Below, in pieces: positions 1 to 64,000 of a stretch of 64,000 nt of DNA; position 1 is the first letter of the stretch; each line of letters opens with the position of its first letter. The notes beneath the pieces are model-generated. The model was not told the origin of the DNA. It did not search any database and saw only the letters and a program-made list of their open reading frames with translations. The stretch lies in assembly GCF_030687575.1 (NCBI RefSeq), contig NZ_CP117439.1:992001-1056000 (forward strand). Reading direction: 5' to 3'. The translations under genes were made by a program, and so were the position numbers. Source of the stretch: Pseudomonas sp. FP2309 (GTDB taxonomy: Bacteria; Pseudomonadota; Gammaproteobacteria; Pseudomonadales; Pseudomonadaceae).

Positions 1-293
<293 letters not shown>

Positions 294-307
294 TCCCCGG
301 GTTGCCA

Positions 308-349
308 ACACCGTGTGGTGGGCGGGCAAGCTCGCTCGCCGCACGGTGT
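308..349. repeat. REP-like palindrome between murA and hisG
   Basis: An 8-bp perfect inverted repeat (ACACCGTG at 308-315, CACGGTGT at 342-349) encloses a GC-rich hairpin with the GGCGGGC/GCTCGCC arms seen in pseudomonad REP sequences. No T-run follows on the plus strand, so it is not a classical terminator. Confidence 0.55.
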
Positions 350-469
350 TCGCTGTTAGCTGAGCGGTATGCTGAATTTGTTTCAAATCGAGGCTGTGAT
401 GGCCTCGATCTGTGTCTGGCGCCATCTGCGACCGGACAGCAATCGCCTGATGAAGGACTGACGTTCCCC

Positions 470-1105
470 ATGTTGACCATCGCACTGTCCAAGGGCCGCA
501 TCCTTGACGACACTTTGCCGCTTCTGGCTGAAGCGGGCATCGTGCCGACCGAGAATCCGGACAAGAGCCGCAAGCTGATCATCCCTACGACCCAGGACGA
601 CGTTCGCCTGTTGATCGTGCGGGCTACCGACGTGCCGACCTACGTTGAACATGGCGCCGCCGACCTGGGTGTCGCCGGTAAAGACGTACTGATGGAATAC
701 GGCGGCCAGGGCCTCTACGAACCGCTGGATCTGCGTATTGCTCTGTGCAAGCTGATGACGGCCGGCCGTGTCGGTGATGTTGAGCCCAAAGGGCGCCTGC
801 GCGTGGCCACCAAGTTTGTCAACGTCGCCAAGCGCTACTATGCCGAGCAAGGTCGTCAGGTCGATATCATCAAGCTCTACGGCTCGATGGAGCTGGCGCC
901 GCTGATCGGCCTGGCCGACAAGATCATCGACGTGGTCGACACCGGCAACACCTTGCGTGCCAACGGTCTCGAACCTCAAGACTTTATTGCCGACATCAGT
1001 TCCCGCCTGATCGTCAACAAGGCATCGATGAAGATGCAGCACGCCCGTATCCAGGCGTTGATCGACACCCTGCGCACCGCAGTGGAGTCTCGACACCGCG
1101 GTTGA
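470..1105 (+). CDS. hisG: ATP phosphoribosyltransferase, short catalytic form
   Basis: Catalyses the first step of histidine synthesis, joining ATP and PRPP to give phosphoribosyl-ATP. The ATG at 470 begins [19 protein letters not shown], the typical HisG N-terminus; the open frame extends upstream to 236 but that part reads through the REP-like repeat and is not HisG-like. At 211 residues this is the short form without the C-terminal regulatory domain. The PRPP-binding region is visible as [12 protein letters not shown] near residues 148-159. Short HisG enzymes normally work with the HisRS-like subunit HisZ, which is not encoded in this window. It lies between murA and hisD. Confidence 0.95.
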
Positions 1106-1218
1106 CCCACCTGCGTAGCCGAAAGGCTGCGCCCGTCTATCCGCCTCATAGCCAGAATTCTCGGGTGCCCAAGCGGAAACGACTGCAGGGAAGGTGCGCT
1201 GACGTTCAATAACGAATC

Positions 1219-1243
1219 GCGCCTTCGGGCGCCTGAGTTTTTT
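1219..1243 (+). terminator. Hairpin with T-run between hisG and hisD
   Basis: GCGCC (1219-1223), loop TTCG, GGCGC (1228-1232), then after five bases a run of six T (1238-1243). It lies inside the 162-bp hisG-hisD gap and only 24 bases before the hisD start, so it would act as a partial terminator or attenuator of hisD rather than an operon end. No His-rich leader peptide is apparent. Confidence 0.45.
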
Positions 1244-1267
1244 GCCAATTCTATTGAGGCCCTCGCT

Positions 1268-2593
1268 ATGACCACGTCCACTGCAATTGCCCGACTCAAC
1301 GCTGCCGACCCGGATTTCGCCCATCATCTGGATCATCTGCTGAGCTGGGAAAGCGTGTCTGACGACTCGGTCAACGGGCGAGTCCTCGACATCATCAAGT
1401 CCGTGCGTGAGCGCGGTGACGCGGCGCTGGTGGACTTCACCCGCCAGTTCGATGGCCTGGACGTGGCATCCATGTCGGACCTGATCCTGCCTCGCGAACG
1501 CCTGGAGTTGGCCCTGACGCGCATCACTGCGCCCCAGCGTGAAGCCCTGGAAGTGGCGGCTACGCGCGTGCGCAGCTATCACGAAAAGCAGAAACAGGAT
1601 TCCTGGAGCTACACCGAAGCCGACGGCACCGTGCTGGGCCAGAAGGTCACGCCGCTGGACCGCGCCGGTCTGTATGTGCCCGGTGGCAAGGCGTCGTACC
1701 CATCGTCGGTGCTGATGAACGCGATTCCGGCAAAAGTGGCCGGTGTGACCGAAGTGGTCATGGTGGTACCGACCCCGCGTGGTGAAATCAACGAATTGGT
1801 GCTGGCGGCGGCCTGCATTGCGGGCGTTGATCGGGTGTTCACCATCGGCGGCGCCCAGGCCGTGGCGGCCCTGGCCTATGGCACCGAAAGCGTGCCGAAG
1901 GTCGACAAAGTCGTCGGTCCTGGCAATATCTACGTGGCCACCGCCAAGCGCCACGTCTTTGGCCAGGTCGGCATCGACATGATCGCCGGCCCCTCGGAAA
2001 TCCTCGTGGTGTGTGACGGCCAGACCGACCCCGACTGGATCGCCATGGACCTGTTCTCCCAGGCTGAGCACGACGAAGATGCCCAGGCGATCCTGGTCAG
2101 TCCGGATGCCGAGTTCCTCGACAAAGTCGCCGCCAGCATCGACAAATTGCTGCCGACCATGGACCGCGCCGAGATTATCGAGAAGTCGATCAATGGCCGT
2201 GGCGCGTTGATTCTGGTCCGCGACATGGAACAGGCCATCGAAGTCGCCAACCGTATCGCGCCGGAGCACCTGGAGTTGTCCGTGGCGGACCCACAAGCCT
2301 GGCTGCCGTCGATTCGCCATGCCGGCGCCATCTTCATGGGCCGTCATACCAGCGAAGCCCTGGGAGACTACTGTGCGGGCCCCAACCATGTGCTGCCGAC
2401 CTCCGGCACGGCGCGTTTCTCGTCGCCGCTGGGGGTGTATGACTTCCAGAAGCGTTCGTCGATCATCTTCTGCTCGCCCCAGGGCGCTTCCGAGCTGGGC
2501 AAGACCGCTTCGGTACTGGCCCGTGGTGAATCCCTGAGCGCCCACGCCCGCAGCGCGGAATATCGCATTCTTGACGACAAGCAAGGTAACTGA
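1268..2593 (+). CDS. hisD: Histidinol dehydrogenase
   Basis: Oxidises L-histidinol to L-histidine in two NAD-dependent steps, the end of the histidine pathway. The 441-residue length fits the family. Visible family segments are [42 protein letters not shown], the Zn and catalytic region [15 protein letters not shown], and [10 protein letters not shown], which carries the catalytic Glu-His pair. The ATG at 1268 follows a TTGAGG ribosome site. hisC follows after 3 bp, so the two are probably cotranscribed. Confidence 0.97.
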
Positions 2594-2596
2594 GAT

Positions 2597-3649
2597 ATGA
2601 GCAAATTCTGGAGCGCCTTCGTCAAGGACCTCGTGCCTTACGTGCCTGGCGAGCAGCCGAAGCTGACCAAACTGGTCAAGCTCAACACCAATGAAAACCC
2701 CTATGGCCCGTCGCCCAAGGCGCTGGCCGCGATGCAGGCCGAGTTGAACGATAACTTGCGCCTGTACCCGGACCCCAACAGCGACCTGCTCAAGCAAGCG
2801 GTGGCCAAGTATTACGCGATCGATGCCGGCAAGGTGTTCCTCGGCAACGGTTCCGATGAAGTGTTGGCGCATATCTTCCACGGTCTGTTCCAGCACGATT
2901 TGCCGCTTTTGTTCCCGGACATCAGCTACAGCTTCTATCCGGTGTACTGCGGCCTCTACGGCATCCAGTCCGAGCCGGTGCCGCTGGATGAGCAGTTCCA
3001 GATCCGTGTCGCGGACTACGCCAGGCCTAACGGCGGGATCATTTTCCCCAACCCCAACGCACCGACCGGCTGCGTGCTGGCACTGGACGCGGTGGAGCAG
3101 ATTCTCAAGGCCAGCCCGGACTCGGTGGTGGTGGTCGATGAAGCCTATATCGACTTCGGCGGCGAAACCGCCATCAGCCTGGTGGACCGCTACCCGAACC
3201 TGCTGGTGACCCAGACCCTGTCCAAGTCGCGCTCACTGGCCGGTTTGCGTGTGGGCCTGGCCGTGGGCCACCCGGACCTGATCGAGGCGCTGGAGCGGGT
3301 CAAGAACAGCTTCAACTCCTATCCGCTGGATCGCCTGGCGATTGTCGGCGCGGCGGCGGCGTTCGAGGACCGTGAGTATTTCGAGAAAACCTGCCAGCAG
3401 GTGATCGACAGCCGGAACACGCTTGTCGCGCAACTGGAAGCCAAGGGGTTTGAGGTGCTGCCGTCGGCGGCCAACTTCATCTTTGCTCGTCACCCACGGC
3501 ACGACGCTGCTGGTCTGGCGGCCAAATTGCGTGAGCAGGGTGTGATCGTGCGCCACTTCAAGCAGGAGCGGATTGCCCAGTTCCTGCGGATCAGCATCGG
3601 TACGCGGGAGCAGAATCAGGCGTTGATCGAGGGGCTCGGCGAGCTCTAA
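2597..3649 (+). CDS. hisC: Histidinol-phosphate aminotransferase
   Basis: PLP-dependent class II aminotransferase converting imidazole-acetol phosphate and glutamate to histidinol phosphate. It has 350 residues. [12 protein letters not shown] (29-40) is the substrate-binding N-terminus, NPNAPTG lies at 152-158, the aspartate contacting the PLP ring is in [11 protein letters not shown], and K210 in [16 protein letters not shown] is the Schiff-base lysine. It begins 3 bp after hisD. It is the last gene of this block and faces uraA, with a terminator hairpin in between. Confidence 0.96.
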
Positions 3650-3661
3650 GCCAGACTGAGG

Positions 3662-3699
3662 ATAAAAAAATGTGGGAGGGGGCAAGCCCTTCCCACATT
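3662..3699 (-). terminator. REP-like hairpin serving as uraA terminator
   Basis: Perfect 9-bp arms AATGTGGGA (3669-3677) and TCCCACATT (3691-3699), extended by GGG/CCC around a GGCAAG loop. Read on the minus strand, the hairpin is followed by a T-run (3670-3664), which suits termination of uraA. The GTGGGA...CAAG...TCCCAC core is a repeated pseudomonad intergenic motif. Confidence 0.75.
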
Positions 3700-3714
3700 G
3701 GGTTCTACCGTGTG

Positions 3715-4989
3715 TCAGAGCAGTGGCTCATCCGGCTTCTTGTTCTTCCAGCCATCATTGCCCGGTAGCAGCAGGTTCAAGCCAATCGCTACCACTGCGC
3801 ACAGGGCGATGCCCTTGAGGCCGAAGTCATCCGGGCCAGTACCGGTACCGACCAGCACGCCGCCAATCCCGAACACCAGGGTCACCGATACAATCACCAG
3901 ATTGCGCGCCTCACCCAGGTCGATCTTGTGACGGATCAGCGTGTTCATGCCCACGGCCGCAATCGAGCCGAACAACAGGCACAGAATCCCGCCCATCACC
4001 GGCACCGGAATGCTCTGCAGCAGCGCGCCGAACTTGCCGATAAATGCCAGGCTGATGGCAAACACTGCCGCCCAGGTCATGATTTTTGGGTTGTAGTTCT
4101 TGGTCAGCATCACCGCGCCCGTCACTTCGGCGTAGGTGGTGTTCGGCGGGCCGCCAAACAGGCCGGCAGCCGTGGTCGCAATCCCGTCACCCAATAGCGT
4201 GCGATGCAGGCCGGGCTTCTTCAGGTAGTCGCGGCCGGTCACGCTGCCCACCGCAATCACACCGCCGATATGCTCGATCGCCGGGGCCAGGGCCACCGGA
4301 ACGATAAACAGGATCGCCTGCCAGTTGAACTCTGGCGCGGTGAAGTGGGGCAGGGCGAACCAGGGGGCGGCGGCGATCTTCGCCGTGTCGACCACGCCAA
4401 AGTAAAACGCCATGGCAAAACCCACCAGCACGCCGGAGATGATCGGCACCAGGCGGAAAATGCCTTTGCCGAACACCGCCACGATCAACGTGGTAAGCAG
4501 TGCCGGCATCGAGATCATCATCGCCGTCTGGTAATGGATCAGCTCGGCGCCATCCCCCGATTTGCCCATCGCCATGTTCGCGGCAATCGGCGCCATGGCC
4601 AGGCCGATGGAAATGATCACCGGCCCGATGACCACGGGCGGCAGCAACCGGTCGATAAACCCGGTGCCTTTGACCTTCACCGCCAGGCCCAGAAACGTAT
4701 AAACGAAACCGGCCGCCATCACCCCGCCCATGGTCGCCGCCAGGCCGAACTGACCCTTGGCGAGGATGATCGGGGTGATAAACGCAAAGCTCGACGCCAG
4801 GAACACTGGCACCTGGCGTCCTGTCACCACCTGGAACAACAGCGTGCCCAGGCCTGCGGTAAACAGTGCGACGTTTGGATCAAGGCCGGTGATCAGCGGC
4901 ATCAACACCAGCGCGCCAAATGCTACGAAGAGCATTTGTGCGCCAGACAGGATCTGGCGCCAAAGCGGGTCGTTGAATTCATCCTGCAT
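3715..4989 (-). CDS. uraA: Uracil permease, NCS2 family
   Basis: Inner-membrane proton-coupled uracil transporter of the nucleobase/cation symporter-2 family, 424 residues with many hydrophobic segments. Family signs are FLASSFAFITPII in the N-terminal part, the TM8 motif FIVPVALAPAIEHIGGVIAV with the substrate-binding Glu (PAIEH), and GGPPNTTYAEVTGAVMLTKN. I chose the ATG at 4989 because it lies 9 nt after AAGGA; a GTG at 4995 is in frame but only 3 nt from that site and overlaps the upp stop. The gene sits 2 bp after upp and is clearly cotranscribed with it: uptake plus salvage of uracil. Confidence 0.93.
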   Translation of the reverse strand: MQDEFNDPLWRQILSGAQMLFVAFGALVLMPLITGLDPNVALFTAGLGTLLFQVVTGRQVPVFLASSFAFITPIILAKGQFGLAATMGGVMAAGFVYTFLGLAVKVKGTGFIDRLLPPVVIGPVIISIGLAMAPIAANMAMGKSGDGAELIHYQTAMMISMPALLTTLIVAVFGKGIFRLVPIISGVLVGFAMAFYFGVVDTAKIAAAPWFALPHFTAPEFNWQAILFIVPVALAPAIEHIGGVIAVGSVTGRDYLKKPGLHRTLLGDGIATTAAGLFGGPPNTTYAEVTGAVMLTKNYNPKIMTWAAVFAISLAFIGKFGALLQSIPVPVMGGILCLLFGSIAAVGMNTLIRHKIDLGEARNLVIVSVTLVFGIGGVLVGTGTGPDDFGLKGIALCAVVAIGLNLLLPGNDGWKNKKPDEPLL

Positions 4990-4991
4990 GT

Positions 4992-5630
4992 TCACGCGTC
5001 CTTCTGCTTGGTGCCGAAGATCTTGTCACCGGCATCGCCCAGGCCAGGGATGATGTAGCCGTGTTCGTTCAGGCGCTCATCGATGGACGCGGTGTAGATC
5101 TGCACGTCCGGGTGCGCTTTCTCGACGGCGGCGATGCCTTCGGGCGCGGCCACCAGCACCATGGCACGGATGTCCTTGCAACCGGCTTTCTTCAGCAGGT
5201 CGATGGTGGCGACCATGGAACTGCCGGTGGCAAGCATCGGGTCGATGATCATGGCCAGGCGCTCGTCGATTTCCGGGACGAGTTTTTCCAGGTAGGTGTG
5301 GGCCTGCAAGGTCTCTTCGTTACGGGCCACGCCAACGGCGCTGACCTTGGCGCCGGGGATCAGGCTGAGTACGCCCTCAAGCATGCCGATACCGGCGCGC
5401 AGGATCGGTACCACCGTGATCTTTTTACCGGCGATTTTCTCGACCTGGACGGGACCGGCCCAACCGGGGATCTCATAGTTCTCCAGGGGCAAATCCTTGG
5501 TGGCTTCGTAAGTGAGCAACGCTCCGACTTCCTGAGCAAGCTCACGGAAATTCTTCGTGCTAATGTCGGCGCGGCGCATAAGGCCGAGCTTGTGTCGGAT
5601 CAGCGGGTGGCGGATCTCGCGAGTGGGCAT
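4992..5630 (-). CDS. upp: Uracil phosphoribosyltransferase
   Basis: Converts uracil and PRPP to UMP, the pyrimidine salvage step. The start at 5630 gives a 212-residue protein beginning [19 protein letters not shown], the family N-terminus; an upstream in-frame ATG would add eight residues without support. The PRPP-binding loop is [12 protein letters not shown], and the C-terminus has the uracil-binding [11 protein letters not shown]. It is the first gene of the upp-uraA operon and is divergent from hpt. Confidence 0.96.
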
Positions 5631-5665
5631 GGGAAAGGCTCCGGCGGCGGGCAAAAAAACCGGCC

Positions 5666-5677
5666 TAGATTAATCTA
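5666..5677. promoter_or_regulatory. 12-bp perfect palindrome in the upp-hpt divergent promoter region
   Basis: TAGATTAATCTA is a perfect palindrome 36 bp upstream of the upp start, in the 164-bp gap between divergent upp and hpt. An operator is plausible, but the regulator is unknown. Confidence 0.3.
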
Positions 5678-5794
5678 TCCGAGGGTGTTGTCCTATAGAC
5701 ATCTAGCACGTTAGTCCATTAAGGCTTGCTCGGAGCGCACGAGAAGCGTACCTTCGCCCGCTTTTCTTGCCACAGCACCCCCTTGGAGAGCGCC

Positions 5795-6352
5795 ATGTCC
5801 GCTGATCTCGAGCATATCCGTCAAATCATGCGCGAGGCTGACTGCCTGTACACCGAAGCGCAAGTCGAAGAAGCGATCGCCAAGGTCGGCGCCCACATCA
5901 GCCGTGAAATGGCCGACACCAACCCGGTGGTGTTCTGTGTGATGAATGGCGGCCTGATCTTCGCCGGCAAATTGCTGACCCACCTGCAATTCCCGCTGGA
6001 AGCGTCCTACCTGCACGCTACGCGCTATCGCAACGAAACCACCGGCGGCGATCTGTTCTGGAAAGCCAAGCCGGAAGTCTCGTTCATTGACCGCGACGTG
6101 CTGATCATCGACGACATCCTCGACGAAGGTCACACCTTGGGCGCGATCATCGACTTCTGTAAACACGCCGGTGCACGTAAGGTGCACACCGCCGTATTGA
6201 TCGACAAAGACCACGACCGCAAGGCCCGTCCGGACCTGAAAGCCGATTACGTCGGCCTGCCGTGCATCGACCGGTATATCTTCGGTTACGGCATGGACTA
6301 CAAAGGCTACTGGCGCAACGCCAATGGGATCTACGCCGTCAAAGGGATGTAA
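5795..6352 (+). CDS. hpt: Hypoxanthine-guanine phosphoribosyltransferase
   Basis: Purine salvage enzyme transferring hypoxanthine or guanine to PRPP. It has 185 residues from the ATG at 5795, which follows TTGGAGAG; the open frame starts earlier but that part is not family-like. Visible motifs are FCVMNGGLIFAG, the PRPP signature VLIIDDILDEGHTLG near residues 104-118, and YVGLPCIDRYIFGYGMDYKG, the base-binding end. It is divergent from upp-uraA, so nucleobase salvage genes of both kinds share one intergenic region. A cupin gene follows after 3 bp. Confidence 0.93.
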   Translation: MSADLEHIRQIMREADCLYTEAQVEEAIAKVGAHISREMADTNPVVFCVMNGGLIFAGKLLTHLQFPLEASYLHATRYRNETTGGDLFWKAKPEVSFIDRDVLIIDDILDEGHTLGAIIDFCKHAGARKVHTAVLIDKDHDRKARPDLKADYVGLPCIDRYIFGYGMDYKGYWRNANGIYAVKGM

Positions 6353-6355
6353 GCC

Positions 6356-6823
6356 ATGACCCGCTTTCTTGATCAGACACTGTTTGCCGAGTTGGCCGAG
6401 AAAGCGGGTGCCAGCCCTCGTGGCCGGCATCACCATAACTTCCACCAGATGGACGAGCCGTGCCATCGCCTGGCAGTCGGCCTGCAACCTGGCACCTATG
6501 TGCCGCCTCATCGGCACCTGAGCGCGGATAAGGCAGAAACCTTGTTGGTGCTCCAGGGGCGCCTGGGGTTGTTGGTGTTCAGTGACGCCGGTGAAGTGAT
6601 CGCTAAGCGCGTGATGCAGGCTGGTGGCGAGTGCTCGGGCGTCGATCTGCCGCCGGGCGTCTTCCATGGCCTGGTAGTGCTTGCGCCCGATACGGTGATG
6701 TTCGAATGCAAGGCCGGGCCCTATCGTCCGGTCGGCGAGGGTGAGCTGGCCACTTGGGCGCCCCGCGAAGGCGATGCCGGCGTTGCCGACTATCAACGCT
6801 GGATGCTTGCCCAGTTCGATTGA
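6356..6823 (+). CDS. WbuC-type cupin-fold protein
   Basis: A 155-residue protein with an N-terminal RGRHHHNFH segment and a cupin barrel: PGTYVPPHRHLSADKAETLLVLQGRLGLLVF (first cupin motif with its His pair and Glu) and LPPGVFHGLVVLAPDTVMFE (second motif). This matches the WbuC family, whose members occur near O-antigen genes and elsewhere and whose reaction is not established to my knowledge. It is 3 bp after hpt and probably cotranscribed. Metal binding through the HRH and FH histidines is inferred from the fold. Confidence 0.75.
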   Translation: MTRFLDQTLFAELAEKAGASPRGRHHHNFHQMDEPCHRLAVGLQPGTYVPPHRHLSADKAETLLVLQGRLGLLVFSDAGEVIAKRVMQAGGECSGVDLPPGVFHGLVVLAPDTVMFECKAGPYRPVGEGELATWAPREGDAGVADYQRWMLAQFD

Positions 6824-6858
6824 GCTACAGTGCTGGGCCATCTCCTGCGGAGCGGCCC

Positions 6859-7344
6859 ATGAGCCTGTTGATACGCACCTGCGCCGCCCTGGCGCTGATC
6901 CTCAGTTTGCCCCTGGCGGCCGCCCCGGCGCCGATGCACGGCCAATTCCTGCCGCCCGACGACCTGACCCTGCGCACCGAAACCCCCGACCAGCAGCAAT
7001 TGCTGCAAGTCACCGAGTACACGGTGGTGGTGGGGAACCAGCGCCAATCCAACCAGCAACCGATCCCGGTGACCTCGCCGTTGATGATCCGTCTCAAGGG
7101 CAAATCCCTGAACAAGGGCGCGACCATCAACCAGGTGGTGCTCAATTTTGATGCCGAAAGCAAAAGCCTGAAAAAACCGGCGTTCGATGACAAGAGCAGG
7201 ACGCTCACCTTGTCTTATCCCACTGCCCAGTACCGCGTGATCGTCGACCTGCTGCGCAATGACACGGTGTATGTGCAGTTCCTCAGTTACGCCAACGGGC
7301 ATATATGGGCGGATTTGCATACTGGAGCAGTGCGCGCCAAGTAA
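6859..7344 (+). CDS. Conserved exported protein of unknown function
   Basis: A 161-residue protein starting at the ATG at 6859, with CGGAG nearby as ribosome site. Residues 1-22 form a signal peptide (LIRTCAALALILSLPLAAA) with an Ala-rich cleavage region and no lipobox Cys. The rest is hydrophilic and beta-rich (VTEYTVVVGNQRQSN, GATINQVVLNFDAESKSL), suggesting a small periplasmic domain. I do not recognise a named family. It lies between the cupin gene and the PA4642-like gene. Confidence 0.7.
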   Translation: MSLLIRTCAALALILSLPLAAAPAPMHGQFLPPDDLTLRTETPDQQQLLQVTEYTVVVGNQRQSNQQPIPVTSPLMIRLKGKSLNKGATINQVVLNFDAESKSLKKPAFDDKSRTLTLSYPTAQYRVIVDLLRNDTVYVQFLSYANGHIWADLHTGAVRAK

Positions 7345-7431
7345 TCGGGCGACGTCGGCGCGACTTCCGCAGTCCGCGCCCCGCAGGTAGACTTCAAACC
7401 CCGTGTAAATGTCTGCAGGCTGGAGTCGGTA

Positions 7432-7719
7432 ATGCGTAAAGATAAGAAACAGGTGATTGGCGACGAGATCGGCGACGATCAGATCAAGTTGTTCCTGGAC
7501 TTCGAACCGGTCGACGCAATTTCACCGTCCCTGCACAAACTGATCAAGGCCTACCGCGGCCTGCGTATCGACGACTTCGGGCGCTTCCTGGGGTTTTTCA
7601 AGGAAGCCGGTCTGGATTTGGATGGCAAAGACGAGCATGGCCAGACCTTCGTGGATCTGATCAGGGACCAGCGTAACGCCGACGAGTACATCGAACTGAT
7701 CGAAAAAGCTCGCGGCTGA
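7432..7719 (+). CDS. PA4642-family small conserved protein
   Basis: A 95-residue acidic cytoplasmic protein starting MRKDKKQVIGDEIGDDQIK, behind the ribosome site CTGGAG. It resembles the pseudomonad PA4642 family found beside mqoB. The sequence FGRFLGFFKEAGLDLDGKDE and QRNADEYIELIEKA suggests an all-helical protein. Function unknown. It converges on mqo, sharing a bidirectional terminator. Confidence 0.8.
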   Translation: MRKDKKQVIGDEIGDDQIKLFLDFEPVDAISPSLHKLIKAYRGLRIDDFGRFLGFFKEAGLDLDGKDEHGQTFVDLIRDQRNADEYIELIEKARG

Positions 7720-7734
7720 TTATCCAGTCCACAA

Positions 7735-7758
7735 AAAACGCCCCGAGGGGCGTTTTTT
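7735..7758. terminator. Bidirectional terminator between the PA4642-like gene and mqo
   Basis: ACGCCCC-GA-GGGGCGT hairpin with an A-run on its left and TTTTTT on its right, so it can end transcripts from both convergent genes. Confidence 0.9.
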
Positions 7759-7775
7759 ATTGGGTGCGCCGGGCC

Positions 7776-9284
7776 TCAAGCGTAGCTTTCGGCCTCGTTG
7801 CTTTGCGCAACCAGTTCCAGGCTGATGTTGTTCTGAGCGTTAATCGTGCGATACAGCTCTGCATCGGTTTCCAGGACTTTTTCGCGGGCCGGGAAGATCT
7901 CGTGCAATTTGGCCGCCCACTCGCCGGCCGCTTTGGCCGGAAAGCAGCGCTCGATCAGTTCCAGCATGATCGATACCGTTACCGAAGCGCCTGGGGACGC
8001 GCCGAGCAGGGCGGCCAGGGTGCCGTCTTTGGCCGCCACCAGCTCGGTACCAAATTGCAGCACGCCGCCCTTCTTCGGGTCTTTCTTGATGATCTGCACC
8101 CGTTGGCCGGCCACTTCCAGACGCCAGTCCTCGGCTTTTGCCTCTGGGTAGAAGCGACGCAGTGATTCCAGGCGCTGTTCCATGGATTGGCGCACTTCGC
8201 TGACCAGGTACTTGGTCAGGTCCATGTTGTCGCGGGCCACGGCCAGCATCGGGCCGATGTTGCCGGCGCGAATCGACATCGGCAGGTCGAGGAACGAGCC
8301 GTACTTGAGGAACTTGGTGGTGAAACCGGCGTAGGGGCCAAACAGCAGGGATTTCTTGCCATCGACTACGCGGGTGTCCAGGTGGGGCACCGACATCGGT
8401 GGCGAGCCCACGGCGGCCTGGCTGTAGACCTTGGCCTGGTGATGCTTGACCACTTCCGGGTTGTCGCACCGCAGCCACTGGCCGCTGACCGGGAAGCCGC
8501 CAAAGCCTTTGCTCTCTTCGATGCCCGAGGCTTGCAGCAGCGGCAGGGCCGCACCGCCGGCGCCGAGGAAAACGAACTTGGCATCCACTTCACGGCTATT
8601 GCCGCTGTTGACGTCCTTGATGCTCACGGTCCAGCCGGCACCGTTGCGCTTGAGGCCGGTCACGCGTTTGCAGTACTTGACCTGGGCATCCGGCGAACTG
8701 GTCAGGTGGCCGAGCAGTTGGTTGGTCAGGGCGCCGAAGTTGACGTCAGTGCCGTTCATTACCCGGGTCGCGGCGATTTTTTCGTCGAGCGGGCGGCCCG
8801 GCATCATCAACGGCATCCACTCGGCCATCTCTGCGCGGTCTTCGGTGTAGTGCATGTCCGAAAACGCATGGTGCTGGCTGAGGATTTCAAAGCGCTTCTT
8901 AAGGAACGACACACCTTTTTCGCCCTGCACGAAGCTCAGGTGCGGCACCGGGCTGATGAAGGATTTGGACGAGCCGAAGGTGCCCTTTTTGGTCAGGTAT
9001 GCCCAGAACTGCTTCGACACCTCGAATTGGGTGTTGATGTGCACGGCTTTCTTGATGTCGATGGAGCCATCAGCGGCCTGCGGGGTGTAGTTAAGCTCAC
9101 ACAGCCCGGCGTGGCCGGTACCGGCGTTGTTCCACGGGTTGGAACTTTCCGCGGCACCCGAGTCCATCAGCTCAACGACTTCCAGCTTGAGGCCAGGGTC
9201 GAGCTCTTTGAGCAGTACGGCCAGGGTGGCACTCATGATGCCGGCCCCTACCAGAACTACGTCGACTGCTTCGTTATGCGCCAT
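7776..9284 (-). CDS. mqo: Malate:quinone oxidoreductase
   Basis: FAD-dependent, membrane-associated oxidation of malate to oxaloacetate with electrons passed to quinone, replacing or complementing malate dehydrogenase in the TCA cycle. It has 502 residues. The N-terminal dinucleotide motif [16 protein letters not shown] is at about 8-23, followed by [25 protein letters not shown], the family signature; [19 protein letters not shown] is another conserved block. The ATG at 9284 lies 9 nt after GGAG. The neighbourhood with uraA-upp-hpt and the PA4642-like gene matches the mqoB locus of P. aeruginosa. Confidence 0.96.
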
Positions 9285-9688
9285 TTAACGCGTCTCCAAA
9301 ATCTGCAGCACCAAATTGACGGCATGGCTGCCAGGAGTGACGGGGCGGTTCACGTGTTGCCCCAGATAACCCATGGCCAGGATCGCCATGTCCGTTTCGC
9401 AATTCTTTGCAACTTCAGCGCACGCTTCCTGCCAGCCTGATCTGCCTATGAACGCATTCATGGGCGGCTGTGGCAATTCGACTTATGGTCAAAGCGTGCG
9501 ATTCGTGCAATCAATCCGTAGCGGACAGGCTCAAGCTCCGGTTGTTGAGGAGTACTCGGTCCTGTGTGGTTGGGCTGTTCCAGACGCTGATGGTGCTTGT
9601 ACAAACGCCAAACTATTCATTTGCTCGCCACACTCTTGTGAAGTTGTGAAAACCCGTTTTTTCACGCTCTTTTGAAGACGTGAACCTC
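9285..9688. other. Intergenic region upstream of mqo, no gene seen
   Basis: About 400 bases between mqo and the structured segment at 9689-9947. Open frames here (for example 9285-9476 minus and 9373-9675 plus) lack ribosome sites and look non-coding. The mqo promoter should lie here, but I could not assign clear -35/-10 boxes. Confidence 0.5.
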
Positions 9689-9947
9689 AAAAAAGGGCTG
9701 CCCCAGCCTGGCACCTGGCCCGTAATACCTTTGCCGACAAGCGGCAAAACGGGCAAACAACACAAGTGGCCGAGCGTAATGGCAGCTCTGGCAGATTCGG
9801 TAAAGGCGGGTGGTTTGCAAAGGAAACAGCAAGCGCGCCAGCTTCACTCGATCTGTGTGGGCGGCTCTCTGTGGGCGATTCTTGGGGTTAATACCGAGGC
9901 ATTAACGATGTTGCGAGGCCCGATCAGGAGACGTCCTTATAATCGGG
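9689..9947 (-). ncRNA. Candidate structured small RNA or long leader upstream of mqo
   Basis: Read on the minus strand: a -10-like TACAAT (9958-9953), then at once a hairpin with CCCGAT/ATCGGG arms and an inner AGGA/TCCT stem (9947-9919). A second hairpin has GTTAATGC and GTATTAAC arms around 9904-9885, and a third has TTTGCCG/CGGCAAA arms (9748-9730). A terminator-like GGCTG-GGG-CAGCC hairpin (9708-9696) follows, with six T (9694-9689). No credible coding frame with a ribosome site fits between promoter and terminator. The -35 region is poor, so expression is uncertain. It could be a small RNA or a leader of mqo with a terminator in it. I do not recognise an Rfam family. Confidence 0.4.
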
Positions 9948-10011
9948 GGGAGATTGTAGCGAAGAACGCCAGGGAAATGGGCGTGTTTTATGACTTTTAT
10001 TAGGTGTTCGG

Positions 10012-10245
10012 TCAGGCGGCCAACGGCTGGTGGCGGGTTGACCGCGCTGTGCGTGGGCTTACGCGGGCGCGGGCCGGCAGCGGGTGGTGCATCCAGCTCA
10101 GGCGAATCTCGTCGATTTCCACCCAGCCTTCACCCGCCGGTGGCTGGCTGCATTCCTTGAACGCCTGGCAACGACCTTGCGCATCAAGCCGGGCGAACTG
10201 ACGAAGGGCGGGTTTGCGCGTGAACAGTGACCAGAGAAATTGCAT
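10012..10245 (-). CDS. Small conserved hypothetical protein
   Basis: A 77-residue protein beginning MQFLWSLFTRKPALRQF. The start is set by an unusually strong AGGAGGTG ribosome site 7 nt before the ATG at 10245; the longer open frame upstream is ignored. The middle reads CQAFKECSQPPAGEGWVEID, and the C-terminus is Arg- and His-rich. No signal peptide or known domain is seen. It looks like a pseudomonad-specific small protein of unknown function. It is divergent from the YajG-like gene. Confidence 0.7.
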   Translation of the reverse strand: MQFLWSLFTRKPALRQFARLDAQGRCQAFKECSQPPAGEGWVEIDEIRLSWMHHPLPARARVSPRTARSTRHQPLAA

Positions 10246-10439
10246 GGCGACACACCTCCTGAGATTGGGACCAAGCATGCCTCGGCCGGATGACGGGCCG
10301 ATGTAACGTCGGTTACATATCAGTGACAGCGAACCGCGATCAACGCGCCGGGTCATAGGTTGTAACTGACGCTAGTTCCCTGCGGGGACGCCCCGTTATA
10401 CTGCCGGCCTGTCGGTATCTGATTTCTGGAGAGAAGCGC

Positions 10440-11027
10440 ATGTTGCAACGCCTGTTGTTCGGTTTGATCACTGTGACCAGTTTGACCCTGGTTGGCTGCG
10501 CCAACAGCCCGCAACAACTCAGCCCGCAACCCAAGCTCACCACACAGCTGGCGCCGGTAGGTCACGGTCAGCCGGTGTCGGTACGTGTCGTAGACGGCCG
10601 TCCTTCGCCGACCCTCGGCTCGCGCGGCGGCCTGTACCCGGAAACCGCGCTCATCTCGGTGACCGGCCAGGACGTACTGCCCAAGCTGCAAGCCCAGGCA
10701 GAAGCGGCTGTGCGTCTGCTGGGCTTCACGCCGAGCGCCAACGCCCCCGGCGCGCCGCAGTTGACCATCACCCTGGCCGAGCTCAAATATCAGTCACCTA
10801 AAGAAGGGCTGTACGTGACGGAAGCGGCCATTGGCGCCACGTTCAAGTCCGACGTCACCGCCGGCACCCGTCGCTACAGTGGCCGTTACGGCGCTTCGCT
10901 CAACCAGCGCTTCGGTATGTCGCCAAACCAGGAAACCAACACCAAACTGGTCAGCGACGTCCTGAGTGACGCCTTGACCCGTCTGTTCAAAGACCCAAGC
11001 ATTGGCTCGTTGCTCAGCTCGCAGTAA
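10440..11027 (+). CDS. YajG-family lipoprotein
   Basis: A 195-residue envelope lipoprotein. The signal peptide ends in the lipobox LVGC (Cys at about 20), and the ATG at 10440 follows GGAGAG. The mature part has the YajG pattern: VSVRVVDGRPSPTLGSRGG, then ETALISV and a C-terminal VSDVLSDALTRLFKD helix. The family's function is unknown; it is thought to be outer-membrane anchored. Followed directly by a strong terminator. Confidence 0.85.
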   Translation: MLQRLLFGLITVTSLTLVGCANSPQQLSPQPKLTTQLAPVGHGQPVSVRVVDGRPSPTLGSRGGLYPETALISVTGQDVLPKLQAQAEAAVRLLGFTPSANAPGAPQLTITLAELKYQSPKEGLYVTEAAIGATFKSDVTAGTRRYSGRYGASLNQRFGMSPNQETNTKLVSDVLSDALTRLFKDPSIGSLLSSQ

Positions 11028-11035
11028 TTCCTGCG

Positions 11036-11074
11036 CATAAAAAAACCGGACTCCGTTGAGTCCGGTTTTTTTAT
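11036..11074. terminator. Rho-independent terminator after the YajG-like gene
   Basis: Long perfect hairpin with ACCGGACTC and GAGTCCGGT arms around a CGTT loop, A-run before and T-run after. It can serve both the lipoprotein gene and the convergent small gene at 11085-11294. Confidence 0.93.
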
Positions 11075-11084
11075 GCCTGATATT

Positions 11085-11294
11085 TCATGCCGCGGTGTCG
11101 ATACAGAAGTCCAGCAGGCTCACCCCCGTCAACAGGTCGGCTTCCGGCAGGTCGGCATGTTGATGCCCTCCAAGGGCGCAATACACCAGCCAGTGGCGGT
11201 CCTGCACGTTGAACGCCAGGCTGTCGATCAGCGCCTCCTGCTCTTCGCTTTGGGCAATCAGATACAGCCGATCCTGGTTATGTGCGTGCAACAT
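11085..11294 (-). CDS. Small hypothetical protein
   Basis: A 69-residue acidic protein, MLHAHNQDRLYLIAQSEEQ..., starting at the ATG at 11294 behind GGGAG at a 6-nt spacing. It has two cysteines and a His-rich centre (CALGGHQHADLP). No known domain is recognised. The good ribosome site and a terminator just past its stop support a real gene. Confidence 0.6.
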   Translation of the reverse strand: MLHAHNQDRLYLIAQSEEQEALIDSLAFNVQDRHWLVYCALGGHQHADLPEADLLTGVSLLDFCIDTAA

Positions 11295-11434
11295 GACAAG
11301 CTCCCGAACGTTCGAAGGGCAACAGAGTGGCCTGTTAAGGTGACGTTCAGGTGACGCCGTAAATTACTGGATACATTAATCGTCCAGGGGGGATGGAGCA
11401 TTTTTGGCGCCGGAGGCCACTATCGTTCAGGTTT

Positions 11435-11450
11435 GTATCTGAACCGATAC
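11435..11450. promoter_or_regulatory. GTATC-N6-GATAC palindrome upstream of small membrane protein
   Basis: Inverted half-sites GTATC (11435-11439) and GATAC (11446-11450) lie 28 bp before the start of the gene at 11478, with a further GATACA at about 11373-11378. A similar cluster lies upstream of the M48 gene at 14325. Likely an operator; the regulator is unknown. Confidence 0.4.
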
Positions 11451-11477
11451 CCAGACACTGTTTCACTGAGGTTTGCG

Positions 11478-11735
11478 ATGGCGCTGCCCGCACTGTTGAT
11501 TAATGCTGTTGCTTTAGCGGTGGCCTTCCCGGGTGCCGCGCTGCTGTTCGTTACCCGCCTGCGTGAACAGCGCGCCATGGCTGACCTGAGCGCGCAAAGC
11601 GAAAATCGCGCGATCGACCAGCCTATGCTGTTTCTGGATGTGCGCACCGAGCGGGCGCATCGTCTGGCGTACCGCATCGGCTTCGCCTGCCTTGGGCTCG
11701 GGCTGGCTATTTCCTGGCTCAGCACCCACCTGTAA
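11478..11735 (+). CDS. Small membrane protein of unknown function
   Basis: An 85-residue protein from the ATG at 11478, chosen because GAGG lies 6 nt upstream; the frame opens earlier at 11433 but crosses the palindromic operator. There are two membrane segments, ALLINAVALAVAFPGAALLFV near the N-terminus and RIGFACLGLGLAISWL at the end, joined by a charged loop with REQRAMADLSAQSENRA. Family not recognised. Confidence 0.65.
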   Translation: MALPALLINAVALAVAFPGAALLFVTRLREQRAMADLSAQSENRAIDQPMLFLDVRTERAHRLAYRIGFACLGLGLAISWLSTHL

Positions 11736-11752
11736 ATAACACCGAAGTAACG

Positions 11753-11781
11753 ATGTGGGAGTCCGTTCTCCCACATTTTTT
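11753..11781. terminator. REP-like hairpin terminator
   Basis: TGTGGGAG-TCCGTT-CTCCCACA followed by six T, between two convergent genes. It shares the TGTGGGA arm with the element at 3669-3699. Confidence 0.85.
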
Positions 11782-11790
11782 GAGCGGTGT

Positions 11791-12954
11791 TTACAGCGGG
11801 ATTCCGGCCTTCACTCGATATTGGTTGCGTACCGGGGTTGCATATTGCACCACCAGGAACGGACGGTGCTCGGCCGGACAGTCGTTCAGGCGCCGCTCCC
11901 ATTCCGCTTTTGCCTTGGCCAGCTCATCGGCCGGGAACAGTTCGGCAGCCTTGGGCACCTGCAATTGCGGGTCGGCGTCACTCCACTGGGCGTAGGCCAG
12001 GTAGTGCACCGGGAATAGCCGATAACCGCCGAGAATCTGCCGGTCCATTTCTACGGCCAGTACTTTAGTGTCTTCGAAACGCTCGGTAATCGGCGGCGCG
12101 AAGTTGATGTGCACGCGGCCTTTATAACCGGTGATGCCTAGGGCGATGCTCACGTCATCTTCACCCTGCGCCTTGACGTAGGTGCCGGTGGTTGCGCGGA
12201 TGTAAAGCTCGCGCGCCTTGGCCGAGTCGCACGGGTCGTACTCATAGCTGATGGACACCGGCGTCAGGTTCAGTGACTGGATCACCTCGGCAAACGGCTC
12301 ATCCTTGCGGCTGACGTGGAACATCTTGAGGATCGCCGACTCGGTGCGATCATCACCATCCTTGGCGCGCCCTTCAGCCTGGGCGATCCAGATCGACTGG
12401 CAGTCATTGCGGATCGAATGGTTGATGTAGGCCGACAGCAGGTTGAATGCCGCCATCTTCTCCTTTCGCCCGGTGATCGAGCGGTGCACGATAAAGCTCT
12501 TGTTCAGGCGCATCAGGTCGCTGACAAACGGCTTTTGCAGCAGGTTGTCGCCAATGGCGATGCGCGGCGTCGGCAGGCCGGCGTGGTATACGGCATAGTT
12601 GACGAAGGCCGGGTCCATCACGATATCGCGGTGGTTGGCCAGAAACAGGTACGCGGTGCCGGACTTGAGCTGCTCGACGCCGGTGTAGGTCACGCCGTCG
12701 GTCGCCCGGTCGATGGTGTGGTCCACGTAGTACTCGACTTTGTCCTGCAGCGTCGCCACGGTGGTGACACCGGCGAATTCACGGCGCAGCTTGCGGGCGA
12801 TCATTGGCTTGAGCAGCCAGCCCAGGGCGCCGGCAAAGCGCGGGAAGCGGAAGTGGGTCAGGATGTCCAGAAAGGCCTTGTCACTGAACAGTCGGTCCAG
12901 CACTGCCGGGACTTCGCTGTCGTTGTAAGGTCGGATGGTATCGAATTCGCCCAT
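11791..12954 (-). CDS. 1-acylglycerol-3-phosphate acyltransferase-like protein
   Basis: A 387-residue PlsC/PlsB-type acyltransferase, counted from the ATG at 12954 (MGEFDTIRPY); an adjacent ATG at 12957 is equally possible, and the upstream open frame is non-homologous. The active-site block is YLFLANHRDIVMDPAFVNY, with H108 and D114, and SFIVHRSITGRKE and IWIAQAEGRAKDG form the downstream motifs. It presumably moves acyl groups in phospholipid or related lipid synthesis at the inner membrane. The His-Asp spacing is one residue longer than the canonical HX4D. The substrate is not evident. Confidence 0.8.
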   Translation of the reverse strand: MGEFDTIRPYNDSEVPAVLDRLFSDKAFLDILTHFRFPRFAGALGWLLKPMIARKLRREFAGVTTVATLQDKVEYYVDHTIDRATDGVTYTGVEQLKSGTAYLFLANHRDIVMDPAFVNYAVYHAGLPTPRIAIGDNLLQKPFVSDLMRLNKSFIVHRSITGRKEKMAAFNLLSAYINHSIRNDCQSIWIAQAEGRAKDGDDRTESAILKMFHVSRKDEPFAEVIQSLNLTPVSISYEYDPCDSAKARELYIRATTGTYVKAQGEDDVSIALGITGYKGRVHINFAPPITERFEDTKVLAVEMDRQILGGYRLFPVHYLAYAQWSDADPQLQVPKAAELFPADELAKAKAEWERRLNDCPAEHRPFLVVQYATPVRNQYRVKAGIPL

Positions 12955-13087
12955 CATGCTCTCTTGTTGGAAACGGCTAGGGTAAGTAAAGGAAATACCA
13001 GGGTGCGGTCCGGGTAATTGGCCCGGCCGGAGAATAGCCCTGTAAATAGACCGGCGATTATACGCACAAGTCACCTGGGAGACTGCG

Positions 13088-13270
13088 ATGCTGGAAACTG
13101 CGCTGTACGATTGTCCTTATTGTGGTGAGGCGGTAGAGACCTCGGTGGATTTATCCGGTGGTGATCAGACGTACATAGAAGACTGTCAGGTGTGCTGTCG
13201 ACCGATTATTTTCAATCTGCAGGTGCATGGTGAAGAGTGGATGCTCGAAACCCGCAGTGAGAACGACTGA
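13088..13270 (+). CDS. CPXCG-motif cysteine-rich protein
   Basis: A 60-residue protein with two Cys pairs, CPYCG (9-13) and CQVCCRP (33-39), separated by an acidic stretch: the layout of the CPXCG family, a probable zinc ribbon. The ATG at 13088 follows TGGGAGACTGCG. Role unknown. It is followed after 11 bp by the DUF2007 gene, a pairing that suggests cotranscription. Confidence 0.85.
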
Positions 13271-13281
13271 CAGGTACGCCC

Positions 13282-13542
13282 GTGCAGCGAATCTACGAAC
13301 CGGAAAACCTGATGGAAGGCGAGCTGTTGCAACAGATGCTCGCCAGCGAGGGCATCGAGGCGCACCTGGTGGGGCGCCATTTGCTTGGGGGGACGGGGGA
13401 GCTGCCGATCTTCGGCCTGTTGGGGCTGGAGGTGGATAACGACCTTGCAGTTGAAGCGCGCGAGCTGATCACCGCCTATATCGGCGCACAACCCTTGCCC
13501 GGCGATGAACCCGACAGCTTTCCCGGCGTGCTGGTCTGTTAG
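13282..13542 (+). CDS. DUF2007-domain protein
   Basis: An 86-residue protein starting at a GTG (13282). The sequence MQRIYEPENLMEGELLQQML...EGIEAHLVG fits DUF2007, a small alpha-beta fold described as a putative signal-transducing domain, with LGLLGLEVDNDLAVEARELI following as expected. It lies 11 bp after the CPXCG gene and 36 bp before the SRAP gene. Function not established. Confidence 0.8.
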   Translation: MQRIYEPENLMEGELLQQMLASEGIEAHLVGRHLLGGTGELPIFGLLGLEVDNDLAVEARELITAYIGAQPLPGDEPDSFPGVLVC

Positions 13543-13578
13543 GCTGTCGGTCGGTTTATCCAAGAGTCGTGTTGCCCC

Positions 13579-14199
13579 ATGTGTGGACGTTATGCCCTGT
13601 TTCGCTGGAATCCCTCCTTTGCTGCCTTGCCGGGCTTTCCGGCCGATCAGCAGGCCCAGTGGAACATCTCCCCGAACGATTCGGTGCTGATCCAGCGCGC
13701 CGCCGACGGCCAGCGCACCCTGGCCCGCGCCCGCTGGGGCCTCACGCCGCCCTGGCTTACCGACCTGTCCCGCACCCCGGCCCACGCCCGCGCCGAAACC
13801 CTGGCCGAACAACCTATGTTCCGCGAGGCGTTCCGCCAGCGTCGCTGCCTGCTGCCCGCCAATGGTTTCTACGAGTGGCGTGGTACCCAGCGCAAGCGTC
13901 CGTACTGGCTGACGCCGGGGGAAGGCTCCACGTTGTTTTTCGCGGCGATCTGGGAGGCGTACCCGGTGCAGGAGCAGGTTTGGCTGAGCACGGCGGTGGT
14001 GACTCAGGCCGCACAGAGCCAGCGTCGACCGCTGATTCTGGACGTGGCGGGGCAGGCGGCCTGGCTCGACCCCGAGACGCCGTTACATGTACTGCAAGGC
14101 CTGCTGGCCAGTGAGCCCATCGCCTTGCGCGAGCGAGTCCTGGCCAATATGGTCAATGATCCCAAGCTCAACGGGCCGGAATGTCTGACCCCGGCTTAA
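13579..14199 (+). CDS. SRAP (YedK/HMCES)-family protein with altered active site
   Basis: A 206-residue SOS-response-associated peptidase-fold protein. The family is known for self-processing and for crosslinking its N-terminal Cys to abasic sites in single-stranded DNA. C2 is present directly after the initiator Met (MCGRYALF), and the block WGLTPPWL...ARAETL...FREAFRQRRCLLPANGFYEW holds E99. Two usual active-site residues differ: the Asn of the NARAET motif is H69, and the His of the HxRMP motif aligns with S147 in SQRRP. These alignments are by eye. Abasic-site binding by C2 may persist while processing is altered. Confidence 0.85.
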   Translation: MCGRYALFRWNPSFAALPGFPADQQAQWNISPNDSVLIQRAADGQRTLARARWGLTPPWLTDLSRTPAHARAETLAEQPMFREAFRQRRCLLPANGFYEWRGTQRKRPYWLTPGEGSTLFFAAIWEAYPVQEQVWLSTAVVTQAAQSQRRPLILDVAGQAAWLDPETPLHVLQGLLASEPIALRERVLANMVNDPKLNGPECLTPA

Positions 14200-14216
14200 G
14201 CCTGGCGACTGTGGGA

Positions 14217-14284
14217 TGTATCTGAAAATTAACCGCTACACGTCTGGTGTATCTGGCGTCGATACAAATGAGCGCCTACGATAC
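14217..14284. promoter_or_regulatory. TGTATC/GATACA operator-like cluster upstream of the M48 lipoprotein gene
   Basis: TGTATC at 14217-14222 and 14248-14253, GATACA at 14261-14266 and a further GATAC at 14280-14284. The central pair is a perfect TGTATC-N7-GATACA inverted repeat. It resembles the site at 11435-11450. Confidence 0.4.
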
Positions 14285-14324
14285 GCGCCATGTTTAAGGG
14301 CGTCTTTTCAGGGAGAGTGTGTTG

Positions 14325-15143
14325 ATGAAGAAATCATTGGCCATAAGCGTGTTGGCGGCAGCGGTGCTGCTGGCGGGGTGTCAGTCGGTTAATACCACCA
14401 GCGGTGGCGCCGTTGGGGTTGAGCGCAAGCAATACATGTTCAGCATGCTGTCGAGTCAGGAAGTCGACCAGATGTATGCTCAGTCCTATCAGCAGACCCT
14501 GGGTGAAGCCAGCAGCAAAGGCATGGTGGATAAGACCAGCGCCAACGCCAAGCGCGTGCAGGCCATTGCCAAGCGGCTGATCGCCCAGGCGCCGACCTTC
14601 CGTGCCGATGCGGCGCAGTGGCAATGGGAAGTGAACCTCATCAAGAGCGACGAGATGAACGCCAACTGCGGGCCTGGCGGGAAGATCTTTGTGTACAGCG
14701 CATTGATCGACAACCTCAAGCTCACCGATGACGAACTGGCCGCCGTGATGGGCCATGAAATTGCCCACGCCCTGCGTGAGCACGGTCGCGAAGCCATGTC
14801 CAAGGCCTACGGGATCGAGATGGCCAAGCAGGGCGCCGGTGCGTTGTTCGGTCTGGGCCAGGACAGCCTGGCACTGGCCGACACCGTGGCCAACTACGGC
14901 ATGACCTTGCCCAACAGCCGCAGCAATGAAAACGAAGCCGATCTGATCGGCCTTGAGCTGTCGGCCCGCGCCGGCTACAACCCGAACGCGGCCATTACGC
15001 TGTGGAACAAAATGGCCAAGGCATCGGAAGGCGCGCCGCCGGAGTTCATGAGTACTCACCCGGCGTCCGACAGCCGAATCGCCTCGTTGCAGGCGGCGAT
15101 TCCCAAGGTGATGCCGTTGTACCAGCAGGCCAAAAAATCCTGA
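14325..15143 (+). CDS. M48-family metalloprotease lipoprotein
   Basis: A 272-residue envelope protein. The signal peptide ends with LLAGC (Cys19), so it is lipidated. The HEXXH zinc motif is HEIAH at 144-148, and the third ligand lies in NENEADLIGLE around residue 205. This is the LoiP/YcaL-like group of periplasmic proteases involved in envelope quality control. Upstream GTG and TTG codons are in frame, but the ATG at 14325 has GGGAGAG 7 nt before it. Transcription probably depends on the palindromic cluster upstream. Confidence 0.88.
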   Translation: MKKSLAISVLAAAVLLAGCQSVNTTSGGAVGVERKQYMFSMLSSQEVDQMYAQSYQQTLGEASSKGMVDKTSANAKRVQAIAKRLIAQAPTFRADAAQWQWEVNLIKSDEMNANCGPGGKIFVYSALIDNLKLTDDELAAVMGHEIAHALREHGREAMSKAYGIEMAKQGAGALFGLGQDSLALADTVANYGMTLPNSRSNENEADLIGLELSARAGYNPNAAITLWNKMAKASEGAPPEFMSTHPASDSRIASLQAAIPKVMPLYQQAKKS

Positions 15144-15170
15144 CCATTCCGGTCTTGTGAAGATCCAAAT

Positions 15171-15202
15171 GTGGAAGCGGGCAAGCCCGCTCCCACTTTT
15201 TC
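15171..15202. terminator. REP-like hairpin terminator between convergent genes
   Basis: GTGG and CCAC arms around a perfect AGCGGG-CAAG-CCCGCT stem, followed by five T on the plus strand. It ends the M48 gene and lies just beyond the GDT1-type gene. Confidence 0.75.
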
Positions 15203-15206
15203 GGAT

Positions 15207-15791
15207 CTAGATCCAGCCACTGCTCTGCATGGCCTTGTAAACCGCCACGATCGCCAGCACGAAAAACGCCGTCGCCGCCAATCGACGAATCAACGTCAAT
15301 GGCAGTTTCTCCGCCGCGAAATTCCCCGCCAGAACCACCGGTACGTTGGCAATCAACATGCCCAGGGTGGTGCCGATAATCACCAGCCACAGCTCCGGAT
15401 ACTGCGCCGCCAACATCACCGTGGCGATCTGCGTCTTGTCACCGATTTCGGCGAGGAAGAACGCAATCAGCGTGGTCAGGAACGGCCCGAACTTGCGCGT
15501 GGTGCTGGCTTCGTCGTCATCGAGTTTGTCCGGCACCAGTGTCCACAGGGCCGTGGCGCAGAAGCTGGCCGCGAGGATCCAGTGCAACACCGCATCCGAG
15601 AAGAAGCTGCCAAACCAGGCGCCCACGGCACCGGCGGCCGCATGGTTGGCCAGGGTCGCGGCAACGATGCCGGCGATGATCGGCCAGGGCTTGCGAAAGC
15701 GAGCAGCGAGAATGAGGGCGAGCAGTTGCGTCTTGTCGCCGATTTCGGCCAAGGCAACGATTGCGGTGGGAACGAGCAATGAATCCAGCAT
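15207..15791 (-). CDS. TMEM165/GDT1-family manganese exporter
   Basis: A 194-residue inner-membrane protein with six hydrophobic segments in two repeats. Each repeat carries the family signature: ALAEIGDKTQLLAL near residue 13 and FFLAEIGDKTQIATVML in the second half. GDT1-type proteins export Mn2+ (or Ca2+). The start at 15791 is chosen because the longer open frame upstream runs through the riboswitch. The yybP-ykoY riboswitch directly upstream strongly supports a manganese role: excess Mn2+ would switch the exporter on. Confidence 0.9.
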   Translation of the reverse strand: MLDSLLVPTAIVALAEIGDKTQLLALILAARFRKPWPIIAGIVAATLANHAAAGAVGAWFGSFFSDAVLHWILAASFCATALWTLVPDKLDDDEASTTRKFGPFLTTLIAFFLAEIGDKTQIATVMLAAQYPELWLVIIGTTLGMLIANVPVVLAGNFAAEKLPLTLIRRLAATAFFVLAIVAVYKAMQSSGWI

Positions 15792-15822
15792 CAGGTAGGT
15801 TTCCAGGGGCGGGTCGACACGG

Positions 15823-15995
15823 CTATGACACGTACAGCCTTCCCGCCCCGGGTAAGGTGTGCGTGTCATAGGTCTTGTCAAACCCCGGTCCGTCTGTGCG
15901 GACTCCTGGGTCGCATACGCCATGGTCTGCTGACCAAGTATGTTGACGTATGCCGGACGAGCGTTCGGCTCGTGGGAGACTACTCCCCTAGGACG
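15823..15995 (-). promoter_or_regulatory. yybP-ykoY manganese riboswitch with expression platform
   Basis: On the minus strand the aptamer shows the conserved GGGGAGTAG (15988-15980), then GTCAACATAC, CCATGGCGTATGCG, and the closing TTGACAAGACCT. These are the hallmarks of the Mn2+-sensing yybP-ykoY class. The 3' end of the aptamer runs into one arm of a perfect 10-bp inverted repeat (CGTGTCATAG at 15862-15871, CTATGACACG at 15823-15832 on the plus strand). Pairing of the repeat would compete with the aptamer, so it is the likely expression platform. The start codon lies 31 nt after the second arm. Confidence 0.87.
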
Positions 15996-16051
15996 GAGCG
16001 GATTCTGCCTAGGCAAAATCCATTCGGCAAGCCTTCTTTTTCAAACGCCTG

Positions 16052-17050
16052 TCAGCCGCGCTTGGCGCGGTAGATGCGAAAACCATTACCTTCGGCCTTG
16101 ATCGCGCACACGCCCAAGTGCTCTTCGATCAGCGGCTGGTACTTCAGGAAGCTGTTAGCGACCAGGCGCAGTTCGCCGCCTTTTGCCAGATGTTTGGCGG
16201 CTTTTCGCAGCAAGTTCTCCGTGGCGAAATAATCCGTGTGCACCCCGACATGGAACGGCGGATTGCTCAGAATTGCATTCAGCCCCATCGGTGCCGCGTC
16301 GATGCCATCACCGGTCAGCACCTCGGCTTCCAGACCATTGGCCGCCAGGGTCAGTCGGCTGCTGGCAGCGGCAAACGCATCCACATCCAGCAGGGTCACG
16401 GTGTTATGCGGGTAGCGACGTTTGACCGCCGCGCCCAGTACGCCGGCACCGCAACCGAAATCCAGCAGATGGCCGCTGGGCAGTTTGTCCAAATGCTCCA
16501 GCAACAATTCGGTGCCGCGATCCAGGCGGCCATGGCTGAACACGCCCGGCAGGCTCACCACTTTGAGCGGCCCTTCGGCCAGCGCAACGTCGAAGACCTG
16601 TGCCAGGCTCTCCAGCGTCACCGCTTGCGGGGCGTTGCCCACGGTGACTTGCCACAGCTGGCAATGCCGCGCGTTGTCGAGCTTGCGTGGCTTGGCAAAC
16701 GGCGCCATCTGCTTGGCGGCGCTCTCGATGCCGGCACGTTTTTCACCGACCAGGTACAGGTCCTTGCCGTGCAGACGCGCGGCCACGGCCTTGAGCAGGT
16801 AGTCGGTGAGGTCCTTGGATTTGGGCAGGAAGATCACCGCCACATCGAACTCGCGCTCAGGAACACTCACGCCAAATTGGCTGCGCTCAGGAAAGCGTGC
16901 GTCGAGCGCAGCCTGGTCGCCGGCGTGCCAGCACCAGCCGTGGGCGTTGGGCAGGCGGCCCAGCAGGTCGTCGGCGGGCAAGCCCACCAGCAACAGGTTG
17001 CCTTGAAAAAGGTCTGCCTGACGAAGCAGTACTTCACTGCGCGGATCCAT
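16052..17050 (-). CDS. rsmC: 16S rRNA (guanine1207-N2)-methyltransferase
   Basis: A 332-residue enzyme that methylates G1207 of 16S rRNA in the 30S subunit using SAM. The N-terminal half is the degenerate methyltransferase-like domain; the C-terminal half has the SAM-binding motif [16 protein letters not shown] and the catalytic NPPFHVG, both typical of RsmC. The ATG at 17050 follows AAGGAG. It lies 30 bp after the dehydrogenase gene and may share its transcript. Confidence 0.92.
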
Positions 17051-17080
17051 GGTCTGCTCCTTGAAAAGGGGCGCAGTTTA

Positions 17081-18046
17081 TCAACTGACGACGCGCAGCG
17101 GTGCACCGCTGAAAAAGCCCAGCGCGTTTTCCGCCAGTTGGCCGACGATGCGCTGCCGGGCTTCACGGCTGCCCCAGGCATTGTGCGGGGTGACGATCAA
17201 CCGCGGGATATCGCCGGCCAACAGCGGGTTGCCATTCACCGGCGGCTCCACGCTCAGCACATCGGTCGCTGCGCCGCCCAAATGTCCGCTGCGCAAGGCG
17301 TCGGCCAGGGCCTGCTCGTTGATAAGCCCACCGCGCGCCGTGTTGACCACAAACGCGCCCGGCTTGAGCAACGCCAGTTCGCGGGCGCCGATAAAGTCGC
17401 GGGTATATTCATTGAGCGGGCAGTGCAGAGTGATCGCATCGACCTGCCCCAGCAGTTCATCCAGTGGCACGCGGTCCGGGCGCGCAGGGCGGCCTGGAAT
17501 CGCGCCGAGCAGTACGCGCATGCCAAAGGCTTCGGCCAGGCGCGCCACGGCACTGCCCAGCTCGCCGTGGCCCAGCAGGCCAAGGGTTTTTCCTTCCAAT
17601 TCGACGATAGGATGGTCCAGCAGGCAGAACTGCCTGGCTTCCTGCCACTTGCCGGCGGCCACATCCCGTTGATAGTCCTTCAGGCGCGTCGCCAGGTTAA
17701 GCAGCAGCATAATCGTATGCTGCGCCACCGACGGCGTGCCGTAACCCTGGCAATTGCTCACGGTGATGCCGTGGGCGCGGGCCGCTTGCAGGTCGACGTT
17801 ATTGGTGCCGGTGGCCGACACCAGGATCAGCTTGAGCGCCGGGCATGCCGCGAGGGTTTCGGTGTTCAAGGCGATTTTGTTGCTGATGACCACCTCGACG
17901 CCTTGCAGGCGCTCAATCACATTCGTCGGCGTGGTATCCGAGAACAACTGCAGGTCACTGAAGCAGTTGCGTAAGCGGCTCAGATCCAGGTCCCCAAGGT
18001 CCAGGGACGGGTGATCAAGGAAGACGGCGCGGCGATTGTTCGTCAT
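17081..18046 (-). CDS. D-2-hydroxyacid dehydrogenase, glycerate dehydrogenase-like
   Basis: A 321-residue NAD(P)-dependent dehydrogenase. The N-terminal catalytic part is followed by the Rossmann motif LGLLGHGELGSAVARLAEAFG near 150-170, then FVVNTARGGLINEQALADAL with the catalytic Arg, VEPP with the Glu, and VTPHNAWGS with the catalytic His. Overall it resembles HprA-type glycerate/hydroxypyruvate reductases. The start is the ATG at 18046; a TTG one codon earlier is less likely. The exact substrate is not shown by sequence. Confidence 0.87.
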   Translation of the reverse strand: MTNNRRAVFLDHPSLDLGDLDLSRLRNCFSDLQLFSDTTPTNVIERLQGVEVVISNKIALNTETLAACPALKLILVSATGTNNVDLQAARAHGITVSNCQGYGTPSVAQHTIMLLLNLATRLKDYQRDVAAGKWQEARQFCLLDHPIVELEGKTLGLLGHGELGSAVARLAEAFGMRVLLGAIPGRPARPDRVPLDELLGQVDAITLHCPLNEYTRDFIGARELALLKPGAFVVNTARGGLINEQALADALRSGHLGGAATDVLSVEPPVNGNPLLAGDIPRLIVTPHNAWGSREARQRIVGQLAENALGFFSGAPLRVVS

Positions 18047-18130
18047 CAACTGTACCTTTTGCGACAGGGTTCGAAGGCGTAGTCTCCCGAGCCTATCAGA
18101 TGAAATAATCCGTTACTTAATGGAGTGAGT

Positions 18131-18763
18131 ATGTACGTCGCCGAGTTTTTGACCGTGGCCTTGATCCACCTGTTGGCGGTCGCCAGCCCCGGCCCGGATT
18201 TCGCAGTGGTGGTCCGCGAAAGCGTGACCCACGGCCGCCGCGCCGGCACCTGGACCGCCTTGGGCGTGGGTTCGGCGATTTTCCTGCACGTGGGCTACTC
18301 GTTGCTCGGCATCGGCTTGATCGTGTCCCAGTCCATCGTGCTGTTCAACGCGCTCAAATGGGCGGCGGCGGCGTACCTGCTGTACATCGGCTTCAAGGCC
18401 CTGCGTGCGCAACCGGCCAAGCCTTCCGCCGAAGGCGAGTTGCACCGAGAAGCGGGCGAGCGCACCCCGCGCGGCGCGTTCACAGCGGGTTTTGTGACCA
18501 ATGGCCTGAACCCAAAGGCCACGCTGTTCTTCCTGTCGCTGTTTACCGTGGTGATCAACCCGCACACACCGCTGGCGGTGCAGGCCGGTTACGGCGTGTA
18601 CCTGGCGGTGGCGACGGCATTGTGGTTTTGCCTGGTGGCCATGTTGTTCAGCCAGCAGCGTGTACGCGCCGGGTTTGCGCGGATGGGGCACTGGTTTGAT
18701 CGGATGATGGGGGCGGTGTTGATTGCGATTGGGGTGAAGCTGGCGTTTACCAGCATGAAATAA
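18131..18763 (+). CDS. LysE/RhtB-family amino-acid exporter
   Basis: A 210-residue inner-membrane translocator with about six hydrophobic segments. The N-terminus HLLAVASPGPDFAVVVRESVTHG is the LysE-family signature, and FVTNGLNPKATLFFLSLF the second conserved block. Such proteins export amino acids or homoserine lactone-like solutes. The ATG at 18131 lies 5 nt after GGAG. It is divergent from the dehydrogenase gene. The substrate is unknown. Confidence 0.88.
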   Translation: MYVAEFLTVALIHLLAVASPGPDFAVVVRESVTHGRRAGTWTALGVGSAIFLHVGYSLLGIGLIVSQSIVLFNALKWAAAAYLLYIGFKALRAQPAKPSAEGELHREAGERTPRGAFTAGFVTNGLNPKATLFFLSLFTVVINPHTPLAVQAGYGVYLAVATALWFCLVAMLFSQQRVRAGFARMGHWFDRMMGAVLIAIGVKLAFTSMK

Positions 18764-18860
18764 GAAAACGCCGTAGAAAAAGGTTTTATTGCTACCGCAG
18801 GATTTGAACGGGCGTTTTTCTAGAGTTGTAGGTGTTAAATAGGGCTGCATGATGCAGCCC
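18763..18860. terminator. Hairpins downstream of the LysE-type gene
   Basis: Near-perfect arms AGAAAACGCC (18763-18772) and GGCGTTTTTCT (18811-18821) are separated by 38 bases, an unusually long loop. A second hairpin, GGGCTGC/GCAGCCC around ATGAT, lies at 18842-18860. Together they mark the boundary to the AT-rich region that follows. Confidence 0.5.
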
Positions 18861-18899
18861 ACATATTTGCGCTTTTCTTTTTTAATCATGTCCTCAGGT

Positions 18900-19472
18900 C
18901 TATAGTGACTGAAATTTCAGTCTGGCTCGACAGAGTCTCTCATCTTCATCGTAAACACTTCTGGTTAGTTCGCAATTTTTCTTGTGGTAATCAGTTTCTT
19001 CAGGCAGCTTTTTTAAGCTTTCAATGTGTAAGAGTATTTCGTCTCTGCTTTTTGAAGAAATACTACTTATGAATAGAAGCGCATTGTAGAAGCCGTCACT
19101 ACTAACTCCTGTATCCAAGTGAAATAATTCCACCAGTCTCGATGAAGTTAAAGAAATCAAGCATCCCATTTTTTCGATTTCAGCCTCTTCACCCGGAAAA
19201 GTAGACTCGTAAACTTCTCTGCAGTGCGCATCTCTATATTTGATCCATGCGCGTTCAATGTCGATAAGAGATTTTTTGTTAAAAAAAACACGCGATGCAA
19301 GCATTTTTGAATACTGCTTGTTAAGGTTTTTGTCAGTTTTTTCGTACAGAATGGTTGCACACTGCAGAATATCTTTCGTTGTCATACTGGTGTTGTCGCA
19401 ATCACCTTCAGCAAAGGTTGGTGAAGTAAGTAAAAAGCCTAAAGCGCTTATAACTATTGCCAGCAATCGCAT
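18900..19472 (-). CDS. Secreted LprI-type lysozyme-inhibitor protein, probable immunity protein
   Basis: A 190-residue protein with an N-terminal signal peptide (LLAIVISALGFLLTSPTFA, residues 3-21). The mature N-terminal half has the DUF1311/LprI pattern: paired cysteines, DKNLNKQYSKML, IERAWIKYRDAHCREVYE and a further Cys (GCLISLTSSR). LprI-type proteins inhibit lysozymes in the periplasm. The start codon lies 19 bp inside the end of the upstream lysozyme-domain gene, so the two are translationally coupled. This fits an immunity protein protecting the periplasm from the partner muramidase. It is strongly AT-rich: one 60-base line (19261-19320) has 19 G or C. The role is inferred. Confidence 0.75.
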   Translation of the reverse strand: MRLLAIVISALGFLLTSPTFAEGDCDNTSMTTKDILQCATILYEKTDKNLNKQYSKMLASRVFFNKKSLIDIERAWIKYRDAHCREVYESTFPGEEAEIEKMGCLISLTSSRLVELFHLDTGVSSDGFYNALLFISSISSKSRDEILLHIESLKKLPEETDYHKKNCELTRSVYDEDERLCRARLKFQSL

Positions 19473-22108
19473 GTCAGACCTCTTTCAAAAAGTTTTGCTT
19501 CTTCCTCGCGACGAATTATTACCCCTCCAAGCCCCGCTTTTCCTTCCCAAAGCCTTTTCATCGAACGAAGCCTGGATGGGATTTTCTCTGGGGCAAGGTT
19601 TAACAAGTCTTCGCTAATTTGTTTCATTTCTAAGCGAGAATCGAGATCTGGCCGAGAAAAAGATGTTCCTCTGTTGACCACAAGGGATAACAGTGCCCCC
19701 TGGCAATGTGGATGCAGATTCATTGCGCCCGGATAAGCTTCGATTACCAGTTGCGCATAACGTTTTTTCATTTTTACTGCGAGGGATATGGCGTTTTCTT
19801 TACTGATTGAAATGTGATTTAAAGAGCTCAGTATGTCCCTCGCCTGAATACCTTGCCTCCCAATAGCAGCTATCAGAGTATCAATGTCTGATTGACTATA
19901 AATTTGTGCAAGGTCGTTACGGACTTGCGCTATTGTTTGCTGTCCTAAGTCGTATCCAAACCCGAGGGTAACTCCGCTCGCACCTGCCGGGACGTAGGGG
20001 TACCTGCTATACCCTTCCTTATCTAAAATAAATTGGAAGGACTCCTTTGAAACGGTAAGTGTGCCAGTAATTCCTTCCAGTTCATAAACATCAGGAACGC
20101 ACTCTTTAGGACGCTCAGCGTTAAATCTCATAGCCAAACCGATTGGATGCAAGTGATAAACCCGACCATCCACCGGCAACCCCACTTCCGCCGCCACTTC
20201 ATTCCACCAACTGATCTCCTTGATCCGCTCCTTCTCCGCCAACCAGTTCAAAAGTGGAGTCGAGCTGCTATGCCCGAGTACTTCGTCCAGCGCGTCCCAC
20301 TTATGGGGGGCGTGGCGCCACTCGCTTTCGTAGAGGATGATCAGTTGCGACAGGGACTGCGCGTGTGCCGGTAAAACAATTGCTGCCTGCAACTCTTTAG
20401 CCGTCATTTTTCCATCACGATCACGGTCAATAATGTCGTACAGACGACTCTTCATCGGCCCCTTATCCGACATGTCGGCCCACGGGCCGTGGCGTTCGAG
20501 TTGTTCTTCATTGAAACGACCAGCCGCTCGAAAAAAGGAAGCCAGGGTTTGCTGAGGAGAGTCATAGTTGAAGATGACGTCGTAGCCTTCCCACGACCAC
20601 GGACTTACCCAAGGTGTGACACCCACTTCTTCACGCACCCAACCATCGAGTAGCACACGGTTCGCATCGTGGAATAGCCCATCAAGCCGATACCAGTTGC
20701 AGGCGCTTCGATCTGGCGTTGCGGTGACTACGATCTTTTTGTCTGCCGGCAGGCCATCAATCAGGCTTTTAGGCACCAGTAGATCAGCATCACTGGGTGT
20801 GCTGGCGGCGCTGAGCGTGGGTGGCTGTGTGGCGTTGAAACGCTCCTGATGCGTCACCACAGCGGAACCTTTGGAGAATTTCAGCCAGGTCTTGCTGGCA
20901 GCAGGCAGTCGCTGGGCCCAGGCACGACTTGCCTCGACAAATGGCTCTACGTGGTCGTCACTGAACGCTTCTAGGTGCAACTTCTTTTCCGGGTGCTCGG
21001 CATTGCCGTCTTGGTACTCGCCAATGTGACCGATCAAATCGCCCGCCTTGATCGCGATGGGTTGATCGAGCACTACGATGCGGTCGGCTATCGGCTCCAG
21101 GGCGCCTTCCAGCGAATTGAAATGAACGTACTGATTAACACGCTCCAACTTGCGAAACCTGCCTTCACCGCTGACGGTAACTTCCGTGCCATCGGGCAAC
21201 TCCATAAGGACGGCGCTGCTGGTGTTCGCTTCTGCGCGGACGCGCAGTGAGGGATCCGCTTTGACCCGATACTCATCTCCGACGATGGGGACCAGATAAT
21301 CAACCGAAAGGAAACCGAGAAGTGAGCCATCGGTATTTTTCAGTACGTCTGGCCCGTTAGTGTTTTCCAGCTTGCGATATTCACCCTGACCGCTGACGGT
21401 CACCTCCGCGCCGCGTGGCAGCAGTGCCAACACCTTGCCGCCTTGTGCCTGGTTACGCACATTCAAGCCCCGTTGCTCAGGTGTGCCCGCGCGTACATCC
21501 CTAACCGTCGTCTTGACCCGGCGGGTCCGCCCCTCGGGCCAGAATGTCTGACGGGGGATGGAGGGATCATTCCGGTAAATCGCCCAGTCCTGCAGGTGCA
21601 TATACAGGCTATAAAAGACCAGGCTCGGCGGGACGTCTGGGCTTCCCTCAATCCTGGGCGCTTCGAGTCGATGGCGGACGAGCACAAAGTTGCGTGAAAA
21701 TGGCTTGGATACGCACAGCTTTTCAACGAAGTAGGTCGTGGTCGGCGAGAGCTCGTCGATGCGATAGGCCACCACTTCTCCGTCGGCCAGACAATGCACG
21801 CGGGATTGATCCAAGGTACCGGCTGTGCCGCTGTCGAAATGCACCCCAGCGTGCCAAAGGCCATTGCGGCCCAATGGGTAATAACCCGCAACTGCCTTGG
21901 CCATTTGGGTTAGTTGCAGCAATGGGTTGGTCTTGTCCTTGAAGGGATGACTCCAGTTCCTCAATGGCGTCAGTGCGGAATCGCTGGTTTGCGTAAGCGG
22001 TTGCGACGGAGCCGGCGACGTCTGCCGTGTCGGAGGGGCCGACACATAAATCGGCTCCTTCCTGTCAGGACTGAGGAGATCAACTGTCCGAGAAAACAAA
22101 TTCGCCAT
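19454..22108 (-). CDS. Multidomain peptidoglycan-hydrolase toxin (M23-like, SH3 x2, EF-hand, lysozyme-like)
   Basis: An 884-residue protein with no signal peptide. Residues about 75-390 form an M23/LytM-like fold (WHAGVHFD at 85-92, HCLADGEVVAY, YSLYMHL, AGDLIGHIGEY, KLHLEAF at 376-382). Two bacterial SH3 domains are inserted in it (about 212-272 and 286-325). An EF-hand loop is at 561-572 (DRDRDGKMTAKE). Residues about 690-884 look like a T4-lysozyme or pesticin-type muramidase, with E698 in DKEGY as candidate catalytic Glu, LGFGYDLG, and LSLVVNRGTSF. Lack of a signal peptide, a coupled periplasmic inhibitor gene and a modular C-terminus point to an interbacterial effector, perhaps delivered by type VI secretion. 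No VgrG, PAAR or Hcp gene is in the window. A phage-type origin is the alternative. Confidence 0.72.
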   Translation of the reverse strand: MANLFSRTVDLLSPDRKEPIYVSAPPTRQTSPAPSQPLTQTSDSALTPLRNWSHPFKDKTNPLLQLTQMAKAVAGYYPLGRNGLWHAGVHFDSGTAGTLDQSRVHCLADGEVVAYRIDELSPTTTYFVEKLCVSKPFSRNFVLVRHRLEAPRIEGSPDVPPSLVFYSLYMHLQDWAIYRNDPSIPRQTFWPEGRTRRVKTTVRDVRAGTPEQRGLNVRNQAQGGKVLALLPRGAEVTVSGQGEYRKLENTNGPDVLKNTDGSLLGFLSVDYLVPIVGDEYRVKADPSLRVRAEANTSSAVLMELPDGTEVTVSGEGRFRKLERVNQYVHFNSLEGALEPIADRIVVLDQPIAIKAGDLIGHIGEYQDGNAEHPEKKLHLEAFSDDHVEPFVEASRAWAQRLPAASKTWLKFSKGSAVVTHQERFNATQPPTLSAASTPSDADLLVPKSLIDGLPADKKIVVTATPDRSACNWYRLDGLFHDANRVLLDGWVREEVGVTPWVSPWSWEGYDVIFNYDSPQQTLASFFRAAGRFNEEQLERHGPWADMSDKGPMKSRLYDIIDRDRDGKMTAKELQAAIVLPAHAQSLSQLIILYESEWRHAPHKWDALDEVLGHSSSTPLLNWLAEKERIKEISWWNEVAAEVGLPVDGRVYHLHPIGLAMRFNAERPKECVPDVYELEGITGTLTVSKESFQFILDKEGYSRYPYVPAGASGVTLGFGYDLGQQTIAQVRNDLAQIYSQSDIDTLIAAIGRQGIQARDILSSLNHISISKENAISLAVKMKKRYAQLVIEAYPGAMNLHPHCQGALLSLVVNRGTSFSRPDLDSRLEMKQISEDLLNLAPEKIPSRLRSMKRLWEGKAGLGGVIIRREEEAKLFERGLTCDCWQ

Positions 22109-22118
22109 GGTGTTTCAC

Positions 22119-22343
22119 TCAAAATTTGCAATAGGGCAACCCAGCGATATCCATAAGTCCCTGGATTGGCAACGTCACAGAGAGTAAAGAGTTGCTATCC
22201 GTGGCGAATGTCAGAAGGTTCGCCTTTCCGTGAAGGTTGGTTCCTGATGTTATTTGCTCAATTGGCGAAACGGTGGATGGCGCAAAGCCAGCATTTACTG
22301 CCCTCTGCAAATCATTCCTTTGGCTGATTTGGCTGAAACACAA
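22119..22343 (-). pseudogene. Probable 3' remnant of a gene upstream of the toxin gene
   Basis: An open stretch whose only starts are weak (TTG at 22343, no ribosome site), ending with a stop 10 bp before the toxin ATG. The peptide reads naturally toward its end (HGKANLLTFATDSNSLLSV, then a GLPYCKF terminus) and looks like the C-terminus of a larger protein. The frame is closed by a TGA a short way upstream. I do not recognise the parent family. It may be what is left of an adaptor or preceding gene of the toxin operon. A short real gene or chance frame is possible. Confidence 0.35.
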
Positions 22344-22399
22344 GCGCTCTACAGTGCAGGACGTTCAGCCAAGACCGTGCAGTCATAAAAGGGATTCAT

Positions 22400-24091
22400 A
22401 TGTTGCAGACCCGTGTTATTCCTCCCGCCGAAGGTGCGTACCAGTACCCGTTGTTGATCAAGCGCCTGTTGATGTCCGGCGCTCGCTACGAAAAGACCCG
22501 GGAAATCGTCTACCGCGACAAATTGCGCTACACCTACCCGACGCTGATCGAACGGGTCGCGCGCCTGGCCAATGTGCTGAGCGAAGCCGGGGTCAAGGCC
22601 GGTGACACCGTGGCGGTGATGGACTGGGACAGCCATCGCTACCTGGAATGCATGTTTGCGATTCCGATGATTGGCGCGGTTATCCATACCATCAACGTGC
22701 GCCTGTCGCCGGAACAGATCCTCTACACCATGAACCATGCCGAGGACCGCTTTGTGCTGGTCAACAGCGAGTTCGTGGGGCTTTATCAAGCGATTGCGGG
22801 GCAGCTCACCACCGTCGACAAGACCCTGTTGCTTACCGACGGCGAAGCCAAGACCGCCGACCTGCCAAACCTGGTGGGCGAGTACGAAAACCTGCTGGCC
22901 GCTGCCAGCCCCCGGTACGACTTCCAGGACTTCGACGAACATTCCGTCGCCACCACCTTCTACACCACCGGCACCACCGGCACCACCGGCAACCCCAAAG
23001 GGGTGTACTTCACCCATCGCCAGTTGGTGCTGCACACCATCGGTGTGGCGACCATTATGGGCAGCGTCGACAGCGTGCGCCTGCTGGGCACCAACGACGT
23101 GTACATGCCGATCACGCCGATGTTTCACGTACATGCCTGGGGCCTGCCGTATGTGGCGACCATGCTCGGCCTGAAACAGGTTTACCCAGGTCGCTACGAC
23201 CCGGAATACCTGGTGGAGCTGTGGCGCAAAGAGAAGGTCACGTTCTCCCACTGCGTGCCGACCATCCTGCAAATGGTGCTCAATGCCAAGGCGGCCCAGG
23301 GCGTGGATTTCGGTGGCTGGAAAATCGTGATCGGCGGCAGCGCGCTCAACCGCTCGCTGTATGAAGCGTCCAAGGCCCGTGGCATTCAGTTGACCGCTGC
23401 GTACGGCATGTCCGAGACCGGGCCGTTGGTGTCCTGTGCCCACCTCAACGAAGAGCTGCTGGCGGGCAGCGAAGATGAGCGCATCACCTACCGCATCAAG
23501 GCCGGCGTGCCGGGGCCGTTGGTGGAAGCGGCGATCATCGACAGCGAGGGCAACTTCCTGCCCGCCGACGGTGAGTCCCAGGGTGAGCTGGTGCTGCGTG
23601 CGCCGTGGTTGACCGAGGGTTATTACAACGAGCCGCAAAAGGGCGCCGAGCTGTGGGCCGGCGGCTGGATGCACACTGGTGACGTGGCCACCCTGGATGC
23701 CTTCGGCGTGATCGATATTCGCGACCGCATCAAGGACGTGATCAAGACCGGTGGCGAATGGATCTCCTCCCTGGCCCTCGAAGACCTGGTCAGCCGTCAC
23801 CCGGCGGTACGCGAAGTAGCGGTGGTGGGCATTGCCGACCCGCAGTGGGGCGAACGCCCGTTTGCGCTGTTGGTGGTGCATGATGGCCATGTGATAGGGG
23901 CCCGCGAGCTCAAGGAGCACCTCAAGCCTTTTGTCGAATTGGGCCATTTGAGCAAGTGGGCGATCCCGAGTCAGATCGCCGTTGTTACGGAAATTCCCAA
24001 GACCAGCGTCGGCAAGCTCGACAAGAAACGTATCCGTATCGACATCATTGAATGGCAGGCCAACAACAGTACCTTCCTGTCCACCCTTTGA
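22400..24091 (+). CDS. AlkK-like fatty acyl-CoA ligase
   Basis: A 563-residue member of the AMP-forming acyl-CoA synthetase family, resembling medium-chain fatty-acid ligases of the AlkK type. It activates a carboxylic acid to an acyl-adenylate and then the CoA thioester. Motifs: the phosphate-binding loop at 187-204, AAYGMSETGPLVS, GWMHTGDVATLD, DRIKDVIKTGGEWIS, and the C-terminal lysine in PKTSVGKLDKKRIR. The loop is unusual: Thr-Thr-Gly occurs three times (189-197), from a 9-bp unit repeated in tandem, where two are usual before NPKG. The DUF1302/DUF1329 pair and the LuxR gene follow. Confidence 0.9.
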   Translation: MLQTRVIPPAEGAYQYPLLIKRLLMSGARYEKTREIVYRDKLRYTYPTLIERVARLANVLSEAGVKAGDTVAVMDWDSHRYLECMFAIPMIGAVIHTINVRLSPEQILYTMNHAEDRFVLVNSEFVGLYQAIAGQLTTVDKTLLLTDGEAKTADLPNLVGEYENLLAAASPRYDFQDFDEHSVATTFYTTGTTGTTGNPKGVYFTHRQLVLHTIGVATIMGSVDSVRLLGTNDVYMPITPMFHVHAWGLPYVATMLGLKQVYPGRYDPEYLVELWRKEKVTFSHCVPTILQMVLNAKAAQGVDFGGWKIVIGGSALNRSLYEASKARGIQLTAAYGMSETGPLVSCAHLNEELLAGSEDERITYRIKAGVPGPLVEAAIIDSEGNFLPADGESQGELVLRAPWLTEGYYNEPQKGAELWAGGWMHTGDVATLDAFGVIDIRDRIKDVIKTGGEWISSLALEDLVSRHPAVREVAVVGIADPQWGERPFALLVVHDGHVIGARELKEHLKPFVELGHLSKWAIPSQIAVVTEIPKTSVGKLDKKRIRIDIIEWQANNSTFLSTL

Positions 24092-24248
24092 CGCCCTTCG
24101 CCGTGCCCGCTCGGGCACGGCAATGCTCTATCTTGCGCCTTCACTTGTGATTTACGGATTTTCAGCCATCCTCTCCGCGTCGGCCTTCGTCGACATGGCG
24201 AAAGGACTGTGGCAGACGGGTCGGTGATGCAAATCACACTTTAGAGGG
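24092..24248. other. Intergenic region downstream of the ligase gene
   Basis: Part of a 331-base gap before the DUF1302 gene. A perfect 10-bp hairpin GCCGTGCCCG/CGGGCACGGC with a CT turn lies at 24100-24121 without a T-run, and may end or process the ligase transcript. No gene is seen. Confidence 0.5.
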
Positions 24249-24277
24249 ATCAAGCAGTACCCCCTGCTGGCTATAGT
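24249..24277 (+). promoter_or_regulatory. Putative promoter with inverted repeat for DUF1302-DUF1329
   Basis: TATAGT at 24272-24277 suits a -10 box. An inverted repeat AGCAG-TACCCC-CTGCT (24253-24268) covers the -35 position, which itself has no good match to consensus. That arrangement suggests an activator-dependent promoter, with the LuxR protein at 27868 as the obvious candidate. Confidence 0.35.
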
Positions 24278-24422
24278 CTCACCACGAGTTTTTCAAGGAT
24301 GCGTCGCTTCGGGCCATGGAGGTTCAGTTGCCGGACGGCATTGGAATCGTTGTATTCCGGCCGTTACAAGCATCACAGAAAGAACTCACTGCCATAACAA
24401 TAATGCACATGGAGTAGCGTCG

Positions 24423-26285
24423 ATGACCTCAGTAAACCAGTTCTGGCGCCGGGCAAAACTGCCCCTGGCCGTCAGTCTCGCCTCTACGCTCGCCGGGCCC
24501 GCATTCGGCGTCAGTTTTAATATCGGTGAAATCGAAGGGAGTTTTGACTCGTCGCTTTCTGTGGGGGCGAGCTGGAGTACGGCCAAGCCTAATCAGGATC
24601 TGATCGGTGCCAATAACGGTGGCAACGGCCTTTCCCAAACTTCCGATGACGGCCATCTGAACTTCAAGCGCGGTGAAACGTTCTCGAAGATCTTCAAGGG
24701 TATCCACGACCTGGAACTGAAGTACGGCGACACCGGTGTGTTTGTGCGTGGCAAGTACTGGTATGACTTCGAACTCAAGGATGAAAGCCGCGAGTTCAAG
24801 GACATCAGCGACAGCAACCGCAAAGAGGGCGCCAAGTCCTCCGGCGGGCAAATTCTCGATGCGTTTATCTACCACAACTACTCCATTGCCGATCAGCCAG
24901 GCAACGTGCGGTTCGGTAAACAAGTGGTGAGCTGGGGTGAAAGTACCTTCATCGGTGGCGGTATCAACTCCATCAACCCGATCGACGTGTCCGCGTTCCG
25001 TCGTCCGGGGGCTGAAATCAAGGAAGGTTTGATTCCGGTCAACATGTTCTATGTGTCGCAAACACTGACCGATAACTTGTCGGCGGAAGCGTTCTATCAG
25101 TTGGAATGGGACCAGACGGTTACCGATAACTGCGGCACGTTCTTTTCGCAGCCGGATATCGTCTCCGATGGCTGTAAAGACAACCTGAGGGTGCTGAATA
25201 AACGCTCGGCAGTCCCGGCGGCATTCTTGCCTGCACTGACATCCCGGGGTGTTGACATCAACAATGAGGGTGTACTGGTAAAACGCGGTCCTGATCGTGA
25301 TGCACGTGACAGTGGTCAGTGGGGCGCCGCGATGCATTACAACTTCGAGCCGCTCGACACCGAGTTCGGCGCGTACTTCATGAATTATCACAGCCGAGCG
25401 CCGATTTTCAGTGCTCAAGGCGCTTCTCGGGCGGCGTTTGCCAGTGCTGCGCAGGTGGGACAATTAGCGCCGCTGGTAGTCGCGGGTAACTCCAACTACT
25501 TCATTGAGTACCCGGAAGATATTCGTCTGTATGGCTTGAGCTTTTCCACCACCTTGCCTACAGGGACCGCATGGAGCGGTGAGTTGAGCTATCGTCCGAA
25601 CGCGCCTGTGCAGTTGAACTCCACCGACATTCTGTTTGCTGGCGTGAAGCCGCTTGGTGGCCCGGTGCTGGGCAATGCCTCGTTGCTCAATGGGGCGCCA
25701 GGCCAGGACTTGCACGGTTATCGTCGTAAAGAAATCAGCCAATTCCAGACCACGTTTACGCATTTCTTCGATCAGGTCATGGGCGCTAGCCGCTTGACGC
25801 TGGTGGGTGAGGTGGGCGTTACCCACGTAGGTGGTTTGGAAAGCAAGTCGGACGTGCGCTACGGCCGTGACCCTGTCTTTGGTCCAGGTACGCTTCCGAA
25901 CAATGCCTGTAACGCGTTGAACACCTCCACCGCACAAGGGGCCGGACTGGCCAACGCCAACGGCCTGAGCACCAACTGCAACAATGATGGCTTCACCACC
26001 GCCACTTCCTGGGGCTATCGCGGCCGGGCTATCTGGGAGTACCCGGACGTCTTCGCGGGTGTGAACCTCAAGCCAAACGTGGCCTGGTCTCACGACGTCA
26101 AGGGTTATGCTCCTGGCCCTGGTGCCAACTTCGAAGAGGGCCGTAAAGCCGTCAGCCTGGGTCTGGATGCTGAATACCAGAACACCTACACCGCCAGCCT
26201 GGCTTACACCAACTTCTTCGGTGGTGAGTTCACTACAGTGAATGACCGAGACTTCGTCGCCCTGAGCTTCGGCGCCAACTTCTAA
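24423..26285 (+). CDS. DUF1302-family outer-envelope protein
   Basis: A 620-residue exported protein. The N-terminus (RRAKLPLAVSLASTLAGPAFG) is a signal peptide, and the mature start VSFNIGEIEGSFDSSLSVGASW is the DUF1302 signature. The chain is rich in alternating hydrophobic strands and ends in an aromatic residue (FVALSFGANF), as in outer-membrane beta-barrels. DUF1302 proteins commonly pair with DUF1329 proteins, often near genes for hydrophobic compound use. Here the partner follows 30 bp downstream. A role in moving a lipid-like substrate across the outer membrane is inference. Confidence 0.85.
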   Translation: MTSVNQFWRRAKLPLAVSLASTLAGPAFGVSFNIGEIEGSFDSSLSVGASWSTAKPNQDLIGANNGGNGLSQTSDDGHLNFKRGETFSKIFKGIHDLELKYGDTGVFVRGKYWYDFELKDESREFKDISDSNRKEGAKSSGGQILDAFIYHNYSIADQPGNVRFGKQVVSWGESTFIGGGINSINPIDVSAFRRPGAEIKEGLIPVNMFYVSQTLTDNLSAEAFYQLEWDQTVTDNCGTFFSQPDIVSDGCKDNLRVLNKRSAVPAAFLPALTSRGVDINNEGVLVKRGPDRDARDSGQWGAAMHYNFEPLDTEFGAYFMNYHSRAPIFSAQGASRAAFASAAQVGQLAPLVVAGNSNYFIEYPEDIRLYGLSFSTTLPTGTAWSGELSYRPNAPVQLNSTDILFAGVKPLGGPVLGNASLLNGAPGQDLHGYRRKEISQFQTTFTHFFDQVMGASRLTLVGEVGVTHVGGLESKSDVRYGRDPVFGPGTLPNNACNALNTSTAQGAGLANANGLSTNCNNDGFTTATSWGYRGRAIWEYPDVFAGVNLKPNVAWSHDVKGYAPGPGANFEEGRKAVSLGLDAEYQNTYTASLAYTNFFGGEFTTVNDRDFVALSFGANF

Positions 26286-26315
26286 GCACACTTTATTTTC
26301 AGGAAGAACAAGAAC

Positions 26316-27680
26316 ATGAAAATAACCAAAAGTCTCTTGCACGTGGGTGTGCTTGGGCTGTCGATCCTGGCGAGTAACGTCATGGCGGCAGTGTCGGCGG
26401 ATGAAGCCGCCAAGCTGGGTACGTCCCTGACCCCAATGGGCGCGGAAATGGCCGGTAACGCGGCCGGCACCATTCCGAAATGGTCGCCGCTGCCGACCAA
26501 CGCCGGCGCGGTGGATGCCAAAGGTTTCCTCGCCAACCCTTACGCCAGTGAACAGCCGCAATTCACCATCACCGCGCAGAACGTCGAGCAGTACAAAGAC
26601 AAGCTGGCACCGGGGCAGTACGCGATGTTCAAGCGCTACCCCGAAACCTTCAAGATGCCGGTCTACCCGACCCATCGCGGCGCCACGGTGCCGGCCGATG
26701 TATTCGCCTCCATCAAGAAGAACGCCACCACCACCAACCTGGTGTCCGGCGGCAACGGCCTGGAGAACTTTGAAACCGCGGTGCCGTTCCCCATCCCGAA
26801 AAGCGGCGTGGAAGTGATCTGGAACCACATCACCCGTTATCGCGGGGGTAGCGTGACCCGTCTGGTGACCCAGGCTACGCCGCAAACCAACGGTTCCTAC
26901 AGCCTGGTGTACTTCCGTGACCAGTTTGTGTTCCGCGACAAGATGAAGGACTTCGACCCGAAAAATCCAGGCAACGTGCTGTTCTACTTCAAGCAGCAAG
27001 TGACCGCGCCAGCACGTCTGGCCGGTGGTGTGCTGTTGGTGCACGAAACTCTGGACCAGGTGAAGGAGCCGCGTTCGGCGTGGGTCTACAACGCCGGCCA
27101 GCGCCGTGTGCGCCGGGCGCCGCAAGTGTCCTACGACGGGCCGGGGACCGCCGCCGACGGCCTGCGTACGTCCGACAACCTCGACATGTACAACGGTGCA
27201 CCGGATCGCTACGACTGGAAGCTGGAAGGCAAGAAAGAAATCTACATCGCCGCCAACAGCTACAAGATCGATGATCCAAAGCTCAAGTACGCCGACATCA
27301 TCAAGGCCGGTCACATCAACCAGGACCTGACGCGCTACGAGCTGCGCCGCGTCTGGCACGTGGTCGCCACCTTGAAGGAAGGCCAGCGTCACATTTATGC
27401 CAAGCGTGACTTCTTCATCGACGAAGACACCTGGCAAGCCGCGGTGATCGATCACTACGACGGTCGTGGCCAACTGTGGCGCGTTGCCGAAGCCCATGCC
27501 GAGAACTACTACGACAAGCAAGTGCCGTGGTACGCCCTGGAAACCCTCTACGACCTGCAGTCCGGCCGCTACCTGGCCCTGGGCATGAAGAACGAAGAGA
27601 AACAGGCCTATGACTTTGGCTTCACCGCCTCCACCAGCGACTTCACGCCGGCTGCTCTACGTCAGGATGGTGTCCGCTAA
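26316..27680 (+). CDS. DUF1329-family periplasmic protein
   Basis: A 454-residue protein with a signal peptide (KSLLHVGVLGLSILASNVMA). The mature N-terminus AVSADEAAKLGTSLTPMGAEM is typical of DUF1329, a beta-rich fold likened to LolA/LolB-type lipid carriers. Later family blocks are GGNGLENFETAVPFPIPKSG and DLTRYELRRVWHVVATLK. It follows the DUF1302 gene by 30 bp and ends at a strong terminator, so the two form a bicistronic operon. Probable partner of the barrel in handling a hydrophobic substrate. Confidence 0.87.
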   Translation: MKITKSLLHVGVLGLSILASNVMAAVSADEAAKLGTSLTPMGAEMAGNAAGTIPKWSPLPTNAGAVDAKGFLANPYASEQPQFTITAQNVEQYKDKLAPGQYAMFKRYPETFKMPVYPTHRGATVPADVFASIKKNATTTNLVSGGNGLENFETAVPFPIPKSGVEVIWNHITRYRGGSVTRLVTQATPQTNGSYSLVYFRDQFVFRDKMKDFDPKNPGNVLFYFKQQVTAPARLAGGVLLVHETLDQVKEPRSAWVYNAGQRRVRRAPQVSYDGPGTAADGLRTSDNLDMYNGAPDRYDWKLEGKKEIYIAANSYKIDDPKLKYADIIKAGHINQDLTRYELRRVWHVVATLKEGQRHIYAKRDFFIDEDTWQAAVIDHYDGRGQLWRVAEAHAENYYDKQVPWYALETLYDLQSGRYLALGMKNEEKQAYDFGFTASTSDFTPAALRQDGVR

Positions 27681-27715
27681 GCTGCACTGATCGAGGCCGC
27701 ATCCTCGGTAAAGAC

Positions 27716-27740
27716 GCCCCGACTGGTTCGGGGCTTTTTT
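27716..27740 (+). terminator. Rho-independent terminator after DUF1329 gene
   Basis: GCCCCGA-CTGGT-TCGGGGC hairpin followed by six T. Confidence 0.95.
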
Positions 27741-27867
27741 ATGTATGAGATTTTTTGTCTCAGTTCTTTTTCAGGCAAATGTTGCAAAGATCTACAAACC
27801 CGCCGTGTTTACCGCTAGTCTGCGGACATCTGCAGTGCCGACAACAGCCTTCTACAAGAGCCCGGCG

Positions 27868-30597
27868 ATGACTGATCTGTCCCGAATCCAAGGGCCTGCC
27901 AGTGCGCTAATCCCGCCACTGGAAGCTCGCTTCTACAGGCCTCCATTGCCTGACGGCTACGTGCTGCGACCGCGGCTTTGCGAACGGCTGGGCGCGGGGC
28001 TGGAAGGACGACTGTTGCTGGTCAGTGCACCGGCGGGGTTCGGCAAAAGTTCGCTGGCGGTGGAGTTCTGCCAGAGCCTGCCGGCCCACTGGCAAAGCCT
28101 GTGGCTGGGCCTGAGCCCGCGAGACAGCGACCCCGGCCGTTTTCTTGAGCGGCTGCTCGAAGGTTTGCAGCAGTACTTCCCGCAACTCGGCGGCCAGTCC
28201 CTGGGCCTGCTGAAAATGCGCCAGCGTCATCAACCCTTCGCCTTTGAAGAATGGCTCGACGGTTTGCTCGATGAGTTGACGGTTCATCTGTCCATCCGCG
28301 CGCCGCTGTTGCTGGTGCTGGATGACTACCACCTGGCCCAGGGCCCGGTGCTTGACCGTTGCCTGCAATTTTTTCTCAACCATTTGCCCGACGGTCTGTT
28401 GGTGCTGGTGACCAGTCGCCAGCGCCCGGATTGGCATCTGGCGCGTTTGCGCCTGTCGCGGCATTTGCTCGAGTTGCACGAACACGACCTGCGCCTGACC
28501 CACGCCGAGTCCCTGGCGGTGCTGGACCGCCACAGCAGTTCCCTGAAGGGCGAAGCCCTCGACAACCTGATCCGCCGCAGCGAAGGCTGGGTGGCGGGCC
28601 TGCGCTTCTGGTTGCTGGCGGCGTCCGAAGCCGGTAACGAAGGCGCGCTGCCGCAGAACCTGCACGGTGGGGAAGGGCTGATTCGCGACTACCTGCTCGA
28701 AGAAGTGATCGACTGCCTGCCCCCCGAAGTGCAGGCCTTCCTGTTCGACACCGCGCCCCAGGAGCGTTTTTGCAGCGAACTGTGCGACGCCGTGCGCGAT
28801 GCTCACGACAGCGCCGAAATCCTGCGTTACCTGCAAGCCCATCAAGTGTTTCTGGTGCCCCTCGACGAGCAGGGCCATTGGTATCGCTATCACCACCTGT
28901 TTTCCGACCTGCTGCGCAGCCGGCGTGCCAGCAGCAACGTGTTACCGGCGGCCAGCCTGCACCTGCGCGCATGCCGTTGGTTCAATGCCCAGGGCCTGAT
29001 CGACGAGGCGGTGGAGCAGGCGTTGCGTGCCGGTCACCTCGATGTGGCGGCCAACCTGGTGCAGAACCTGTCCGAAGAACAACTGTTGGCCGAGCAAAAC
29101 GTCGGCATGCTGCTGCGCTGGAAAATGGACCTGCCCGACAGCCTGCTGATCAGCACGCCGCGCCTGATCGTGCTGTACAGCTGGGCGTTGGGGTTGGCGT
29201 GTCAGTTGGATGCGGCAGAAGAATTGGCCGGCTACCTCAGCCGCTTCCTGCCGGCGCCGTCGGCCACGGCACAAAAATCGATGCTGGCGCAGTGGCTGGC
29301 GCTTAGCGGGATTATTGCTCGGGGCCGCGGTGATCGTGAGTTGACCCAGCGCTATTGCGGCGAAGCACTGGAGAGCTTGCCGCAGCGGCGTTATGGTCAG
29401 CGGCTGGTATGCCTGTCGACCCTGTCCAATCTGGCCATCGCCGATGGCGATCTGTGGCGCGCCCGTGGCTTGAACCGCGAATCCCTGGAATTGGCGCAGC
29501 GCGTCGGCAACCCGCTGTTCGAAGCCTTGGCCCATTACGACCGCGCGCGGGCGCTACAGGCGCGTGGCGAGATCCTGCGTGCCCTCGACGAGGTGCGCCA
29601 GGGCCTGCAACGTTTGCAGGGCCTGGCGCCGCAGCGTCTGTATGCGGTGCGTGCGCGGCTGTTGCTTTACGAGGGGTATTTGCTGTTGGTGCGCAACCAG
29701 TCCGATGTCGGCATCGTAAATCTGCGCGCCGGGTTGGCCGAAGCGCGGGCCTGCCGAGATATCAGCGTGTTGATCGGCCACTGCGTGATCGCCAGCTTCG
29801 AAGGGCGACGCGGTGAATTCTCCAAAGCTTTCGCCGAGCTGGCGGAGGCCGAGCGTTTGATGCATATCTGGGATGTGCCGCCGATCTACTACCTGGCGAT
29901 GATCACCTTGATCAAATGCGAGTTGTGGCTGGCCCAGGGCCGCACGGACCTGGCCGATGCCTGGCTGACGCGCTTGGGCCAGACCTACAACGGCGACCAT
30001 GCCGCCGCCGCGCCAGAGTTTCACCCGCACTTGCCGCTTCATATCGGCTTGCAGCAGGCCGCGCTTGATGCCGTGCGCCATCAACCCGATGCGGCACTGC
30101 AAAGGCTAAAAGTGCTGGCGCAGCAGGCCCAAACCACTGGGCGTCAGATGATCGCCCTGATGGCGCTGACCCAGCAGGCGCAATTGCTGCTCGACGGCGG
30201 CCAGGAGGTCAAGGCACGTCCGATCTTTGCCCAGGCCCTGGAGGCCGGCGCCGGAGGGGCGTTGCAACCCTTCCAGCGTTTGCTGGAAAGCTACCCGGAC
30301 TGGACGCGCGAGCAATTGGGCAAAGAGCCCCATGGCCTGCCGAATCAGAGCCTGTTGGCGTTACTGCCGGCGGTCGCGGTGGTTGAGACGTCGTCTAACC
30401 AGGAGACACTGAGCGTGCGCGAACTGGCGGTCCTGCAACTGATCGCCCAAGGCTGCTCGAACCAGGAAATCAGCAACCGGTTGTTTATCTCCCTGCACAC
30501 GGTCAAGACTCACGCCAGCCATATCAACAGCAAACTCGGAGTGGAGCGGCGCACCCAGGCGGTGGCGCGGGCGCAGGAGTTGAGGCTGATTGGCTAG
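27868..30597 (+). CDS. MalT/LAL-type LuxR-family transcriptional regulator
   Basis: A 909-residue large ATP-binding regulator. After about 45 residues comes the Walker A motif SAPAGFGKSS (53-62), then a Walker B-like LLLVLDDYHL, a long helical TPR-like middle section, and a C-terminal LuxR helix-turn-helix: LSVRELAVLQLIAQGCSNQE, with SLHTVKTHASHINSKLGV as recognition part. Such proteins are inducer- and ATP-dependent activators. The ATG at 27868 follows AAGAG; the frame opens earlier at 27745, within the leader. Position next to the DUF1302/DUF1329 operon and the acyl-CoA ligase gene suggests it controls them. Confidence 0.9.
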   Translation: MTDLSRIQGPASALIPPLEARFYRPPLPDGYVLRPRLCERLGAGLEGRLLLVSAPAGFGKSSLAVEFCQSLPAHWQSLWLGLSPRDSDPGRFLERLLEGLQQYFPQLGGQSLGLLKMRQRHQPFAFEEWLDGLLDELTVHLSIRAPLLLVLDDYHLAQGPVLDRCLQFFLNHLPDGLLVLVTSRQRPDWHLARLRLSRHLLELHEHDLRLTHAESLAVLDRHSSSLKGEALDNLIRRSEGWVAGLRFWLLAASEAGNEGALPQNLHGGEGLIRDYLLEEVIDCLPPEVQAFLFDTAPQERFCSELCDAVRDAHDSAEILRYLQAHQVFLVPLDEQGHWYRYHHLFSDLLRSRRASSNVLPAASLHLRACRWFNAQGLIDEAVEQALRAGHLDVAANLVQNLSEEQLLAEQNVGMLLRWKMDLPDSLLISTPRLIVLYSWALGLACQLDAAEELAGYLSRFLPAPSATAQKSMLAQWLALSGIIARGRGDRELTQRYCGEALESLPQRRYGQRLVCLSTLSNLAIADGDLWRARGLNRESLELAQRVGNPLFEALAHYDRARALQARGEILRALDEVRQGLQRLQGLAPQRLYAVRARLLLYEGYLLLVRNQSDVGIVNLRAGLAEARACRDISVLIGHCVIASFEGRRGEFSKAFAELAEAERLMHIWDVPPIYYLAMITLIKCELWLAQGRTDLADAWLTRLGQTYNGDHAAAAPEFHPHLPLHIGLQQAALDAVRHQPDAALQRLKVLAQQAQTTGRQMIALMALTQQAQLLLDGGQEVKARPIFAQALEAGAGGALQPFQRLLESYPDWTREQLGKEPHGLPNQSLLALLPAVAVVETSSNQETLSVRELAVLQLIAQGCSNQEISNRLFISLHTVKTHASHINSKLGVERRTQAVARAQELRLIG

Positions 30598-30684
30598 CGC
30601 TTGAGGTGTGGTTGCGAGCGCGCCCGTTCTGTTTTAATGGCGCCTTTACACCCGCGTCATTCCATCTGCACCCGAGGACCGCCC

Positions 30685-31329
30685 ATGCAACCCGCAGCAC
30701 CCATCCTCATCCGCGAGACCTTCCCGGTCGGCCCCCTGCAATGCAACTGCACCATCATCGGCGACCCCATCACCAAGAAAGCCATCGTGGTTGACCCGGG
30801 CGGCAATCACGAGCTGATCCTGGCGCGCCTCGACGCCCTGGGCTTGAAGGTGGTGAGCATCATCCATACCCACGCTCACCTTGATCACTTCCTTGCGTCA
30901 GGCCAGTTGAAAGAAAAAACCGGTGCGACCTTGCACCTGCACAAGGACGATCAGTTTCTTTGGGACAACCTTGAAATGCAGTGCCAGATGTTTCGCGTGC
31001 CGTATACCCCGGTACCATCGCCGGACCGCTGGCTTGAAGATGACGAAGCGCTGGCCTGCGGCTGTGGCGTCGCATTGCACACACCCGGCCATACGCCTGG
31101 CTCGATGAGCTTCTGGTTTGCCGATGCCAAGCTGCTGATCGCCGGCGACACCCTGTTTCGACGTGGCGTGGGACGCACGGATTTGTGGGGCGGGGACCAG
31201 GCCACTATCGTGCGATCTATCAAGCAGCGCCTGTATACCCTGGATGAGGGCGCGACCGTGGTGACAGGACACGGTCCGGATACGTGTCTGGGCGATGAAA
31301 TGCGCGAGAACCCTTTCGTACGCGCGTGA
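30685..31329 (+). CDS. MBL-fold hydrolase, glyoxalase II-like
   Basis: A 214-residue metallo-beta-lactamase-fold protein starting at the ATG at 30685 behind GAGGA. The metal-binding motif is HTHAHLDH, with further ligands in HTPGHTPGS, AGDTLFRRGVGRTDL and VTGHGPDT. It resembles the YcbL-type group of small glyoxalase II-like hydrolases that cleave glutathione thioesters; the true substrate is not shown. It follows the LuxR gene by 87 bp. Confidence 0.87.
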   Translation: MQPAAPILIRETFPVGPLQCNCTIIGDPITKKAIVVDPGGNHELILARLDALGLKVVSIIHTHAHLDHFLASGQLKEKTGATLHLHKDDQFLWDNLEMQCQMFRVPYTPVPSPDRWLEDDEALACGCGVALHTPGHTPGSMSFWFADAKLLIAGDTLFRRGVGRTDLWGGDQATIVRSIKQRLYTLDEGATVVTGHGPDTCLGDEMRENPFVRA

Positions 31330-31446
31330 GGGGGATAGTTGGTGACGTGCTGTCGCAAAACTCAGGCAGCGTTCAGCCTGCGTCTGCTACGGTTTCTGTA
31401 GCAACGCAAGCCCCGCATGTTTTGTTACAGCTTGGGGCGCCCCTGC

Positions 31447-31475
31447 GGAATTTTTGCAGGTTGTCGCGTTCCAAA
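31447..31475 (+). promoter_or_regulatory. Possible AlgU (sigma-22/RpoE-type) promoter
   Basis: GGAATTT at 31447-31453 and TCCAA at 31470-31474 are spaced 16 bp apart, close to the extracytoplasmic-stress consensus GGAACTT...TCNAA. It lies 64 bp before an OmpA-type lipoprotein gene, a class often under envelope-stress control. One mismatch in the -35; unproven. Confidence 0.35.
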
Positions 31476-31538
31476 CTCGGCACAGGTCCATTGCCAATGT
31501 CCTTTGCACCTCAGAATGCAAAAGTAGGAGCTCCCTTA

Positions 31539-32312
31539 ATGTTCACTCCGCGTCGTCTGCTTGTTGTCGCCACCGCCGTAGCCCTGTTGTCCGGCTGCGC
31601 TTCACCTAATCCTTATGACGGCAGCAGCCAGGGGCAGGCGAATAATGAATCCAGCGGTATGAGCAAGACCGCCAAGTACGGCGGCCTCGGCGCCCTGGCC
31701 GGTGCATTGGCCGGTGCGGCCATCGACCATAACAACCGTGGCAAGGGGGCGCTGATCGGCGCTGTTGTTGCCGGTGCCGGTGCTGCCGGCTACGGTTACT
31801 ACGCGGACCAGCAAGAGAAAAAGCTGCGCGAAAGCATGGCCAACACCGGGGTTGAAGTGCAGCGCCAGGGCGATCAGATCAAGCTGATCATGCCGGGTAA
31901 CATCACCTTCGCCACCAACTCGGACGCGATCTCCAGCAGCTTCTATCAGCCGTTGAACAACCTGGCCAACTCGCTCAAGCAATTCAACCAGAACACCATC
32001 CAGATCGTTGGCTACACCGACAGCACCGGCAGCCGGCAGTTGAACATGGACCTGTCTCAGCGTCGTGCGCAGAGCGTGGCCAACTACCTGACCTCCCAGG
32101 GCGTCAACGGTGCCAACCTGAGTGCGCGCGGCGCCGGCCCGGATAATCCCATCGCCAGCAACGCCGACGTCAACGGCCGCGCCCAGAACCGTCGCGTCGA
32201 GGTCAACCTCGGCCCCATCCCTGGTCAACAATATGGCCAACCGGCGGGTCAGCAGCAGGCGCCTCAGCAAAACAACCAGTTCCAGGGCAACCCGTACCAG
32301 CAGTACCAATAA
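31539..32312 (+). CDS. OmpA-family lipoprotein with glycine zipper
   Basis: A 257-residue outer-membrane lipoprotein similar in layout to YiaD. The signal peptide ends in LLSGC (Cys20). A glycine-zipper segment (YGGLGALAGALAGAAI, then GALIGAVVAGAGAAGYG) occupies about 46-88. The OmpA-like peptidoglycan-binding domain follows, with ITFATNSDAI, IVGYTDSTGSRQLNMDLSQR and the NRRVEV end. The C-terminus is a Gln/Pro-rich tail. The ATG at 31539 follows TAGGAG. It links outer membrane to cell wall. Confidence 0.9.
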   Translation: MFTPRRLLVVATAVALLSGCASPNPYDGSSQGQANNESSGMSKTAKYGGLGALAGALAGAAIDHNNRGKGALIGAVVAGAGAAGYGYYADQQEKKLRESMANTGVEVQRQGDQIKLIMPGNITFATNSDAISSSFYQPLNNLANSLKQFNQNTIQIVGYTDSTGSRQLNMDLSQRRAQSVANYLTSQGVNGANLSARGAGPDNPIASNADVNGRAQNRRVEVNLGPIPGQQYGQPAGQQQAPQQNNQFQGNPYQQYQ

Positions 32313-32324
32313 ATCCCGCCCACT

Positions 32325-32364
32325 AAAAAGGGCGCCGTGCAAGTCATGCACGGCGCCCTTTTTT
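32325..32364. terminator. Bidirectional terminator between ompA-like gene and dolP
   Basis: Long hairpin with GGGCGCCGTGCA and TGCACGGCGCCC arms around AGTCA, A-run before and T-run after; suits both convergent genes. Confidence 0.95.
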
Positions 32365-32380
32365 GTGGCTGTCGCTTACA

Positions 32381-34015
<1,635 letters not shown>

Positions 34016-34016
<1 letters not shown>

Positions 34017-35827
34017 CAGCGCGGCGTGTCCGGCAGGCGTTGGATCTCGCCACCGACGAATTTCGCCCATGGCATCTGACGATCAACGCGCTGGTTACCA
34101 CTGACGCCCAAGTTGCCCGAAAGGCCGTCTATCCGCGTATCCGGCAATGCCTTGAGTTGACCCAGGCGCGGTGCCAGGCGGTACGCGTCGACACCCATCG
34201 CATACAGGCGACCGAGGCTGCCATTGGCCTGAGGCCATTGGGCCGCAACCTGGTTACGCAGCGGGTCGGTGGTGTTGAGCAGCCAAGGGGTTTCACAGAA
34301 CATCACGTTGGTCATGTCCAGGTACTGGTTCTTGTCGCCGCTGGCACTGAACACGTGGGAGGTCGCGTACACCGGTACGTCACCGGCGTATTGGAAGTTC
34401 AGGGTCGGCTTGATCTGTTGAGCCAGTTGCGGAGTAACGGCCAGGAAGATGAATTCGATGTCCTGACGACGCGACGGTTGCGCGGCTACGTCAGTGCCCA
34501 CGGTGTTTTGCAGGCTCTTGGCGCGACCTTCGCTTTTACGCAGTTGGAACAGGTCGGCAATCTGCTGGGCCAGGGCGACCGGCTGATCGACATACTCGAC
34601 GCCGACCACGGTACCGCCATTGGCTTCCCAATCCTGGCGGAAGGCCTTGTAGACACGCTCGCCCCATTCGCCACGCGGCACCATCGCGGCTGCGCGGTGC
34701 AGGCCATCGGCACGGGCACGGCGCGAGACTTCGCGGGCTTCGTCTTCTGCTGCCAGGCCGAACTGGAACAGTTGCGCCGGGCTTTGATCAGTCTCGCTGT
34801 AGTTCAGCGCCAGGGTGGTGATAGGCAACTGAGGGCGCGCACTGAGTTGTTTGACCAGCGGCTTCTCCAGCGGGCCGACCACCAACTGCACGCCGGCGGC
34901 CTGGGCCTTGGCGTAGAAGTCGTCGATGGAGGTCACGCGCGAGCTGTCGTAGAACTCGATGACCGGCGGCTTCTGTCCAGCTTGTTCAGCCTGGTAGTGA
35001 GCCGCCATGAAACCTTCGCGCAACGCTTTGCCGACAGCGGCCAGCGGGCCTTCTTGTGGCAGCAGCAGTGCGATTTTGGTCAGGGGCTGGCTGGCCAGTT
35101 CCTTGAGTTTGATCAGCGGTGTCGGCAGTTGCAGCGCAGCCGGATGGGCCGGGTTCTGCGCGCGCCAGGTGTCGATCGCCGCCTGTTGCTGTTCCAGGGT
35201 GCCGGCGCCTTTGACTGCCTGAGCCAGGGTGATCCAGCCGTCCAGGACCGGGCTGCCGGTGGCCTGTAGCTGTTCAGCAGGCAGCGCGGCAATCAAAGCC
35301 CAGATGGCGTCGTGGTTGCTTTTGGCCGCATCGCCGGTGAGCAAGGGCGCCATGGCGACACGCTCGCGGGCAGCGGCCAGGGTCTGGCCATCGGCTTCAT
35401 AAGCGCGGGCATGTACGCTGCCGGTGCGCAGTTGCTGTTCCGGCGGCAACTCCTTGAGGCTTTGCAGGCTCGGGTGGTTCAACGCCGTCAACGCTGCCTT
35501 GGGCTGGTTGCGTGCCATGGCGAGTTCGGCGGCCAGGGTGCTGGCAAACACTTGCGCCGCGGGCTTGAGGGCATCCAGGGGCACCTGCGCAAGAATTTGC
35601 GACGAGCGGCCAGGGTTGTTCTGTTTGTAGGCCATGTCAGCCGCACTCAGGCGCAGTAATGCGGCCTTTTCCGGCGTTTTGGCGGTAGTGGCCTGTTCGA
35701 GCAGTTGCTCGATACTGGCGTCCGGGGTCCGTGGAAGGTCGCCAAGGCTGGACGAGGGCGAGCTGGCGCAAGCGGCCAGTAAGGCAGCGAGGCAGAGGGC
35801 GGAGAGCAGCCGCAGGCAAGCGATCAT
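34016..35827 (-). CDS. lpoA: Penicillin-binding-protein activator lipoprotein LpoA
   Basis: A 603-residue outer-membrane lipoprotein (LAALLAAC lipobox) that reaches through the periplasm to stimulate PBP1a transpeptidase. The N-terminal half is helical and TPR-like (ASIEQLLEQATTAKTPEKAALLRLSA...). The C-terminal half is a periplasmic-binding-protein fold (ALLLPQEGPLAAVGKALREG, VVGPLEKPLVKQL). The ATG at 35827 follows AGGA; a TTG at 35851 is in frame but less likely. Coupled to yraN. It is divergent from rsmI. Confidence 0.92.
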
Positions 35828-36036
35828 GTAAGTGTTCCTGATACCGATCAAATTAGCGTGGAATTGTACCCAAGCACTGGCCCAGGCGCGATGTTACTGG
35901 CGTGAAACCGTCGATTTAGGTCGTGCAATTGTTGCTTTTATTTCTCAGCGGTCGATAAGGCATCGGCCGTGATGGCATATTTTCAAGGCGCCTACGCGCT
36001 ACAATGTGGCTTTTGCCAACCATCGAGGTGTGCGTT

Positions 36037-36909
36037 TTGACTGCTCCAGGTCCTTTGAATTCCACTGCAGGCTCGCTTTTTGTCGTGGCGACGCCCATTG
36101 GCAACCTGGACGACATCAGTGCCCGCGCGCTGAAGGTGTTGCGTGACGTCAAGTTGATCGCTGCCGAAGATACCCGGCACTCCCAGCGATTGATGCAGCA
36201 TTTTGGTATCAGTACGCCACTCGCCGCCTGTCACGAGCACAATGAACGCGAAGAAGGCAGTCGTTTTATCCTGCGCCTGCTGGCTGGTGACGATGTGGCG
36301 TTGATTTCCGATGCGGGCACGCCGCTGATCTCCGATCCCGGCTATCACTTGGTTCGCCAGGCGCGGGCTGCAGGCATCAATGTAGTGCCTGTTCCGGGGG
36401 CGTGCGCGTTGATTGCTGCGCTGTCGGCGGCAGGGCTGCCGTCTGATCGGTTTATTTTCGAAGGTTTTCTGCCGGCCAAGGCGGTTGGGCGTCGCGCGCG
36501 TCTTCAAGCTGTGAAGGAAGAACCGCGCACATTGATCTTTTACGAGGCGCCACACCGCATCCTGGAATGTCTGCAGGACATGGAGCTGGTGTTCGGCGGC
36601 GAGCGTCTGGCGTTGTTGGCACGTGAGTTGACCAAAACCTTTGAGACCCTCAAGGGGCTGCCGCTGCAAGAACTGCGCGCGTTTGTCGAGGGCGACAGTA
36701 ATCAGCAGCGCGGTGAATGCGTGGTGCTGGTAGCAGGCTGGACGGCGCCGGAAGCTGAAGACGCGGTCGGCAGCGAAGCCATGCGTGTCCTGGACCTGCT
36801 GCTCAAAGAGATGCCCCTCAAGCGTGCGGCGGCCCTCGCGGCGGAAATTACCGGCGTGCGCAAGAATGTGTTGTATCAGGTGGCGCTGGATAAACAGAAC
36901 GCCGAATAG
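36037..36909 (+). CDS. rsmI: 16S rRNA (cytidine1402-2'-O)-methyltransferase
   Basis: A 290-residue tetrapyrrole-methylase-fold enzyme that 2'-O-methylates C1402 of 16S rRNA. Motifs: LFVVATPIGNLDDISARAL, IAAEDTRHSQRLM, ALISDAGTPLISDPGY, and PVPGACALIAALSAAGLPSD. I favour the TTG start at 36037, giving MTAPGPLNSTAG, because GAGGTG lies 6 nt upstream. The in-frame ATG at 36004 overlaps a -10-like TACAAT (35999-36004), so it is probably promoter sequence. rnpB follows about 100 bp downstream. Confidence 0.9.
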   Translation: MTAPGPLNSTAGSLFVVATPIGNLDDISARALKVLRDVKLIAAEDTRHSQRLMQHFGISTPLAACHEHNEREEGSRFILRLLAGDDVALISDAGTPLISDPGYHLVRQARAAGINVVPVPGACALIAALSAAGLPSDRFIFEGFLPAKAVGRRARLQAVKEEPRTLIFYEAPHRILECLQDMELVFGGERLALLARELTKTFETLKGLPLQELRAFVEGDSNQQRGECVVLVAGWTAPEAEDAVGSEAMRVLDLLLKEMPLKRAAALAAEITGVRKNVLYQVALDKQNAE

Positions 36910-36967
36910 TTCCGGGGTTATAGCGGTATTGCGTCTAAGCGTGATGGCAATGCTGCACTTTTAATAC

Positions 36968-36996
36968 TTGTCCTGAGGCCGCCGTGCCGTTAACCT
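36968..36996 (+). promoter_or_regulatory. Putative rnpB promoter
   Basis: TTGTCC (36968-36973) and TAACCT (36991-36996) at 17-bp spacing, about 9 bases before the mature 5' end of RNase P RNA. Confidence 0.45.
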
Positions 36997-37005
36997 GCGC
37001 GGCGG

Positions 37006-37360
37006 AGAGTCGATTGGACAGTCGCTGCCCTCTATGAAAATTAGGGGGGGGAGGAAAGTCCGGGCTCCATAGGGCGAAGTGCCAGGTAATGCCTGGGAGG
37101 CGTGAGCCTACGGAAAGTGCCACAGAAAATAACCGCCTAAGCACTTCGGTGCCGGTAAGGGTGAAAAGGTGCGGTAAGAGCGCACCGCACGTCTGGCAAC
37201 AGTTCGTGGCTAGGTAAACCCCACTTGGAGCAAGACCAAATAGGGTCCCAAGGCGTGGCCCGCGCTGGGACCGGGTAGGTTGCTAAAGATGTCCAGTGAT
37301 GGCCATCGTAGACGAATGACTGTTCAAGACAGAACCCGGCTTACAGATCGACTCTCCACC
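37006..37360 (+). ncRNA. rnpB: RNase P RNA, type A
   Basis: Catalytic RNA of RNase P, which removes 5' leaders from tRNA precursors. The 5' end AGAGTCGAT pairs with ATCGACTCT at 37347-37355 to form the terminal P1 helix. The conserved GAGGAAAGTCCGGGCTCC (near 37050) and the 3' CAGAACCCGGCTTACAGATC are diagnostic of bacterial type A RNase P RNA. Its place between rsmI and mraZ is the pseudomonad one. Confidence 0.97.
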
Positions 37361-37367
37361 TTTTTCC

Positions 37368-37390
37368 TTCTGCTCGAGTCTCGGGCAGAA
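37368..37390 (+). terminator. Hairpin just 3' of rnpB
   Basis: TTCTGC (37368-37373) and GCAGAA (37385-37390) enclose CGAG and CTCG. The T-run lies before, not after, so this may define the 3' end of precursor RNase P RNA by processing rather than be a classic terminator. The bases from 37391 to 37609 are AT-rich with no gene seen. Confidence 0.5.
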
Positions 37391-37609
37391 ACCCGGTAGT
37401 AACGCAAGAATCCCTCCCTGCCAAATCATTGGCAGATGCATCTTCGTAATACCAAAAAAATCTTACTCTTAATAAATCACTTTAACTTTGAGTCGTAGCG
37501 CTTTGAGCTGCTTGCGCTTGCTGGGTCAAAAACATCGCGGAACTCTGGTTTCTCCTCCCTTTACGCTCCTAAATCTCCGTTCTGTAAGGCTTTTCCTTGA
37601 ATCCGTGCC

Positions 37610-37672
37610 TTGACGGTGTGGTGGGCGCATTCCTATAGTGTGCGCAAGTGGCGGAAAGTGGCACAAAGTGGG
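37610..37672 (+). promoter_or_regulatory. dcw cluster promoter with MraZ operator repeats
   Basis: TTGACG (37610-37615) and TATAGT (37634-37639) at 18-bp spacing form a strong sigma-70-like promoter. Just downstream, GTGGC, GTGGC and GTGGG (37648, 37658, 37668) occur at exact 10-bp steps with 5-bp spacers, the known layout of MraZ binding boxes. MraZ would therefore repress its own operon here. Confidence 0.85.
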
Positions 37673-37713
37673 TTTTTTGAACGTAAAACGCTAAAAATTG
37701 GAGAAACGCATCT

Positions 37714-38169
37714 GTGTTTCGCGGAGCTAACGCTATCAGTCTCGATGCAAAAGGCCGTCTCGCCATGCCGAGCCGGTATCGTGACGAGCTCATTTCGCGA
37801 AGTTCCGGACAGTTAATCATCACGATTGACGCCGTTGACCCTTGTTTATGTGTTTACCCCCTCGATGAGTGGGAGTTGATTGAAACCAAGTTGCGTGCCC
37901 TGCCTTCATTGCGTGAAGAAAACCGCCGTCTGCAGCGTTTGCTGATTGGTAATGCCGTCGACCTCGAGCTCGATGGCAGCGGTCGTTTCCTGGTGCCGCC
38001 GCGTTTGCGCGAATACGCCAAGCTCGATAAGCGCGCGATGCTGGTCGGTCAACTGAACAAGTTCCAATTATGGGACGAAGATGCCTGGGATGCTGTTTCT
38101 GCAGCAGACCTGGCTGCTATTCAACAACCGGGCGCTATGCCTGATGAACTGCGTGATTTGATCCTGTGA
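37714..38169 (+). CDS. mraZ: Transcriptional regulator MraZ
   Basis: A 151-residue DNA-binding protein with two SpoVT/AbrB-type swapped-hairpin repeats: [22 protein letters not shown] at the N-terminus and [20 protein letters not shown] in the second half. MraZ represses the dcw operon. It starts at a GTG (37714) with TTGGAG upstream. First gene of the cluster; its GTGA end overlaps rsmH by 4 bp. Operator repeats lie 42-66 bp upstream. Confidence 0.95.
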
Positions 38170-39109
38170 CTATTGATAGCGGCTTTAACCACATCACCGT
38201 ACTGCTTGACGAAGCCGTTGAGGCTCTCGCCGTACGCGCGGATGGCTGCTATTTGGATGGCACGTTCGGCAGGGGCGGGCATAGCCGCTTGATCCTCAGC
38301 CGGCTCGGGCCCGACGGCAAGCTCCTTGGGTTCGACAAGGACCCCCAAGCGATTGCCACCGGGCAAGCGCTAGCGGCCGAAGACGGCCGCTTTGTCGTTG
38401 TGCAGCGCAGCTTTGCCGAGCTGGGCGCCGAAGTGGCCGAGCGCGGCATGGCGGGCAAGGTGGCCGGGGTTTTGCTCGACTTGGGCGTGTCCTCGCCACA
38501 GCTCGATGACCCTGAGCGTGGCTTCAGTTTCATGAACGACGGCCCGCTCGATATGCGCATGGACCCCACTCGTGGTGTCAGTGCTGCACAGTTCATCGCC
38601 ACCGCGCCGGTGGAAGAAATCGCTCGCGTTTTCAAGGAATACGGCGAAGAACGCTTCGCCGGCCGTATGGCCCGCGCGGTGGTCGAGCGTCGCGAGATCC
38701 AGCCGTTCGAGCGCACCGCCGACCTGGCCGAGGTGCTCAAGGTCGCCAACCCTGCATGGGAAAAGGGTAAGAACCCGGCAACCCGTGCGTTCCAGGGGCT
38801 GCGTATCCACGTCAACAACGAATTGGGCGACCTGGAGGCTGGCCTTGAGGCGGCCCTTGAGGCGCTGGAAGTGGGCGGTCGCCTGGTGGTGATCAGCTTC
38901 CACTCCCTGGAAGACCGCATCGTCAAACTGTTCATGCGCCGCCTGGTCAAGGGCGAATCCGATAACCTGCCGCGCAACCTGCCGGTACGTTTCGAAGCGT
39001 TTGTGCCGAAAATCAAAATCCATGGCAAAGCGCAGTTCGCTTCCGAAACTGAACTGAAGGCCAACCCACGCTCCCGTAGCGCCGTCATGCGCGTCGCGGA
39101 GAAGTTGCG

Positions 39110-39113
<4 letters not shown>
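38166..39113 (+). CDS. rsmH: 16S rRNA (cytosine1402-N4)-methyltransferase
   Basis: A 315-residue SAM-dependent methyltransferase that modifies N4 of C1402, the same nucleotide that RsmI 2'-O-methylates. Motifs: [43 protein letters not shown], and [15 protein letters not shown]. It starts at a GTG overlapping the mraZ stop, and its own stop overlaps ftsL. Both enzymes that modify C1402 are encoded within about 2 kb. Confidence 0.96.
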
Positions 39114-41144
<2,031 letters not shown>

Positions 41145-41145
<1 letters not shown>

Positions 41146-42608
41146 TGTCTCTTAGTTTGAACAAGATTTTTGCTCACGCCGGCCGCGATCTGCTGATTCG
41201 CGAGTTGACCCTGGACAGCCGTAATGTGCGCCCCGGCGACCTGTTCCTGGCCGTGCCGGGCGGCAAAGTCGATGGCCGTGCGCATATCGCCGATGCGTTG
41301 CAGCGCGGTGCGGCCGCGGTAGCCTATGAGGCCGAAGGCGCCACGGTGCTGCCGATCACCGACGTGCCATTGATTCCGGTCAAGGGCCTGACTAAGCAAT
41401 TGTCGGACATCGCCGGGCGTTTTTATGGCGAACCGAGCCGCCACCTCAACCTGGTGGGCGTGACCGGTACCAACGGCAAAACCAGCGTGACCCAACTGGT
41501 CGCCCAGGCTCTTGACCTGTTGGGCCAGCATTGCGGCATCGTCGGCACCCTGGGCACCGGCTTTTATGGCGCGTTGCAAAGCGGCCTGCACACCACGCCG
41601 AACCCGATTGCCGTGCAGGCGACTCTGGCCGACCTGAAAAAGGCCGGTGCCAAGGCCGTTGCCATGGAAGTGTCCTCCCACGGCCTGGACCAGGGCCGTG
41701 TCACGGCGCTGGCGTTTGACGTGGCCGTGATGACCAACCTGTCGCGCGATCATCTGGATTACCACGGCACCATGGAAGCCTACGCCGCCGCCAAGGCCAA
41801 GCTGTTTGCCTGGAATGACCTGAAGTGCCGGGTGGTGAACCTGGATGACGAATTCGGCCGCCAACTGGCTGCCCAAGACAGCGAAGCTCGGCTGATCAGT
41901 TACAGCCTGCTGGATTCCAGCGCGTACCTGTATTGCCGCCAAGCTCAATTCAATGACGAAGGCGTACGTGCCACGTTGGTCACGCCCCAGGGCGAACACC
42001 ACCTGCGCAGTACCCTGCTCGGTCGTTTCAACCTGAGCAACGTTCTCGCCGCCATCGGCGCGCTGCTCGGTCTGGATTACGCCCTCGACGAAATCCTCAA
42101 GGTCCTGCCGAAGCTGGAAGGGCCCGCCGGTCGCATGCAGCGCCTGGGTGGCGGCACGCAGCCGTTGGTAGTGGTCGATTACGCCCACACCCCGGACGCC
42201 CTGGAAAAAGTCCTCGAAGCCCTGCGTCCTCATGCCAAGGGCAAGCTGCTGTGCCTGTTCGGTTGCGGCGGTGATCGTGACCGCGGCAAGCGCCCGTTGA
42301 TGGCCGAGATCGTCGAGCGCCTGGCCGATGGCGTGCTCGTCACCGATGACAACCCGCGCAGTGAAGACCCGCGCCTGATTTTCGACGACATCCGCGCCGG
42401 CTTTAAAGACGTGTCCAAGGCCACGTTTGTTGCCGGTCGCGGTGCCGCCATCGCCCAATTGATCGCCGGCGCCAGCGCTGACGATGTGGTGGTGCTGGCC
42501 GGCAAAGGGCATGAGGACTACCAGGAAATCAACGGCGAGCGCCATGCCTTCTCCGACCTGATCGAGGCCGATCGGGCCCTGACCGCCTGGGAGGTTGCCC
42601 ATGCTTAA
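41145..42608 (+). CDS. murE: UDP-MurNAc-L-Ala-D-Glu:meso-DAP ligase
   Basis: A 487-residue Mur ligase that adds meso-diaminopimelate to the peptidoglycan precursor. ATP loop LVGVTGTNGKTSVTQL near 105-120, YHGTMEAYAAAKAKLF, VVVDYAHTPDALEKVL, and the DDNPRSEDPR motif, which marks the meso-DAP type. The start codon shares a base with the ftsI stop. It overlaps murF by 8 bp. Confidence 0.97.
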
Positions 42609-43971
42609 GGCGATGACGTTCAGCGAACTGGCACCGTCCCTGTCGGCCCGCATCCTGTCGAGCGATTGCAGCTTTGGCGGCGTGAGTATCGACAGCCGTG
42701 CGATCAAACCCGGGCAGCTGTTTGTTGCCCTGACGGGGCCGCGTTTCGACGGTCACGATTACCTCAACGAGGTTGCCGCCAAAGGTGCCGTCGGCGCGTT
42801 GGTCGAGCGTGAAGTGGCGGACTGTGCGTTGCCGCAACTGCTGGTCACCGATACCCGTCTGGCCCTCGGTCAACTGGGCGCGTTGAACCGTGCCGCGTTC
42901 GACAAGCCCGTTGCCGCCGTCACCGGTTCCAGCGGCAAGACCACGGTCAAGGAGCTGCTCGCCGGGGTACTGCGTACACGCGGCCCGGTGCTCGCGACCC
43001 GTGGCAACCTGAACAATGATTTCGGCGCTCCGCTGACCCTGCTCGAACTGGCCCCGGAACACACGGCGGCGGTGATCGAGCTTGGGGCTTCGCGCATCGG
43101 CGAAATCGCCTACACCGTGGCGTTGACCAAGCCCCACGTTGCGATCATCAACAACGCGGGTACCGCCCATGTCGGCGAGTTCGGTGGCCCGGACAAGATC
43201 GTCGAAGCCAAGGGTGAAATCCTTGAAGGCCTCGCAGCGTCGGGCACGGCGGTATTGAACCTGGATGACAAGGCCTTCGAAACCTGGCGTGTACGCGCCG
43301 CCGGGCGCAAGGTCTTGACGTTTGCCGTGCTGAACGCTGCGGCCGATTTCCATGCGTCCGACATCAGCGTCGATGCCCGTGGTTGCCCGTCCTTCACCTT
43401 GCACACCCCGCAGGGCAGTGAGCAGGTGCAACTGAACCTGTTGGGTCACCATAACGTGGCGAACGCCTTGGCCGCTGCCGCTGCCGCTTACGCCCTTGGC
43501 GTGTCGCTGTTCGGCATCGCGACAGGGCTGGGTGCGGTTCAGCCTGTCAAAGGGCGCACCGTGGCGCAATTGGCCACCAACGGCATGCGCGTGATCGACG
43601 ACACCTATAACGCCAACCCGTCCTCCATCAACGCCGCGGTCGACCTGCTCAAAGGGTTTGACGGGCGCAAGGTGCTGGTCCTGGGCGATATCGGCGAGTT
43701 AGGCGACTGGGCTGAACAAGGCCACCGCGAAGTCGGCGCGTATGCCGCCGGTAAAGTCGACGCCCTCTACGCGGTCGGCACGAACATGGCGCATGCCGTC
43801 AATGCCTTCGGCCCCGGTGCGCAGCATTTCGCCACCCAGGCCGAGCTGATTCAGGCGCTGACGGCCGCCGAACACGACACACACACAACCATTTTGATCA
43901 AGGGATCGCGCAGCGCGGTGATGGAAAACGTCGTCGCAGCCTTGTGTGGCTCAAGTACGGAGAAACATTAA
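42601..43971 (+). CDS. murF: UDP-MurNAc-tripeptide:D-Ala-D-Ala ligase
   Basis: A 456-residue Mur ligase adding the D-Ala-D-Ala dipeptide, last cytoplasmic step of the pentapeptide. ATP loop [15 protein letters not shown] near 105-119, then [27 protein letters not shown] and [12 protein letters not shown]. The ATG at 42601 has GGGAGG 6 nt upstream and starts inside murE; an earlier in-frame TTG is less likely. Its TAA shares a base with the mraY start. Confidence 0.96.
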
Positions 43972-45053
43972 TGCTGCTGCTGCTGGCTGAGTATCTGCAA
44001 CAGTTCCACAAAGGCTTCGCGGTCTTTCAGTACCTGACCCTGCGCGGGATCCTGGGTGTGCTGACCGCGCTGTCTTTGTCGCTGTTTTTAGGGCCGTGGA
44101 TGATCCGCACCCTGCAGAACCTGCAAATTGGTCAATCGGTGCGCAATGACGGCCCGCAGTCGCACCTGTCCAAGTCCGGTACGCCGACCATGGGCGGCGC
44201 GCTGATCCTGTCGTCCATCGGCATCAGCACCTTGCTGTGGGCTGACCTGCATAACCGCTACGTGTGGGTGGTGTTGCTGGTGACCTTGCTGTTCGGCGCC
44301 ATCGGTTGGGTGGATGACTACCGCAAAGTGATCGAGAAGAACTCCAAGGGCCTGCCGAGCCGCTGGAAGTACTTCTGGCAGTCGGTGTTCGGCCTTGCCG
44401 CCGCGATCTTCCTGTACACCACCGCGCCAAGCGCCGTGGAAACCACGTTGATCATCCCGATGCTCAAGGACGCCAGCATCCCCCTGGGGATTGGCTTCGT
44501 GGTGTTGACCTACTTCGTGATCGTCGGCTCCAGCAACGCGGTGAACCTGACCGACGGCCTCGACGGCCTGGCGATCATGCCGACGGTGATGGTGGGCGGT
44601 GCGCTCGGTATCTTCTGCTACCTGTCGGGTAACGTGAAATTCGCCGAATACCTGCTGATCCCTTACGTGCCGGGCGCGGGCGAGCTGATTGTGTTCTGCG
44701 GTGCGCTGATTGGTGCGGGCCTGGGCTTTTTGTGGTTCAACACCTACCCGGCGCAAGTCTTTATGGGTGACGTCGGCGCTCTGGCGCTGGGCGCGGCCCT
44801 GGGCACCATTGCGGTGATCGTTCGTCAGGAAATCGTGTTGTTCATCATGGGCGGCGTGTTCGTGATGGAAACCCTGTCGGTGGTCATCCAGGTGGCATCC
44901 TTCAAGTTGACCGGGCGTCGCGTGTTCCGCATGGCGCCGATTCACCACCACTTTGAACTCAAGGGCTGGCCTGAGCCACGCGTGATTGTCCGTTTCTGGA
45001 TCATCACCGTGATTCTGGTACTGGTCGGCCTTGCCACCCTGAAACTGAGGTAG
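43971..45053 (+). CDS. mraY: Phospho-MurNAc-pentapeptide translocase
   Basis: A 360-residue inner-membrane enzyme with about ten membrane segments that moves phospho-MurNAc-pentapeptide onto undecaprenyl phosphate, making lipid I. Key blocks: [33 protein letters not shown] (Asp pair of the active site), [16 protein letters not shown], and [15 protein letters not shown] (HHH motif). The ATG at 43971 overlaps the murF stop. Confidence 0.97.
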
Positions 45054-45059
45054 AAACGA

Positions 45060-46406
45060 GTGTCCCTGATCGCTTCAGACCACTTCCGCATCGTTGTCGG
45101 CCTCGGCAAGAGCGGCATGTCCCTGGTTCGCTTCCTGGCGAACCGGGGCACGTCGTTTGCCGTGGCCGATACGCGGGAAAATCCACCGGAGCTGGTCACG
45201 CTGCGCCGTGACTACCCGCACGTGGAAGTGCGTTGTGGCGAGCTGGATGTCGAGTTTCTGTGCCGTGCCGACGAGCTCTACGTGAGCCCCGGCCTGGCCC
45301 TGGCCACACCGGCCCTGCAAGCGGCGGCGGCGCGCGGCGTGAAGCTGTCCGGCGATATCGACCTGTTCGCCCGTAACGCGAAGGCGCCGATCGTGGCCAT
45401 CAGCGGTTCCAACGCAAAAAGCACCGTGACCACCTTGGTCGGCGAGATGGCGGTTGCGGCCGGCAAGCGTGTGGCCGTGGGCGGCAATCTCGGCACGCCG
45501 GCGCTGGATCTGCTCAGCGATGACGTCGAGCTGTACGTGATGGAGCTGTCGAGCTTCCAGCTCGAGACCACCCACGACCTGGGCGCTGAAGTAGCCACCG
45601 TGCTGAACGTCAGCGAAGACCACATGGACCGCTACAGCGGCTTGCCCGCCTACCATTTGGCCAAGCATCGGATCTTCCGCGGCGCCAAGCAGGTGGTGGT
45701 CAACCGTCAGGACGCCCTTAGCCGTCCGTTGATGGGTGAAGGCCTGCCCTGCTGGACCTTCGGCCTGGGCAAACCGGACTTCAAGGGCTTCGGCATTCGC
45801 GAAGAGAACGGCGAGAAATACCTGGCCTTCGAATTCCAGAATCTGATGCCTGCGCGCGAGTTGAAAATCCGTGGCGCCCATAACCAGTCCAACGCCTTGG
45901 CTGCATTGGCGCTGGGGCATGCCGTGGGCCTGCCGTTCGACGCCATGTTGTCGAGCCTGCGCACCTTCGGTGGCCTGGAACATCGCTGCCAATGGGTGCG
46001 CGACCTGAACGGCGTCAGCTATTACAACGACTCCAAGGCCACTAACGTCGGTGCCGCATTGGCCGCCATCGAAGGCCTTGGCGCCGACATTGATGGCAAG
46101 CTGGTGCTGATCGCCGGTGGCGACGGCAAAGGTGCCGATTTCAAGGACCTCAAGGCCCCGGTGGCCGCGCATTGCCGCGCCGTGGTGTTGATGGGCCGTG
46201 ATGCCGACAAAATCGCCGACGCCTTGGGTGATGCCGTGCCGCAAGTGCACGCCATGTCGCTGGACGACGCCATTGCCCAGTGCAAAGCCCTGGCCCAGCC
46301 GGGGGATGCGGTGCTGCTGTCGCCGGCGTGTGCCAGCTTCGACATGTTCAAGAACTACGAAGAGCGCGGCCAGCTGTTCGCCCGCGCCGTGGAGGGCTTG
46401 GCATGA
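45060..46406 (+). CDS. murD: UDP-MurNAc-L-Ala:D-Glu ligase
   Basis: A 448-residue Mur ligase adding D-glutamate. It starts at a GTG (45060), with GAGG upstream. The N-terminal IVVGLGKSGMSLVRFL binds the nucleotide substrate. The ATP loop is ISGSNAKSTVTTLVGEM, with Ala where most Mur ligases have Gly. VLNVSEDHMDRY and YYNDSKATNVGAALAAIEG are further family motifs. The TGA overlaps the ftsW start. Confidence 0.96.
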   Translation: MSLIASDHFRIVVGLGKSGMSLVRFLANRGTSFAVADTRENPPELVTLRRDYPHVEVRCGELDVEFLCRADELYVSPGLALATPALQAAAARGVKLSGDIDLFARNAKAPIVAISGSNAKSTVTTLVGEMAVAAGKRVAVGGNLGTPALDLLSDDVELYVMELSSFQLETTHDLGAEVATVLNVSEDHMDRYSGLPAYHLAKHRIFRGAKQVVVNRQDALSRPLMGEGLPCWTFGLGKPDFKGFGIREENGEKYLAFEFQNLMPARELKIRGAHNQSNALAALALGHAVGLPFDAMLSSLRTFGGLEHRCQWVRDLNGVSYYNDSKATNVGAALAAIEGLGADIDGKLVLIAGGDGKGADFKDLKAPVAAHCRAVVLMGRDADKIADALGDAVPQVHAMSLDDAIAQCKALAQPGDAVLLSPACASFDMFKNYEERGQLFARAVEGLA

Positions 46407-47626
46407 GCGTTGATCTGAGAAACATCATCAAGCCGTACCCGTCGCCGATCATCACCGGTCGCGGTATCGACCTCGATTTCCCGATGCTCGCCGGTTGCCT
46501 CGCGTTGCTGGGCCTGGGCCTGGTGATGATCACCTCGGCGTCTTCCGAAGTGGCTGCCGTGCAGTCGGGCAACACCCTGTACATGATGATTCGCCACCTG
46601 GTGTACCTGATCATCGGGCTGGGCACGTGCATCGTTACCATGATGATCCCCATCGCCACCTGGCAACGCCTGGGTTGGTTGATGCTGATCGGTGCGTTCG
46701 GCCTGCTGATCATGGTGATTCTGCCGGGTATCGGCCGCGAGGTGAACGGCTCGATGCGCTGGATCGGCTTCGGTGCGTTCAACGTGCAGCCGTCTGAAAT
46801 CGCCAAGGTGTTCGTGGTGATCTACCTGGCCGGTTATCTGGTGCGTCGTCAGAAAGAAGTGCGCGAAAGCTGGATGGGCTTCTTCAAGCCCTTCATCGTG
46901 CTGCTGCCCATGGCCGGTCTGTTGCTGATGGAGCCCGATTTTGGTGCCACCGTCGTGATGATGGGCGCCGCTGCCGCGATGTTGTTCCTGGGGGGCGTAG
47001 GCCTGTTCCGCTTCAGTTTGATGGTGGTGTTGGCCGTGGCGGCCGTGACCGTTCTGGTGCAGGCGCAACCCTATCGGATGGCGCGCTTGATCACCTTTAC
47101 CGACCCCTGGTCCGACCAGTTCGGCTCCGGCTACCAGTTGACCCAGGCGCTGATCGCCTTTGGTCGCGGCGAGTGGCTGGGTGTGGGCCTGGGCAACAGT
47201 GTGCAGAAGCAGTTCTACCTGCCCGAGGCGCACACCGACTTCGTGTTCTCGGTATTGGCCGAAGAACTGGGCGTGGTGGGTTCGCTGTGCACCGTGGCGT
47301 TGTTCGTGTTCGTGTGTGTACGCGGCATGTACATCGGCCTGTGGGCCGAAAAGGCCAAACAGTATTTCGCCGCTTACGTGGCGTATGGCTTGTCGTTCCT
47401 GTGGATCGGCCAGTTCCTGATCAACATCGGGGTGAACGTCGGCCTGCTGCCGACCAAGGGCCTGACCTTGCCGTTCCTCAGTTACGGCGGCAGTTCGTTG
47501 GTGATTTGCTGCGCCTGTCTTGGCTTGTTGCTGCGCATCGAGTGGGAGAGTCGAACCCACCTGGGCAGCGAAGAGATGGAGTTCAGCGAAAGCGACTTCG
47601 CCGAGGAGCCGACCCATGGGCGCTAA
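46403..47626 (+). CDS. ftsW: Septal peptidoglycan polymerase FtsW
   Basis: A 407-residue SEDS-family glycosyltransferase with ten membrane segments, partner of FtsI. Blocks: GREVNGSMRWIGFGAFNVQP, LLMEPDFGATVVM (with the conserved catalytic Asp), EAHTDFVFSVLAEELG, and LPFLSYGGSSL. The ATG at 46403 overlaps the murD stop by 4 bp. A soluble acidic tail follows the last helix. It overlaps murG by 11 bp. Confidence 0.95.
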   Translation: MSVDLRNIIKPYPSPIITGRGIDLDFPMLAGCLALLGLGLVMITSASSEVAAVQSGNTLYMMIRHLVYLIIGLGTCIVTMMIPIATWQRLGWLMLIGAFGLLIMVILPGIGREVNGSMRWIGFGAFNVQPSEIAKVFVVIYLAGYLVRRQKEVRESWMGFFKPFIVLLPMAGLLLMEPDFGATVVMMGAAAAMLFLGGVGLFRFSLMVVLAVAAVTVLVQAQPYRMARLITFTDPWSDQFGSGYQLTQALIAFGRGEWLGVGLGNSVQKQFYLPEAHTDFVFSVLAEELGVVGSLCTVALFVFVCVRGMYIGLWAEKAKQYFAAYVAYGLSFLWIGQFLINIGVNVGLLPTKGLTLPFLSYGGSSLVICCACLGLLLRIEWESRTHLGSEEMEFSESDFAEEPTHGR

Positions 47627-48678
47627 CGTGCTGATCATGGCGGGCGGCACCGGGGGCCATGTGTTCCCGGCCCTGGCTTGCGCGCGGGAGTTCCAGAACC
47701 GTGGGTATACCGTGCACTGGCTGGGTACACCGCGTGGCATCGAAAACGAACTGGTGCCTAACGCCGGCTTGGCGCTGCACCTGATCAACGTCACCGGTCT
47801 GCGCGGCAAGGGCAAGTTGTCCCTGCTCAAGGCACCGTTCGTGTTGCTCAAAGCGGTGTGGCAGGCGCGCAAAGTCATCCGTGAGTTGCAGCCGGTGTGC
47901 GTGCTGGGCTTTGGCGGTTATGTGACCGGTCCTGGCGGCGTGGCGGCCAGGCTCGCTGGCGTGCCGGTGATCGTGCACGAGCAGAACGCCGTTGCCGGTA
48001 CCGCCAACCGCCTGCTGGTGCCACTGGCCGCGCGGGTGTGTGAAGCGTTCCCGAATACCTTTGCCGCATCGGCGAAGCGCCGTACCACCGGCAATCCGGT
48101 GCGCACTGAGCTGTTTATGGACATCGCGCGCCAGGCCCTGACCGGGCGCAAGGCGCATCTGCTGATCCTGGGCGGAAGCCTGGGCGCAGAACCGTTGAAT
48201 AAATTGCTGCCCGACGCCGTGGCGCAACTCCCTGTGGAGTTGCGTCCGGAGATCTTCCATCAGGCCGGCAAGCACCACGATGAAATCACCGCCACGCGTT
48301 ATCGCGAAGCCGGTGTGGAGGCCAACGTACAGCCTTTCATCAAAGACATGGCCCATGCCTATGGCTGGGCCGACCTGGTGGTCTGTCGCGCTGGTGCGCT
48401 GACCGTCAGTGAACTGGCCGCCGCCGGTCTGCCGTCCTTGCTGGTGCCTTTGCCCCATGCGATCGACGATCACCAGACCCGCAACGCCGAATATTTGGCC
48501 GGGGAGGGCGCTGCCTTCCTGCTGCCGCAAAGAACGACTGGCGCCGCCGATTTGGCCGCACGCCTGACCGAGGTTTTGATGCAACCGGAACGACTCAACA
48601 GCATGGCGAGCACCGCAAGCCGCCTGGCCAAACCTGACGCAACCCGCACCGTGGTCGATATCTGCCTGGAGGTGGCCC

Positions 48679-48686
<8 letters not shown>
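47616..48686 (+). CDS. murG: Undecaprenyl-PP-MurNAc-pentapeptide GlcNAc transferase
   Basis: A 356-residue peripheral membrane GT28 glycosyltransferase converting lipid I to lipid II. The N-terminal [18 protein letters not shown] glycine loop, [16 protein letters not shown], and the C-terminal [20 protein letters not shown] are diagnostic. The ATG at 47616 has GAGGAG 8 nt upstream, inside ftsW. It overlaps murC by 8 bp. Confidence 0.96.
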
Positions 48687-51077
<2,391 letters not shown>

Positions 51078-51080
51078 GAC

Positions 51081-51950
51081 ATGAAAGGCGCATCGCTTCG
51101 TCATCAGCCCCCACAAGCACCGAGCCGCAAGCCGGTGCCACGGGGTGCCAGCCGAATGGTGGCTAAAGAGCCGATGTCGGCGCGCCTGCCGAAAGCCAAC
51201 TTTGGTTTCCTCAAGGCGCTGTTCTGGCCGGTGTTATTGGTGGTGCTGGGCTTCGGCACGTATGAAGGCGCGCAGCGTCTGCTGCCGTACGCCGATCGGC
51301 CGATTACCAAAATCAGCGTGCAGGGCGATTTGAGCTACATCAGCCAGCAAGCGGTACAACAGCGCATCGGCCCGTTCCTGGCGGCGAGCTTTTTTACCAT
51401 CGACCTGGCGGGGATGCGTCGCGAGCTGGAACAGATGCCGTGGATCGCCCACGCCGAAGTCCGCCGTGTGTGGCCGGATCAGGTGACGATCCGCCTGGAA
51501 GAACAACTGCCCGTGGCCCGTTGGGGCGAGGAAGCGCTGTTGAACAACCAGGGCCAGGCGTTCACGCCGCGTGAGTTGGCCAACTACGAGCACCTGCCGC
51601 AGTTGTTCGGGCCGCAGCGGGCGCAGCAGCAAGTGATGCAGCAGTACCAGGCCTTGAGCCAGATGCTGCGGCCACTGGGCTTCTCCATTGCACGCCTGGA
51701 ACTGCGTGAACGGGGCAGCTGGTTTTTGACGACCGGGGCAGGCAGTTCCGGCCCGGGCATCCAGTTGTTGCTGGGACGCGACCGCTTGGTGGAAAAGATG
51801 CGCCGTTTTATCGCCATCTATGACAAGACCTTGAAAGAACAGATTACGAACATTGCGAGCGTCGACCTGCGTTACGCCAACGGCCTTGCCGTCGGCTGGC
51901 GTGAACCGGCTGCGCCCACGGCAGCGCAACCCGCTGTCGCGAAGAATTAA
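51081..51950 (+). CDS. ftsQ: Cell division protein FtsQ
   Basis: A 289-residue bitopic protein: a basic cytoplasmic N-terminus of about 45 residues, one membrane segment ([19 protein letters not shown]), then the periplasmic POTRA domain ([20 protein letters not shown]) and beta domain ([21 protein letters not shown]). It recruits FtsL and FtsB. An internal ATG ([11 protein letters not shown]) could also start translation. Precedes ftsA by 15 bp. Confidence 0.94.
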
Positions 51951-51965
51951 GAAGAGGCAGGACCC

Positions 51966-53228
51966 ATGGCAAACGTGCAAAGCGGCAAAATGATCGTCGG
52001 TCTCGATATCGGCACCTCCAAGGTGGTGGCGCTGGTGGGCGAGGTCGGGGAAGACGGCACGATCGAGATCGTCGGTATTGGCACGCATCCGTCCCGGGGC
52101 CTGAAGAAGGGCGTGGTGGTGAATATCGAGTCCACCGTGCAATCGATCCAGCGCGCCATCGAAGAAGCGCAGCTGATGGCCGGTTGCCGGATTCACTCGG
52201 CATTTGTCGGCGTTGCGGGCAACCACATCCGCAGCCTGAACTCCCACGGCATCGTGGCGATCCGCGACCGTGAAGTCAGTTCGGCCGACCTTGAGCGCGT
52301 GCTCGACGCTGCCCAGGCCGTGGCGATCCCGGCTGACCAGCGCGTGCTGCACACCCTGCCGCAGGACTACGTGATCGATAATCAGGAAGGCGTTCGCGAG
52401 CCTCTGGGCATGTCGGGCGTGCGTCTGGAAGCCAAGGTCCACGTGGTGACCTGTGCCGTCAACGCCGCACAGAACATTGAAAAATGCGTGCGCCGCTGCG
52501 GCCTGGAAATCGACGACATCATTCTCGAGCAACTTGCCTCGGCCTACTCGGTACTGACCGACGATGAAAAGGAACTGGGCGTGTGCCTGGTGGACATCGG
52601 CGGCGGTACCACCGACATCGCGATCTTCACCGAGGGTGCGATTCGTCACACTGCCGTGATCCCGATTGCCGGCGACCAGGTGACCAACGACATCGCCATG
52701 GCGTTGCGCACACCGACTCAGTACGCCGAAGAAATCAAGATCCGCTACGCCTGTGCCCTGGCCAAACTGGCCGGCGCCGGTGAGACCATCAAAGTGCCGA
52801 GTGTGGGTGATCGTCCACCGCGCGAACTGTCGCGCCAGGCCCTGGCTGAAGTGGTCGAGCCACGCTACGACGAGTTGTTCACCCTGATCCAGGCTGAACT
52901 GCGCCGCAGCGGCTACGAAGATTTGATCCCGGCCGGCATCGTGCTGACCGGCGGTACCTCGAAGATGGAAGGCGCGGTCGAACTGGCCGAGGAAATCTTC
53001 CACATGCCCGTCCGCCTGGGCGTGCCCCATGGCGTCAAAGGCCTGGGTGACGTGGTACGCAACCCGATTTATTCCACCGGTGTGGGCTTGCTGTTGTACG
53101 GGCTGCAAAAGCAGACCGACGGCATTTCCCTGTCGGGCCCGAGTAACCGTGACAGCTACCGCAGCGACGACGAAGCCAAAGCGCCGTTGTTCGAGCGGTT
53201 GCAGGCATGGGTAAAAGGCAACTTCTAA
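51966..53228 (+). CDS. ftsA: Cell division protein FtsA
   Basis: A 420-residue actin-like ATPase that tethers FtsZ to the membrane. Phosphate loops GLDIGTSKVVALVGEV near the N-terminus and VCLVDIGGGTTDIAIF near 205-220, plus IVLTGGTSKMEGAVELA. The C-terminus LFERLQAWVKGNF is the amphipathic membrane-targeting helix. Ribosome site AAGAGGCAGGACCC before the ATG. Confidence 0.97.
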   Translation: MANVQSGKMIVGLDIGTSKVVALVGEVGEDGTIEIVGIGTHPSRGLKKGVVVNIESTVQSIQRAIEEAQLMAGCRIHSAFVGVAGNHIRSLNSHGIVAIRDREVSSADLERVLDAAQAVAIPADQRVLHTLPQDYVIDNQEGVREPLGMSGVRLEAKVHVVTCAVNAAQNIEKCVRRCGLEIDDIILEQLASAYSVLTDDEKELGVCLVDIGGGTTDIAIFTEGAIRHTAVIPIAGDQVTNDIAMALRTPTQYAEEIKIRYACALAKLAGAGETIKVPSVGDRPPRELSRQALAEVVEPRYDELFTLIQAELRRSGYEDLIPAGIVLTGGTSKMEGAVELAEEIFHMPVRLGVPHGVKGLGDVVRNPIYSTGVGLLLYGLQKQTDGISLSGPSNRDSYRSDDEAKAPLFERLQAWVKGNF

Positions 53229-53240
53229 CAAAGTTAGCGG

Positions 53241-53299
53241 CAAGCGACAAGCCGCAAGCTTCAAGAGTACGGCGCTCCAGGCTTGCGGCTTATCGCTTG
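53241..53299. repeat. REP-type inverted repeat between ftsA and ftsZ
   Basis: CAAGCGACAAGCCGCAAGC (53241-53259) and GCTTGCGGCTTATCGCTTG (53281-53299) pair at 18 of 19 positions around a 21-base centre. CTTGAAGCTTG-like sequence continues beyond. This GCTTGCGGCTTG motif recurs in pseudomonad intergenic regions. It fills most of the 132-bp gap. Confidence 0.8.
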
Positions 53300-53360
53300 A
53301 AGCTTGGAGCTGATGTAAGCAGTAGGCGAAAAAACTAGAGAAAACGAAAGGAGAGGGAAC

Positions 53361-54566
53361 ATGTTCGAACTCGTAGACAACATCCCCGCCAGCCCGGTCA
53401 TTAAAGTGATCGGCGTCGGCGGTGGCGGCGGCAACGCTGTCAACCATATGGTCAAGAGCAACATTGAAGGCGTTGAATTCATCTGCGCCAACACTGATGC
53501 CCAGGCGCTGAAAAGCATCGGCGCGCGGACCATCCTGCAATTGGGCACAGCCGTGACCAAGGGCCTCGGCGCGGGCGCCAATCCGGAAGTCGGCCGTCAG
53601 GCCGCTCTGGAAGACCGCGAGCGTATTGCCGAAGTGCTGCAAGGCACCAACATGGTGTTCATCACCACCGGCATGGGCGGCGGTACCGGTACCGGTGCTG
53701 CACCGATCATTGCCGAAGTGGCCAAGGAAATGGGGATCCTGACGGTTGCCGTCGTGACGCGTCCGTTCCCGTTCGAAGGCCGCAAGCGCATGCAGATCGC
53801 CGACGAAGGCATCCGTCTGCTGTCTGAAAGCGTCGACTCGTTGATCACCATCCCCAACGAGAAGCTGCTGACCATCCTGGGCAAGGACGCAAGCCTGCTG
53901 TCCGCGTTCGCCAAGGCTGACGATGTACTGGCCGGTGCCGTTCGTGGTATCTCCGACATCATCAAGCGCCCAGGCATGATCAACGTCGACTTTGCCGACG
54001 TACGTACCGTGATGAGCGAAATGGGCATGGCGATGATGGGCACCGGCTGCGCCAGCGGTCCGAACCGTGCACGCGAAGCCACCGAAGCGGCCATCCGTAA
54101 CCCGCTGCTCGAAGATGTGAACCTGCAAGGTGCACGCGGCATTCTGGTGAATATCACCGCCGGTCCTGACCTGTCCCTGGGTGAGTACTCCGACGTGGGT
54201 AGCATCATCGAAGCCTTCGCTTCCGAGCACGCCATGGTCAAAGTCGGTACCGTTATCGACCCGGACATGCGCGACGAACTGCACGTGACCGTGGTTGCGA
54301 CCGGTCTGGGCGCGAAAATCGAGAAGCCTGTGAAGGTCATCGACAACACGCTGCATAACAGCCAAGCCAGCCACGCCAGCCAGGCGGCTGCCGCTCCAGC
54401 GCCTTCGCGCCAGGAACTGCCGTCGGTGAACTACCGTGATCTGGACCGTCCGACCGTGATGCGCAACCAGGCTCAGGCCGGTGCTGCGGCGTCCCGTAGC
54501 CCGAATCCGCAAGACGATCTGGACTACCTGGACATCCCGGCATTCCTGCGTCGTCAGGCCGATTAA
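53361..54566 (+). CDS. ftsZ: Cell division GTPase FtsZ
   Basis: A 401-residue tubulin homologue that forms the Z-ring. N-terminal [16 protein letters not shown], the GTP signature [11 protein letters not shown] (near 103-113) and the T7 loop [11 protein letters not shown] are present. The variable linker is Ala/Gln-rich, and the conserved C-terminal peptide [17 protein letters not shown] is intact for FtsA/ZipA binding. A strong ribosome site AAAGGAGAGGGAAC precedes the ATG. Confidence 0.98.
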
Positions 54567-54642
54567 TGGAATGTATCAGGGCTATGAAGGTGATTGGTGT
54601 TCAGCAAAGGTCTGGTCTGCTATTATCGCCAGCCTTTGTTGA

Positions 54643-55590
<948 letters not shown>

Positions 55591-55615
55591 GTAACAACTC
55601 TCTTTCTTTAGTTTT

Positions 55616-55643
55616 AAAGGCTGCCTTCGGGTGGCCTTTTTTT
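55616..55643 (+). terminator. Terminator of the dcw cluster
   Basis: Ten-base-pair stem AAAGGCTGCC/GGTGGCCTTT (two G-T pairs) with a TTCG tetraloop, followed by a T-run. Confidence 0.93.
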
Positions 55644-55682
55644 ATGTCTGCGGTTCAGATGACTTGCTGCGGCGAGCTTGCC

Positions 55683-57179
55683 TCATGACCGGGTTGGCGC
55701 ACCCACAATCCGATTGCGGCCGGTGTGCTTGGCCTCATACAGCGCCCGGTCGGCGCTCAGCAGCAGAGCCTCCAGCGACGTATGTCCGTGCTTGTCCCAC
55801 GTGCTCATGCCAATACTTACGGTGATTGGCCGTTCATCGCCAGCCACCCGTGGCAGCTGCTCTACACTGCTGCGGATATGCTCGGCAATGACCCAGGCGC
55901 CCTTGGCGTCGGTATGCGGCAGTACCACGGCAAATTCTTCCCCGCCATAGCGGGCCGCCAGATCGGCGGGTCGTCGGATGTTGCTGCCGATCACTTGAGC
56001 CACCGTGCGCAAGGCTTCATCGCCGCCTTGATGACCATGGCGATCGTTGAATGCCTTGAAGTGGTCCACGTCGATCATCAGCACGGTCAACGGCTCCGTC
56101 GAGCGTTGCGCACGGTCCCATTCCAGGCGCAGGCGCTCGTCAAGGAGACGGCGGTTGGCCAGCCCGGTCAGGGCGTCGGTGGCTGCCAGTTCTGACAGCA
56201 CCCGTTCGGCGCGGTAGCGGCGCCGCAGTTCGCGGCGCAGCATCCAGGTGAGCCACAGCAAACCGATGCAGAGGATACCGGTGGCGCCGCTGGTCAGCAG
56301 CGCGGCGCGTCGCCAGGGCGCCAGAACGTCGTCACTTGAGAGGGCCACCACCACGATCAGCGGCAGCTCGCCGACGTTGGTGAAGGTATACAAGCGCTCC
56401 TTGCCAGAGAGGGCAGAGACGGCCTGGAAGCTGCCATCGCCTTCACGCAGTATGCGTTTGAAATTGGGTCGATCGCTCAGGTCCTTGTTGATCATGTCCC
56501 GCTCAAGCAGCGGCTGCTGTGCAAGCAGGATCCCATCATTGTTGAGCAGGTTGACGCTGCTGCCATTGCCGATCGTCAACGTGCTGAACAGTTGGTCGAA
56601 ATACGCCAGACGCATGGTCGCCACCGCCACGCCGGCAAATTCACCGTTGGGCCCGGACACACGCCGACTGAACGCCATGCGCCATACCTGGTCGCAGTCG
56701 CAACGGATTTTGAACGGACGACTGATAAATAAACCGGCCAAAGCGTTCGTGGCGTGGACCTGGAAATAATCGCGGTCGGCAAAGTTGCGCGGCGTGGGTT
56801 GCAGGGTCGAAGAGTCTGCGATCACCGTGCCTTTGGCGTCGAGCAACAGTACCTCACCCTTGAAAGGCGCGGCACCCGCTAAATCAAACTGCACCAGGTG
56901 TTGGATGTCCGCGCTAACCTGAGACAAGTCTTCACGTTTTTGCGCCGTGATCAGCCCTTTCAGGGCCAGGTCGTACAGCTCGACGTTACGCAGCACATCG
57001 GCATTGATCAGTTGGGCAATATTGGTGGTTGAGCGCGTAGCCGCTTGCAGCGTGCTTGTGTGTTCGCGGCTCAACAACGCCGCGACGATGGTCACAATCA
57101 GTGCGACGGTGAAGCTGCTGCCGAGAATCAACAGCAGTTCAGGGTGCGCTGGTACGGTACGGGCACGGCGTTGACTCAT
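55683..57179 (-). CDS. Membrane diguanylate cyclase with periplasmic sensor
   Basis: A 498-residue c-di-GMP synthase. Two membrane segments (about 15-36 and about 290-315) flank a periplasmic Cache-type sensor region (NFADRDYFQVHATNALAGLF, VAVATMRLAYFDQLF). The C-terminal GGDEF domain has the active motif GGEEF and a product-inhibition I-site RPAD five residues upstream. An active, feedback-inhibited cyclase is predicted. No EAL domain. Ligand unknown. Convergent with lpxC. Confidence 0.92.
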   Translation of the reverse strand: MSQRRARTVPAHPELLLILGSSFTVALIVTIVAALLSREHTSTLQAATRSTTNIAQLINADVLRNVELYDLALKGLITAQKREDLSQVSADIQHLVQFDLAGAAPFKGEVLLLDAKGTVIADSSTLQPTPRNFADRDYFQVHATNALAGLFISRPFKIRCDCDQVWRMAFSRRVSGPNGEFAGVAVATMRLAYFDQLFSTLTIGNGSSVNLLNNDGILLAQQPLLERDMINKDLSDRPNFKRILREGDGSFQAVSALSGKERLYTFTNVGELPLIVVVALSSDDVLAPWRRAALLTSGATGILCIGLLWLTWMLRRELRRRYRAERVLSELAATDALTGLANRRLLDERLRLEWDRAQRSTEPLTVLMIDVDHFKAFNDRHGHQGGDEALRTVAQVIGSNIRRPADLAARYGGEEFAVVLPHTDAKGAWVIAEHIRSSVEQLPRVAGDERPITVSIGMSTWDKHGHTSLEALLLSADRALYEAKHTGRNRIVGAPTRS

Positions 57180-57264
57180 GGGGCAGACTTCAGCGGTGTG
57201 AATACTGGCAGTTTAGTTGTACCCGATGAAAATTAAACACTGCGCTGTAAAGAAAGATCGCGGG

Positions 57265-57348
57265 TCAGAACACGTCCAGCGGATGGTCGACAATCCCCCG
57301 ATGCTCATCCATGTCGCGGTCCACCGCCGAATAACCGTCGCGCATCAT
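57265..57348 (-). other. Possible 27-codon small ORF
   Basis: MMRDGYSAVDRDMDEHRGI followed by VDHPLDVF and a stop, in the 254-bp gap between the kinase gene and the diguanylate cyclase gene. There is no clear ribosome site and an in-frame stop lies four codons upstream. It could be a small peptide, a gene remnant or chance. No other feature is seen in this gap. Confidence 0.2.
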
Positions 57349-57433
57349 CGATGCGTCAACTTAACGCAGGCGAGCGGTGCGATGCAGCGTGTAACAAGAT
57401 AAGGGCTATTGCCGAAAACGCAGCAGTGGCCCC

Positions 57434-58798
57434 TCAGACCGGCAGAGTGATACCAAACGTATTGCCGCCGTGTTCGCTGCGCACGAATACATCCCCGCCG
57501 TGCATCAACGCAATTGCCTTGACGATGGCCAGGCCCAAGCCATGATTGGCCCCGCTGTTGCTGCGCGAAGCGTCCACGCGATAGAAGCGTTCGAACAGCC
57601 GTGGCAGGTGCTCAAGGGCAATCGCTTCGCCGGGGTTGGTCACGCCGATGGTCACTTGCTGCTCTTTCACTTCAATGTTTACGTTGATCGCCTGCCCTGG
57701 CGCGGTGTGCTGCACCGCATTGCTCAGCAGATTGATCAGGGCGCGGCGCAAATGGGCTTTTTCGATCTGCACCCTGGCATCACCCTGGACCTGCACGTGC
57801 ACCTGGGCGTCTTCGAGAATGAAATCCAGATAGTCGAGGGTGGTTGCCACTTCATCGGCCAGCGAGCTTTCGATCAGCTTGGTGGCCTTGCTGCCCTGGT
57901 CGGCGCTGGCGAGGAACAGCATGTCGTTGATGATCGAGCGCAGCCGCTCCAGCTCTTCCAGATTGGATTCGAGCACCTCGAGATAATGCTCGGCCGAGCG
58001 TCCACGGGTGAGCGCCACCTGGGTCTGGCCGATGAGGTTGGTCAGCGGCGAGCGCAGTTCATGGGCCACGTCGGCATTGAACGATTCCAGGCGAGAGTAG
58101 GCCTGCTCGACGCGGTCGAGGGTGGCGTTGAACGAGTTGACGAATTGCCTGAGTTCCGGCGGCAACGGTGACAGCTGCAGGCGCCCGGAGAGCTTTGGCG
58201 GGGCGAGTTTCTGCGCTTCCTGCGAGAGTTTTTCCAGCGGCTTGAGGCCAATGCGCGAGACCCAGAAGCCCAGCAGCGCCGCCAGCACCACGCCGACAAA
58301 GGCCAGGCCGATCAGGGCCATCAGCAGATGGTGTTGCGTGGCGCGGAAATTCTCGGTGTCGATGGCAATCATAAAACGCAGCGGCGGGCGTTGCTCCTTT
58401 GCCACAAACTGGCTCACCAGCACCTTGAACGGATAATCGTGGCCGGGCAGGTGCAAGTCGCGTTTTCCGGTGGCGCCCTGGGCAAACGCGCGGATCTGCG
58501 CGTCAGGCTCACCGTATTCGTAGCTTGGGTCACTGCTGACTACCCAGAAGCGGATACGCTTGTCTTCCTCGCCCAACAGTTTGAGCTTGGCTTTGATCTT
58601 CACCCAATGCTCCGGCGTACCGAAGCGATTTACCGAGGACTCCAGCACGCTGTAGCGCGCATCCAGTTCCGCCCCCGGCAACAGGCCCAGGCCCCGGTCC
58701 ACCTGCTGGTACAGGGCGCCGCCGATCAACACAAAGATCAACAGCGCCACCAGGGTGAACATGCCGCTCAGGCGCAGCGCGATGGAGTTAGCCGACAC
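57434..58798 (-). CDS. Heavy-metal-type sensor histidine kinase
   Basis: A 454-residue kinase of the CusS/CopS/IrlS type. It starts at a GTG (58798), with GGAG 7 nt upstream, and overlaps the regulator gene by 11 bp. First membrane segment MFTLVALLIFVLIGGALY, periplasmic sensor of about 150 residues, second segment LMALIGLAFVGVVLAALLGF, HAMP, then H-box NADVAHELRSPLTNL, N-box LINLLSNAVQHTA and G-box GLGLAIVKAI. The signal is unknown; family members sense copper, silver or other metals. Confidence 0.88.
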   Translation of the reverse strand: MSANSIALRLSGMFTLVALLIFVLIGGALYQQVDRGLGLLPGAELDARYSVLESSVNRFGTPEHWVKIKAKLKLLGEEDKRIRFWVVSSDPSYEYGEPDAQIRAFAQGATGKRDLHLPGHDYPFKVLVSQFVAKEQRPPLRFMIAIDTENFRATQHHLLMALIGLAFVGVVLAALLGFWVSRIGLKPLEKLSQEAQKLAPPKLSGRLQLSPLPPELRQFVNSFNATLDRVEQAYSRLESFNADVAHELRSPLTNLIGQTQVALTRGRSAEHYLEVLESNLEELERLRSIINDMLFLASADQGSKATKLIESSLADEVATTLDYLDFILEDAQVHVQVQGDARVQIEKAHLRRALINLLSNAVQHTAPGQAINVNIEVKEQQVTIGVTNPGEAIALEHLPRLFERFYRVDASRSNSGANHGLGLAIVKAIALMHGGDVFVRSEHGGNTFGITLPV

Positions 58799-59465
58799 TG
58801 CGGTTCTCCAGCACATAGCCCATGCCACGGATGGTGTGCAGCAGTTTGTGTTCGAAGGGCCCGTCGAGCTTGGCGCGCAGGCGTTTGATCGCCACTTCGA
58901 CGACGTTGGCGTCGCTGTCGAAATTAATGTCCCAGACCATCTCTGCAATCGCCGTCTTGGAAAGGATTTCACCCTGGCGCCGCGCCAACACGCTGAGCAG
59001 CGAGAACTCCTTGGCGGTCAGGTCCAGGCGTACGTTGTTGCGGCTGGCCTTGCGGCTGATCAAATCGATCCACAGGTCGGCCACGGTGACCTGGACTGGC
59101 TCATGGCCGCCGCTGCGGCGGGTCAGGGCCTGCAGGCGCGCGACCAGCTCCAGGAACGAAAACGGTTTGCCGAGGTAATCGTCGGCTCCTTCGCGAAGGC
59201 CGCGAATGCGGTCTTCCACGCGCTCGCGGGCGGTGAGCATGATCACGGGGGTCTGCTTGCGTGCACGTATCGCACGCAGCACGCCGAAGCCGTCTAGGCC
59301 GGGGAGCATCACATCGAGCACGATCACCGCGTAGTCGTTCTCCAGCGCCAGGTGCAGGCCCTCGATGCCCTCGCGGGCCACGTCGACGGTGTAGCCCTGT
59401 TCTGTCAGGCCGCGGTGCAGGTAGTCCGCGGTTTTTTCTTCATCTTCAACAATCAGTACGCGCAT
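58788..59465 (-). CDS. Heavy-metal-type response regulator, OmpR family
   Basis: A 225-residue regulator: receiver domain with VEDEEKTADYL, phospho-acceptor in VIVLDVMLPGLDGFG (Asp near residue 51) and K in GKPFSFLELVARL; C-terminal winged helix with LTAKEFSLLSVLARRQGEILS and VVEVAIKRLRAKLD. It belongs to the CusR/CopR/IrlR subgroup. Encoded directly downstream of the RND efflux genes on the same strand, 31 bp after the permease gene, so pump and regulator may be cotranscribed. Confidence 0.9.
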   Translation of the reverse strand: MRVLIVEDEEKTADYLHRGLTEQGYTVDVAREGIEGLHLALENDYAVIVLDVMLPGLDGFGVLRAIRARKQTPVIMLTARERVEDRIRGLREGADDYLGKPFSFLELVARLQALTRRSGGHEPVQVTVADLWIDLISRKASRNNVRLDLTAKEFSLLSVLARRQGEILSKTAIAEMVWDINFDSDANVVEVAIKRLRAKLDGPFEHKLLHTIRGMGYVLENRSVG

Positions 59466-59496
59466 GAGCCTTTTGCTCCAGGGCGGTGCCTTGGCC

Positions 59497-62400
59497 TCAG
59501 TGTGTGGTCGCCAGCGTGGCGGCGGGTTTGGGCCGGTGAAAAAATTTCTCGAGGCACAAGTATATGACCGGTGTGGTGAACAGCGTCAGCGCCTGGCTCA
59601 CCAGCAGCCCACCGACCACTGCAATGCCCAGCGGCTGGCGCATTTCTGCGCCGGGGCCGGCACCGAGCATCAGCGGCACCGCGCCGAGCAGCGCGGCGAG
59701 GGTGGTCATGATGATCGGCCGGAACCGCGTCACGCAGGCTTCATAAATTGCTTCTTCGGGCGGTAAGCCGCGTACGCGCTGAGCTTCCAGGGCGAAGTCG
59801 ATCATCAGAATGCCGTTTTTCTTGACGATGCCGATCAGCAGCACCAGGCCGATCAGCGCCATGATCGAAAAGTCCTGGCCCATCAGGGTCAGCATGATCA
59901 GTGCGCCCAAGCCCGCCGACGGCAAGGTGGAAATAATCGTCAGCGGGTGCACGAAGCTTTCGTACAGCACACCCAGAATGATGTAGACCGCCACCAGCGC
60001 CGCGAGGATCAACCATGGCTGGCTGGCCAAGGAGCTTTGGAACGCCTGGGCCGCGCCCTGGAAGTTGCCGATGATGGTAGTAGGCATGCCGATTTCGTTC
60101 TTGGCCTGATTGAGCATGATCACCGCATCGCCCAACGCCACGCCGGGCGCCAGGTTGAACGACAGGTTGGCGGCGGGGAACATCCCATCGTGGCTGATGG
60201 ACAATGGCCCCACGCTCGGCGGATCGACCTTGGCCAAGGCCGACAGCGGCACCATCTCATTGGTCAACGGCGAACGCAGGTAGAAGTAGTTCAGGCTTTC
60301 GGCCTTGCCGCGCTGCCGGGTGTCGAGTTCCAGCACCACCTGGTACTGGTTGATCTCGGTCTGAAATTCGTTGATCTGGCGTTGGCCGAAGGCATCGTAC
60401 AGCGCCTGGTCGACGTCGGTGGCGGTCAGGCCGAAACGTGCCGCCGCCTGGCGGTCGATGCTGATGTGGGTGATGCTGCCGCCCAGTTGCAGGTCGTTGG
60501 ACAGGTCGCGAAACGCCGGGTTGGTGCGCAGTTTTTCGGTGAGGCGCTGGGTCCAGGTGTTCAGCGTCGGGCCGTCGTTGCTCTTGAGCACGTATTGATA
60601 CTGTGCACGGCTGGGGCCGGAGCTGAGGTTGATGTCCTGGCCGGCGCGCAGGTACAGCACGATACCAGGCACCTTCGCCAGTTTCGGGCGGATACGGTCG
60701 ATAAACTGGCTGGCCGACACATCGCGATCGCCACGATCTTTGAGGGCGATCCAAAAACGCCCGTTGGCGATGGTCTGGTTGCTGCCGGTCACGCCCACCG
60801 AGTGGGAAAACGCCTGCACCGCCGGGTCGTCCTTAATGATCTCGGCCAGCGCCTTGTGCTTGGCGACCATGTCCGGGAACGACACGTCGGCCGCCGCTTC
60901 GCTGGTGCCAAGCACAAAACCGGTGTCCTGCACCGGGAAGAACCCCTTGGGAATAAACACATAGCCGACCACGGCCAGGGCCAGGGTCACGATAAAAATC
61001 GCCGCCATGCTGCGTTGATGGGCCAGCGCACGGCGCAGGTTGCGTGCATAACCGGCCAGCAGGCGGTCGCTGAAACCGGGCTTGTCGTGGGCCGGGTGCG
61101 TGGGCGCGCGCATAAACAGCGCGGCCAGGGTCGGTGCCAGTGTCAGCGACACCACCACCGAAATCAGGATGGTCGAGGTCGCCGTCAGCGCAAATTCCTT
61201 GAACAAACGCCCGACCACGCCGCCCATGAACAGCAGCGGAATAAACGCCGCCACCAGCGAGAAGCTGATGGACACCACGGTAAATCCAATCTCGCCGGCC
61301 CCCTTGATCGCGGCTTCGCGTTTGTCGAGCCCCGCTTCCAGGTGACGATGGATGTTCTCCACCACCACGATGGCATCGTCCACCACGAAGCCGACGGCGA
61401 TCACGATCGCCACCAGGGTCAGGTTGTTCAGGCTGAAGCCCATCACGTACATCAGCGCAAAACTGGCGACCAGCGACACCCCCAGCACGCTGGACACGAT
61501 CAGCGTCGCCGACAGCTGGCGCAAGAACAGCGCCATGACCGCCACCACCAGCAAAATCGCGATCAGCAGCGTCACTTCCACCTCATGCAGGGAGGCGCGG
61601 ATGGTCTTGGTGCGGTCGCTCAGCACACTGACCTGCACCGAGGCCGGCAGCATGCCTTGCAGCCTCGGCAGTTCGGCTTGAATGCGGTCGACGGTCTCGA
61701 CGATATTTGCGCCGGGCTGGCGCGAAATCACCAGGTTGACCCCCGGTGTGTCGCCGGACCAGGCCTGCACGTAGGCGTTTTCCGAGCCGTTGACGACTTT
61801 GGCGATATCACGCAGTTGAACCGGTGCACCGTCCTTGTAGGACACAATCAGTTGGGCATAGTCCTCGGGGTGAAACAGCTGATCGTTGGTCGACAGGGTC
61901 GACACGCTGTTTTCACCATAGATCGCACCCTTGGCCAGGTTGAGGCTCGATTGCTGGATGGCCAGGCGCACATCGGCGAGGGTCAGGCCGATGGCCGCGA
62001 GCTTGTCGGGTGAGGCCTGCACCCGGATGGCCGGGCGTTGCTGGCCGGTGATGTTGATCTGGCCAACGCCGTCGATCTGGCTGATCTGCCGCGCGAGCAG
62101 GGTTTCCACATAGTCGCTCAGCTCGGTGCCGGGCATGCTGTCGGAACTGACGCTGAGGATCAGCACCGGGCTGTCCGCCGGGTTGACCTTCTTCCAGGTC
62201 GGCAGGCTGGGCATGTCGCCGGGCAGCTTGCCGGACGCTGTGTTGATCGCCGCCTGCACTTCTTGCGCGGCGGTGTCGATGCTCTTGTCGAGGGTGAATT
62301 GCAGCGTCAGGAGGCTGGAGCCCAGGGCACTGCTGGAGGTCATCTGGGTCATGCCGGGGATGGCGCTGAACTGCACCTCAAGCGGCGTGGCCACCGATGA

Positions 62401-62586
62401 GGCCATGGTGTCGGGGCTCGCGCCGGGCAGGGCGGCGCTGACTTGGATCGTGGGAAATTCCGCTTCCGGCAGTGGCGCGATGGCCAGGCGCGGGAAGGCA
62501 ATGATTCCGAGCAGTACCAGCGCGAACGTCAGCAACAACGTCGCGACCGGGTGGTCGACGCACCAGGCTGACGGCGAACGGCTCAT
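59497..62586 (-). CDS. RND multidrug efflux permease (HAE1 type)
   Basis: A 1029-residue inner-membrane proton-driven pump with the usual 12 membrane segments and two large periplasmic loops. The proton-relay Asp pair is in GFVVDDAIVVVENIHRH and the TM10 Lys in LIGIVKKNGILMIDFALEA. The sequence is of the multidrug (MdtB/MuxB-like) rather than metal-exporting CusA type. The start overlaps the adaptor stop by 4 bp. No outer-membrane channel gene is in the window. Confidence 0.93.
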   Translation of the reverse strand: MSRSPSAWCVDHPVATLLLTFALVLLGIIAFPRLAIAPLPEAEFPTIQVSAALPGASPDTMASSVATPLEVQFSAIPGMTQMTSSSALGSSLLTLQFTLDKSIDTAAQEVQAAINTASGKLPGDMPSLPTWKKVNPADSPVLILSVSSDSMPGTELSDYVETLLARQISQIDGVGQINITGQQRPAIRVQASPDKLAAIGLTLADVRLAIQQSSLNLAKGAIYGENSVSTLSTNDQLFHPEDYAQLIVSYKDGAPVQLRDIAKVVNGSENAYVQAWSGDTPGVNLVISRQPGANIVETVDRIQAELPRLQGMLPASVQVSVLSDRTKTIRASLHEVEVTLLIAILLVVAVMALFLRQLSATLIVSSVLGVSLVASFALMYVMGFSLNNLTLVAIVIAVGFVVDDAIVVVENIHRHLEAGLDKREAAIKGAGEIGFTVVSISFSLVAAFIPLLFMGGVVGRLFKEFALTATSTILISVVVSLTLAPTLAALFMRAPTHPAHDKPGFSDRLLAGYARNLRRALAHQRSMAAIFIVTLALAVVGYVFIPKGFFPVQDTGFVLGTSEAAADVSFPDMVAKHKALAEIIKDDPAVQAFSHSVGVTGSNQTIANGRFWIALKDRGDRDVSASQFIDRIRPKLAKVPGIVLYLRAGQDINLSSGPSRAQYQYVLKSNDGPTLNTWTQRLTEKLRTNPAFRDLSNDLQLGGSITHISIDRQAAARFGLTATDVDQALYDAFGQRQINEFQTEINQYQVVLELDTRQRGKAESLNYFYLRSPLTNEMVPLSALAKVDPPSVGPLSISHDGMFPAANLSFNLAPGVALGDAVIMLNQAKNEIGMPTTIIGNFQGAAQAFQSSLASQPWLILAALVAVYIILGVLYESFVHPLTIISTLPSAGLGALIMLTLMGQDFSIMALIGLVLLIGIVKKNGILMIDFALEAQRVRGLPPEEAIYEACVTRFRPIIMTTLAALLGAVPLMLGAGPGAEMRQPLGIAVVGGLLVSQALTLFTTPVIYLCLEKFFHRPKPAATLATTH

Positions 62587-63749
62587 GGTTGCACCTTGGC
62601 ATCGACGGTCTGGATCACTTGGGGCGGCTCTTTGAGCACCTCCACCTGCGCGCCGGCCTTGAGCCGTGACTGGCCGTCACTGACCAGCACATCCCCGGCC
62701 TGCACGCCTTTGATAATGCTCGCGTCGCTGTCCTGGTAGGTGACTTGCACCGGCACGACCTCAACTTTGTCACCGTTGACCCGGTACACGAAGTGCGAAT
62801 CCAGCCCACGTTGCACCACCGTTGGCGGTACCACCAGAGCGTTTTTGTCGAGGGCGGTCTGGATCTTGATGGTCACCAGTTGCCCGGGCCACAGGCGTTG
62901 CGAGGCGTTAGTGAACTCGGCCTTGGCGCGCAGGGTGCCGGTGGTGGAGCTGATCTGGTTGTCGATCAGGCTCAAGTGGCCTGCGCCGAGCAGGTCGCCG
63001 GTCTGGCCGTCGGTGTCGGCGCCCAGGTAGGCATCGACGCTGGCGCGGGCGGGCGCGGCGATCAGGCGTTGCAGCGTAGGCAGCATTTGCTGCGGCAGGG
63101 CGAACTCGACGGCGATCGGGTCGATCTGGGTCACGGAGAACAGGCCCTGAGCATCGCTGGCACGCAGGAAGTTGCCCTCATCCACGTTGCGAATACCGAC
63201 GCGACCGCTGACGGGCGAACGAATCTGAGTGTAGGAAAGCTGTACCTGAGCCGAATCGATTGCGGCCTGGTTGCCCTGGACGGTGGCCTTGAGCTGATTG
63301 ACCAAGGCTTGCTGTTGATCGTAGGTCTGCTTGGAAACGCCGTCGTCGACGCTCAGTTCCTTGTAGCGCTTGAGGTTGACCAGTGCCACCTGCAGCTGCG
63401 CCTGGCTCTCGCCCAGTTGTGCCTTGGCCTGGTCGAGGCTGGCGCGGATCGAGCGATCATCGATGCTGGCCAGCAGGTCGCCGGCCTTAACCAACTGGCC
63501 TTCCTTGACCCGCAGTTGGGTGAGAATGCCGTCGACTTGCGGGCGAATCACCACGCTGTGCAGCGACAGTACCGTGCCGATGCCACTGACGAACCGCGGG
63601 ATGTCCTGCTGCGCCACGCTCACCACTCGCACCGGAATCGCGGTGGGTGCCGCCAGTTTGGCTTTGGCTGGGCGGGTCAGCGCCCACGCCGCAACAGCCA
63701 CTACTACGAGGACACCCACGATCAGGGCGATTTTTCGTTGAATCTGCAT
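62583..63749 (-). CDS. RND efflux periplasmic adaptor
   Basis: A 388-residue membrane-fusion protein. The N-terminal segment ALIVGVLVVVAVAAWAL anchors it and there is no lipobox Cys. The lipoyl halves are visible as VVIRPQVDGILTQLRVKEGQ and YTQIRSPVSGRVGIRNVDEG, with a coiled-coil hairpin between them. It has the beta-barrel and membrane-proximal domains (LWPGQLVTIKI, VQAGDVLVSDGQSRL). First gene of the adaptor-permease operon. Confidence 0.93.
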   Translation of the reverse strand: MQIQRKIALIVGVLVVVAVAAWALTRPAKAKLAAPTAIPVRVVSVAQQDIPRFVSGIGTVLSLHSVVIRPQVDGILTQLRVKEGQLVKAGDLLASIDDRSIRASLDQAKAQLGESQAQLQVALVNLKRYKELSVDDGVSKQTYDQQQALVNQLKATVQGNQAAIDSAQVQLSYTQIRSPVSGRVGIRNVDEGNFLRASDAQGLFSVTQIDPIAVEFALPQQMLPTLQRLIAAPARASVDAYLGADTDGQTGDLLGAGHLSLIDNQISSTTGTLRAKAEFTNASQRLWPGQLVTIKIQTALDKNALVVPPTVVQRGLDSHFVYRVNGDKVEVVPVQVTYQDSDASIIKGVQAGDVLVSDGQSRLKAGAQVEVLKEPPQVIQTVDAKVQP

Positions 63750-63829
63750 GGGTGAGACGCCGGGACAAGGGAAGGGGAGAGTGAACGGTCTTTATAGCGC
63801 TGCAACCCGGTCAGCACGGTGACCGCAAA

Positions 63830-63845
63830 CTGACAGCGCTGTCAG
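63830..63845. promoter_or_regulatory. 16-bp perfect palindrome upstream of the efflux operon
   Basis: CTGACAGCGCTGTCAG lies 80 bp upstream of the adaptor start, in the divergent region before the gene at 63963. A minus-strand TATAAA (about 63796-63791) would be the -10. Likely operator for the efflux operon; candidate binder is the response regulator encoded at 58788. Confidence 0.5.
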
Positions 63846-63874
63846 CAAGCGCCGACGATTCCTACGGGCGGTGG

Positions 63875-63902
63875 TTAAAGATCCGAAGCTCGCAGGTATA
63901 CT
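63875..63902 (+). promoter_or_regulatory. Putative promoter of the right-edge gene
   Basis: TTAAAG (63875-63880) and TATACT (63897-63902) with 16-bp spacing. A GGCCCG-CAAGT-CGGGCC hairpin (63915-63931) and a six-T run (63939-63944) follow within the leader, so some attenuation is conceivable. Confidence 0.45.
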
Positions 63903-63962
63903 GCGCGCCAGTGCGGCCCGCAAGTCGGGCCCGCCTCATTTTTTGCACGCTTCGGAGCTTCC

Positions 63963-64000
63963 ATGACTTCCCCGACACAACCCCCTGTTGACGCGGCCGA
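63963..64000 (+). CDS. Start of an unidentified gene, cut by the window edge
   Basis: ATG at 63963 behind GGAG with a 6-nt spacing, reading MTSPTQPPVDAA to the edge. Promoter and ribosome site support a real gene. Twelve residues are too few to name it. Confidence 0.6.
   Translation, partial: MTSPTQPPVDAA

What the first reader, a model, noticed from the sequence alone, without database searches (positions are those of the whole stretch)
18900..22108. Orphan muramidase toxin with a coupled LprI-type inhibitor: a probable effector-immunity pair
Seen: an 884-residue protein without signal peptide, carrying an M23-like fold, two SH3 domains, an EF-hand loop and a C-terminal lysozyme-like domain. 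Its gene overlaps by 19 bp a gene for a signal-peptide-bearing DUF1311/LprI protein. Known: LprI-type proteins inhibit lysozymes in the periplasm, and effector genes for cell-wall hydrolases usually sit beside periplasmic immunity genes. Inferred: this is an interbacterial peptidoglycan-hydrolase effector with a lysozyme-inhibitor immunity protein. I know of no described pair with exactly this domain order.
Basis: partly seen in the sequence, partly recalled or inferred. Interest (0 to 1): 0.78.

Follow-up and report, generated by a model that had tools for sequence, protein, structure and literature searches.

The report
Orphan cell-wall toxin with lysozyme-inhibitor antidote
The two overlapping genes most likely make a toxin that a bacterium injects into rival bacteria to cut their cell wall, and the antidote that protects its own cells; the toxin belongs to a recently described class, and its killing end and antidote appear to move between genes as one exchangeable unit.

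Summary
In detail: an 884-aa protein (19454-22108, minus) overlaps by 19 nt a 190-aa LprI/DUF1311 protein. The effector-immunity reading is supported, but the protein is not unclassified. It carries the WHxxxH motif and bipartite block of the WHIX class of T6SS effectors, two SH3 repeats, an EF-hand loop and a pesticin-type muramidase tail (E698, T714, D720). The same genome has a 58%-identical paralogue directly behind VgrG in a T6SS cluster. VgrG lies upstream of 78 of 115 homologues. LprI partners occur with 14 of 34 pesticin-type tails and 0 of 78 others. Partner family changes 3 times on the tail tree (the minimum) but 13 times on the platform tree (shuffle level), so tail plus immunity move as a cassette. 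The pair is a 3.5-kb insertion between genes that lie under 200 bp apart in relatives. Relatives of the pair sit on 6-kb mobilizable Enterobacter plasmids; two plasmids of one strain differ chiefly in tail plus following gene. New member of a known kind; delivery, toxicity and protection are untested, and no structure could be predicted.

The parts
19454..22108 (-). Effector gene, 884 aa: WHIX/TseP-type delivery platform (aa 1-662) plus pesticin-type muramidase tail (aa 663-884)
   Evidence: ORF; Pfam; homologues; own-genome paralogue
20123..22108 (-). Platform, aa 1-662, shared by homologues with different tails; GC 56.9%
   Evidence: many homologue alignments stop at aa 660-668; A3; GC
21839..21856 (-). 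WHxxxH motif (WHAGVH, aa 85-90) that names the WHIX class
   Evidence: H86 and H90 each in 112 of 115 rows
21365..21472 (-). SH3 repeat 1 (about aa 213-248)
   Evidence: internal repeat
21146..21253 (-). SH3 repeat 2 (about aa 286-321)
   Evidence: Pfam SH3_3 aa 287-315; profile A3 matches solved SH3-like chains there
20393..20428 (-). EF-hand loop aa 561-572
   Evidence: Pfam below cut-off; EF-hand_6 in 16 of 30 members at E 0.01
19457..20122 (-). Tail aa 663-884: pesticin-type muramidase; GC 45.6%; candidate triad E698, T714, D720
   Evidence: Pfam; tail profile matches pesticin structures, 4.5e-6; E, T, D invariant in 22 of 22 tails; GC
18900..19472 (-). Immunity gene, 190-aa LprI/DUF1311 protein with signal-like start and a C-terminal extension with a Cys pair; GC 38.6%
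   Evidence: GC
19454..19472 (-). 19-nt overlap of the two genes, kept in the window-type clade
18764..22277 (.). Insertion holding this gene pair; blastn leaves 44 bp (L202) and 8 bp (L203) in its place in two relatives
   Evidence: blastn of flanks; flank genes
18125..18763 (+). Left flank of the insertion: LysE-type transporter gene (not part of the pair)
   Evidence: Pfam
22400..24091 (+). Right flank: AMP-binding ligase gene (not part of the pair)
   Evidence: Pfam

Best explanation
The pair is an orphan type VI secretion effector and its immunity gene. The effector's first 662 residues are a WHIX/TseP-type platform that docks on a VgrG spike and probably has zinc-amidase activity of its own; the last 222 residues are a pesticin-type muramidase. 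The cell's T6SS (most likely with the VgrG at G000:C1:1618586) injects it into the periplasm of a rival, where the tail cuts the glycan strands. The LprI-type protein is exported to the producer's periplasm and blocks the muramidase tail in attacks by kin. Tail and LprI are one low-GC module that is exchanged between platforms, and the pair itself was inserted here without any T6SS gene. Shown by sequence: class motif, gene order, module exchange, insertion. Inferred: secretion, target, both enzyme activities, inhibition, and which VgrG carries it.
For: Paralogue 58% identical over aa 7-735, overlapping a VgrG gene by 4 nt and followed at a distance by PAAR, in a cluster with Hcp, an AAA/Clp-type ATPase, IcmF and ImpA; two VipB genes in the genome. 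VgrG upstream of 78 of 115 homologues. WHxxxH present; H86, H90, H171, H361, H378, E596 each kept in 112 to 115 of 115 rows. The tail families Pfam names on this platform are peptidoglycan hydrolases or chitinase-like: Pesticin, GH19, Muramidase, VgrG3-like. The tail profile matches pesticin structures and, by position in the printed alignment, puts T714 and D720 on pesticin T201 and D207, which with E178 are reported as important for catalysis (PMC9927483 passage). LprI partner: 14 of 34 pesticin-type tails, 0 of 78 others (Fisher 6e-9, not corrected for relatedness). Partner family changes 3 times on the tail tree, minimum 3, shuffled mean 14.6, against 13 on the platform tree of the same 34 rows, shuffled mean 14.5. 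GC falls from 56.9 (platform) to 45.6 (tail) to 38.6 (LprI) in a 60.5% window. VgrGs next to five close-platform homologues (L034, L101, L037, L130, L046) match the VgrG at 1618586 best over the last 170 aa: 72-75% against 48-52% and 27-30% for two other own VgrGs.
Against: No VgrG or PAAR match in the 64-kb window, so delivery rests on genes elsewhere. For the carrier: over the whole VgrG the first two own copies differ little (73-78% against 70-76%), two own VgrGs were not compared, and the VgrGs of two window-type-tail homologues with distant platforms (L140, L141) match none of the three well. No sigma-70-like promoter was found at 18600-22500 (shuffles give 2.5). No structure was obtained. 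TseP's own sequence was not aligned: the match of its metal residues rests on order and spacing. LprI partners fall in two separate pesticin subclades (9 and 5 rows), and 20 of 34 pesticin-type tails have another partner or none, so LprI is not the only answer to this fold. The shuffles show clustering only, near-copies add to it, and that tree warns of long branches meeting. The paralogue's own tail reaches no Pfam family.
Confidence: 0.86

Rival explanations
1. The protein is a phage- or prophage-derived endolysin or tail lysozyme left in the chromosome, and the LprI protein is an unrelated neighbour.
For: The tail belongs to the pesticin/phage-lysozyme superfamily and matches 3 of 50,697 phage records, one annotated endolysin; PHROG hits of unknown function.
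Against: LprI has no phage match at E 1e-3; the 9 window-type rows keep the LprI gene with the same 19-nt overlap; VgrG upstream of 78 of 115 homologues; the neighbouring genes tested by Pfam are metabolic, methyltransferase or transport genes.
Confidence: 0.04
2. The pair is a bacteriocin-like system released by lysis, as with plasmid-borne pesticin (recalled), not a T6SS cargo.
For: Relatives of the pair are carried by 6-kb mobilizable plasmids with no VgrG or PAAR match, a layout like that of bacteriocin plasmids (recalled); the tail is pesticin-like.
Against: The platform is the WHIX block, reported as sufficient for T6SS secretion in Awe1 (PMC12135965 passage), and VgrG lies upstream of 78 of 115 homologues. 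Receptor-binding or lysis genes were not searched for, and the plasmid gene tables are incomplete.
Confidence: 0.07
3. A decayed or silent effector copy: inserted away from VgrG, no longer expressed or delivered, kept for the immunity gene.
For: No VgrG in the window; no promoter-like site found; orphan immunity genes are known in T6SS biology (PMC12247911, title and abstract start in the listing).
Against: Intact 884-aa frame with the conserved platform and tail residues; 31 of 115 homologues have no VgrG upstream, so the orphan state is common.
Confidence: 0.12
4. The LprI protein protects against host or environmental lysozymes rather than against this effector.
For: LprI of mycobacteria is described as a lysozyme inhibitor (as cited in PMC8867033 passage).
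Against: It follows tail type rather than platform, and on sister plasmids it is absent where the tail differs.
Confidence: 0.06

Closest known systems
WHIX class of T6SS effectors (PMC12135965; section 6 and passages seen)
   Same: WHxxxH motif, bipartite conserved block, peptidoglycan-targeting C-terminal tail (pesticin-type listed, 448 proteins), signal-peptide neighbours including DUF1311/LprI.
   Different: The window copy is an orphan insertion with SH3 repeats between the two blocks; secretion untested. Cassette exchange and small-plasmid carriage were not seen in that paper: the terms 'recombination', 'mobile genetic' and 'plasmid-borne' do not occur in its main text.
TseP/TsiP of Aeromonas dhakensis (PMC11893102; abstract, sections 6 and 9, passages seen)
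   Same: Amidase-type N domain, EF-hand, lysozyme C domain, lower GC in the tail; six His/Glu residues with like order and roughly like spacing.
   Different: TseP's reported active residues are E654/E663, against a pesticin-type E-T-D set here; whether TsiP is LprI-like was not tested.
VgrG3cp/TsiV3cp of Vibrio cholerae (PMC9927483; passages seen)
   Same: Pesticin-type muramidase tail delivered by T6SS, with T201 and D207 equivalents, and an immunity protein.
   Different: There the tail is fused to VgrG itself.
Salmonella T6SS LysM effector with LprI-domain immunity (SED_RS06235/06230, PMC8867033; passages seen)
   Same: Predicted peptidoglycan hydrolase effector beside a signal-peptide LprI protein.
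   Different: A 290-aa effector with LysM; WHIX is not mentioned in the passages seen.

Membership tests
WHIX-class T6SS effector | WHxxxH motif in the first conserved region | tested here: met
   WHAGVH aa 85-90; W85 in 109, H86 in 112, H90 in 112 of 115 rows
WHIX-class T6SS effector | Bipartite conserved block with variable middle | tested here: met
   Invariant columns of A3 (30 rows) fall in W52-Y178 and I353-W634, none between; not aligned to the published reference sequence
WHIX-class T6SS effector | C-terminal peptidoglycan-targeting domain | tested here: met
   Pesticin PF16754, pesticin structures
WHIX-class T6SS effector | Genome encodes a T6SS | tested here: met
   Two VipB and five VgrG matches; cluster in L003
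WHIX-class T6SS effector | T6SS-dependent secretion | not testable with these tools
   needs a secretion assay
TseP-like amidase-lysozyme | Zn-site residues H19, H23, H109, H339, H359, E539 of TseP | tested here: inconclusive
   Candidates H86, H90, H171, H361, H378, E596 conserved; mapped by order and spacing, TseP itself not aligned
TseP-like amidase-lysozyme | EF-hand | tested here: met
   12-residue loop at aa 561; Pfam score below cut-off
TseP-like amidase-lysozyme | Amidase and lysozyme activity | not testable with these tools
   needs an enzyme assay
Pesticin-type muramidase (PF16754) | Profile score above curated cut-off | tested here: met
   30.4 bits against 25.8
Pesticin-type muramidase (PF16754) | E178-T201-D207 equivalents | tested here: met
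   T and D aligned; E, T, D invariant in 22 of 22 tails; E698 as match of E178 is by order only, outside the aligned stretch
LprI/DUF1311 lysozyme inhibitor | Profile score above curated cut-off | tested here: met
   60.8 bits against 22
LprI/DUF1311 lysozyme inhibitor | Export signal | tested here: inconclusive
   signal peptide read by eye; no predictor run
LprI/DUF1311 lysozyme inhibitor | Inhibits a lysozyme | not testable with these tools
   needs a binding or protection assay
M23 peptidase | Profile match to Peptidase_M23 | tested here: not met
   No match for the window protein at E 1; 1 of 30 homologues at E 0.01

The most novel reading that the evidence does not exclude
WHIX effector-immunity pairs behave as self-contained mobile ammunition: tail plus immunity is a low-GC cassette recombined onto platforms through near-identical platform stubs, and whole pairs travel as cargo of small mobilizable plasmids or as single-pair insertions, using whatever T6SS and VgrG the host has.
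Probability: 0.5. Interest if true: 0.65.

Novelty: new member of a known kind. Interest (0 to 1): 0.45.

Why it matters
It ties an unplaced 'muramidase plus inhibitor' pair to a T6SS effector class and shows which half travels with the immunity gene. If small plasmids do carry T6SS ammunition that the host machine fires, weapon repertoires could change by plasmid uptake alone, and LprI proteins beside such genes could be read as cognate antidotes rather than general lysozyme defence.

Tried and rejected
Structure prediction: searches were all answered 'machine is busy'; none ran, so no fold search was made.

M23 peptidase as name of the N domain: not supported by Pfam. Endolysin: rejected. 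PADLOC defence families: none. NCBIfam: no family for the effector, a UmoC hit far below cut-off for LprI.

LprI copies further along other loci: my iterated profile drifted; of three large proteins so flagged only one has the Pfam LprI domain, so I draw nothing from them. The drift makes the profile more permissive, so 0 of 78 is conservative. Of the 14 LprI rows, 9 were checked by Pfam and all matched; 5 were not (L101, L107, L141, L142, L145).

An off-by-one start spoiled the Hcp query, so Hcp next to homologues was not tested. VgrG counts: 77 of 115 with a narrower distance rule, 78 with -700 to 1000 nt. Rows dropped before counts: ORFs under 600 aa or ending before query residue 630; 142 to 115 by identical last 600 residues; 115 to 112 by tails under 100 aa.
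Full report
Observation. Pfam gives Pesticin (aa 693-795), SH3_3 (aa 287-315) and a sub-threshold EF-hand in the large protein, LprI in the small one; there is no M23 match.

Own genome. The window lies in a 5.66-Mb single-contig genome. The genome holds one paralogue, 58% identical over aa 7-735. It overlaps a VgrG gene by 4 nt and is followed by a 155-aa protein with a signal-like start and, further on, a PAAR gene, in a cluster with Hcp, an AAA/Clp-type ATPase, IcmF and ImpA. Its tail aligns with the window's but reaches no Pfam family, and its partner shows none either.

Family. In 298 genomes of the genus (own included), 52 have a match at E 1e-20 or better; at most three candidates per genome were scored. 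Many alignments stop near aa 660-668, the sign of one platform with different tails. Sixty-two near-complete homologues (window and paralogue included) gave tail clusters of 30, 22, 3, 2 and four singletons, with one row too short. Representatives match GH19 (below cut-off), Pesticin, Muramidase PF11860 and VgrG3-like PF21277; across 30 members GH19 is found in 4, best 7e-7. With 80 named loci from genome contigs (capped at the best 80 of 403) the set grew to 142 and, without duplicates, 115.

Class. The platform has WHAGVH at aa 85-90. The WHIX paper defines the class by a WHxxxH motif in a bipartite block, lists pesticin-type tails and DUF1311/LprI neighbours, and reports secretion (PMC12135965, section 6 and passages). 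TseP is a related amidase-lysozyme effector with an EF-hand (PMC11893102). H86, H90, H171, H361, H378 and E596 are kept in 112 to 115 of 115 rows and have the order and roughly the spacing of TseP's six metal-site residues; TseP itself was not aligned.

Tail. A profile of 22 tails matches pesticin structures (E 4.5e-6); counting along the printed alignment puts T714 and D720 on pesticin T201 and D207. E698, T714 and D720 are invariant in 22 of 22. The pesticin triad E178, T201, D207 is as quoted in PMC9927483. Free-standing relatives of 251-260 aa occur in 7 of 369 genomes of the class sample, in five families, with no LprI-profile hit in the stretch around them.

Immunity. In the 112 rows with a usable tail, an LprI gene is the immediate partner of 14 of 34 pesticin-type tails and 0 of 78 others. 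The 9 rows of the window-type clade all have it, with the 19-nt overlap. Of the eight with enough contig, six have VgrG upstream; L036 and the window do not. In an alignment of seven of these rows plus the Burkholderia arboris and Enterobacter relatives the LprI protein has six invariant cysteines, two of them in a C-terminal extension.

Cassette. On the tail tree (34 rows) partner families change 3 times, the minimum, with shuffled mean 14.6. On the platform tree of the same rows they change 13 times, shuffled mean 14.5, as low in 52 of 200 shuffles. Tail type changes 43 times on a quick platform tree of 112 rows; no shuffle was run for that count. GC drops from 56.9% (platform) to 45.6% (tail) and 38.6% (LprI). 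TseP's authors report a similar GC step.

Displaced modules. Of six loci examined, five (L053, L057, L040, L139, L109) carry a second copy of the end of the platform behind the first gene, the longest repeat in each being 87.8 to 98.8% identical in DNA over 294 to 662 bp; in L053, L057 and L139 it is fused to another tail with its own partner. L087 showed no such repeat. L057 and L139 are near-copies. This resembles the orphan toxin modules of CDI and Rhs systems (PMC3150448, PMC3482391; abstract starts in the listing).

Insertion. In relatives G004 and G017 the matches to the flanking LysE and ligase genes lie 169 and 134 bp apart. Blastn of the flanks runs to window 18763/18764 and resumes at 22278, with 44 and 8 bp between in these relatives; two more relatives (L210, L211) break at 18751 and resume at 22274/22278. 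The window has 3.5 kb there, filled mostly by this pair. In five other relatives (L204-L208) different genes lie between the flanks. No convincing terminal repeat was found (the best direct pair near the ends is 17 nt at 82%); transposases were not searched for.

Plasmids. A protein search at E 1e-10 hit 69 of 72,556 plasmid records, 20 listed. In Burkholderia arboris the order is a VgrG-like ORF, WHIX protein with a window-type tail (44% identical), LprI; in B. multivorans the effector homologue is followed by genes annotated LprI and PAAR. A 6,036-bp mobilizable Enterobacter plasmid carries a 750-aa WHGGIH protein with a window-type tail (52% identical) overlapping an LprI gene by 4 nt. A sister plasmid of the same strain is 99.2% identical over nt 1-2120 and 97.3% from nt 3257 on, but the segment between, tail from aa 536 plus LprI, is replaced by another tail and a gene annotated on the opposite strand. 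A third, 6,209 bp, has a 53%-identical effector with LprI; its tail is only 24% identical to the window's. Others carry the motif with tails that do not match the window's: 4,323, 8,798 and 6,678 bp (the last an E. coli plasmid typed non-mobilizable), and a 12,591-bp plasmid carries it in a gene that runs across the record start. No VgrG or PAAR match was found in the seven records scanned. Two literature searches aimed at this, WHIX (2 papers in all) and small plasmids with T6SS effectors (15 of 106 listed), and a term search of the WHIX paper showed nothing on it; they cover only open papers.

Mechanism. VgrGs beside five close-platform homologues match the own VgrG at 1618586 best over the last 170 residues; over the whole length the gap to a second own VgrG is small, three of five own VgrGs were compared, and the VgrGs of L140 and L141 match none well. 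I infer that this VgrG carries the orphan, that the muramidase acts in the victim's periplasm, and that LprI blocks the tail in the producer's periplasm. None of these steps is shown.

Verdict. What is added is the class, the module behaviour and the mobile carriage. The corrections made on re-checking (gap sizes, scope of plasmid and literature statements) did not require a change of odds.

Noticed in passing
L053, L040, L057, L139, L109: Second, displaced copies of the platform end behind a first WHIX gene, in three loci (L053, L057, L139) fused to another tail with its own partner; DNA 88-99% identical to the first copy.
   Followed up: partly
L215, L218, L219, L220, L221, L222, L223: Small plasmids of Enterobacter and E. 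coli carry WHxxxH effector genes; two from one strain differ chiefly in tail plus following gene.
   Followed up: partly
L190-L196: Free-standing 251-260 aa pesticin-like proteins in seven genomes of five other families, no LprI-profile hit nearby; function unknown.
   Followed up: partly
L213:3699-9677: Array of near-identical ~190-aa ORFs behind another own VgrG, looking like stacked immunity copies; not Pfam-tested.
   Followed up: no
L214:10803-15149: 1448-aa ORF after a VgrG-like gene in the second T6SS region, looks PAAR/Rhs-like by eye; not Pfam-tested.
   Followed up: no
L204-L208: Between the same two flanking genes five other relatives have different genes (by eye a transporter plus regulator, or a thiolase), so the site takes varied content.
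   Followed up: no
L066:1073-2455: 461-aa protein with an LprI domain near a VgrG-WHIX locus that has another partner; possible second immunity.
   Followed up: no
plasmid records H30-H72: Escherichia plasmids (42 of 68 hit records by first word) hold distant WHIX-like matches; four of those listed are annotated 'calcium sensor EFh'.
   Followed up: no
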